From Patescibacteria group bacterium (GTDB lineage: Bacteria; Patescibacteriota; Patescibacteriia; Patescibacteriales; GWC2-42-12), in assembly GCA_028703305.1 (NCBI GenBank), contig JAQVNC010000004.1, positions 1 to 41,971 on the forward strand: a stretch of 41,971 nucleotides of DNA. Direction: 5' to 3'. The notes beneath the pieces are model-generated. The model was not told the DNA's origin, did no database searches, and saw nothing but the letters and a program-made list of their open reading frames with translations. A program made the translations under genes and the position numbers. Below are positions 1 to 41,971 of the stretch, in pieces. Numbering within the stretch: the first letter of the stretch is position 1; each line of letters begins with the position of its first letter.

Positions 1-2
1 CG

Positions 3-149
3 ACCATAAGGAACCTTGAGCAGTTTGTTGCTCGTTTAGTATTGCACCCCGAAAATCATAAAATAAAAATTGAACAGATGATCAAACGTGAGCCATATTT
101 AATTTTAAAAGATCGCTTTGTTATAAAAAATTATACGGCTAGAGTTTGA
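3..149 (+). CDS. 3' end of a truncated CDS (hypothetical)
   Basis: Open frame from the window edge (TIRNLEQFVARLVLHPENHKIKIEQMIKREPYLILKDRFVIKNYTARV) ending in TGA at 147-149; no family recognised. Confidence 0.4.
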   Translation, partial: TIRNLEQFVARLVLHPENHKIKIEQMIKREPYLILKDRFVIKNYTARV

Positions 150-166
150 AAAAATAAAATTTTAAT

Positions 167-1003
167 ATGAGTCAGAAAATTATTAAAACAAAATTTTCGG
201 TTTTTCGAAAAAAAGAAATTCGCAAGACTATTTATAATAACGAGTGGTGGTTTTCGGTCGCGGATGTAATTGAAGCGCTTACGGATACGGTTGATATCAG
301 GGGTTACATAAAAAAGATGAGAAAAAGAGATAAAGATTTAGACTCCTATTGGGGGACAAATTGTCCCCCACTTGAAATGATTGCTAAAGATGGCAAAAAA
401 AGAAAAATAACCAGCGCCAATACCGAAGGCATTTTTCGCATTATCCAATCAATTCCCTCGCCAAAGGCTGAACCATTCAAACGTTGGCTGGCTAAAGTCG
501 GTTATGAGAGAATACAGGAGATTGAAGATCCGGAACTTGGGGCTAAACGAACCCGCGCGCTTTATAGAGCTAAAGGCTATTCCGAAGCTTGGATAGAAAA
601 AAGAATGCGCGGCATTGAAGCGCGCGAAACTTTGACCAATGAATGGAAAAACCGCGGCGTCAAAGAAGGGCAGGAATACGCGATATTAACGGCTGAAATT
701 TCCAAGGCAACTTTCGGTATGACGCCGAGCCAATACCAGAAATTCAAAGGCCTGGAGCGGGGAAACTTGCGTGACCACATGAACGACTTGGAATTGATTT
801 TTACCATGTTGGGCGAAGCGTCAACCACGGAAATCGCAAAAAATAAAAACAGCTTGGGTTTTACTGAAAATAAATTCGCCGCCCAAGAAGGCGGAAACGT
901 GGCCGGCAAAGCAAGAAAGGATTTAGAGAATAGAAGCGGTAAGAAAGTTTCTACCAACAAGAATTATTTGCTAAAATCCGAGGACAAGAAAAGATTGAAA
1001 TAA
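167..1003 (+). CDS. BRO family / Bro-N domain protein (DinD-like antirepressor family)
   Basis: N-terminal EWWFSVADVIEALTDTVDIRGYIKKMRKRDKDL and ANTEGIFRIIQSIPSPKAEPFKRWLAKVGYERIQE are typical Bro-N motifs. Confidence 0.85.
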   Translation: MSQKIIKTKFSVFRKKEIRKTIYNNEWWFSVADVIEALTDTVDIRGYIKKMRKRDKDLDSYWGTNCPPLEMIAKDGKKRKITSANTEGIFRIIQSIPSPKAEPFKRWLAKVGYERIQEIEDPELGAKRTRALYRAKGYSEAWIEKRMRGIEARETLTNEWKNRGVKEGQEYAILTAEISKATFGMTPSQYQKFKGLERGNLRDHMNDLELIFTMLGEASTTEIAKNKNSLGFTENKFAAQEGGNVAGKARKDLENRSGKKVSTNKNYLLKSEDKKRLK

Positions 1004-1008
1004 TTTAT

Positions 1009-1446
1009 ATGGCTTTTTCTAAAATAGCTAATAATAACAAAATTATCACTGAAGATTTTGTTAAGAATTCAATTATTAAATATTTATCCTCTAATAATTG
1101 GGGTTATTTTCAATTTGGTGGTTTGCACGAACGAGGAGCTGATGTAAGAGCAAAACATAACCAATATCCAATATATTATTATATAGAAACGAAAGGCCAG
1201 GGAAAAATAAGACAAGCTGATGAAGTTGCTTTCGTGTATTCGTTAGGCCAGATTATTACCAGGATGAAAACGAATAATACGAGGAATAAATATGCGATAG
1301 GATTACCGTCGGTAAGCGCAAAAATTGCGCTTCGCCGCTTGCCCTGGCAGGTCGCCAAAAAGCTATTGTTATATATTCTTTCCGTTGATCATGATGGAAA
1401 AGTTAAGCAATATTCTTGGCAAGATTTGAAAAAGAGTAATAAATAA
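1009..1446 (+). CDS. hypothetical protein, possible PD-(D/E)xK nuclease-like fold
   Basis: GADVRAKH...YYIETKGQG resembles a D-x(n)-ExK signature; family assignment not verified. Confidence 0.45.
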   Translation: MAFSKIANNNKIITEDFVKNSIIKYLSSNNWGYFQFGGLHERGADVRAKHNQYPIYYYIETKGQGKIRQADEVAFVYSLGQIITRMKTNNTRNKYAIGLPSVSAKIALRRLPWQVAKKLLLYILSVDHDGKVKQYSWQDLKKSNK

Positions 1447-1463
1447 TGGATAGTAAATAAACT

Positions 1464-2189
1464 ATGAAAAACGCTAAAATAGTTGAAAAAAATTTAAGCC
1501 AGCTGTTAAAAGAATATAAGTTGAGTAAAAAATTATCATTGGAGATAATTAAGGACTGGATTTTTAACGATGAAGGAGAATCCGCCATGGACGCGTCTAA
1601 TCGTTTTCGGAAAAAGTGGTATAAATATTTTGCGCGCGTGAAAGATATGGATGAAATGAATAATGTTTTGCAACACTTTACCGATGCTTGGAATTATTTT
1701 CCGCATCAGTCGCTTGGCGGGAAATCTCCTTGTGAGATAATGGAAGAAGAAATTAAGAAGCGGCCGAAGCAATTACAGCAACAAAATGGTGATATGCCGA
1801 AAGTAAGAGTTGGCGGCCACGAGATGGAGTGGGAGGAGTACCAAAAAATGCTTAAAGAAATGGAACTTTTGCAAAGACCGTTCCGCAATTGGGCGGAAAA
1901 GCACTTATTGCCTAAGTATAAGAAATATTTAAGGCAAGATTATAAAAAAGAGACGGCGGAAAAGCACTTTGAAGTAGCTGATATATTTTTTGAGCGCGTG
2001 CTACATGTTGGCTTTATTGAATTTAATCAGATCAGGAAAGAATTTATTCAAAAAGAATTTCCTCATTGGTGGCAGACGCATGTTTTAATGAGCAACTTGA
2101 ACGAGCAAGAGGTTTTAAATTCACTTAAAATATTATTTCAGTATATTTTTTCGGTTTATGAACAAGATATAAAGAAATTTGGCTTTTGA
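1464..2189 (+). CDS. hypothetical protein
   Basis: 241-aa ORF; short segment DAWNYFPHQSLGGKSPCEIM resembles the C-terminal end of transposase/integrase cores, but there is no catalytic core. Confidence 0.6.
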   Translation: MKNAKIVEKNLSQLLKEYKLSKKLSLEIIKDWIFNDEGESAMDASNRFRKKWYKYFARVKDMDEMNNVLQHFTDAWNYFPHQSLGGKSPCEIMEEEIKKRPKQLQQQNGDMPKVRVGGHEMEWEEYQKMLKEMELLQRPFRNWAEKHLLPKYKKYLRQDYKKETAEKHFEVADIFFERVLHVGFIEFNQIRKEFIQKEFPHWWQTHVLMSNLNEQEVLNSLKILFQYIFSVYEQDIKKFGF

Positions 2190-2230
2190 TGCTATAATTA
2201 CAGCATACTTAATTATTAACGCGAATAATT

Positions 2231-3040
2231 ATGAAAAAGGAGGCAGCTTATTTGCGCGTCATGCCGATTGCCATTATGGTGTCATGTTTTTTTGTATTTG
2301 GGCAAAATGTCAAAGCGGCGGATACCGTTATTACTCAAGACACAGTTTGGTCTAAGGGCGAAGTTAGGATTATTGACGGCAGCGACGGTCTGGCGATTAT
2401 GCCGGGCGCTAAATTGACGGTTGAAGCCGGAGTGATAATTAAATTATATCCAAACAACGCGATTACTATTATGGGTGAATTGGATATAAAAGGCAGCGCG
2501 GCCGAGCCGGTAATCATAACTTCCTTAAAAGACGACAGCGCGGGCGGTGATACTAACGGCGACGGCAATGCTACCGCGCCGGCATTAGGCGATTGGTATG
2601 GTATTTTTGCCAATAGCCCTAGCGCGATTATTAAAATTGATTATGCCAAGATCAGCTACGGCGGGTCGTATGATAATAACCAGACGTATTTGTTGGCGAT
2701 CAATCAAGCCGCGGAATTCAGCGTTAGTCATAGTTCAATAGTTAATAATAACGGCTACATGATAATCGGCCAAGTGCCAAGCGTTAAAATCAATTATTCC
2801 AATATCAACAATCCTAATTTCTGCCTAAGCGAAGACCCTTTCGGCATGGGTATAGCCATGACTTATTGCGGCGGTCCCATGCTAATGAATATGGGCGCTA
2901 ATTTAATGGACGCGACTAATAATTACTGGGGACATGAGAATGGCCCGACCATATTAGAGCAAATTAGTGGTTCGCCCGATATTAAAGGCACGGCGATTAT
3001 GGGTAATATAAGTTATCAGCCGTTTTTAACCATGCCTTGA
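2231..3040 (+). pseudogene. secreted right-handed beta-helix-like N-terminal part of a lipase-type protein, terminated by in-frame TGA
   Basis: Signal peptide plus repetitive beta-helix-like sequence. The same reading frame continues after TGA 3038-3040 into the lipase ORF (QAKPDPIVLVPGIGAC). Confidence 0.65.
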
Positions 3041-3061
3041 CAAGCCAAGCCGGATCCGATT

Positions 3062-4810
3062 GTGCTGGTGCCGGGCATTGGCGCCTGCCTAAATCTAAAA
3101 GTAATGACCGGATTGGAAGAGTCGTCATGGAATTGGGATTTGGTCGGCGATTATTATCAAGGGTTGATTAAAACCTTGGAAGCGGCCGGTTTTACACAAG
3201 GCGAAGATCTATTTATCGCCTGTTATGACTGGAGAAAAATCAACGGCTTTAATTCGGACGCGGCGGTTAATTCGGGCGAGGAGTATTTAAGTTATTGGAT
3301 TGATGAAGCTAAAGCGAAAAGCGGTGTTTCAAAAGTTGACATTATCGCGCATAGCATGGGCGGTTTGGTCTCGCGTTCATATATTCAAGGAGCTAATTAT
3401 CAAAATGATGTTGATCAATTGATTATGCTGGGAACGCCGAATCATGGTTCGTCTGATTCATATTATCCATGGGAGGGCGGAGAAATACCAACTAACTGGC
3501 AAAAATATAAAGAAATATTGACTTATTATTTGTTACTTTTAAAATTTAAAGGTTTAAATATTACTAATATTGCTACTATTCATGAGTACATCCCGTCAGT
3601 TAAGCAACTTTTGCCAACCTATGATTATCTTTTTGACACGGTAAGGCAAATGCTTGTGCCTAATGCGGCAATAGTTGAAATAAACAGTTGGTTAAATGAT
3701 TTAAACAGCGAAACCGAAATTGCCAAATTACGCTCTCGCGTTAGAACACAGATATTTTACGGCGACGGCAGAGACACCTTAAATCAAATACCAGTCGGCG
3801 AACGTAGCGTCTTGGATATTCAATTAGGTGAATGGATTGATGGCAAGCCAATAGATGGACAAGCGGTATATGAGCCAAGCGGCGATGGCACGGTCATGAA
3901 TACTAGTGTGCCGATCTCTGGCATAGCTAGTATAGCTTTACCTGGCGTTGAGCATAGCGCCTTGCCGGATCAGGCTGCGCTAAAAATAATGCAGGCGCTC
4001 GGGATTCGGAGTGAGCAGATATTCAGTTCACCGGACACAAAAAGCGAGTTGATGTTTTTAGTCGCCTCGCCGGTATTTCCGCTGGTTACTACGCCTGATG
4101 GCACAGGACAAATTGGTTATGACGCGGCTACCGGCAACCTGGTAAATACAATTGATGGCGCGCGCTATCTTAGCGCCGGGGATAACGAAGCAAAATTGAT
4201 TATTATCCCGAACCCTGTGGACGGCGAGTATTCTTTGGAATTAACCGGCAACGCGGACGGCGCATATCATTTGGCCAGTGGTTATTTTTCAGATACCAAA
4301 AGCATAGTTAAAGAAACGGCCGGCGAGGTAGCGGATGAGCAGATAATAAACTATCCGGTTAATTTACAGAGCGCCGGCGATAATATTTTGCCGGAATTAG
4401 CGCCGGATAAAGAAGATGAAAGCGTGGCGATAAATAGAGTGATAGCCGATATTGAGGCCATGCTGACCAAGGGCTGGATAAAAAATAAGCAAAGCGCGCA
4501 GGAATTGATACGGCCGTTAAAACAATTAAATAAGCAGTTAAGTTCAATTGATAAACAAACTGCACGGATCAAGAAGTGGATTGATAAAATTAGCGCTAAT
4601 ACCAAAATAAAGCCGAAAGTTAAAGAGCAACTTTTAAAAGTCCTGAATAAACGGCTGGACAAACTTTCGGTTCAGCGAGCGAAATATATTGAGCGCGATT
4701 TAGCTTCATTCAACAAAAATTTGGAGAATTTAAAGAAAAAGAATAAAATAACCATAGAGGGTTATAATTCGCTAATTAAAAGTATTAATATTTTAAGAAA
4801 AATTTTATGA
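3062..4810 (+). CDS. lipase / LCAT-like alpha/beta hydrolase with C-terminal coiled-coil; probably the continuation of 2231..3040
   Basis: VPGIGA and DIIAHSMGGLVSRSY (GxSxGG-type nucleophile elbow). The ORF start at GTG 3062 lies inside the hydrolase first strand, so it is unlikely to be the true start. Confidence 0.75.
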   Translation: MLVPGIGACLNLKVMTGLEESSWNWDLVGDYYQGLIKTLEAAGFTQGEDLFIACYDWRKINGFNSDAAVNSGEEYLSYWIDEAKAKSGVSKVDIIAHSMGGLVSRSYIQGANYQNDVDQLIMLGTPNHGSSDSYYPWEGGEIPTNWQKYKEILTYYLLLLKFKGLNITNIATIHEYIPSVKQLLPTYDYLFDTVRQMLVPNAAIVEINSWLNDLNSETEIAKLRSRVRTQIFYGDGRDTLNQIPVGERSVLDIQLGEWIDGKPIDGQAVYEPSGDGTVMNTSVPISGIASIALPGVEHSALPDQAALKIMQALGIRSEQIFSSPDTKSELMFLVASPVFPLVTTPDGTGQIGYDAATGNLVNTIDGARYLSAGDNEAKLIIIPNPVDGEYSLELTGNADGAYHLASGYFSDTKSIVKETAGEVADEQIINYPVNLQSAGDNILPELAPDKEDESVAINRVIADIEAMLTKGWIKNKQSAQELIRPLKQLNKQLSSIDKQTARIKKWIDKISANTKIKPKVKEQLLKVLNKRLDKLSVQRAKYIERDLASFNKNLENLKKKNKITIEGYNSLIKSINILRKIL

Positions 4811-5379
4811 AAAATTTAAAATTTGAGTTTAAAGCAATCCTTGTTTTAATTGGTTTATCTTTAGCTCTCTTTGCTTATTATAATAACGGATTTTTTATAT
4901 TTTTTGGTGTTTTATATTCCATTGTTATTTATTTAGTATTCTTTTTTTATAGAAAAAAATATAAATATTTAGATACAAAAGATATAGAAATAAAGCGCGA
5001 GATTATTAAGTTAATAATAAAGGTTGCCGTAGTATCGGTTATTTCTTCCCTTCTTTCTTTGTATACATATAATTTTTTTAAAGAAATATATATATTGATC
5101 GTTAATCCTCAATTTGGTGACCCAGGATTATTTCTTGGTTTTCGCGAGTTGGGTTTAATAATTCTTGGATTTTTAATGGCTTATAGTTTTTATGCTTCTT
5201 TCCTTTTCTTTATATCTACCGACTTAAGAGAATGGAGGTTTTTTCTAATAGTAATATTGCCAGTTATAATTTTTTGTATAAACTCATGGTCATTAATTCC
5301 GTCGGTATTTTTTCTGTCCGCCTTAGGTTTTGGAATCGCTTGGGTGATTAATCTCATAATAAAAAAGATAAAGCTATAA
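4807..5379 (+). CDS. hypothetical multi-pass membrane protein
   Basis: Hydrophobic segments; ATGA overlap with upstream stop. Confidence 0.65.
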   Translation: MKNLKFEFKAILVLIGLSLALFAYYNNGFFIFFGVLYSIVIYLVFFFYRKKYKYLDTKDIEIKREIIKLIIKVAVVSVISSLLSLYTYNFFKEIYILIVNPQFGDPGLFLGFRELGLIILGFLMAYSFYASFLFFISTDLREWRFFLIVILPVIIFCINSWSLIPSVFFLSALGFGIAWVINLIIKKIKL

Positions 5380-5402
5380 ATAATGATTAAAATCAGTATT
5401 TT

Positions 5403-5573
5403 ATGAGAAGAAAAAATGAAGATGAAAATATAAGAAAAATTTTAAAAAGCGGGGATAGTTATGCAATAACTATTCCCATTGAAATGCTTGATAAACTGAA
5501 GTGGAGAGAAAAACAAAAAGTCGTTGTTAAAATGAAGGGTAAGAGTGTAATTATAAAAGACTGGAAACAATAG
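5403..5573 (+). CDS. AbrB/MazE-like (SpoVT-AbrB) DNA-binding domain protein, 56 aa
   Basis: Not in the ORF track (short): MRRKNEDENIRKILKSGDSYAITIPIEMLDKLKWREKQKVVVKMKGKSVIIKDWKQ. The motif SGDSYAITIPIEMLDKLKW...VVVKMKGKSVIIK fits AbrB-type swapped-hairpin proteins. Confidence 0.7.
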   Translation: MRRKNEDENIRKILKSGDSYAITIPIEMLDKLKWREKQKVVVKMKGKSVIIKDWKQ

Positions 5574-5623
5574 GCGGCGCGCCAATGAATTGGCACGAAA
5601 AATAATCTCGGCTTGAAAAAGTT

Positions 5624-5715
5624 TACCCGCCGAAGCCTGGGCGGAGGCGGGAGGCGGATTAGTCCGCCCGAGGCGGATAAACCCGCCGAAGGCGGGAGGA
5701 AGACAAAGGCGGGCA
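5624..5715. repeat. clustered GC-rich palindromic CCGCC/GGCGG repeats
   Basis: CCGCCGAAGCCTGGGCGGAGGCGGGAGGCGGATTAGTCCGCCCGAGGCGGATAAACCCGCCGAAGGCGGG. Confidence 0.75.
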
Positions 5716-5862
5716 AAAATTTCCTTTCCCCCGACCCCTTTCCTTTTTTGCCCTTTGCCTTTCGGCCGTAAAATTTTAATTTTGAACCTTTTTTATAAAA
5801 AAGGTTCGTCCTATGTCTAATAAACTCGACCAAGTCAAAATATTAAATAATTTTAAAAATAT

Positions 5863-6909
5863 ATGAAAAATCAAAAACCGCAATTTTATTTTCTATTGGC
5901 TTTGCTGATAGTAACTTCGATTTTGTCGTTCTATGTCTTGCGCCCGTTTGCTTCGGTTTTTATTCTGGCCGCGATTTTTACGGTAGTGTTTCAGCCTCTT
6001 TATCGCAGGGTGCTGAAATATAGCTTTAATCACGAAGGTTTGGCCGCTTTTTTAACGACAATTATTATCGTGGTTATCATTTTAACGCCGTTAACTTTTT
6101 TGGGAGTAAGAATTTTTCAGGAATTGCGCGATCTTTATGTCTCTTTGATTGAAAACGGCGGCAAAGATAATTTTATAAGTGTTTTTAACGGCTTATTGGA
6201 AAATTTCCGCCATTATTTTCTTCTGCCGCCTGAATTTTCCATTAACATCGGGCAATATGTAAAAGAAGGCTTGAATTGGCTGTTAAATAATTTAGGCGCT
6301 TTGTTTTCCAATTTTGCCAGCATTTTAGCGACTTTTTTTATTTTTTTGATTACGCTTTATTATTTGCTTAAAGACGGGCATAAAATCAAACAAGCGGCCA
6401 TAAAATACAGTCCATTGGCCGATACTGATGATAAGATGATTTTAAATAAGCTGGAACTGGCCATTAGTTCTATCGTAAGAGGAAATTTTACCATTGCTTT
6501 TTTGCAAGGTTTTTTGACTACCATCGGCTTTACGATTTTTAGCGTGCCTAACGCCATTCTCTGGGGCACGGCCGCGGCCATCGCTTCTTTAATCCCGAGC
6601 GTCGGCACCTCGCTGGTCTTTATACCGGCCATTATTTTAATGTATGTAAGCGGTAATTTATTTTCCGCCGTTGGCTTATTGCTTTGGGGCATGCTGGCCG
6701 TCGGCCTGATTGATAATTTTCTCGGCCCGAAGCTCATCGGCCGCGGCATGAAATTGCATCCGTTATTAGTTCTTTTTTCAGTCATCGGCGGCGCGGTTTT
6801 TCTGGGTCCGATCGGCTTTTTCCTGGGCCCGATTATCTTAAGCCTGCTCTTCGCTCTCCTGCATATTTATTTTTATGTAAAAAATGACGGCAAGGGGGCG
6901 GCTAAATAA
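5863..6909 (+). CDS. AI-2E family transporter (PerM-like)
   Basis: Typical topology; motifs SLIPSVGTSLVFIPA and DNFLGPKLIGRGMKLHPLLVLFSVIGG. Confidence 0.88.
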   Translation: MKNQKPQFYFLLALLIVTSILSFYVLRPFASVFILAAIFTVVFQPLYRRVLKYSFNHEGLAAFLTTIIIVVIILTPLTFLGVRIFQELRDLYVSLIENGGKDNFISVFNGLLENFRHYFLLPPEFSINIGQYVKEGLNWLLNNLGALFSNFASILATFFIFLITLYYLLKDGHKIKQAAIKYSPLADTDDKMILNKLELAISSIVRGNFTIAFLQGFLTTIGFTIFSVPNAILWGTAAAIASLIPSVGTSLVFIPAIILMYVSGNLFSAVGLLLWGMLAVGLIDNFLGPKLIGRGMKLHPLLVLFSVIGGAVFLGPIGFFLGPIILSLLFALLHIYFYVKNDGKGAAK

Positions 6910-7745
6910 TTATATTCGGAGTAATCATAATATTTTTTTCCACTCTTTTTGACGAGATATCCATCTCTATCACCAAGGCTAAATTAAACCAAAAGCAAAT
7001 CAGTCTTTATAGTATCGGCGCAATAAATTATCTGGCCGCGGCAATATTTTTTATTTCAGCAAACATTATTAGGGGGGAATTTAATTTTAGCTTGGCTTCG
7101 CTGCCGACTTTCGGCGCCAGGGCGATAATAGAGATAATTTTAACTTACATATCCTTAAAGGCCATTGCTTTGGCCGACCGCAGCACTTTTGGTTTTGTCA
7201 GAACTATGACCATGCCCCTGCTTTTAGCGGTTGATTTATTATTGGGCTATAAAATCAGCGGCTGGCAGTTTATCGGCATCGGCATAATTATTTTTTCTTT
7301 ATTTTTAAATTTTTCCTTACAAGGCATAAAAAAACAAGGCGTTTGGCTGTCTCTATCTACCGCCGTATTGGCAGTAGCGACCATTACTTTATATAAATAT
7401 GATATAACGCATTATAATTCAGTAGCCGCCGAGCAAGCTATCATCCACTTAATTTTGCTGGCGTTTTTAATCAGCTTAGCCTTTTTAAAAGCCAAGGAAA
7501 ATCCTTTCGCTTTTTTAAAACAAAAAACCTATCTTTTTCAGACTTTAATCAATGCCATCCCGTCTTTTGCCAACAGCTACGCCTATGTCTTCGCGCCGGC
7601 TTCAATAATTCTGTCGGCTTATCGGTCTTCGGCCGTGTTCTGGTCTGTGGTTTCCGGTAAAATTTATTTTAAAGAAGAGCATTTATTGATTAAATTAACT
7701 TGTTTAATATTGCTAATTGGCGGCATGATATTGTTAGCTTTTTAA
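6909..7745 (+). CDS. EamA/DMT-like permease; start uncertain (ORF track starts at TTG 7092)
   Basis: Same frame is open back to about 6906, encoding IFGVIIIFFSTLFDEISISITKAKLNQKQISLYSIGAINYLAAAIFFIS before the listed start. No ATG/GTG/TTG is present in that extension near the upstream AAGGGGG. Confidence 0.6.
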   Translation: MIFGVIIIFFSTLFDEISISITKAKLNQKQISLYSIGAINYLAAAIFFISANIIRGEFNFSLASLPTFGARAIIEIILTYISLKAIALADRSTFGFVRTMTMPLLLAVDLLLGYKISGWQFIGIGIIIFSLFLNFSLQGIKKQGVWLSLSTAVLAVATITLYKYDITHYNSVAAEQAIIHLILLAFLISLAFLKAKENPFAFLKQKTYLFQTLINAIPSFANSYAYVFAPASIILSAYRSSAVFWSVVSGKIYFKEEHLLIKLTCLILLIGGMILLAF

Positions 7746-7790
7746 ATAAAATCAGCTAGATGAGACGAATAGAAAATTAAATTTTAAAAA

Positions 7791-7826
7791 ATAAAAACCC
7801 GGCCGTTTTACCGGCCGGATTTTTTA
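7791..7826. terminator. intrinsic (bidirectional) terminator between convergent EamA-like gene and rpmB
   Basis: A-tract + CCGGCCG TTTTAC CGGCCGG + T-tract. Confidence 0.85.
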
Positions 7827-7835
7827 TAAGAGATT

Positions 7836-8012
7836 TTATTTTTTCTTTTTCGCCATGGTCTTAATGCATTTGGCGCAAACATTGAGTTTTTTACCGCCTA
7901 TTTTTTTCACTTGCAAATTTATATATTGCCTTTTAATCGTTTTGATATTAGAGTGGGACCTGGAGGCGTCTTTGGTTGAACCTCGTCCGCAAACATCGCA
8001 TTTTTTTGCCAT
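7836..8012 (-). CDS. rpmB: 50S ribosomal protein L28
   Basis: Reverse strand translates to MAKKCDVCGRGSTKDASRSHSNIKTIKRQYINLQVKKIGGKKLNVCAKCIKTMAKKKK (58 aa), absent from ORF track because of its length. Confidence 0.93.
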   Translation of the reverse strand: MAKKCDVCGRGSTKDASRSHSNIKTIKRQYINLQVKKIGGKKLNVCAKCIKTMAKKKK

Positions 8013-8140
8013 AGATTATATGAATTATGAATAATGAATGATGAATTATGAATAAAAGATAACATAAGAAGTTGTTTTTGGCAAGTGGAAATGATATAAT
8101 AAATTCGTAATTCGTAATTCGTAATTTTTAATTCAAATTC

Positions 8141-8743
8141 ATGGACATGATATTTGCTTTAATCATAATTTTGTTTTCCGCCATTATCCACGAATATATG
8201 CATGGCTGGATGGCGGATTATTTAGGCGACTCGACGGCGCGCGATGCCGGCCGGCTGACCCTAAATCCGATCGCCCACATTGATCTTTGGGGGTCTATTT
8301 TAATGCCGGCTTTGATTTTTATCGGTACGGGCGGCGGCTTGGTTTTCGGCTATGCCAAGCCAGTGCCGTTTAACCCGTATAATCTGCGTGACCAAAAATA
8401 CGGCGTGGCTAAAGTGGCTTTGGCCGGGCCGCTGGCCAATTTAATAACCGCTTTGTTTTTCGGCTTATTTTTAAGATTTGTTCCCGGGCTGAATATTATC
8501 ATGGTTAGTTTTTTGGCCGCCGTCGTGCAAATTAATCTGGTGTTGATGATATTTAATCTTCTGCCCATACCGCCTTTAGACGGCTCAAAAGTGCTTCTGC
8601 CGTTTTTGCCTTATGATTGGCAGATGAAATTTTTGCAATATGAGCAATTTGGCTTTGCTTTTGTTTTACTTTTTGTCTTTTTCGGCTTCTCTTTAATTAT
8701 TCCGGTGATTGATTTTTTGTTTAGGCTGATAATAGGGGCTTAA
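8141..8743 (+). CDS. site-2 protease-family zinc metalloprotease (M50)
   Basis: HEYMHGW (HExxH), NLLPIPPLDGSKVL motif. Confidence 0.9.
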   Translation: MDMIFALIIILFSAIIHEYMHGWMADYLGDSTARDAGRLTLNPIAHIDLWGSILMPALIFIGTGGGLVFGYAKPVPFNPYNLRDQKYGVAKVALAGPLANLITALFFGLFLRFVPGLNIIMVSFLAAVVQINLVLMIFNLLPIPPLDGSKVLLPFLPYDWQMKFLQYEQFGFAFVLLFVFFGFSLIIPVIDFLFRLIIGA

Positions 8744-8759
8744 TGATTTTAAAAGGCTC

Positions 8760-8788
8760 TTGACCGTTTTTATTTCTTGTGTTAAATT
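8760..8788 (+). promoter_or_regulatory. putative sigma70-type promoter of the str operon
   Basis: TTGACC (8760-8765) - 17 nt - TAAATT (8783-8788), upstream of rpsL. Confidence 0.5.
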
Positions 8789-8812
8789 GGAATGAGTAAA
8801 TAAGTTTTACAT

Positions 8813-8830
8813 ATCCCTAAGCTTAGGGAT
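8813..8830. repeat. perfect palindrome ATCCCTAAGCTTAGGGAT in rpsL leader
   Basis: 18-nt perfect inverted repeat followed by TTGTTTTG. Confidence 0.6.
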
Positions 8831-8868
8831 TTGTTTTGTTTATCAAGAATTTTCTAAAAATTTTTAAT

Positions 8869-9288
8869 ATGCCAACAATTAATCAATTAGTCCGCAAGGG
8901 CAGAAAGACTTCAAAAGTTAAATCCAAGTCGCCGGCATTGCAGTCAACGCTGGATACTTTACATAGAAAAAGAACAGAGTTATCCAAAGGAGCTCCTTTT
9001 AAACGCGGAGTTTGCTTAAAGGTAACTACAACTACCCCTAAAAAACCTAACTCGGCTTTAAGAAAAATCGCCCGCGTCAGATTATCCAACGGCATGGAAG
9101 TAACCGCTTATATCCCGGGTATCGGCCATAATTTGCAAGAACACTCTATCGTTTTATTAAAAGGTGGCAAAACCAAGGATTTGCCGGGTGTTAGGTATAA
9201 AATAATTCGCGGCGTTTATGATACCCAAGGAGTTGAAGGCAGAAAACAAAGCCGTAGCAGTTATGGAGCCAAGAGGCCAAAAAAATAA
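8869..9288 (+). CDS. rpsL: 30S ribosomal protein S12
   Basis: [13 protein letters not shown]...[17 protein letters not shown]...[16 protein letters not shown] 8869 preferred over the ORF-track start 8836. Confidence 0.97.
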
Positions 9289-9384
9289 TAAATCTCACAA
9301 CTCGCAACCCGTAACTCGCAACTCAATTTAATAGATTTTGAGCTATAAGTTACGAGTTACGAGCCATGAGTTACGAGAAATAAT

Positions 9385-9852
9385 ATGAGAGGAAAACCAG
9401 TCACAAAAAGAAAAATACAGCCGGACGCTAAATATAACGATCCTGATATCGCTAAGTTTATTAATTATATAATGGAGCGCGGCAAAAAGACCGTAGCGCA
9501 AAAAATTGTCTATACTTGTTTGGATATTATCAAAGAAGCTTCCAAGCAGGATCCCAGACATGTTTTTAATAAAGCTTTAAAGCAGGTTAGCCCGTTATTG
9601 GAAATACGCGGACGCCGCATCGGCGGCGCCAACTACCAAATTCCGTTTCAAGTTAGGGGCGAGCGCCGCTTTAATTTAGGCTGCCGCTGGATTATTAACG
9701 CGGCCCGGGCGCGAAAAGGCAAGCCCATGGCCGAGAAGTTAGCCATGGAAATCATGGACGCGGCCAAAGGCGAAGGCGCGGCCATTAAGAAGAGGACTGA
9801 AGTCCACCGCATGGCCGAAGCCAATAAAGCTTTCGCGCACTTCGCGAGATAA
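9385..9852 (+). CDS. rpsG: 30S ribosomal protein S7
   Basis: GGANYQIPFQVRGERR...RWIINAARAR. Confidence 0.97.
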   Translation: MRGKPVTKRKIQPDAKYNDPDIAKFINYIMERGKKTVAQKIVYTCLDIIKEASKQDPRHVFNKALKQVSPLLEIRGRRIGGANYQIPFQVRGERRFNLGCRWIINAARARKGKPMAEKLAMEIMDAAKGEGAAIKKRTEVHRMAEANKAFAHFAR

Positions 9853-9869
9853 ATTTTAAATTAAGGAAA

Positions 9870-9896
9870 TGGACTCCGGGTCAAGCCCGGAATGAT
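9870..9896. repeat. short palindromic repeat family E, copy 1
   Basis: GGACTCCGGGTCAAGCCCGGAATGATA. Confidence 0.7.
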
Positions 9897-9906
9897 AAAT
9901 AGATTT

Positions 9907-11988
<2,082 letters not shown>

Positions 11989-12017
11989 TTGACAATTTGC
12001 ATATTAGAAAATATAAT
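11989..12017 (+). promoter_or_regulatory. consensus sigma70-type promoter
   Basis: TTGACA (11989-11994) - 17 nt - TATAAT (12012-12017), directly after the fusA stop codon. Confidence 0.8.
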
Positions 12018-12049
12018 TAAGATATTCTTAATAATTTTCAACAGCTCTT

Positions 12050-12448
12050 ATGCAGGACCAATTGCAAAAAGCGATTAATTTGGCGAAAAAAACCGGTGAT
12101 AAATTGATTGTTTTTGACAGTTCAAAACCGGACAACATGTTTGTGGTAATGTCTTTAAAAGATTATGAAAATTTGGTTTTAGGTAAGAGTGAAGTTAGGG
12201 GGTTGACAGAAGATGAATTACTTGATAAAATAAATCGCGATATCGCAATCTGGAAAAGCGACCAAGAAGAGGCGCAAAATTTTGAGATGATTCCGGATTA
12301 TTTCAGGGAATTGCCGGCTAAAGAAGAAAGTTCTGAAAAAGCCATGAAAAAAGCGGGAAAAAGCTGGACAATCCCTTCAAGAAGAAAAATAAACGCCGAA
12401 GAAATAATTGAAGAAGATCGGCAGTATTTGGAAGAACTGGCATTTTAA
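12050..12448 (+). CDS. hypothetical protein (N-terminus antitoxin-like)
   Basis: 132-aa ORF preceded by a consensus promoter; N-terminal ...VFDSSKPDNMFVVMSLKDYENLV resembles Phd/YefM-type antitoxins only weakly. Confidence 0.65.
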   Translation: MQDQLQKAINLAKKTGDKLIVFDSSKPDNMFVVMSLKDYENLVLGKSEVRGLTEDELLDKINRDIAIWKSDQEEAQNFEMIPDYFRELPAKEESSEKAMKKAGKSWTIPSRRKINAEEIIEEDRQYLEELAF

Positions 12449-12585
12449 AAACTTTTTTAGAAAAAGTTTTTTCCCGCAAGGGGATGATAAATATTTTCCC
12501 CTAAAGGGATAAACAAAAAATATAATGTATCAACTTAAAATTTAATAGCGAGTAGAACTCTACGGCCATTAAATTTTAAGTTGAT
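12449..12585 (+). promoter_or_regulatory. leader element B1: A/T hairpin + TATAAT + perfect 18-bp stem-loop
   Basis: Arms ATCAACTTAAAATTTAAT (12529-12546) / ATTAAATTTTAAGTTGAT (12568-12585), loop AGCGAGTAGAACTCTACGGCC. Confidence 0.85.
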
Positions 12586-12608
12586 GAAAATTATAATTAA
12601 TAATATAG

Positions 12609-12683
12609 ACGGCTGGGAGCCCGGCCTTATTTAAATAATAAGGGCAAATAACTCCGTCCGCCAGTCGGCGGATCGGAGGCCGT
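12609..12683 (+). promoter_or_regulatory. putative structured tuf 5' leader
   Basis: ACGGC (12609-12613)/GCCGT (12679-12683) could close over hairpins CCTTATTTAAATAATAAGG and CTCCGTCCGCCAGTCGGCGGATCGGAG. Confidence 0.5.
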
Positions 12684-12698
12684 TAAGGAAAAATAAAT

Positions 12699-13889
12699 AT
12701 GGCAGCTGAAAAATTTGAACGCACAAAACCCCATGTTAACGTGGGAACAATCGGCCATGTTGACCATGGCAAAACAACCTTGACTGCCGCTATGTTAGCG
12801 GTGTTAAAAAGCAAGGGCTTTAAATCGTCCGAAAAAAATGTTGATCAGATTGACGCGGCTCCGGAAGAAAAGGCTCGCGGCATTACTATCGCCACTTGCC
12901 ACGTTGAATATGAAACCGAAAAAAGGCATTATGCTCACGTAGATTGTCCCGGTCACGCCGATTATGTTAAGAACATGATTACCGGCGCGGCTCAGATGGA
13001 TGGAGCCGTACTCGTGGTAGCGGCCACTGACGGACCGATGCCTCAAACCAGAGAACATATTGTGCTCGCCAGGCAGGTTGGCGTGCCTTACATAGTTGTT
13101 TTCTTAAATAAATGCGATATGGTTGAAGACAAGGAATTAATTGACTTGGTTGAAGAAGAAATTCGCGATTTATTAAAGAAATATGAATTCCCGGGCGATA
13201 CTACCCCGATTATCAGGGGTTCAGCCTTAAAGGCTTTAGAAAATCCTAACGGAGAATACGGCCAAGCGATTATGGATTTAGCCAAGGCTTTGGATGATTA
13301 TATTCCGGAACCTAAACGCGATACTGATAAGTCATTTTTAATGCCGGTTGAAGATATTTTCTCAATTGAAGGCCGCGGCACAGTCGTTACCGGCAGAATT
13401 GAAAGAGGCGTAATCAAAGTGAACGAAGAAGTTGAAATAGTCGGTTTGCGCGATACGCAAAAAACCGTGGTTACCGGCGTGGAAATGTTTAATAAGTCTT
13501 TAGACCAAGGACAAGCCGGAGACAATGCCGGATTATTATTGCGCGGCACTAAAAAAGATGAAGTTGAAAGAGGTCAAGTTTTAGCCAAACCGGGCACGGT
13601 TACTCCCCACACTGAATTTGAAGGCGAAGTCTTTATCTTAACTAAAGAAGAGGGCGGACGCCATAAACCGTTTTTCAAAGGCTATAAACCTCAATTCTAT
13701 ATTCGCACCACTGATGTTACCGGCGAAGTTGAATTGCCGGAAGGCACTGAAATGGTAATGCCAGGCGATACGATAAATTTGAAAATCAAATTGATTTCTC
13801 CAGTGGCCCTAGAAGAAAAGCAGAGATTCGCTATTCGCGAAGGCGGCAGAACCGTCGGCGCCGGCGTGGTTACTAAAATTATTAAGTAA
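12699..13889 (+). CDS. tuf: elongation factor Tu
   Basis: [43 protein letters not shown], full length. Confidence 0.98.
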
Positions 13890-13897
13890 GCATTTAG

Positions 13898-13921
13898 TCC
13901 CGCCCATGATTATGGACGGGA
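13898..13921 (+). terminator. hairpin after tuf, possible weak terminator
   Basis: TCCCGCCCATGATTATGGACGGGA stem-loop; T-tract poor. Confidence 0.35.
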
Positions 13922-13974
13922 TTATAATGTATATTTGATACATTAATGTTTGTAACATTTAAATTTAAAAAAAC

Positions 13975-14352
13975 ATGACCGAAGTTAAAGACAAAAAGAA
14001 GGTAAAGGCGATAGAGGCCAAATCAGAAATAAAAACTAATGAAGATTCTAAGCAAAGAATCCGCATTAAGATTAAGGCTTTTGACCATAAGATTATTGAC
14101 CAGTCAACCAAGAATATTATTGATACGGCTACTAGGACCGGAGCCCAAATTTACGGCCCCATACCCTTGCCAACAGAGAAGAAAAAGTATACGGTTAACA
14201 GTTCAACCTTTGTCCATAAAGATTCACGCGATCAGTACGAAATTAGAATCCATAAAAGATTGGTGGATATTATTGAGCCGACGGCTAAAACCATAGAATC
14301 TTTAACCAACCTAGGCCTGCCGGCCGGAGTTGATGTGGAAATTAAAATGTAG
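13975..14352 (+). CDS. rpsJ: 30S ribosomal protein S10 with charged N-terminal extension
   Basis: [40 protein letters not shown]. Confidence 0.96.
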
Positions 14353-14374
14353 TCCTCCGCTAAAGCTACGGACT
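14351..14374. repeat. palindromic repeat F1 (AGTCCTCCGCTAAAGCTACGGACT)
   Basis: Near-identical to 21597-21620; overlaps the rpsJ stop codon. Confidence 0.8.
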
Positions 14375-14484
14375 ATAAATATAATTTGTAAGCAGTTTAT
14401 TTTATATATAATATTAATGAAGTTTTAAGCGGCTCTCGCAAGGGAAAGTGCTTAAAAAATAATTAATATAATAGCGAGGTAAAA

Positions 14485-14594
14485 TTCAACAAAAATCAGT
14501 AAAAATTAAATTCTGCATTTTGGGAATTAATTTAAGCTAACCGCCAAAAGATGCGGTTTATGACTGGTTTGTTGAACAACCCAGTTTTTGTTTT
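14485..14594 (+). promoter_or_regulatory. putative rplC leader attenuator (terminator hairpin plus competing helix)
   Basis: Terminator-like ACTGGTTTGTTGAACAACCCAGT (14563-14585) + TTTTTGTTTT; upstream TTCAACAAAAATCAGT (14485-14500) can pair with ACTGGTTTGTTGAA (14563-14576). Confidence 0.5.
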
Positions 14595-14602
14595 AAAAAA
14601 AT

Positions 14603-15352
14603 ATGAAGTTTATAATTGGAAAAAAAATTGAAATGACCCAGGTTTGGCAAGGTGAAAAAGTAATCGCCGTGACCAAAGTTCAAGCCGGCCCTTGTCCGGT
14701 GGTTCAGTTAAAAACCGCCAACAGCAAAGATGGCTATACGGCGGTTCAGCTTGGTTTTGGCGAAAGGAAAGAAAAAAATGTTAATAAGCCTCAAGTCGGT
14801 CATTTGAAAAAAGCCGGCCTAGCTTCTAAAAATGGAAAAACTTTAAGATATTTATGTGAATTCAGAGATGAAGTTAAAGATTTAAAAGTTGGCGATATAG
14901 TGGATGTTAATACTTTTGAAATCGGCGATAAGATAAAAGTTGTCGGCACTTCAAAAGGCAAAGGTTTCCAGGGCGGCGTTAGAAGGCATCATTTTCATGG
15001 CCACAATTCCACCCATGGCACCAAAGATCAGGTTAGAACCGGCGGATCAATCGGCGCCGGCGGCCCGCAGCATGTTTTTAAAGGCTTAAGAATGCCTGGC
15101 CGCATGGGCAACGCCAGGTCAACCGTTAGTAATTTAAAAATTGTTCAGATGGATAAAGAAAATAATATTTTATATATTAGCGGCGCGGTGCCGGGCGCGA
15201 GAAACGGTTTAGTTTTAATTTCAGGAGAAGGAGAACTAAAAACTGTGGCGCCAGCCGTAGAAAAGGCGGAAGAAGTTAAGCCGGAAATCGCAACCGAGGA
15301 AACTGTCGTGGAAGCAAAAACCGAAGCGCCGGCAGAAGAAAGTAAAAAATAG
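14603..15352 (+). CDS. rplC: 50S ribosomal protein L3 with acidic C-terminal tail
   Basis: GFQGGVRRHHFHGHNSTHGTKDQVRTGGSIGAGG. Confidence 0.97.
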   Translation: MKFIIGKKIEMTQVWQGEKVIAVTKVQAGPCPVVQLKTANSKDGYTAVQLGFGERKEKNVNKPQVGHLKKAGLASKNGKTLRYLCEFRDEVKDLKVGDIVDVNTFEIGDKIKVVGTSKGKGFQGGVRRHHFHGHNSTHGTKDQVRTGGSIGAGGPQHVFKGLRMPGRMGNARSTVSNLKIVQMDKENNILYISGAVPGARNGLVLISGEGELKTVAPAVEKAEEVKPEIATEETVVEAKTEAPAEESKK

Positions 15353-15366
15353 TTAATTATAATAAA

Positions 15367-15395
15367 TCTGGATTCCCGCCTTCGCGGGAATGACA
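15367..15395. repeat. short palindromic repeat family E, copy 2
   Basis: CTGGATTCCCGCCTTCGCGGGAATGACAA. Confidence 0.8.
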
Positions 15396-15402
15396 AAAGG
15401 GT

Positions 15403-16062
15403 ATGTCAATTAAGATAAAAGTCTACAACCAAAACGCCGAAGCGGACGGGGAAATGGAACTTTCGCCAAAAGTTTTTGGTATGAAAGTAAATCAGGATTT
15501 AGTGCACCAGGCCACGGTAACACAGATGGCTAACGAACGGCAGGTTATTGCCCATACCAAAGATAGAAGCGAAGTCAGAGGCGGCGGCAGAAAGCCTTGG
15601 CGGCAGAAAGGCACCGGCCGAGCGCGCCATGGTTCAAGCCGATCTCCGATTTGGATTGGCGGCGGCGTAACTTTCGGCCCGAGAAATGATCGGAATTTTA
15701 AAAAGAGAATCAATAAAAAGATGAAGCAAAACGCCATACTGATGGTTTTATCGGATAAGGCGGCTAATGATAATTTTATAATTTTAGATAAATTGGAAGC
15801 GGCGGCTTTTAAAACCAAGGTTTTTAATAAAATTATTGATGGTTTTGAAGCTAAAATTTTTAAATCTAAAAAAGGCGCTAAACGCAGTTTCTTAATAATT
15901 GTTGACAAAGGCGATGAAAAATTAAGCTGTTCGGCCAGGAATTTAACCGGCATTAAATTGATAAATACGGAAAATATTAATATAGTGGATTTATTGAAAT
16001 ATAAAAATTTGATTTTAAATAAAGCGGCGGTTGAGAAATTAACCGAGAGATACGGTAAATAA
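15403..16062 (+). CDS. rplD: 50S ribosomal protein L4
   Basis: RSEVRGGGRKPWRQKGTGRARHGSSRSPIWIGGGVTFGP. Confidence 0.97.
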   Translation: MSIKIKVYNQNAEADGEMELSPKVFGMKVNQDLVHQATVTQMANERQVIAHTKDRSEVRGGGRKPWRQKGTGRARHGSSRSPIWIGGGVTFGPRNDRNFKKRINKKMKQNAILMVLSDKAANDNFIILDKLEAAAFKTKVFNKIIDGFEAKIFKSKKGAKRSFLIIVDKGDEKLSCSARNLTGIKLINTENINIVDLLKYKNLILNKAAVEKLTERYGK

Positions 16063-16067
16063 AAAAT

Positions 16068-16538
16068 ATGGGTTTATTTAATAAAAAAATTGAAGAAAAA
16101 AAGAAACCGGCGGTTGCTTCCGCTAAAGTTAATAATGCTAAAAGCGCGGTAAAAATGGACGAGGAAGCTAAAAGCATGAAAGATTTATATGGCGCCGCGG
16201 AAGCTGGAAAAACCAAGTCAACGGTTAAGGCCGGCGAAAAAAAATCGGTTGGCGGCAATGCTTATAAGATAATTATGAAGCCGTTAGTCACGGAAAAAGT
16301 AAGCGGTTTAGGCGCTTTAAATAAATATGTTTTTGCCGTAGCTAAAAATGCCAATAAAATTGAAGTGGCTAAGGCCATTAAAGAAATTTATGGCATTAAG
16401 CCGATCGGCGTGAACGTAATTAGAATGAGCGGCAAAAAAACGCGCTATGGCCGTATTAGCGGCCGAAGAAAAGATTGGAAAAAGGCGATTATAACTTTGC
16501 CTAAAGGCGAAGCGATTAAAATTTACGAAGGCGTATAA
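16068..16538 (+). CDS. rplW: 50S ribosomal protein L23 with long N-terminal extension
   Basis: IMKPLVTEKVSGLGALNKYVFAVAKNANKIEVAKAIKEIYGIKPIGVNV. Confidence 0.94.
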   Translation: MGLFNKKIEEKKKPAVASAKVNNAKSAVKMDEEAKSMKDLYGAAEAGKTKSTVKAGEKKSVGGNAYKIIMKPLVTEKVSGLGALNKYVFAVAKNANKIEVAKAIKEIYGIKPIGVNVIRMSGKKTRYGRISGRRKDWKKAIITLPKGEAIKIYEGV

Positions 16539-16540
16539 AC

Positions 16541-16648
16541 TTTAAAAACTTTTTCAGAAAAAGTTTTTAATATTTTCAAAAAATATAATGTATCAAGTAA
16601 AAATTTAATAGCGGGTAGAACCCTACGGCCATTAAATTTTTACTTGAT
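16541..16648 (+). promoter_or_regulatory. leader element B2 upstream of rplB
   Basis: A/T hairpin, TATAAT (16584-16589), arms ATCAAGTAAAAATTTAAT (16592-16609)/ATTAAATTTTTACTTGAT (16631-16648), loop AGCGGGTAGAACCCTACGGCC. Confidence 0.85.
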
Positions 16649-16657
16649 AATAGAAAT

Positions 16658-17491
16658 ATGGGAATAAAAAAAGTAAAACCTACATCACCTGGCAGAAGAT
16701 CGGCGACTTTTGATGATTTTTTAGATATTACTAAAACCGAACCGGAAAAAAGCCTGATTGTTATAAAAAAGGGCCAAGCCGGCAGAAACAACCAAGGCAA
16801 GATTACGGTAAGGCATCAGGGCGGCGGCGTTAAAAGATATATTCGCTTGATAGATTTTAAGCGGGATAAATTTGATATACCCGGGAAAGTCATGTCAATT
16901 GAATATGATCCTAACCGCGGCGCCCGCATCGGTTTGATAAATTATAAAGACGGAGCCAAAAGATATATTGTTATGCCGGTAGGCTTAAATGTCGGCGATG
17001 AAATTTTAAGTTCAAAAAATCAAATTGAAATAAAAACCGGCAATGCCATGCCAATTAAATTTATTTTACCGGGCATCGGAGTCTACAATATTGAATTAGA
17101 GCCGGGCCGCGGCGCTAAAATCGCCCGCAGCGCCGGAATTTTGGTTTTTGTCATGGGCGTTGAAGGCAACTACGCTCAGGTTAAAATGCCTTCAGGCGAG
17201 ATTAGATTAGTCAATAAAGAATGCCTTTGCACAGTCGGCCAAGTTAGTAATCCGGACAGAAGGCATATTACCATAGGTCGAGCCGGACGGCAGAGATTAT
17301 TAGGCGTTAGGCCGACGGTTAGAGGCACGGCCATGAATCCGGTTGATCACCCGCATGGCGGCGGTGAAGGCAAGCAGTCTATCGGTTTAAAGCATCCGAA
17401 AACCAGATGGGGCAAACCGGCTCTGGGAGTTAAAACCAGAAAAAATAAAAAAAGATCAAATAGATTAATTGTTCAAAGAAGAAAAAAATAA
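16658..17491 (+). CDS. rplB: 50S ribosomal protein L2
   Basis: GRGTVVxx-type L2 core: [45 protein letters not shown]. Confidence 0.98.
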
Positions 17492-17502
17492 TACAATAAT
17501 AT

Positions 17503-17814
17503 ATGTCTAGATCACTTAAAAAAGGACCATACATAAACGAAAGATTATTGAAAAAGATTAAGGCTTTGCGCCCCGGCGATAAGACCATAATTAAAGTTTG
17601 GGATAGGTCTTGTACGATTACGCCGGAAATGGTAGGTTTTACTATTGGCGTGCATAACGGCAAATTGCATATTCCGGTTTTGGTGGTGGAAAATATGGTC
17701 GGGCATAAATTAGGAGAATTTTCTCCGACCAGAAAATTTGTCAGCCATGGCGGCAAGATGGCTAAAGATCAGGCTAAAGCCGCCGCCCCGGCTCCTGCTC
17801 CGGTAAAAAAATAA
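17503..17814 (+). CDS. rpsS: 30S ribosomal protein S19
   Basis: [19 protein letters not shown]...[22 protein letters not shown]-rich tail. Confidence 0.97.
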
Positions 17815-17847
17815 CTATAAAGATATAATTTAGAATTTATTTATAAT

Positions 17848-18432
17848 ATGGAAGTTAAAGCAAAAGCAAAATTTATCAGGATGTCGCCGATTAAAGTGCG
17901 CTTGGTGGCCAACCTTATTCAAAAGATGCCGGTTGAAAAAGCTTTGAATCAGCTGCAGTTTATCAATAAACTAGCCAGCGGTCCGGTGGCCAGTTTGATT
18001 AAATCGGCCATAGCTAACGCCGAGCATAATTTTGAACTGAAAAAAGATAATTTATTTATAAAAGAGTTAACGGTTAATCAGGGCCCGACTTTAAAACGTT
18101 CAATGCCTCGGGCGCATGGCCGAGCTACTCCGATTAGAAAAAGAACCAGCCATATTAATTTGGTTTTGGGCGAGATTAAAGCTTCCGGTGTTGTTAAAGC
18201 GAAAAAGCAAGAAATTGCCGCGCCGGTAAAATTAGAAGCCCAGCCTAAAAAAGAGGCAACGGTTAAATTAAAAGATTCGGTTAAAGAGGAGGTTGTTGAA
18301 TCTAAAGACGGCAGTACTAAAGAAAAAGGCAAAGTTATAGTTGATCCGAGGATGGAAGGCCGGGGCGGGCATGCTAAAATAGAGGGTGGCAAAGGCTTTG
18401 CCACAAAAATGTTTAGGCGCAAAAGCGGTTAA
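17848..18432 (+). CDS. rplV: 50S ribosomal protein L22 with long C-terminal extension
   Basis: KFIRMSPIKVRLVANLI...GPTLKRSMPRAHGRATPIRKRTSHINLVL followed by about 85 lineage-specific residues. Confidence 0.95.
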   Translation: MEVKAKAKFIRMSPIKVRLVANLIQKMPVEKALNQLQFINKLASGPVASLIKSAIANAEHNFELKKDNLFIKELTVNQGPTLKRSMPRAHGRATPIRKRTSHINLVLGEIKASGVVKAKKQEIAAPVKLEAQPKKEATVKLKDSVKEEVVESKDGSTKEKGKVIVDPRMEGRGGHAKIEGGKGFATKMFRRKSG

Positions 18433-18452
18433 TTAATTGTTAAAAGTTATAT

Positions 18453-19139
18453 ATGGGTCACAAAGTAAATCCAAAAGTTATCAGATTGAATATCACCAGG
18501 ACTTGGCCGTCTAAGTGGTTTAGTACTGGAAAAAATATGATTAAATGCTTAGAGCAGGATGTTAAAATCAGAAAATTTTTGTTTAATGAATTGCGCGAAG
18601 CCGGATTGGATCGGGTTGAAATAGAAAGAAGCGGCCATAAAGTTACTATCGGAGTCTTTACGGCTAAGCCGGGAATTATTATCGGCCGCGGCGGCAGCGG
18701 AGCCGGAGATTTAAAAAAGAAATTGCATGATAAATTTTTAAAGAATTTTAGATTGGCTGATATAAATTTAAATATCACGGAATTTGACAGGCCGAATTTA
18801 AGCAGCATGATTATCGCCCAGGCCATGGCGATTGACATTGAAAAAAGAATGCCGTTCAGGCGCGTTATGAAGCAAGCGATTAATAAAGTGGAACGAGCCG
18901 GCGCTTTAGGCGTAAAAGTCGTTGTTAGCGGCCGGCTTAACGGTTCGGAAATCGCCCGCACGGAAATGCTGACTTCGGGCAAGGTTCCATTGCACACTTT
19001 AAGGGCTGATATTGATTTTGCCAAAACTACGGCCAGAACCACTTACGGAGCTATCGGCATAAAATTTTGGATATATAAGGGAGATATATTTAAGAAAGAA
19101 GAAGCCGGTAAAGGCGAAATCGTAGGGGAAAAGCTTTAA
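18453..19139 (+). CDS. rpsC: 30S ribosomal protein S3
   Basis: MGHKVNPKVIRLNITRTWPSKWF...PGIIIGRGGSG. Confidence 0.97.
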   Translation: MGHKVNPKVIRLNITRTWPSKWFSTGKNMIKCLEQDVKIRKFLFNELREAGLDRVEIERSGHKVTIGVFTAKPGIIIGRGGSGAGDLKKKLHDKFLKNFRLADINLNITEFDRPNLSSMIIAQAMAIDIEKRMPFRRVMKQAINKVERAGALGVKVVVSGRLNGSEIARTEMLTSGKVPLHTLRADIDFAKTTARTTYGAIGIKFWIYKGDIFKKEEAGKGEIVGEKL

Positions 19140-19242
19140 AAACTTTTTCAAAAAAAGTTTTTAATATTTTCAAAAAATATAAGGTATCAAGTTAAAATTT
19201 AATAGCGAGTAGAACTCTACGGCCATTAAATTTTAACTTGAT
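19137..19242 (+). promoter_or_regulatory. leader element B3 upstream of rplP
   Basis: A/T hairpin, TATAAG, arms ATCAAGTTAAAATTTAAT (19186-19203)/ATTAAATTTTAACTTGAT (19225-19242), loop AGCGAGTAGAACTCTACGGCC. Confidence 0.85.
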
Positions 19243-19257
19243 AGAATAAATATGTTA

Positions 19258-19659
19258 ATGCCAAAGAAAACAAAATGGAGAAAAATGCATAAGCGCAGAA
19301 GGGGCGGAAAAGCTACCCGCATGATTAACGTAAGTTTCGGCGATTATGGCTTAAAGAGCTTGGAAGCTTGCTGGATTTCTTCAAGGCAGATTGAAGCGGC
19401 CAGAAAAGTTTTAACCAAATATATTAAAAAAGGCGGAAAAATTTGGATTAGAATTTTTCCCGACAAATCAGTAACGGCCAAAGGCGGAGAAATCCCCATG
19501 GGTAAAGGCAAGGGCGCGGTTGATCATTACGTCGCCGTAGTTAAGCCGGGCATGGTGATGTTTGAAATAGCCGGCGTTAGCGAGGCCGAAGCCAAGGAAG
19601 CCATGAAAAAAGCCGCCTATAAACTGCCGATTAAATGCAAGTACGTAACTAAATTATAA
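19258..19659 (+). CDS. rplP: 50S ribosomal protein L16
   Basis: [17 protein letters not shown]...[36 protein letters not shown]. Confidence 0.96.
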
Positions 19660-19661
19660 AT

Positions 19662-19847
19662 ATGGAATTTAAAGAATTAAAAAATAAAACCGAAAAAGAA
19701 TTAAGGCAATTTTTAGGGGAGTCTCGCGACAAGCTAAGGGATTTGCGCTTTAAAGACGCCAATAAGCAGTTAAAAAATGTCAGGGAAATCAGAATAATAA
19801 AAAAAATTATTGCCAGAGTTTTAACTTTATTAAGCAAGAAAAATTAA
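19662..19847 (+). CDS. rpmC: 50S ribosomal protein L29
   Basis: MEFKELKNKTEKELRQFLGESRDKLRDLRFK; position between L16 and S17. Confidence 0.93.
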   Translation: MEFKELKNKTEKELRQFLGESRDKLRDLRFKDANKQLKNVREIRIIKKIIARVLTLLSKKN

Positions 19848-19851
19848 TTAT

Positions 19852-20115
19852 ATGGCGGAGATTAAGCAAGACAATTTTAAAAAAGAGATAATTAAACGCA
19901 AGTTTATCGGAATTGTCGTGGGCGATAAAATGGATAAAACCAGAGTCGTCTCGGTTGAGTCGGTAAAAGTGCATCCGATGTATAAGAAAAGGTATAAAGT
20001 CAATAAAAAGTATAAAGTTCATGATGAAAAAAATTTATATAAAGCCGGAGACAAAGTGCAATTTATAGAATGCCGCCCGTTAAGTAAAGATAAAAGATGG
20101 CGGATGATATATTAA
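19852..20115 (+). CDS. rpsQ: 30S ribosomal protein S17
   Basis: GIVVGDKMDKTRVVSVESVKVHPMYKKR...YKVHDEKN. Confidence 0.95.
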   Translation: MAEIKQDNFKKEIIKRKFIGIVVGDKMDKTRVVSVESVKVHPMYKKRYKVNKKYKVHDEKNLYKAGDKVQFIECRPLSKDKRWRMIY

Positions 20116-20137
20116 TTAAGCAATTAGCGATTATTTT

Positions 20138-20509
20138 ATGATACAAGTACAGACAATAGTAAAAGTCGCGGATAATAGCGGCGCCAAAAGCGTTATGTGC
20201 ATTAGAGTGCTCGGCGGCTATAAAAAACGTTACGCCCATGTCGGCGAGATAATTACCGCGGCGGTTAAAGAGGCCGTACCTCATGCCGCCATTAAAAAAG
20301 GCGACGTAGTACATGCCGTTATAGTCAGAACTAAAAAGGAAGTAAGGCGTTCTGATGGAGTTTATGTGCGTTTTGATGAAAATGCTTGCGTAATTATAGA
20401 TAAAGAAAAAAAAGAGCCTAAAGGCACGAGAATTTTCGGCCCGGTGGCCAGAGAATTAAAACAGCTTGGTTTTCTAAAGATTGCTTCATTAGCCCCGGAA
20501 GTCTTGTAA
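20138..20509 (+). CDS. rplN: 50S ribosomal protein L14
   Basis: [27 protein letters not shown]...[13 protein letters not shown]. Confidence 0.97.
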
Positions 20510-20527
20510 AGTTTAAAAATATATTAT

Positions 20528-20860
20528 ATGAAGATAAAAAAAGGCGATAAAGTAAAAATATTAACCGGAAAAGACAAAGGCAAAATCGGTAAAGTTTTGC
20601 AGGTTTTTCAATCAGCCAATCGGGCTTCCATAGAAGGCTTGAATCTTTTAGTAAAGCATATGAGGCCGAGAAAGCAGGGAGAAAAAGGCCAAAGAATAGA
20701 ATTCCCGGCGCCGATTAATTTATCAAACGTTATTTTAGTTTGTTCAAAATGCGATAAACCGACCAGAGTCGCTTATAAATATTTGGAAGTGACGAAAAAT
20801 AATGTTAAACGAAAAAAGAAAGTTAGAGTTTGTAAAAAATGTAAACAAGTAATGGATTAA
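20528..20860 (+). CDS. rplX: 50S ribosomal protein L24
   Basis: MKIKKGDKVKILTGKDKGKIGKVLQVF. Confidence 0.96.
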   Translation: MKIKKGDKVKILTGKDKGKIGKVLQVFQSANRASIEGLNLLVKHMRPRKQGEKGQRIEFPAPINLSNVILVCSKCDKPTRVAYKYLEVTKNNVKRKKKVRVCKKCKQVMD

Positions 20861-20865
20861 TACAT

Positions 20866-21405
20866 ATGAATTTAAAGGAAAAATACAAAAAAGAAATAGC
20901 CAAGAAAATGACCGAAAAATTCGGTTATAAGAATGTCATGGCCGTGCCCAGGCTGACCAAGGTTGTAATTAACGCCGGCGTGGGCAAAAACGCCAAGGAC
21001 AAGAATTTTATAGACGGCGTGGCCAGCAGCCTGGAAAGAATCAGCGGCCAGAAACCGGTTTTAACCAAAGCCAAGCAGTCAATCTCCGCTTTTAAAACCA
21101 GGAAAGGCATGGTAATCGGCGTGGCCGTAACTTTAAGAGGCAAAAGAATGTTTGATTTTACGGAAAAGTTAATTAATATAACTTTCCCGAGAATCAGGGA
21201 TTTTAGAGGTATTAGCGCCCTGCAGATAGACAACCATGGTAATTTAGCGGTAGGTTTTAAAGAGCATATTGCTTTTCCGGAAATTAAAGCTGATGAGGTT
21301 GATAATATCCATGGGCTGCAGGTCTGCCTTTCCACCACCGCCAAAACTTACGAGGAAGGCTTGGAATTATTTAAATTAATGGGTTTTCCGTTTAAAACGG
21401 AATAA
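20866..21405 (+). CDS. rplE: 50S ribosomal protein L5
   Basis: [16 protein letters not shown]...[35 protein letters not shown]. Confidence 0.97.
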
Positions 21406-21412
21406 TATTTAT

Positions 21413-21598
21413 ATGGCAAGAACAGCATTGATCGTAAAATCAAAAAAGAAACCAAAATTTTCCACCCGCATTGTCAGGCGTTGCTGGCGCTGCGGCCGCA
21501 ATCACGGCTTTATGAGAGATTTCGGCATTTGCCGCATTTGCTTTAGAGAGTTAGCCTCAAATACCGATATACCAGGGGTAACTAAATCGAGTTGGTAG
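21413..21598 (+). CDS. rpsZ: 30S ribosomal protein S14 type Z (zinc-binding)
   Basis: [27 protein letters not shown], CxxC...CxxC. Confidence 0.95.
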
Positions 21599-21620
21599 TC
21601 CTTCGCTAAAGCTACGGACT
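21597..21620. repeat. palindromic repeat F2 (AGTCCTTCGCTAAAGCTACGGACT)
   Basis: One substitution from F1; overlaps the rpsZ stop codon; followed by the same TATAAATATAA. Confidence 0.8.
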
Positions 21621-21669
21621 ATAAATATAAAATAATTTTGCATTTTGATTTTTAAACTTTAAACTACAT

Positions 21670-22080
21670 ATGACAGATCCAATAGCAGACATGTTAACAA
21701 GAATAAGAAACGCTCAAGCCGTAAATATCCAAACGGTTGTTTTGCCTATGAGTAAGCTTAAATATGGCATTGCCAAGATATTGGAAGCTCAAGGCTGGGT
21801 TGAAAAAGTGGAAATTATCAAAGCCAAGAGTGAAAAAAATTCAAGCTCAAGTTTTAATGAAATCAAGATTGATTTAAAATATAAGAACGGCCGGCCGGCG
21901 ATTACCGCTTTGAAGAAAATTAGTACGCCGGGCCGCAGAGTGTACGCCAACAAAAATGAATTACCCAGAGTTTTAAATAATCTAGGCATAGCGATTATTT
22001 CCACGCCGCGCGGCTTAATGACCAATAAAGAAGCCAAAAAGCAGGGTATTGGCGGGGAAGTGATTTGCGAAATCTACTAA
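21670..22080 (+). CDS. rpsH: 30S ribosomal protein S8
   Basis: MTDPIADMLTRIRNAQAV...ISTPRGLMTNKEAKKQGIGGEVICEIY. Confidence 0.97.
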   Translation: MTDPIADMLTRIRNAQAVNIQTVVLPMSKLKYGIAKILEAQGWVEKVEIIKAKSEKNSSSSFNEIKIDLKYKNGRPAITALKKISTPGRRVYANKNELPRVLNNLGIAIISTPRGLMTNKEAKKQGIGGEVICEIY

Positions 22081-22092
22081 GTAAAACATGAA

Positions 22093-22194
22093 GATTTGGG
22101 TAGATTTTATAAAATTTTCTACTGCGGAACTCGCCCGAGATTACTCGGGCTCAAACAGTCCTCGCACGAAAATTTTACAAAATCCACCCAAATC
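22093..22194. repeat. structured element C1
   Basis: 27-nt arms (22093-22119 / 22168-22194) with 2 mismatches; core CTGCGGAACTCG-[GCCCGAG ATTA CTCGGGC]-TCAAACAGTCCTCG. Confidence 0.85.
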
Positions 22195-22219
22195 AAATAT
22201 ATAGATAAATAATAAACTT

Positions 22220-22771
22220 ATGTCACGTTTAGGAAAACTACCAATTGAATTGCCAGCCGGAACTCAAGCTAAAATTGAGAAGGATTTTATAATTGTTAAA
22301 GGGCCGAAAGGCGAGCTAAAAACCAAGACTCATGAAATTGTGAAGATAGAAATAAGCGAGAAAGAAATTAAATTGTCTATTGACGATCAGACGATCGGTA
22401 AAAATAAAGCTTTATGGGGCTTGTATAGAAGCTTGGTTAAAAATATGGTTGTTGGAGTTAATGAGGGCTATACCAAGAAGTTGGAAATCAATGGCGTCGG
22501 CTATAAAGCGGCGGTTAGCGGCGATAAATTAACCTTAAACGTCGGATATTCTCATCCGGTAATTTATGAGTTGCCCGTAGGCATAAAAGCTGAAGTTCAG
22601 GCCAATACTATTACCATTAACGGCATTGATAAGCAATTAGTCGGCGAAGTATCGGCTCAAATCAGAAAGATTAGAAAGCCGGAGCCTTATAAAGGCAAGG
22701 GCATTAAATACAGCGACGAGATTTTAAGGCGCAAGGCGGGTAAGACTGCCGGCAAAGCTGAAAGTAAATAG
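22220..22771 (+). CDS. rplF: 50S ribosomal protein L6
   Basis: MSRLGKLPIELPAG...IRKIRKPEPYKGKGIKYSDE. Confidence 0.97.
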   Translation: MSRLGKLPIELPAGTQAKIEKDFIIVKGPKGELKTKTHEIVKIEISEKEIKLSIDDQTIGKNKALWGLYRSLVKNMVVGVNEGYTKKLEINGVGYKAAVSGDKLTLNVGYSHPVIYELPVGIKAEVQANTITINGIDKQLVGEVSAQIRKIRKPEPYKGKGIKYSDEILRRKAGKTAGKAESK

Positions 22772-22787
22772 TTTTTAGATTTATTAT

Positions 22788-23141
22788 ATGGATATAAATA
22801 AAATCAAACAAAATAAAAGGCTTAGGCGCAAAGGCAGAGTTAGAGCCAAGACTAGCGGCACGGCCGCTTGCCCAAGGCTAAGCGTTTTTAGATCCAATCG
22901 CGGGATTTACGCCCAAATTATAAATGATGAAATTAGCAAGACTTTAGTTGCTGTCGGCGCTAAAGAGATAAAGGATAAAGGCCAAAAAATCGCCGTAAGT
23001 TTAGAGCTGGGCAAATTATTAGCCTCTAAAGCAGCGGCTAAAGGCATCAGCCGGGTCGTATTTGACCGTAATGGCTATAAATACCACGGCCGAGTAAAAG
23101 CTTTAGCCGATGGCGCTCGCGAAGGCGGATTAAAATTCTAA
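22788..23141 (+). CDS. rplR: 50S ribosomal protein L18
   Basis: [37 protein letters not shown]...[26 protein letters not shown]. Confidence 0.96.
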
Positions 23142-23149
23142 ACCTTTGA

Positions 23150-23214
23150 AAACTTTTTCCCCGCAAGGGGATAAACAAAAAATATAAAGTATCAAGTAAA
23201 GATATTAAATTTAT
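23150..23214 (+). promoter_or_regulatory. decayed leader element B4 upstream of rpsE
   Basis: AAACTTTTTCCCCGCAAGGGGATAAACAAAAAATATAAAGTATCAAGTAAA matches the 5' half of B1/B2; loop and 3' arm are missing. Confidence 0.6.
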
Positions 23215-23880
23215 ATGGCAGAAGAAATAAAAAAACAAGAAGAAGCTAAAGATGGTCAGGCGGCGCCACTAGCGCAGGCCCCGGTTAATAATGCCGCTCC
23301 AGCGCAAACGATTGAAGGCAGGAATAGCGCCGGTTTTTCCGACAGAAAAAGAAATTTTAAAGGCAGAAGAGGCGGCGGCCGAGGCCGAGATAGCGGTATG
23401 CCGGAAGAATTTGAACAAAAAATGATTGACATCGCCCGCGTTACCCGCGTTATGGCCGGCGGTAAAAGAATGCGCTTTAGGGCTTGCGTGGCTATCGGCA
23501 ATAAAAAAGGCCGAGTCGCCATCGGCTTGGCTAAGGGCGCGGATGTTACCGGCGCCGTGACTAAAGCCGTTAATAAAGCTAAAAAAGATTTTATTGATAT
23601 ACCGATTGTCAATGAAACCATCCCTCATGAAATCTATCAAAAATTAGGCGCGGCTAAGATTTTATTTAAGCCGGCTAAAAAGGGGCGGGGTATTATCGCC
23701 GGCGGCGCCGTTAGAGTGCTTTTAGAGCTTTCCGGCATAAAAAATATTACCTGCAAAATATTAGGCACCGGCAATAAAGTAAATAATGTAAAATGCACGA
23801 TTGAAGCGCTAAAGAATTTAAAAAGGCCGGTCAAACAAGAAAATAAAAATAATAACGGCCAAGCGCGGAATTTAAAATAA
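23215..23880 (+). CDS. rpsE: 30S ribosomal protein S5 with N-terminal extension
   Basis: RVTRVMAGGKRMRFRACVAIGNKKGRVAIGLAKGADV. Confidence 0.96.
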   Translation: MAEEIKKQEEAKDGQAAPLAQAPVNNAAPAQTIEGRNSAGFSDRKRNFKGRRGGGRGRDSGMPEEFEQKMIDIARVTRVMAGGKRMRFRACVAIGNKKGRVAIGLAKGADVTGAVTKAVNKAKKDFIDIPIVNETIPHEIYQKLGAAKILFKPAKKGRGIIAGGAVRVLLELSGIKNITCKILGTGNKVNNVKCTIEALKNLKRPVKQENKNNNGQARNLK

Positions 23881-23884
23881 AAAT

Positions 23885-24328
23885 ATGTCTTTATCATTAC
23901 ATACTATTAAGCCGGCCAGAGGCTCGGCTAGAAATAAAAAGAGAATCGGCAGAGGCAATGCTTCAGGCCATGGTTCTTATAGTACTCGCGGACAAAAAGG
24001 CCAAAGATCAAGGAGTGGAGGCAGAAATAAGCTTAAACGATTAGGTTTTAAACAAATCTTGGCTTCAACGCCAAAAAATAGGGGTTTTAAATCAGCTAAA
24101 TCTAAAAATCAAGTTGTTAATCTTAAAGCTTTAAATGACAATTTTTCCGCCGGCGCTAAAATTAATCCCGCTAGCTTATTTAAGGCCGGTTTGGTATCAA
24201 CCGTTCAGGAAAAAGTAAAAATTTTAGGCCAAGGCGGATTAACCTTGAAAAATTTGGAATTTTCCGGAGTCAAGTTAAGCGAAAGCGTTAAAGCGCAGAT
24301 TGAAAAAATGGGTGGAAAGGTGATATAA
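23885..24328 (+). CDS. rplO: 50S ribosomal protein L15
   Basis: GSARNKKRIGRGNASGHGSYSTRGQKGQRSRSGG. Confidence 0.95.
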   Translation: MSLSLHTIKPARGSARNKKRIGRGNASGHGSYSTRGQKGQRSRSGGRNKLKRLGFKQILASTPKNRGFKSAKSKNQVVNLKALNDNFSAGAKINPASLFKAGLVSTVQEKVKILGQGGLTLKNLEFSGVKLSESVKAQIEKMGGKVI

Positions 24329-24340
24329 TTAATACAAATT

Positions 24341-25612
24341 ATGTACGATAAGTTAATACAAATTTGGAAAGCGCGCGATTTAAGAAATAGCATACTTTTT
24401 GTTTTGGGCATGCTGGTCATTTTTCGCTTGGCCGCGCATATCCCGGTTCCAGGGGTTGACACCCAAGCGCTTAAAGATTTTTTTGCTTCTAATCAGATTT
24501 TGGGCCTTATGAATATATTCGCTGGCGGCGGTATGGCTAATTTTTCCATTGTCATGATGGGCGTCGGGCCATACATTACTTCATCAATTATTTTTCAGCT
24601 CTTAGCCATGATTATTCCTAAGTTGGAAGAGATGAATAAAGAAGAAGCTGGACGGCAAAAAGTTAATATGTGGACTCGCTGGATGACTGTGCCTTTAGCC
24701 GTGCTTGAAGCTTACGGTATGATTACGCTACTTCGCCGGTCTTCGTCTTTAATTTTAGGCGATATCAGCCCGTTCAGTTTGGCTACTATGATTATAACCG
24801 TGGCCGCGGGTACGGTTTTTCTGATGTGGCTGGGCGAATTAATAACAGAGAAAAAAGTCGGCAACGGCATTTCTTTATTGATTTTTGCCGGCATTGTTTC
24901 CGGGCTGCTCCAAACCGCCCAGCAGGTAATAGTTACTTTTGACCCGTCGAAATTGTATATGATTTTAGGCTTTTTAGCCATTGCCCTAATAACCATAGTC
25001 GGCGTGGTTATAATTAACGAAGGCCAGCGCAATGTGCCGGTGCAATATGCCAGGCAAATCAGAGGCAACCGTATGTTCGGCGGCACTTCAACCCATCTGC
25101 CTCTGCGCGTTAACATGGCCGGAGTGATTCCGATTATTTTTGCCATTTCCGTGGTAATTTTTCCGCCCATGATAGCGCAATTTTTTGTGCACGCGCGCAC
25201 GGCTTTTATCGCCAACGCGGCGGAGTGGACTATCGGCTTTTTTCAAAATCAATTAGTCTACGCGATTTTATATTTTTTACTGGTTTTTGCTTTTACATAT
25301 TTTTATACAGAAGTTATTTTTCATCCAACTCAAATTGCGGAAAATTTACAGAAACAAGGCGGTTTTATCCCGGGCATTAGGCCGGGTCGGCATACCAGCG
25401 AATATTTAGCCAATACTACGCATAAAATTATCTTTGTCGGCGCTTTATTTTTAGGCATTATTGCCATCTTGCCTTTGATTTTAAGGTATTTTACCGGTTT
25501 GCAATCTTTAACTATCGGCGGCACCTCGCTTTTAATCGTAGTCTCGGTAGTGATTGAAACCGTCAAGCAGATTGAATCGCAGCTGACTATGAGAGAATAC
25601 GAAGGTATGTAG
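24341..25612 (+). CDS. secY: preprotein translocase subunit SecY
   Basis: LFRLAAHIPVPGVD-like start, GVGPYITSSIIFQLL, QRNVPVQYARQIRG. Confidence 0.97.
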   Translation: MYDKLIQIWKARDLRNSILFVLGMLVIFRLAAHIPVPGVDTQALKDFFASNQILGLMNIFAGGGMANFSIVMMGVGPYITSSIIFQLLAMIIPKLEEMNKEEAGRQKVNMWTRWMTVPLAVLEAYGMITLLRRSSSLILGDISPFSLATMIITVAAGTVFLMWLGELITEKKVGNGISLLIFAGIVSGLLQTAQQVIVTFDPSKLYMILGFLAIALITIVGVVIINEGQRNVPVQYARQIRGNRMFGGTSTHLPLRVNMAGVIPIIFAISVVIFPPMIAQFFVHARTAFIANAAEWTIGFFQNQLVYAILYFLLVFAFTYFYTEVIFHPTQIAENLQKQGGFIPGIRPGRHTSEYLANTTHKIIFVGALFLGIIAILPLILRYFTGLQSLTIGGTSLLIVVSVVIETVKQIESQLTMREYEGM

Positions 25613-25627
25613 ATAGATTTGGTATAA

Positions 25628-25768
25628 TTCGGCTAAGGTAAATTATTTCCTGCTTAGATGAAATTGTAGCGATTTTTTACAAAAAATTAAGAGGTAAGAA
25701 AAATAATTTTTTGTAAAAAATCGCTACAATTTCATATGCGCGATAAAATAATTTACCCCAGCCGAATA
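25628..25768. repeat. structured element D1
   Basis: 32-bp perfect stem (25658-25689 / 25704-25735) plus an outer stem around 25628-25649 / 25746-25767. Confidence 0.85.
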
Positions 25769-25829
25769 TTAATGCACTCCATATTGATGGGGTTTTTTGT
25801 TTGGTAAATTTATGATATAATAAGGTAGT

Positions 25830-26744
25830 ATGAGTCTGTTTTCAATCATAATTATTATTGTCGGCTTGTGTTTGTTTGAAGTTATTTCCAGCATAGATAA
25901 CGCGATTATCAATGCCGAAGTTCTTTCAACTATGGGCGCTAAGGCTCGGCGCTGGTTTTTATTATACGGCATAATTATAGCGGTTTTTTTAATTAGAGGG
26001 CTGCTACCTTGGTTGATAGTCTGGTTAGCTACTCCCGGACTCGGGCCGATTCAGGCTCTAACCGCTACTTTTTCTTCTGACTCTAGGGTTATTGAGGCTG
26101 TAGAAAAATCATCGCCAATGCTTTTAATCGGTGGCGGCGTATTTTTAATATTTTTATTTTTTCATTGGCTGTTTTTAGAATCAAAAAATTTCGGCTTGCG
26201 CGGAGAAAGATTTTTTTATAAAAATGGCGTTTGGTTTTATTCGGTTATTTCTATAATTTTGGCTGCTGTGGTTTGGCTAGCTTTAGGCAAAGATCCTTTG
26301 ATGGCTTTTGGCGCCGTAGTCGGTTCAACCGCTTTCTTTATTACTCATGGCTTTAAGCAAAATGCCGAGCAAAGAGAAAAGGATTTAACTAATAAAAATT
26401 TATCCGATTTAAGCAAGATATTTTATCTTGAAGTGATTGACGCGACTTTTTCTATTGATGGAGTTTTAGGCGCTTTCGCCTTTACTTTATCCGTACCCCT
26501 GATTTTAATCGGCAACGGCATTGGCGCTTTGGTGGTGCGGCAGCTTACCATGGGTAATATTGAAAGAATAAAGAAATACGCTTATTTAAAAAACGGCGCC
26601 ATGTATTCTATTCTTTTTTTAGGCGTGATTATGCTATTGGATAGTTTCGGCGTTCATATACCCAGCTGGTTATCGCCGGCGGTAACTTTCGGCGTGGTAA
26701 TTTATTTTTTTCAAAAGTCCAGGCTGGAAAATAATAAAAAATAA
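25830..26744 (+). CDS. DUF475/TerC-like integral membrane protein
   Basis: FEVISSIDNAIINAEVLSTM...FYLEVIDATFSIDGVLGAFAFT paired acidic motifs. Confidence 0.8.
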   Translation: MSLFSIIIIIVGLCLFEVISSIDNAIINAEVLSTMGAKARRWFLLYGIIIAVFLIRGLLPWLIVWLATPGLGPIQALTATFSSDSRVIEAVEKSSPMLLIGGGVFLIFLFFHWLFLESKNFGLRGERFFYKNGVWFYSVISIILAAVVWLALGKDPLMAFGAVVGSTAFFITHGFKQNAEQREKDLTNKNLSDLSKIFYLEVIDATFSIDGVLGAFAFTLSVPLILIGNGIGALVVRQLTMGNIERIKKYAYLKNGAMYSILFLGVIMLLDSFGVHIPSWLSPAVTFGVVIYFFQKSRLENNKK

Positions 26745-26754
26745 TTTTAAAAAT

Positions 26755-27264
26755 ATGCTTAAAACCATTGCTTCTCTGGGAAAAGAAAAATATGAAAGAA
26801 TCGGCGCTATCAAAGCCAAAGAAATATTTAAAGGCATGGATTATACGACCAGGAGTAAACTTAAGCCCGAAGCTGTAAATTTAGGCACGGGCAAAATCTC
26901 GGTATTAAATTTTATTAAACGCATAAACAAGGCTCATGGCGCCGTTGTGGCCAGCAAAGTTATTAGAGCCGCTCAAAAACATTTTAACGATGATATTGAT
27001 CCGGCCATACAGAAGAGATATATGAAAATTAATATGCAAAGAGATGACTCTTTTTTAAAAGAAAAAGACACCAGCAATAAAAATATTAGCATCTTAGGCA
27101 AGGTTGGCGGGGGTGTGCATGGCGACGCTTCCAAATTAGGAGTAGGCATAACCCAAGCGCGATCTCGGGTTTCCGCTTTAAGCTCAAACGCCAACGTGCT
27201 AAGCAATAATTCCATGCCGAAAGCATCGGCGGCCGGAGGAATTAAAAAACCCATAGGTTTTTAA
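26755..27264 (+). CDS. hypothetical protein
   Basis: 169-aa ORF between TerC-like gene and adk. Confidence 0.6.
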   Translation: MLKTIASLGKEKYERIGAIKAKEIFKGMDYTTRSKLKPEAVNLGTGKISVLNFIKRINKAHGAVVASKVIRAAQKHFNDDIDPAIQKRYMKINMQRDDSFLKEKDTSNKNISILGKVGGGVHGDASKLGVGITQARSRVSALSSNANVLSNNSMPKASAAGGIKKPIGF

Positions 27265-27281
27265 AAAATAAAAGATATACA

Positions 27282-27944
27282 ATGTCTAAAAAAATTATCA
27301 TTTTTTTCGGCCCCCCGGGCTCGGGTAAAGGCACGCAGGCGGAAATGCTGGCTAAAAAAACCGATTGGAAGAAAATTTCTACCGGCGATTTATTTAGGGC
27401 TGAAATAGCTAATGGCACTAAATTGGGTAAATCAGTCGGCAAATATTTGCAGGCCGGCAAATTAGTGCCGGATAAGCTAACTTTAAGCTTGGTTGAAGAA
27501 AGCTTAAAACAAAAAACTTCCGGTTTTATTTTTGACGGCTTTCCCAGGAATAAGAGGCAATTAAATGATTTATTGGCTGTGTTTAGGAAGAGGCTGAAAA
27601 AAAATGATTTGGCCTATGCCTTAGAAGTGGCGGTTGGCGATAAAGAAGTTAAACAGCGCCTAAGCCAGCGCCGCTCTTGCGCTTGCGGCGCGGTTTATCA
27701 TTTAATCTATAATCCGCCGATTAATGAAGGGGTTTGCGATATTTGCGGCGGCAAACTTTTTACGAGGAATGATGATAAGCCCAAAGTTATTGCCCATAGG
27801 TTAAAGCTCTATTATAACGAGAGCAAATCCATACTTGACTATTGGCAGAAACAAGGTAGACTTATAAAAATTGCTGGTGAGCAGCCGATTAAAAAAATAC
27901 ATGAAGAAATAATGGAAAAACTAAAAAAATTGAAGTTAGTATGA
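27282..27944 (+). CDS. adk: adenylate kinase (zinc-type lid)
   Basis: FFGPPGSGKGTQAEMLA; lid CACGAVYHLIYNPP...CDICGG. Confidence 0.96.
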   Translation: MSKKIIIFFGPPGSGKGTQAEMLAKKTDWKKISTGDLFRAEIANGTKLGKSVGKYLQAGKLVPDKLTLSLVEESLKQKTSGFIFDGFPRNKRQLNDLLAVFRKRLKKNDLAYALEVAVGDKEVKQRLSQRRSCACGAVYHLIYNPPINEGVCDICGGKLFTRNDDKPKVIAHRLKLYYNESKSILDYWQKQGRLIKIAGEQPIKKIHEEIMEKLKKLKLV

Positions 27945-28750
27945 TTACCATTAAAAAAGACAATGAGATAGAATTATTGCGCCAAGGCGGAAAAATTTTA
28001 GGGCAGATATTAAAACAATTGGCGGCTGAAGTAAAGCCCGGCGTAACCACGGGCCATTTAGAGCAAATGGCCGATTTTTTAATTAAAAAGGCCGGGGGCA
28101 GGCCCGCTTTCAAAGGTTTTAAATCGGACGCTGATGACAAGCCTTATCCGACGGCTTTATGCGCTTGCATAAATGACGAGGTAGTGCACGCGCCTTCTTT
28201 GCCATCGCGAGAATTAAAGTCAGGCGATATTATCAGTATTGACGTAGGCATGGAATTTCCCTTCTACGCTCCGCAAAAAGGCAAGCCTGCCAAGAACGGC
28301 TATTATACTGACATGGCGGCTGCCGTGGCCGTGGGTAAAGTTAGCCGGGAAGCGCAAAAATTAATCAGAGTGACTAAGCAGGCGCTGGCTCTAGGCATAA
28401 AGCAAGTTAGGCCCGGCAATAGCTTAAATAATATCGGCAAAGCGATTGAACAATACGCAAAGGCCAATAATTTTTCCGTGGTGCGCGATTTGGTCGGCCA
28501 TGGCGTTGGCTATGAATTGCATGAAGACCCGCAGGTGCCTAATTATGATTTAAGCTATAGCAAAAAAGTGATTTTAAAACCAGGCATGGTTTTAGCTATT
28601 GAGCCCATGATTAATATCGGCGATTGGCGCATTAGGGATGGGGCGGATGGTTTGACTATTTTAACTGCCGACGGCAGTCTAAGCGCGCAGTTTGAGCATA
28701 CGGTTTTAGTGACGGAAACGGGTCATGAAATATTGACGAAGTATGAGTAG
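27941..28750 (+). CDS. map: type I methionine aminopeptidase
   Basis: GHGVGYELHEDPQVPNY, IDVGMEF, FEHTVLVTETG. Confidence 0.95.
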   Translation: MITIKKDNEIELLRQGGKILGQILKQLAAEVKPGVTTGHLEQMADFLIKKAGGRPAFKGFKSDADDKPYPTALCACINDEVVHAPSLPSRELKSGDIISIDVGMEFPFYAPQKGKPAKNGYYTDMAAAVAVGKVSREAQKLIRVTKQALALGIKQVRPGNSLNNIGKAIEQYAKANNFSVVRDLVGHGVGYELHEDPQVPNYDLSYSKKVILKPGMVLAIEPMINIGDWRIRDGADGLTILTADGSLSAQFEHTVLVTETGHEILTKYE

Positions 28751-28754
28751 CACC

Positions 28755-28893
28755 GCTTGGGGAATTTTTTTTTCTGCTTAGATAAAATTTGGACGTTTTT
28801 TTAAAAATTATTTTAATTAAATATATTAAGAGGTGATAATTTTTCAAAAAATCGCTACAATTTTATATGCGCGATAAAAAAATTCACCAAGCT
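28755..28893. repeat. structured element D2 (imperfect copy)
   Basis: Shares CTGCTTAGAT(A/G)AAATT, TTAAGAGGT and AAAAAATCGCTACAATTT(C/T)ATATGCGCGATAAAA with D1. Confidence 0.8.
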
Positions 28894-28920
28894 TTGTCTT
28901 TTAATACAAGTTTTAATATT

Positions 28921-29316
28921 ATGAATAATGAATTAAGAAAAATATATTTAGGTATTGATTGGGGCGAAAAGCGCATCGGTTTGGCTTTGGCCGATAGCGA
29001 AACTAAAATTGCCACGCCGTTTAAAACGGTGGAGAATGTGGAAGCGGTCGCGCGGGCGGTGGAAAGCGAGCGGATAGATTTAGCCGTAGTAGGCAGGCCG
29101 GTGCGAATTACGGATTATGAATTGCAAATTACGAATGAAAAATATAATAAATTTGTAAAAGATTTAAAAGATAAAATAGGCGTGCCGGTTGAATTTGTTG
29201 ATGAGCGCTTATCCAGCAAAGCGGCAGACGCTTTGGTTGGCAATAAAAAAACCAAAGCGGGCAGGGACGAAATAGCGGCTATGCTGATTTTGCAAAGCTA
29301 TTTGGATAAGGTATAA
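28921..29316 (+). CDS. ruvX: Holliday junction resolvase-like RuvX/YqgF
   Basis: IYLGIDWGEKRIGLALADSETKIATP...VEFVDERLSSKAA; start MNNELRKIYLG preferred to 28867, which lies in element D2. Confidence 0.92.
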   Translation: MNNELRKIYLGIDWGEKRIGLALADSETKIATPFKTVENVEAVARAVESERIDLAVVGRPVRITDYELQITNEKYNKFVKDLKDKIGVPVEFVDERLSSKAADALVGNKKTKAGRDEIAAMLILQSYLDKV

Positions 29317-29340
29317 AATTACGCTGTTTTCTTAATTGCA

Positions 29341-29438
29341 TATAGGGTTAGTTAAAATTAATGATTTTTCTCGCTGCGGAACTCGCTACGCTCAAACAGT
29401 CCTCGCTTCAAAAATAATTAATTTTAACTAACCCTTTA
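29341..29438. repeat. structured element C3
   Basis: 26-nt arms AGGGTTAGTTAAAATTAATGATTTTT / AAAAATAATTAATTTTAACTAACCCT with 1 mismatch; core CTGCGGAACTCGCTACGCTCAAACAGTCCTCGC. Confidence 0.85.
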
Positions 29439-29452
29439 TTATAAATAACAAG

Positions 29453-30166
29453 ATGGAAGAAACTTATAATATTAAAGCCATAGTTTTAAGGCGCCGGCCA
29501 TTTTCCGAAGGAGACGGCAGCGTAGTGGTTTATTCGCGCGAGCGAGGCAAATTGGATTTAGTGGTTAAAGGGATGAAAAAAATTAAGTCTAAACTGGCCG
29601 GTCATTTAGAGCCGCTTTGTTTAACAGATATTATGGCCGTGGCCGGGCGGCAGTATGATTATGTGGGGTCGGCGGTCGGCGAAAATTTCTATGCCAATAT
29701 TAAGAATGATTTAGATAAATTAACCGCCGTCGGTAGCGCTATAAAAATTTTTGATAAACTGATCAAGCCGGGCGTAGCGGATGAAAAAATATTTGATTTG
29801 CTTAAAGATTATCTGGAAATTTTAAATTTAAAAAAGGATAGCCCGGAAATTTTAAATTGGTTTTTTATTTTTAAATTATTAATTAATTTAGGGCATAAGC
29901 CGGAATTATATAATTGTGTAATCTGCGGAAATAAAATTTCGCCCTTAGGCAATAAATTTGATCTGGCGCGCGGCGGTTTAACTTGCGCTAAATGCTTGAT
30001 TAAGCATAAAGGGGCGGATCAGTTGATTATTTCAGAGAATTCTATTAAGATATTGAGATTGGCGGATAAGAGCGATTTTAAAGATTTAGTGAAAGTCACT
30101 TTAAATAATAATACAAAAAAAGAAATAATAAATATTATTAGGTCATTTTTTAACTATAACTTTTAA
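29453..30166 (+). CDS. recO: DNA repair protein RecO
   Basis: IVLRRRPFSEGDGSVVVYSRERGKLDLVVKGMKKIKSKLAGHLEPL; zinc-like CVIC...CAKC. Confidence 0.9.
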   Translation: MEETYNIKAIVLRRRPFSEGDGSVVVYSRERGKLDLVVKGMKKIKSKLAGHLEPLCLTDIMAVAGRQYDYVGSAVGENFYANIKNDLDKLTAVGSAIKIFDKLIKPGVADEKIFDLLKDYLEILNLKKDSPEILNWFFIFKLLINLGHKPELYNCVICGNKISPLGNKFDLARGGLTCAKCLIKHKGADQLIISENSIKILRLADKSDFKDLVKVTLNNNTKKEIINIIRSFFNYNF

Positions 30167-30179
30167 AGGGAGGTGCGCC

Positions 30180-30371
30180 ATGACAGAGAGATGCGGAGTG
30201 CATGTTGACGGCATAATTATTACGGGATATAGCACCCTGAAAGAGGCCGAGGATGCTATTAGACTCAAGCCTGAATGGCAGAAAAAGGGCGCAGGCGCGA
30301 CTGAACTTAGTGGCGTGGTAAAAAAGAGGACGTTTACCGAAGAATTTCCTTTTTTGTTGAGGGAAAAATAA
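30180..30371 (+). CDS. small hypothetical protein
   Basis: 63 aa, strong SD (GGGAGGTG), downstream terminator. Confidence 0.6.
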   Translation: MTERCGVHVDGIIITGYSTLKEAEDAIRLKPEWQKKGAGATELSGVVKKRTFTEEFPFLLREK

Positions 30372-30402
30372 AATGAGGAAATCGGTCCCAGGAGTGGTTT
30401 AG

Positions 30403-30438
30403 CCGGCTTCAGCTTATACTGATGAAGCCGGTTTTTTT
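30403..30438 (+). terminator. intrinsic terminator
   Basis: CCGGCTTCA-loop-TGAAGCCGG-TTTTTTT. Confidence 0.88.
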
Positions 30439-30485
30439 CTTGCTAAAATAAGGAAAATAGGGTAGGATATTAGTATTAAATATAA

Positions 30486-30530
30486 TCTGGATTCCCGCTT
30501 TCCCGCCAGAGGACAAGCGCGGGAATGACA
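30486..30530. repeat. short palindromic repeat family E, copy 3 (longer loop)
   Basis: CTGGATTCCCGCTTTCCCGCCAGAGGACAAGCGCGGGAATGACA. Confidence 0.75.
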
Positions 30531-30541
30531 AGTATAATTGT

Positions 30542-32338
30542 ATGTTAAGAACTCATACTTGCGGTGAATTAAATAAAAAAGATAAGGATAAGGCTGTGGA
30601 GCTTTGCGGCTGGGTCCATAGCCGGCGCGACCATGGCGGTTTGATTTTTATTGATTTGCGCGACCGCTACGGTTTAACGCAATTAACTTTTGATCCGAAA
30701 ATCAGTGAGACGGCTTTAATGGAAGCCGATAAATTGCGCCATGAATGGGTAATTAAAATAAAAGGCAAAGTCGCGCTCCGGCCGGATGACATGATAAATA
30801 AAAAACTTAAAACCGGCGAAGTTGAAATAGAATGCGAAGCAATTGAAATTTTATCAAAGTCAAAAACCCCGCCGTTTGAATTAAGCGAAGAAAAAAGCGA
30901 AGAAGCTAACGAGGCTTTACGCTTAAAATACCGCTTTGTTGATTTAAGGCGCCCGAAATTGCAGGCCATGCTAAAAGCCAAAGATGAATTTTTTCAATAC
31001 ATTAGAAAATATTTTACCAAGCTGGACTTTATTGAAGTGCAGACGCCGATTTTGGCTAACTCATCCCCCGAAGGCGCGCGCGATTTTTTGGTGCCGTCCC
31101 GCCTTTATCCGGGAAAATTTTACGCCCTGCCGCAGGCGCCGCAGCAATTCAAGCAGCTTTTGATGGTTGGCGGGCTGGATAAGTATTTTCAAATCGCGCC
31201 TTGCTTTCGCGATGAAGATCCGCGGATGGACCGCCATTACGGGGAGTTTTACCAATTGGATATGGAAATGAGTTTTGTCTCGCAGGAAGATATTTGGGAA
31301 ATTATGGAACCATTATGGCAGGAAGTAACCAAAAAGTTTTCCGATAAAAAAATTGTTGCCTTGGAAAAGGACGGCAGTTTTAAAAAAATTCCTTGGCGCG
31401 AGGCTATGAATAAGTACGGCACTGATAAGCCTGATTTGCGCTTTGCCATGGAGATTACGCCAATAACCGATTTGGTAAAAGGCTGTGGCTTTAAAGTTTT
31501 CGCGGATATGGCCGGGGAAACCGGCTGTGTTGTACATGCTTTAAAAGTTGAAGGCGGCGGCGCTAAATTTTCCCGAAAAGAAATTGATGAAATAACCGAA
31601 GTCGCTAAAGCTAAGGGCGCTAAAGGGCTGGCATATATCGTAGTTAAAGAGAAAGGCGAATTACAGTCGCCGATTGTAAAATTTTTGGGCGATGAATTAT
31701 GCAAGGTTATAGTTAAAAGTCTGGAAGCTAAAACCGGAGACATAATTTTCTTTGGCGCCGATAATTGGAAAACGGTTTGCTTAAGCCTGGGCGCGGTCAG
31801 AAATGAATGCGCGGCTCGACTCGGTTTAAAAGACAAGAAAAAAGCGGCTTGGTGCTGGATAGTGGATTTTCCCATGTATGACTATTCGGAAATAGAAGAC
31901 GGCCGGATTGACTTCGGCCATAATCCTTTTTCCATGCCTCAAGGCGGCATGGAAGCGCTGGAAACTAAAGAGCTTCTGGAAATTTTAGCTTATCAATTTG
32001 ATTTAGTTTTAAACGGCTTTGAAGTTTCCTCCGGCGCGATTCGCAACCATAAGCCGGAAATTATGTATAAGGCTTTTAAAATCGCCGGCTATACTCGCGA
32101 AGAGGTTGACCAAAAATTCGGCGCCATGATCCGCGCTTTTGAATACGGCGCCCCGCCTCATGGCGGCAACGCCCCGGGCATAGACAGGATTTTAATGGTT
32201 TTAAACGACTGGGATTCAATTCGCGACATTTACGCTTTTCCAAAAGACGGCAAAGGCAAGGATTTAATGACCGATAGCCCGGCCGAGGTTAATGAGAGGC
32301 AATTAAAAGAATTAAATATAAAAGTTAAAAAAGATTAA
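30542..32338 (+). CDS. aspS: aspartyl-tRNA synthetase (bacterial type, possibly non-discriminating)
   Basis: CGWVHSRRDHGGLIFIDLRDRYGLTQL, FRDEDPRMDRHYGEFYQLDMEMSF, GGNAPGIDRILM. Confidence 0.96.
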   Translation: MLRTHTCGELNKKDKDKAVELCGWVHSRRDHGGLIFIDLRDRYGLTQLTFDPKISETALMEADKLRHEWVIKIKGKVALRPDDMINKKLKTGEVEIECEAIEILSKSKTPPFELSEEKSEEANEALRLKYRFVDLRRPKLQAMLKAKDEFFQYIRKYFTKLDFIEVQTPILANSSPEGARDFLVPSRLYPGKFYALPQAPQQFKQLLMVGGLDKYFQIAPCFRDEDPRMDRHYGEFYQLDMEMSFVSQEDIWEIMEPLWQEVTKKFSDKKIVALEKDGSFKKIPWREAMNKYGTDKPDLRFAMEITPITDLVKGCGFKVFADMAGETGCVVHALKVEGGGAKFSRKEIDEITEVAKAKGAKGLAYIVVKEKGELQSPIVKFLGDELCKVIVKSLEAKTGDIIFFGADNWKTVCLSLGAVRNECAARLGLKDKKKAAWCWIVDFPMYDYSEIEDGRIDFGHNPFSMPQGGMEALETKELLEILAYQFDLVLNGFEVSSGAIRNHKPEIMYKAFKIAGYTREEVDQKFGAMIRAFEYGAPPHGGNAPGIDRILMVLNDWDSIRDIYAFPKDGKGKDLMTDSPAEVNERQLKELNIKVKKD

Positions 32339-32354
32339 AAAATAATTTATATTT

Positions 32355-32681
32355 ATGGAAGGAAAAAATTTTGAAGCTGGCAAAAAATTAACCAAAGAGC
32401 AAGAAGAAGTTGAGGAAGTTAGGATTCAAGTAAGATATATACGCGGGCAAGACGCGGCCAGGGCAAATAAACTTATAGCCGATTTCGGAACAGCTTTAAT
32501 GGAAAAATATCCTGACTATGAAGATTATGCGTTATATCACGCTTTGTCTGGCAGTGGCATAAACCCGGAAAGAGGGGTCTCAAAGCATGATTTTCCCGGA
32601 GAAGATTCGGTGGTTGAGTTCATGAAAAAAACTTTTGATGAGTTTGTAAAGACTCCGCCTCGCATTCCTAGCATTGATTAA
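32355..32681 (+). CDS. hypothetical protein
   Basis: 108-aa ORF. Confidence 0.6.
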   Translation: MEGKNFEAGKKLTKEQEEVEEVRIQVRYIRGQDAARANKLIADFGTALMEKYPDYEDYALYHALSGSGINPERGVSKHDFPGEDSVVEFMKKTFDEFVKTPPRIPSID

Positions 32682-32688
32682 TAATTTT

Positions 32689-32979
32689 ATGCGGTTATCA
32701 AAACTGCAAAAATATATTTTAGAAAAAAGCTATAATTTTAAGGCCTCATTGCCGGCTGATTTTTACGGCTTCTATGTAAAAAGCGCCAAAAGCAAAAAAA
32801 TCATCCAAGATATAATCCATAAAAGTTTGGACTCGCTCGTAGCCGGTGATCTAATCACGGCTATTGGCAAAAAAACTTCTAAAAAGTGGTTTATCCATAA
32901 GATAAAATTAACTAATCTTGGCAAAAAAACAGCTACTTTAATAATTAAAAGCCGGCAGAGAAAACTGCCGATTAAATAA
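32689..32979 (+). CDS. hypothetical small protein (winged-helix-like?)
   Basis: MRLSKLQKYILEKSYNF...LVAGDLITAIGKKTSKKWFIHKIKLTNLGKKTA; start 32689 preferred. Confidence 0.6.
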   Translation: MRLSKLQKYILEKSYNFKASLPADFYGFYVKSAKSKKIIQDIIHKSLDSLVAGDLITAIGKKTSKKWFIHKIKLTNLGKKTATLIIKSRQRKLPIK

Positions 32980-33000
32980 TTAGCGTTAATTACGACAGTA

Positions 33001-33104
33001 AAGTTTGGGATTAATTTAGCAAATTTTCTACTGCGGAACTCGTCCGCCTGCTGGCGGACTCAAACAGTCCTCGCACGAAAATTTACCAAATTAATCCCAA
33101 ACTT
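33001..33104. repeat. structured element C2
   Basis: 28-nt arms (33001-33028 / 33077-33104) with 2 mismatches; core CTGCGGAACTCG-[GTCCGCC TGCT GGCGGAC]-TCAAACAGTCCTCG. Confidence 0.85.
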
Positions 33105-33136
33105 GAAAACTCTTGATTGGCGTTAATAAAAAATTT

Positions 33137-34069
33137 ATGGAAAAACAAAATGCTAAATTCGCGTTTTTTTACCTGCTATCGCTGGTGGCTTTAATTTTTA
33201 TGTCAATCTCCACCGGCATGGTAATTTTTCAGATTATTAATAAATTAGTGGTGGATGATTTAAGTTTGGCGCCTGGAGGTTTTATGCAGGACACTTTAAG
33301 GTTCGCCATTTCCGCCATTATTATCGCCGCGCCGATTTATTTCGTAATGATGTGGCTTATAAACAAAAATTTGCTTGCCGGTAAATTAGAGAAAGAATCC
33401 GGCATCAGAAAATGGCTGACTTATTTCATTCTATTGGTATCAGCCGTAGTTATGATCAGCTGGTTTATCGCCACGATTAACAGTTTCCTAAATGGCGAGT
33501 TGTCGCTTAAATTTATTTTAAAGTCTCTAACGTCAATTTTAATCTCCGCCTTGATTTTTAGTTTTTACCTTTACGACATCAGGCGTGGCGAGGTCAGTAA
33601 AAATAATTATATTATAAAAACTTTTTATTATGGTTCCATCGCTGTCGTGGCGGCGGCTTTAATTACCAGTTTTTTCTTTATTGATTCTCCGACCGTGGTT
33701 AGAAATCAAAAATATGATCAGGCGATTATAAATAAATTTTCACAGATTGACGGCGCTGTTAACGCTTACTATGGAGAAAATAAGAAATTGCCGGCCGGTT
33801 TAAAAGATTTATTAGGCGGCGGTTCAACTTACTATATTACAGAAAATGATATTATTGATCCGGGAACCAATAAAGTTTTTGAATATAAAGTGGCTGTTAA
33901 GGACGCTTACGAGCTTTGCGCCGCTTTTAAGACAGAAAATAAAAGCCAAGCCAATGATAAAGCGTATTATGTGGATACGCGCTGGCTGCATGACGCCGGC
34001 TACCAGTGCTTAAAACAAAGGGTGACTTTGTTAGACAGTAAAACCCCGGCTTCCGTACCGGTAAGGTAA
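33137..34069 (+). CDS. membrane protein, DUF5671-like N-terminus with pseudopilin-like C-terminal region
   Basis: Four or more TM segments, then YDQAIINKFSQIDGAVNAYYGENKKLPAGLKDLL...IIDPGTNKVFEYKV. Confidence 0.65.
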   Translation: MEKQNAKFAFFYLLSLVALIFMSISTGMVIFQIINKLVVDDLSLAPGGFMQDTLRFAISAIIIAAPIYFVMMWLINKNLLAGKLEKESGIRKWLTYFILLVSAVVMISWFIATINSFLNGELSLKFILKSLTSILISALIFSFYLYDIRRGEVSKNNYIIKTFYYGSIAVVAAALITSFFFIDSPTVVRNQKYDQAIINKFSQIDGAVNAYYGENKKLPAGLKDLLGGGSTYYITENDIIDPGTNKVFEYKVAVKDAYELCAAFKTENKSQANDKAYYVDTRWLHDAGYQCLKQRVTLLDSKTPASVPVR

Positions 34070-34112
34070 GCCGTTGACTTTAACTATAAAATATTGTTAA
34101 ATTAAATAAAAT

Positions 34113-34141
34113 AAGCCTAAGGAGAAATCCTTGGGCTTTAA
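34113..34141 (+). terminator. intrinsic terminator-like hairpin
   Basis: AAGCCTAAGGA GAAA TCCTTGGGCTT; weak T-tract. Confidence 0.6.
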
Positions 34142-34206
34142 TATATAATCGGTCTTTAAAATTTTAATTTTTTTAGAATTATTAACATTCTAGGCGAAAG
34201 GAGGGA

Positions 34207-34413
34207 ATGGTAGTGAGAGCAGAAACTTTAAGGACGGAAAGATGTATAAAAATCAGGGGAATTAAAGGAAGGCTGGGCCAGCCCAGCGCATGCGATTTAG
34301 TGCCGGGCGAAAAGCTTTGCCTTAAGAAGCTTCAAGGCGCTGAGGAGCCGGGCGTATGCAGAAATTGCATGGCGCCGGAAGTGCAGACAGTAAAACTTCA
34401 AGTTTTCGGGTAG
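34207..34413 (+). CDS. small Cys-containing hypothetical protein
   Basis: 68 aa with AAAGGAGG upstream; CDLVPGEKLC...CRNC. Confidence 0.55.
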   Translation: MVVRAETLRTERCIKIRGIKGRLGQPSACDLVPGEKLCLKKLQGAEEPGVCRNCMAPEVQTVKLQVFG

Positions 34414-34428
34414 AAAGGATGGCGTGCT

Positions 34429-34560
34429 ATGAGCAAAATTTGGAGTAAGATTGTCGCGTCGTTAGCCGGCAGGGGAAATTGCCAGGCCGGAAAAATTGAA
34501 GATCTGAAGAAAAAAGTGGAAAAAGCTCCCGATAAGAAGTCGGGGAGAAAGAAGGGGTGA
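34429..34560 (+). CDS. small basic hypothetical protein (43 aa)
   Basis: MSKIWSKIVASLAGRGNCQAGKIEDLKKKVEKAPDKKSGRKKG; GAAAGGATGG upstream; not in ORF track. Confidence 0.45.
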   Translation: MSKIWSKIVASLAGRGNCQAGKIEDLKKKVEKAPDKKSGRKKG

Positions 34561-34567
34561 GAAAAAG

Positions 34568-35992
34568 ATGAAGAAAGAAATGAATCCCAAGAAAAGAATC
34601 ATATTCGCGGCGGACGTGGGGTCGTTGGTTGAGCTTAAACAATATCTGGACGCTTTCGGCGGAGAAATCGGCGCGGTCAAGCTGGGTATGGAAGTTTTGA
34701 CGCATCAGCTTTTGACCGGCGAGCCGATTGTGCCGTATGTGTTGGAAAGCACGCCGTACAAAATCATGTGGGATCTAAAGTACGGGGATATTCCGGCAAC
34801 GGTGGCCGGGGCGGCCAAAGAGATCGCCAAGTACGGCCAGGGCCGCATTTTGGGCTTTACAGTCCATTGTTCGGCCGGTAAAAGGGCGCTTGAGGATGCC
34901 GTCAAAGCGGTGAAGGAAAATTTCGGCGCTGGCTCCGACGCTCCTATGGTTATCGCGGTTACTTTGCTCACATCTCTGGACAGGAGTGATTTAGAGGCGA
35001 TGGGCATTCAGGGAGCTCCCGAAGAGGTGGTTATACGCTGGGCGCAACTAGCAGCTGATGCCGGGGTGCAGGCGATAGTCTGTTCTCCCAAGGAAACGGC
35101 TAAAGTCTTGGCCATCAATCCGGCTTTCATGGTTATCAGTCCGGGCATCAGGTTCGCTGGATCGGATCTGGGTACGCAGAAACGCGTTACCACGCCCGGC
35201 GAGGCGGTGGCTAACGGTGCCAGCTATATCGTCATGGGTTCGGATTTGCGCAAGGGCAATCCGTTAATGAACGCCAGACGGGCGGCGGGCGAAATCGTAG
35301 CCGTGAAGTATAAACCATTGATCAAGGAAGATATTGCAGCTATTTTCGGCAATATGCGGGCAATCTATGACGACAATCACTTCGTCTACACCAAGGGCGG
35401 GCACGGTAAGGCTTATGTTAACAAAGATGACATTTACGTCGACCCGGACCAACTCTCATTGCTGTGCAAAGAAATTGCGTATCAAGCCAGAGATTGGGGG
35501 ATCAACGTAGTTTGCGGGCCGACGGTCGGAGGCGTGTTGGTCGCCAATCGTGTGACCGAGTGGTTGCGGCGCTTTACGGGCGACGTTTCAATCATGGCTG
35601 TGTTTGCGGATGAAAGCCCGGATGGCCGAGTGCTTAAGCGTGGTTATCCGTCCAGGGTTCTTGGCAGGAGAGTGTTGGTGGTGGAGGACGTGCTCAATAC
35701 TGGCGGTTCGGCCGCGGCGACAGTCAAGGCGGTTCAGGCGGCTGGCGGAGAAGTGGTTAGCTGCTTTGCTTTATGCAACCGCAGTGCGGATAAAAAGGCG
35801 ACAACGGAATTGATCGGGGTGACGCTGGATGCTTTGCTGGAGGTGGACATGGATAATTTTCCGGCAGATGCATGCCCCTATTGCGAGCAAGGCAGGCCGA
35901 TAAACCAAGAGCTAGGTCATGGCATAAAATTCCTTAAGGAGATGGCCAAAAGCGACCTGGAAAAGGCTACAAGACTAGGCTGGAGGGCATAA
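34568..35992 (+). CDS. bifunctional orotidine-5'-phosphate decarboxylase / orotate phosphoribosyltransferase (PyrF-PyrE fusion)
   Basis: N-terminal RIIFAADVGSLVELKQYL...VKLGMEVL...MWDLKYGDIPATV (OMPDC); C-terminal VVCGPTVGGVLVANRV...RVLVVEDVLNTGGSAAATVKAVQAAGG (PRPP-binding loop of OPRT). Confidence 0.9.
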   Translation: MKKEMNPKKRIIFAADVGSLVELKQYLDAFGGEIGAVKLGMEVLTHQLLTGEPIVPYVLESTPYKIMWDLKYGDIPATVAGAAKEIAKYGQGRILGFTVHCSAGKRALEDAVKAVKENFGAGSDAPMVIAVTLLTSLDRSDLEAMGIQGAPEEVVIRWAQLAADAGVQAIVCSPKETAKVLAINPAFMVISPGIRFAGSDLGTQKRVTTPGEAVANGASYIVMGSDLRKGNPLMNARRAAGEIVAVKYKPLIKEDIAAIFGNMRAIYDDNHFVYTKGGHGKAYVNKDDIYVDPDQLSLLCKEIAYQARDWGINVVCGPTVGGVLVANRVTEWLRRFTGDVSIMAVFADESPDGRVLKRGYPSRVLGRRVLVVEDVLNTGGSAAATVKAVQAAGGEVVSCFALCNRSADKKATTELIGVTLDALLEVDMDNFPADACPYCEQGRPINQELGHGIKFLKEMAKSDLEKATRLGWRA

Positions 35993-36017
35993 AATAAAAG
36001 AGGGGAAAAAGTTTCAA

Positions 36018-36062
36018 TCCGGCCCGTTCGCTCACCAAGAGTGAATTGAGGCCGGTTTTTTT
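36018..36062 (+). terminator. intrinsic terminator after pyrF-pyrE fusion
   Basis: CCGGCC ... GGCCGG + TTTTTTT. Confidence 0.85.
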
Positions 36063-36077
36063 ATTGGGAAAATAATT

Positions 36078-36106
36078 TTGCTTAAAAATAATTTTTGAGC
36101 TATAAT
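36078..36106 (+). promoter_or_regulatory. putative promoter
   Basis: TTGCTT (36078-36083) - 17 nt - TATAAT (36101-36106). Confidence 0.6.
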
Positions 36107-36142
36107 AAACAATATCAATACTAATTATTAACAATAAAATTT

Positions 36143-36661
36143 ATGGCAAAAACTACAAAATTTCCTCAAAAATTAGCCAAATATTTAGAGAAAGCCGGAA
36201 TTAAACATAATGTCTTGGAACATAAAACCGTGTACACGGCCTATGACGCGGCCGCGACCATGGGAAAAAAATTAAATGAAATAGTAAAATCCCTTTTGGT
36301 GGCCGCGGATAAAGATTATTATATGGTATTATTGCCGGCTGATCACAATCTGGAAATGAAAAAGCTGGCGGATTTTATTTCTAAAGCCACCGGCCAGAAA
36401 GTTAAAGCGGTTAAAATACCCGGCGAAGCGGTTATGGAAAAATTGTTAAAAGTTAAAGCCGGCGCCATAAGCGCTTTCGGCGGTTTGCATAAACTGCCCG
36501 TGGTTATGGAAAAAAAATTAGCTAAAGCTAAAAAAGCGGTCTTCGCTTCCGGCAGTTTTAACCACTCGGTGGAAATGGCGGTTAAGGATTTTATTAAATT
36601 AGAAAATGCCATGCTCGGCAATTTTGGGATTAAAAAGAAAGTGGCGTTGGTGAAGAAATAA
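36143..36661 (+). CDS. YbaK/EbsC-like aminoacyl-tRNA deacylase
   Basis: VLEHKTVYTAYDAAATMGKKLNEIVKSLLV...KAGAISAFGGL. Confidence 0.85.
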   Translation: MAKTTKFPQKLAKYLEKAGIKHNVLEHKTVYTAYDAAATMGKKLNEIVKSLLVAADKDYYMVLLPADHNLEMKKLADFISKATGQKVKAVKIPGEAVMEKLLKVKAGAISAFGGLHKLPVVMEKKLAKAKKAVFASGSFNHSVEMAVKDFIKLENAMLGNFGIKKKVALVKK

Positions 36662-36664
36662 ATT

Positions 36665-37372
36665 ATGAATTTCAAAATAGATAAATTTGAAGGTCCCTTG
36701 GGGCTACTTTTGCAATTGATTGAAAGGGAAGAGATGGATATTACGGAGATCAGCCTGGCTAAAATCGCGGACCAATACATAGAATATATTAAACAGGCCA
36801 AGACGCTTAAGCCGGAAGAACTGGCTGATTTTTTGGTTGTGGCCGCTAAATTATTATTAATCAAATCCAGGGCGCTTTTGCCATTTTTAAGAGGCGAGGA
36901 GGAAGAGGAAATTCAGGAATTTGAGCATCAATTAAGGATGTATAAAGAGTTTTTGGAAGCGGCTAAAAAAATTGAAGCCATAATCGGAAAAAAGCGGTTT
37001 AGTTTCGCGCGCGAATTCAACCGCCAGGCGTTTTTGGCCAGCGCCAATATTTTTTCGCCGCCTAAAAATTTAAAGGCCGTTGATTTAAAAACAGTATTTA
37101 AGGAAATTATTGAAAATATCAGGCCGGCCGCTGATCCGCTTGAGGAAAAAAATTTAGAGAAAATAGTTAATATTGAAGATAAAATTTTAGCGATCCAGCA
37201 GATTCTTCTGGAAAAGATAAAAATTAGCTTTAATCATATTCTGGCCGGCGCTAAAAATAAAACCGAAGTAATCGTAAGCTTTTTAGCCATGCTGGAGTTA
37301 ATCAAGCAAAGAGATATTACCGTAGTGCAGGGCGGGTTGTTTGAGGAGATTGAGATAAATAGAATGAGTTAA
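36665..37372 (+). CDS. scpA: segregation and condensation protein A
   Basis: KIDKFEGPLGLLLQLIEREEMDITEISLAKIADQYIEYI. Confidence 0.93.
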   Translation: MNFKIDKFEGPLGLLLQLIEREEMDITEISLAKIADQYIEYIKQAKTLKPEELADFLVVAAKLLLIKSRALLPFLRGEEEEEIQEFEHQLRMYKEFLEAAKKIEAIIGKKRFSFAREFNRQAFLASANIFSPPKNLKAVDLKTVFKEIIENIRPAADPLEEKNLEKIVNIEDKILAIQQILLEKIKISFNHILAGAKNKTEVIVSFLAMLELIKQRDITVVQGGLFEEIEINRMS

Positions 37373-37383
37373 TTTTAATAATT

Positions 37384-37412
37384 TCTAGATTCCCGCCTAC
37401 GCGGGAATGACA
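37384..37412. repeat. short palindromic repeat family E, copy 4
   Basis: CTAGATTCCCGCCTACGCGGGAATGACAA. Confidence 0.8.
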
Positions 37413-37423
37413 AAGAGAAATTT

Positions 37424-37975
37424 ATGTCTATTAAAAGCAAGATTGAGTCCTTGTTATTCATTTCCGCTAAGCCTATGGCCGCCAGCCAACTGGCTGATTT
37501 ATTAAAGGCGGACAAAAAAGAAATTATAAAAAGCGCGGATGAACTTTTGGCGGATTATAAAAACCATGAGGCTGGCGTGCAAATTATTAAAGACGGCTTA
37601 AAGTATCAGATGGTCAGCGCGCCCGGAAACGCTAAAATTATCCAGGAATTCATTAAAGATGAAACCACCGGCGAATTATCCAGACCTAGCTTAGAGGCTT
37701 TAACCATTATCGCTTATCGCGGACCGGTTTCAAAAATTGATTTGGATCGGATCAGGGGCGTGAATTGCGCTTTAATTTTAAGAAATTTGCTTTTGCGCGG
37801 CTTGATTGAGGGCAAAGCTGATAAAAAGAAGAATGAAACTTACTACACGGCATCTTTTGATTTTATCCGCTTTATCGGCTTAAATGACATTAAAGAATTG
37901 CCTGATTATGAAAAACTTCATCAAGATGATACCATAGATAGAATGCTAACCGCAGTAAGCGAAGTAATAAAATAA
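37424..37975 (+). CDS. scpB: segregation and condensation protein B
   Basis: IESLLFISAKPMAASQLADLL...LSRPSLEALTIIAYRGPVSKIDLDRIRGVN. Confidence 0.94.
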   Translation: MSIKSKIESLLFISAKPMAASQLADLLKADKKEIIKSADELLADYKNHEAGVQIIKDGLKYQMVSAPGNAKIIQEFIKDETTGELSRPSLEALTIIAYRGPVSKIDLDRIRGVNCALILRNLLLRGLIEGKADKKKNETYYTASFDFIRFIGLNDIKELPDYEKLHQDDTIDRMLTAVSEVIK

Positions 37976-37980
37976 AAAAT

Positions 37981-38010
37981 TCTAGATTCCGGGTCAAGCC
38001 CGGAATGACA
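37981..38010. repeat. short palindromic repeat family E, copy 5
   Basis: TCTAGATTCCGGGTCAAGCCCGGAATGACA. Confidence 0.75.
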
Positions 38011-38018
38011 ATGTAATT

Positions 38019-39083
38019 ATGTTCATACCGGCTGCCATCAGTTTAATAATTTCAACCATCTTTTTAAATATCGGTCTCTTAATGGGCGGGCATTTTTTAG
38101 CGCCCAACGCTATTAGTTCGGCTAAGGCCGGGTTAGTTTTGGGCGTAAGCGAATATCAAGCGGCCGGTAAAATTATGGTGGAAGAGGGGAATAATTTTAA
38201 CCAGGCCATAGTTAAAGTAATTGAAGATGCTAAATTGTTGCCTTTGCCGCCTTTGCCGCAGCTGCCGCAATTTAATTTGCCAATGCAAAAACTGCCGCTA
38301 AACCAGGTAAAAGAAGCGGTAGCTGAAACGATTGACTTTGATTTAGCGGCCGAGAATGGGGCGATTTTAGATTGCCAGAATTATAATTTATTTTTTTCCA
38401 AAAGGCCTGATCGAACCTGGCCTATCGCCAGCATAACCAAATTATTTACGGCTTATACCTTTTTGGATTACAACCCCGGCTGGGAGACGATTTACCAGAT
38501 TAAGGCCGAGGATAAGCGCGAAGGCGGGAAAATTTATTTATTTACCGGCGATAGGGTTAAAGTGAAAGATTTATTTTATTTCAGTTTGGTCGGCTCGGAC
38601 AATACCGCTACCGCTGCCTTGGTAAGTTCAACCGGCCTGACCGAAGAAGAATTTGTTGTTAAAGTTAATGATAAAATTAAAGGCCTTGGCCTTAAAAATA
38701 CCAGAATAGTGGACGCGGTCGGCCTTAGAGACGAGAATGTTTCAACTGCCCGCGAGATCGCGCAGTTCGCCGACATTGCTTTGGGCGAGGAAAAAATTAA
38801 TCGCGCCGCTTTAACGAAAAAATATGAATTTACCACCGAACAGGGCAGAAAAAAATCCATCGTTAGCACTAATGAGCTTTTAAATATTTTTCCCGAGCAA
38901 GATATCAGTATGTTGGGCGGGAAAACCGGCCACATCAATTCTTCCGGTTATTGCTTGGTCGGTAAGTTCAAGAATGCCAACGGCCAGGCCATCGTTACCG
39001 TGGTTTTAGGCGCGGACAGCGAAGCCAGCCGCTTCGGCTTAACCAAGAAATTAGTTGATTTGTATTATAACAATAAGCCATAA
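38019..39083 (+). CDS. D-alanyl-D-alanine carboxypeptidase-like (peptidase S11)
   Basis: SxxK (SITK), SDN, KTG motifs. Confidence 0.92.
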   Translation: MFIPAAISLIISTIFLNIGLLMGGHFLAPNAISSAKAGLVLGVSEYQAAGKIMVEEGNNFNQAIVKVIEDAKLLPLPPLPQLPQFNLPMQKLPLNQVKEAVAETIDFDLAAENGAILDCQNYNLFFSKRPDRTWPIASITKLFTAYTFLDYNPGWETIYQIKAEDKREGGKIYLFTGDRVKVKDLFYFSLVGSDNTATAALVSSTGLTEEEFVVKVNDKIKGLGLKNTRIVDAVGLRDENVSTAREIAQFADIALGEEKINRAALTKKYEFTTEQGRKKSIVSTNELLNIFPEQDISMLGGKTGHINSSGYCLVGKFKNANGQAIVTVVLGADSEASRFGLTKKLVDLYYNNKP

Positions 39084-39145
39084 GCTAAGTGGTTGTCCGG
39101 GTTTGTTTGTGATATAATTATTAGAGAAGAATTTTAATTAAATAA

Positions 39146-39182
39146 TCTGGATTCCCGCCTGCCTGTCCGGTAGGCAGGCCTG
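39146..39182. repeat. short palindromic repeat family E, copy 6 (divergent, 3' half altered)
   Basis: TCTGGATTCCCGCCTGCCTGTCCGGTAGGCAGGCC. Confidence 0.6.
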
Positions 39183-39189
39183 CGTCTAT

Positions 39190-39954
39190 ATGCCAAAAAA
39201 ATATATTATTGCCAATTGGAAAATGAATTTAAATTTTGCTGAAACTTTAAGCTTGGCTAAAAAATTTAAGGAAAAATTCTCCGGCTTTGATAAAGGAGAA
39301 GTAGCGATTTGCCCGTCAACTTCCGCTTTGCATGAAGTGGGCAAAATTTTAAAGGGCGGTAAAATAAAGCTTGGCGCCCAAAACGCATTTTGGGAAGAAA
39401 CCGGAGCTTATACCGGCGAAGTTTCGCCGGGGATGCTTGCCGAGATAGGCTGCCGCTATGTTATTTTAGGCCATAGCGAAAGGCGAAAAAATTTATTTGA
39501 AAATTATGAAATAATAAATAAAAAAGTCAGAGCGGTTGTTAAAAATGAAAAGCTAATACCTGTAATTTGCATTGGCGAAAGCTTTGAAGAAAGAAAAACC
39601 GACCGCCGCGATTTTATTTTAGTGGAACAGCTTGAACAGGCTTTGTCCGGAGTGAAAGTTTTCGGCGATCAGCGAATTATTATCGCTTATGAACCGATTT
39701 GGGCGATTGGCACCGGTACGGCCATAGAACCGGCCGAGGCCGAATACGCGCATAAAATTATTAAGCTGGCTTTAAATGATATTGTCGGCATGCGGGTGGT
39801 CAGCAAGAATTTTAGCATAATTTACGGCGGCAGCATTAGCTCAAAAAATGTTAAAAGTTTTGCCAACCTGGAAGATATGAATGGCTTGTTGGTCGGCGGC
39901 GCCAGCCTAAAGGCCGATGAATTTTTAAAAATCGCTAAAGAAATAACTAAGTAA
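39190..39954 (+). CDS. tpiA: triosephosphate isomerase
   Basis: IIANWKMNLNFAET, ILGHSERR, AYEPIWAIGTGTA. Confidence 0.96.
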   Translation: MPKKYIIANWKMNLNFAETLSLAKKFKEKFSGFDKGEVAICPSTSALHEVGKILKGGKIKLGAQNAFWEETGAYTGEVSPGMLAEIGCRYVILGHSERRKNLFENYEIINKKVRAVVKNEKLIPVICIGESFEERKTDRRDFILVEQLEQALSGVKVFGDQRIIIAYEPIWAIGTGTAIEPAEAEYAHKIIKLALNDIVGMRVVSKNFSIIYGGSISSKNVKSFANLEDMNGLLVGGASLKADEFLKIAKEITK

Positions 39955-39955
39955 T

Positions 39956-40831
39956 ATGCTAGTTCACATAAAAGATTTGGTTCAGGACGGTAAAAAACAC
40001 GGCTATGCCGTCGGAGCCTTTAATATTACCAATTTGGAATCGGTTTTAGGTGTGGCCCGGGCCGCGGTTAAAGCCGGCTCGCCGGCCATAATTCAGGTTT
40101 CGGAAAGCGCCATAAAATATATGGGGCTTAAGCCGATAACCCATATAGTTTCAACGGTGGCTAAAAACGTGGCGGCCAGCGTGCCGATTGCTTTGCATCT
40201 TGACCATGGCACAAGCCTGGACACGGTTTTTGAATGCATTAATTCCGGTTTTACTTCCGTGCATATTGACGCCTCAAATTTACCCTTGGACGAAAATATA
40301 AATTTAACCAAGCAGGTTGTAAAAATAGCCCACGCCAAACGGGTCTGGGTTCAGGGCGAAGTCGGCGCCATGGTTGGTTCGCATGGAGATATTAAAAGCA
40401 AACTAAAAGAAATACCGCTGGCTAAATTGGATGAGGTTGTTAAATTTGTTAAAGAGACTAAGATTGATACTGTCGCGGCGGCCATCGGCACGGCGCACGG
40501 CGTGCACATTAACGAAGATATTGTTTTCAGCCTGCTTAAAGATATAAAAAATAAAACTAAAATTCCCTTTGTTTTACACGGCGGTTCCGGCGTGCCTGAC
40601 GCTAAAATAAGAAGAGCCATAAAAGAAGGCGTAAATATAATTAATATCGGCACCGATTTAAAAGTTGCTTTTTGCCGGACTTTAATTGAAGTTTGCTTAA
40701 AAAACAGTGAAGAAACCGATCCTAGAAATTTATTAAAGCCGACTATCGCGGCTATTGAAAAAGTGGTTTATGAAAAAATGAAACTTTTCGGCAGCGCCGG
40801 CCGGGCCGGCGGCAGTAAAATAAAAACTTAA
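39956..40831 (+). CDS. fba: class II fructose-bisphosphate aldolase
   Basis: YAVGAFNITNLESVLGV, IALHLDHGTS, LHGGSGVPD. Confidence 0.94.
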   Translation: MLVHIKDLVQDGKKHGYAVGAFNITNLESVLGVARAAVKAGSPAIIQVSESAIKYMGLKPITHIVSTVAKNVAASVPIALHLDHGTSLDTVFECINSGFTSVHIDASNLPLDENINLTKQVVKIAHAKRVWVQGEVGAMVGSHGDIKSKLKEIPLAKLDEVVKFVKETKIDTVAAAIGTAHGVHINEDIVFSLLKDIKNKTKIPFVLHGGSGVPDAKIRRAIKEGVNIINIGTDLKVAFCRTLIEVCLKNSEETDPRNLLKPTIAAIEKVVYEKMKLFGSAGRAGGSKIKT

Positions 40832-40851
40832 AAAAATAATTTAGTTTCAGT

Positions 40852-41712
40852 ATGTATAATATTATTCCTTTATTGTTAATTCTAATCAGTTTAAGCATTA
40901 TTATTGTTATTGTCAGCAGAAAATTTTCAGTTTTAGCCGCCTTGGACGTGGAAAGCATACCGGCGGAGAAAGAAGCCAAATTTAAAGAAAGAATCATTTC
41001 CAACCGCTTAAAAAGAAATACTATAAAGTATTGGTCTAAATTAAGCAGGATTTTAACGCCGTTAGGCCAGTCAATCGGCGGTTATTTAAAAGAAAAATTG
41101 CACAAACTTTATGAGGCGAAAAACGTTTATCAGGAAAAACATTTTGATAGCCCGGAAATGATTGATCAATTATTTTCCCAAGCCGAAGAATTAAAAAAAC
41201 GCGATGATTTGGATTCGGCGGAGAAAAAATATATTGAGATAATCGGCCTGGACAGTAAAAATATAAAAGCCTTTAAAGAACTGGGGCGGATATATTTTGA
41301 AAAAAAACAATTTGAAGAAGCCAGGCAGACCTTTGAGCATATTTTAAAACTGAAAGAAGATGATGAGGATATTTATGAAAATTTGGCGCAAATTGCCAAA
41401 GAAAGCGGAGATTTAGACGAGGCTCGCGACGAGTACTTAAAATCAATAAATATAAACAAGCAAAATGCCCAAACTCATTTCAGTTTGGCCGAAGTTTATC
41501 GGGCCATGGGTAAATTAGCGGAGGCCTCGCGCGCTTTGAAAAAAGCGCTAAAAATAGAGCCGACCAATCCCAGATACCTTGACACTATGCTGGAAATCAG
41601 TATAATTATAAAAGATAAAGCGCTGGCTCTAGATAGCTATCAGAAGCTTTTAAAAGCTAATCCGGATAATAATAAACTTGAAGATTTTAAGCGCCAGATT
41701 GATGAATTATAG
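40852..41712 (+). CDS. TPR-repeat protein with N-terminal TM anchor
   Basis: N-terminal hydrophobic segment, several TPR-like repeats. Confidence 0.85.
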   Translation: MYNIIPLLLILISLSIIIVIVSRKFSVLAALDVESIPAEKEAKFKERIISNRLKRNTIKYWSKLSRILTPLGQSIGGYLKEKLHKLYEAKNVYQEKHFDSPEMIDQLFSQAEELKKRDDLDSAEKKYIEIIGLDSKNIKAFKELGRIYFEKKQFEEARQTFEHILKLKEDDEDIYENLAQIAKESGDLDEARDEYLKSININKQNAQTHFSLAEVYRAMGKLAEASRALKKALKIEPTNPRYLDTMLEISIIIKDKALALDSYQKLLKANPDNNKLEDFKRQIDEL

Positions 41713-41796
41713 GGGGAATTTTTTATTTTTTTTCTACTTTTAATCCCGAGTATTCGGGATTTAATATTTAAGATAAAAAGTGAAAATTAAATATAA

Positions 41797-41869
41797 GCCG
41801 TTGTAGCTCAGCTGGTAGAGCAACTCCATGGTAAGGAGTAGGTCCGCGGTTCAATTCCGCGCAACGGCT
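41797..41869 (+). tRNA. tRNA-Thr (GGT)
   Basis: Cloverleaf; acceptor GCCGTTG/CAACGGC; anticodon stem ACTCC/GGAGT, loop ATGGTAA; CCA not encoded. Confidence 0.95.
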
Positions 41870-41881
41870 CAAAGAGCATAA

Positions 41882-41964
41882 GGGTCGGTACCAAAGCGGT
41901 CAACTGGGACAGACTGTAAATCTGTTGGCTCACGCCTTCGTAGGTTCGAATCCTACCCGGCCCA
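41882..41964 (+). tRNA. tRNA-Tyr (GTA)
   Basis: Class II tRNA with long variable arm; acceptor GGGTCGG/CCGGCCC; anticodon loop CTGTAAA. Confidence 0.95.
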
Positions 41965-41971
41965 CATAACT

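Follow-up and report, generated by a model that had tools for sequence, protein, structure and literature searches.

Family B, a hairpin repeat recognised in a 41,971-nt stretch of a Parcubacteria-type genome (the window), is probably a small, non-autonomous, mobile palindromic element similar to MITEs or REPs that belongs to one Parcubacteria-type order. It looks mobile because 27 gaps are filled in this genome (G000, 925 kb), whereas most of the same gaps are without family B in the closest relatives. The earlier note described three copies that precede tuf, rplB and rplP as a shared cis-acting 5' leader. These three 57-nt hairpins, each with perfect 18-bp arms around a 21-nt core and with matched changes in the arms, were verified exactly in coordinates and sequence. 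They lie on the forward strand at 12529-12585 (core AGCGAGTAGAACTCTACGGCC), 16592-16648 (core AGCGGGTAGAACCCTACGGCC) and 19186-19242 (core AGCGAGTAGAACTCTACGGCC), as supported by sequence, fold and covariance-model match. Upstream of all three we also found the A/T hairpin and TATAAT or TATAAG, which ends 2 nt 5' of the stem in 3/3 cases; the TATAAT of the first copy (12521-12526, +) was delimited by sequence and hexamer conservation. The 57-mers fold with -24 kcal/mol each, corresponding to z values of -7.0 to -8.9 against dinucleotide shuffles, and 0/200 shuffles reached an equal value (n=3).

The long hairpin forms the right-hand part of a unit of approximately 110-140 bp (109-143 bp in the window), in which an A/T hairpin starting with CTTTRAAAAC is followed by a conserved AAAAATATAANGTAT linker, reading AATATTTTCAAAAAATATAAN-GT, and then by the long hairpin. 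On the forward strand, the unit before tuf spans 12443-12585, with a linker that carries two small palindromic inserts (repeat families D1/D2/D9), and the congener G001 has no family B in this gap. For the unit before rplB (16540-16648, +), the rplW-rplB gap is without family B in G001, G002 and G003, the last of which holds a different insertion there. The unit before rplP (19134-19242, +) faces rpsC-rplP gaps without family B in G001 and G003, and its CTTTAA includes the rpsC stop codon (19137-19139). The unit has no terminal inverted repeat spanning its whole length; it begins with CTTTRAAAAC, ends with TTGAT and consists of two internal hairpins. The arms of the long hairpin vary yet remain self-complementary around the fixed core of AGCG, a small hairpin and CTACGGCC. 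Among 21 copies of this genome, 98.8% of pair cells hold standard pairs, 10 pairs display double-sided changes and the covariation score is 0.290, as against 0.106 after shuffling and no more than 0.059 in slid controls. Across the family the inner hairpin is GRGY-ARA-RCYC, followed by UACGGCC. An inner GUAG/CUAC pairing, the best fold in the three window copies, was rejected as the family structure as it is broken in 14-15 of 21 copies. Departures from stem pairing comprise 8 G-U and 6 A-C cases in 59 copies, which are small numbers; as G-U is not in clear excess over A-C, pairing looks strand-symmetric, as for DNA, and gives no hint that the RNA strand in particular is under selection.

Some family-B copies are interrupted in the linker or first hairpin by small extra palindromes such as CCCCTAAAGGGATAAAC, which sits in the linker of the first copy (12498-12514, +; identified by sequence) and has no counterpart in most other copies. 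The tiny palindrome CCCNNNARGGGATAAAC (window 12498-12514 and 23160-23176, and several further copies of this genome) occurs inside family-B units at TTTTC|AAAA points, which looks like a smaller element inserting into the larger one. Repeat search and spacer clustering also revealed a relic unit before rpsE (about 23142-23200, +) that retains the left end, a small palindrome and AAAAATATAAAGTATCAAGTAA but is missing the long hairpin. A second relic of this kind lies at C25:9791. In another genome, three diverged units are closely spaced in tandem (L062 and L070; G022:C54:58323-58806).

A degenerate core pattern retrieved 21 copies from the genome, and the covariance model built from those 21 raised the number to 27. 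The three copies noted earlier are thus real, but that scope was too narrow given the genome-wide total plus relics. All 27 copies sit between co-directional genes according to our own simple and approximate gene calls; since 86% of sampled gaps are co-directional, this placement says little alone. The left end of the unit adjoins or provides the upstream stop codon, with the stop codon being supplied for rpsC, rpmI and others. Twenty-four copies are oriented to the start of the next gene, with a distance from stem to start codon of usually 8-17 nt, and three are reversed inside operons (infA-rpmJ, rpsO-NYN and C37:3094). Downstream genes include tuf, rplB, rplP, rplY, rplJ, rpsK, rpmI, rplT, nusB and a ribosome-hibernation factor (PF02482), as well as the unrelated genes for enolase, for ATP synthase alpha and for pili. 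These identities have Pfam support, and thrS, pilT and hrcA are among further genes identified by reading the sequence. The matches of the covariance model are biased to translation genes: ribosomal-protein or EF-Tu genes follow 8/24 sense copies where ~5% would be expected (binomial p 1.6e-5, with a 5% background assumed). The bias of family B to ribosomal-protein genes is real. In this genome, the six copies with TARAAC at the apex of the hairpin are all located before ribosomal-protein or EF genes (6/6, Fisher p 2e-4). The other copies have different apices, mostly CAAAG. Elsewhere TARAAC was found in G010 (before rplV and rpsG) and G018 (before rplF); in these three genomes, which represent two families, it precedes no other kind of gene.

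The comparison with the same-genus genomes G001-G003, by joined-flank searches and alignments, covered 20 of the 27 sites, the metagenome-assembled genomes being fragmentary. Family B was missing in every recovered congener gap at 19 of these 20 sites, including those of tuf, rplB, rplP, rplY, rplJ, rpmI and rplT where recovered, and at 16 of these 19 the gap is short and empty in one congener or more. The lone exception is the gap behind a pilT-like gene, which is filled in G003 also. This comparison is unpolarised and fits both gain in this genome and loss in the congeners. No clear target site duplication was detected; where the alignment is close, gap lengths match within a few nt and a duplication of 0-2 nt is possible. 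Within the order, family B is patchily spread, with 16/111 genomes positive, 27 copies in this genome and 1-7 in each other one. Of 380 genomes sampled from the phylum as a whole, G000 was the sole positive, and GTDB records with the family-B core include Parcubacteria, Patescibacteria and Falkowbacteria. Carriage by phages was considered and rejected, the core pattern being missing from viral contigs.

Copies can be nearly identical across families: the one before rplF in G018, from another family of the order, is 98% identical to a copy of G010. A number of gaps contain family B in two genomes, namely those of rpsG, rplV, rplM, rplY, nusB, rpsO-NYN and two pilus-linked gaps. Where the same gap is filled in different genera, the copies are in most cases not each other's closest relatives; in the rpsO-NYN gap this holds for two copies that are both reversed. 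On this basis, shared descent of same-gap copies was rejected for most gaps. It is retained for nusB, where the copies of G000 and G006 look inherited and some sites would therefore be old. The shared occupancy is explained either by independent insertion at strongly preferred sites or by copies converting one another; concerted evolution by gene conversion could imitate independent insertion.

Family B shows features of MITEs in being a short non-coding repeat with many dispersed copies and in having empty orthologous sites in relatives. We infer that it transposes with the help of a putative enzyme that would recognise the core when it is folded, in single-stranded or extruded DNA. New copies would be placed just 3' of stop codons in gaps between tandem genes, without clear target duplication, and the left end of the inserted unit would often contribute a new TAA. 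The sense orientation and the preference for ribosomal-protein genes may then arise from selection against harmful insertions or from a preference for highly transcribed gaps.

How far does the alternative of a genuine cis-acting 5' leader account for these data? In this reading, which we consider unlikely, a promoter starts transcription at the stem base, the hairpin stabilises the mRNA or binds a shared regulator, and copies are gained and lost fast between species. The strong structural constraint, the 24/27 copies that face the next gene at a short distance, the excess of ribosomal-protein and EF genes and the restriction of TARAAC to such genes would all agree with it, as would the two relics, which retain the linker with TATAA despite their missing long hairpin. 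The earlier proposal of a shared leader does stand in regard to covarying structure and translation-gene bias. The statement that it is not a known ribosomal-protein leader was also borne out, since at the gathering score Rfam yielded only two tRNAs in the window and at a lax E-value around the tuf copy only sub-threshold, implausible matches. However, an inherited leader of these genes is not supported: family B is missing from nearly all orthologous gaps of the congeners, is patchy in the order, precedes unrelated genes and is reversed in 3/27 copies, with one reversed case recurring in another genus. The promoter role of the candidate -10 is likewise doubtful. In a sigma70 -10 box, A(-11) and T(-7) are expected to be conserved. 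The A of the hexamer is invariant in the copies of this genome, whereas the key last T, found in 16/27 own and 10/33 other copies, is its least conserved base; AAAAATATAA and the G two bases 5' of the stem are nearly invariant in 60 copies. The stem departures reveal no clear tolerance of G-U, which also speaks against a leader. We give a rather small chance to partial domestication of the hairpin cassette, in which the TARAAC apex would be bound by a translation-linked factor that co-regulates ribosomal-protein and EF-Tu genes, with the regulon rebuilt in separate lineages.

Selection could also act on the mere presence of an RNA hairpin between genes, whatever its sequence, as a junction stem for mRNA processing (e.g. 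by RNase III) or 3'-end protection that any repeat family may fill. Unrelated hairpins indeed occupy some of the same gaps in congeners, at rpsO-NYN, rplT, prepilin and glycosyltransferase in G003, at nusB and atpA in G001-G003 and at rplY in G001. Yet approximately 39% of tandem gaps are strongly structured in both G000 and G003, so that the roughly 11/18 in G003 exceeds this background only weakly, and for many gaps there is a congener in which nothing is inserted. The idea that these gaps are selected to hold a hairpin of any kind was rejected for the weakness of this excess, and we regard this explanation as improbable. We consider it very unlikely that family B derives by reduction from an IS200/IS605-type element, or is a REP relative, and is moved in trans by a Y1 transposase. 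IS200/IS605 elements have two hairpins and no clear target site duplication, and family B resembles them in both respects. Y1 genes are present in 8/13 genomes of the family, and the reverse strand of the core has the order GGCC-GTAG-hairpin, with the tag that marks GTAG REPs (PMC3733652). Against this, we saw no extended copy whose ends enclose a gene, and copy number does not follow the presence of Y1: no Y1 gene was detected in G010, which has 7 copies, or in G012, which also carries family B. The search of Y1 genes (PF01797) identified no family-B transposase. Mobilisation by the Y1 gene of G000 is not supported, as this gene is accompanied by its own, different palindromes. The earlier note had named a known transposable repeat as an outcome that would speak against a leader; a transposable repeat does fit better, but no known repeat family matches.

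Spacer clustering uncovered several further repeated palindrome families in the genome. One, at 22093-22194, 33001-33104 and 29340-29439 of the window, has long copy-specific self-complementary arms and the common centre CTGCGGAACTCG...CTCAAACAGTCCTCGC. Another (window 25612-25829 and 28750-28866; L232, L240 and L246) combines the core CTGCTTAGATGAAATTT...CTACAATTTCATATGCGCGATAA with locus-specific, closely matched arms of up to ~28 bp. A REP-like CTGGATTCCCGCCTTCGCGGGAATGAC repeat (window 15360-15397, 30479-30516, 37384-37414 and 39139-39160) belongs to the second-largest spacer cluster, which comprises 31 gaps in the roughly half of the genome that the clustering covered. The repeat GTAGTCCTYCGCTAAAGCTACGGACTATAAATATAA occurs with 97% identity at 14349-14384 and 21595-21630, and its AAAGCTACGG resembles the family-B core. 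Congener gaps that correspond to family-B sites sometimes hold unrelated hairpins, for example of the TACGAATTACGAATT types (L205-L212, L163, L169, L177, L178, L180). Finally, a single Y1 transposase-like gene (L127, 39-677) has AGCGGTCGGACCGCT palindromes within its reading frame and just upstream.

If family B is mobile, small palindromes invade the ribosomal-protein operons of bacteria with reduced genomes, with a turnover so fast that the same gap in congeners holds different hairpins. Covarying repeats in such genomes need not be conserved riboregulators, which calls for caution. The system also lets one ask, in a natural setting, whether hairpins inserted into ribosomal-protein operons are only tolerated or are put to use. 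Should domestication be true, a transposable repeat would have assembled new regulons of ribosomal-protein genes in separate lineages. The literature that our search covered contained no report of repeats like family B in CPR bacteria.

Among known systems, the ribosomal-protein leaders of Rfam (e.g. L10, L20 and S15) share with family B a structured element directly 5' of ribosomal-protein genes; unlike these, its core also precedes unrelated genes, is not conserved by orthology and has no Rfam match. Non-autonomous elements derived from IS200/IS605 have two hairpins near their ends as well, but no family-B copy contains a transposase gene, and any cleavage and guide motifs in family B would be putative. 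REP elements, too, adjoin upstream genes at their 3' end, for which they provide stop codons (PMC3733652). Family B resembles the GTAG REPs of the REP/RAYT system in its dispersed intergenic palindromes near upstream 3' ends, in termini that supply stop codons and in the GTAG beside a hairpin on the reverse strand, where the reverse complement of the core, GGCCGTAGAGCTTTGCTCGCT, has GTAG 5' of a short palindrome. It differs in its size and 18-bp outer stem compared to REPs of 20-40 bp, in the position of the tag inside a large hairpin and in that the Y1 search found no linked RAYT gene. Promoters and RNase III sites are found in MITEs such as Correia elements (PMC10969869), and like family B these are short non-coding repeats mostly just 5' of genes with promoter-like sequence, the hairpins of Correia elements being processable in RNA; family B differs from them by having neither unit-spanning terminal inverted repeats nor clear target duplication. 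Family B behaves like REPs and MITEs, but it departs from defining features of each, namely in unit size, in a linked transposase and in terminal inverted repeats, and is placed in neither group.
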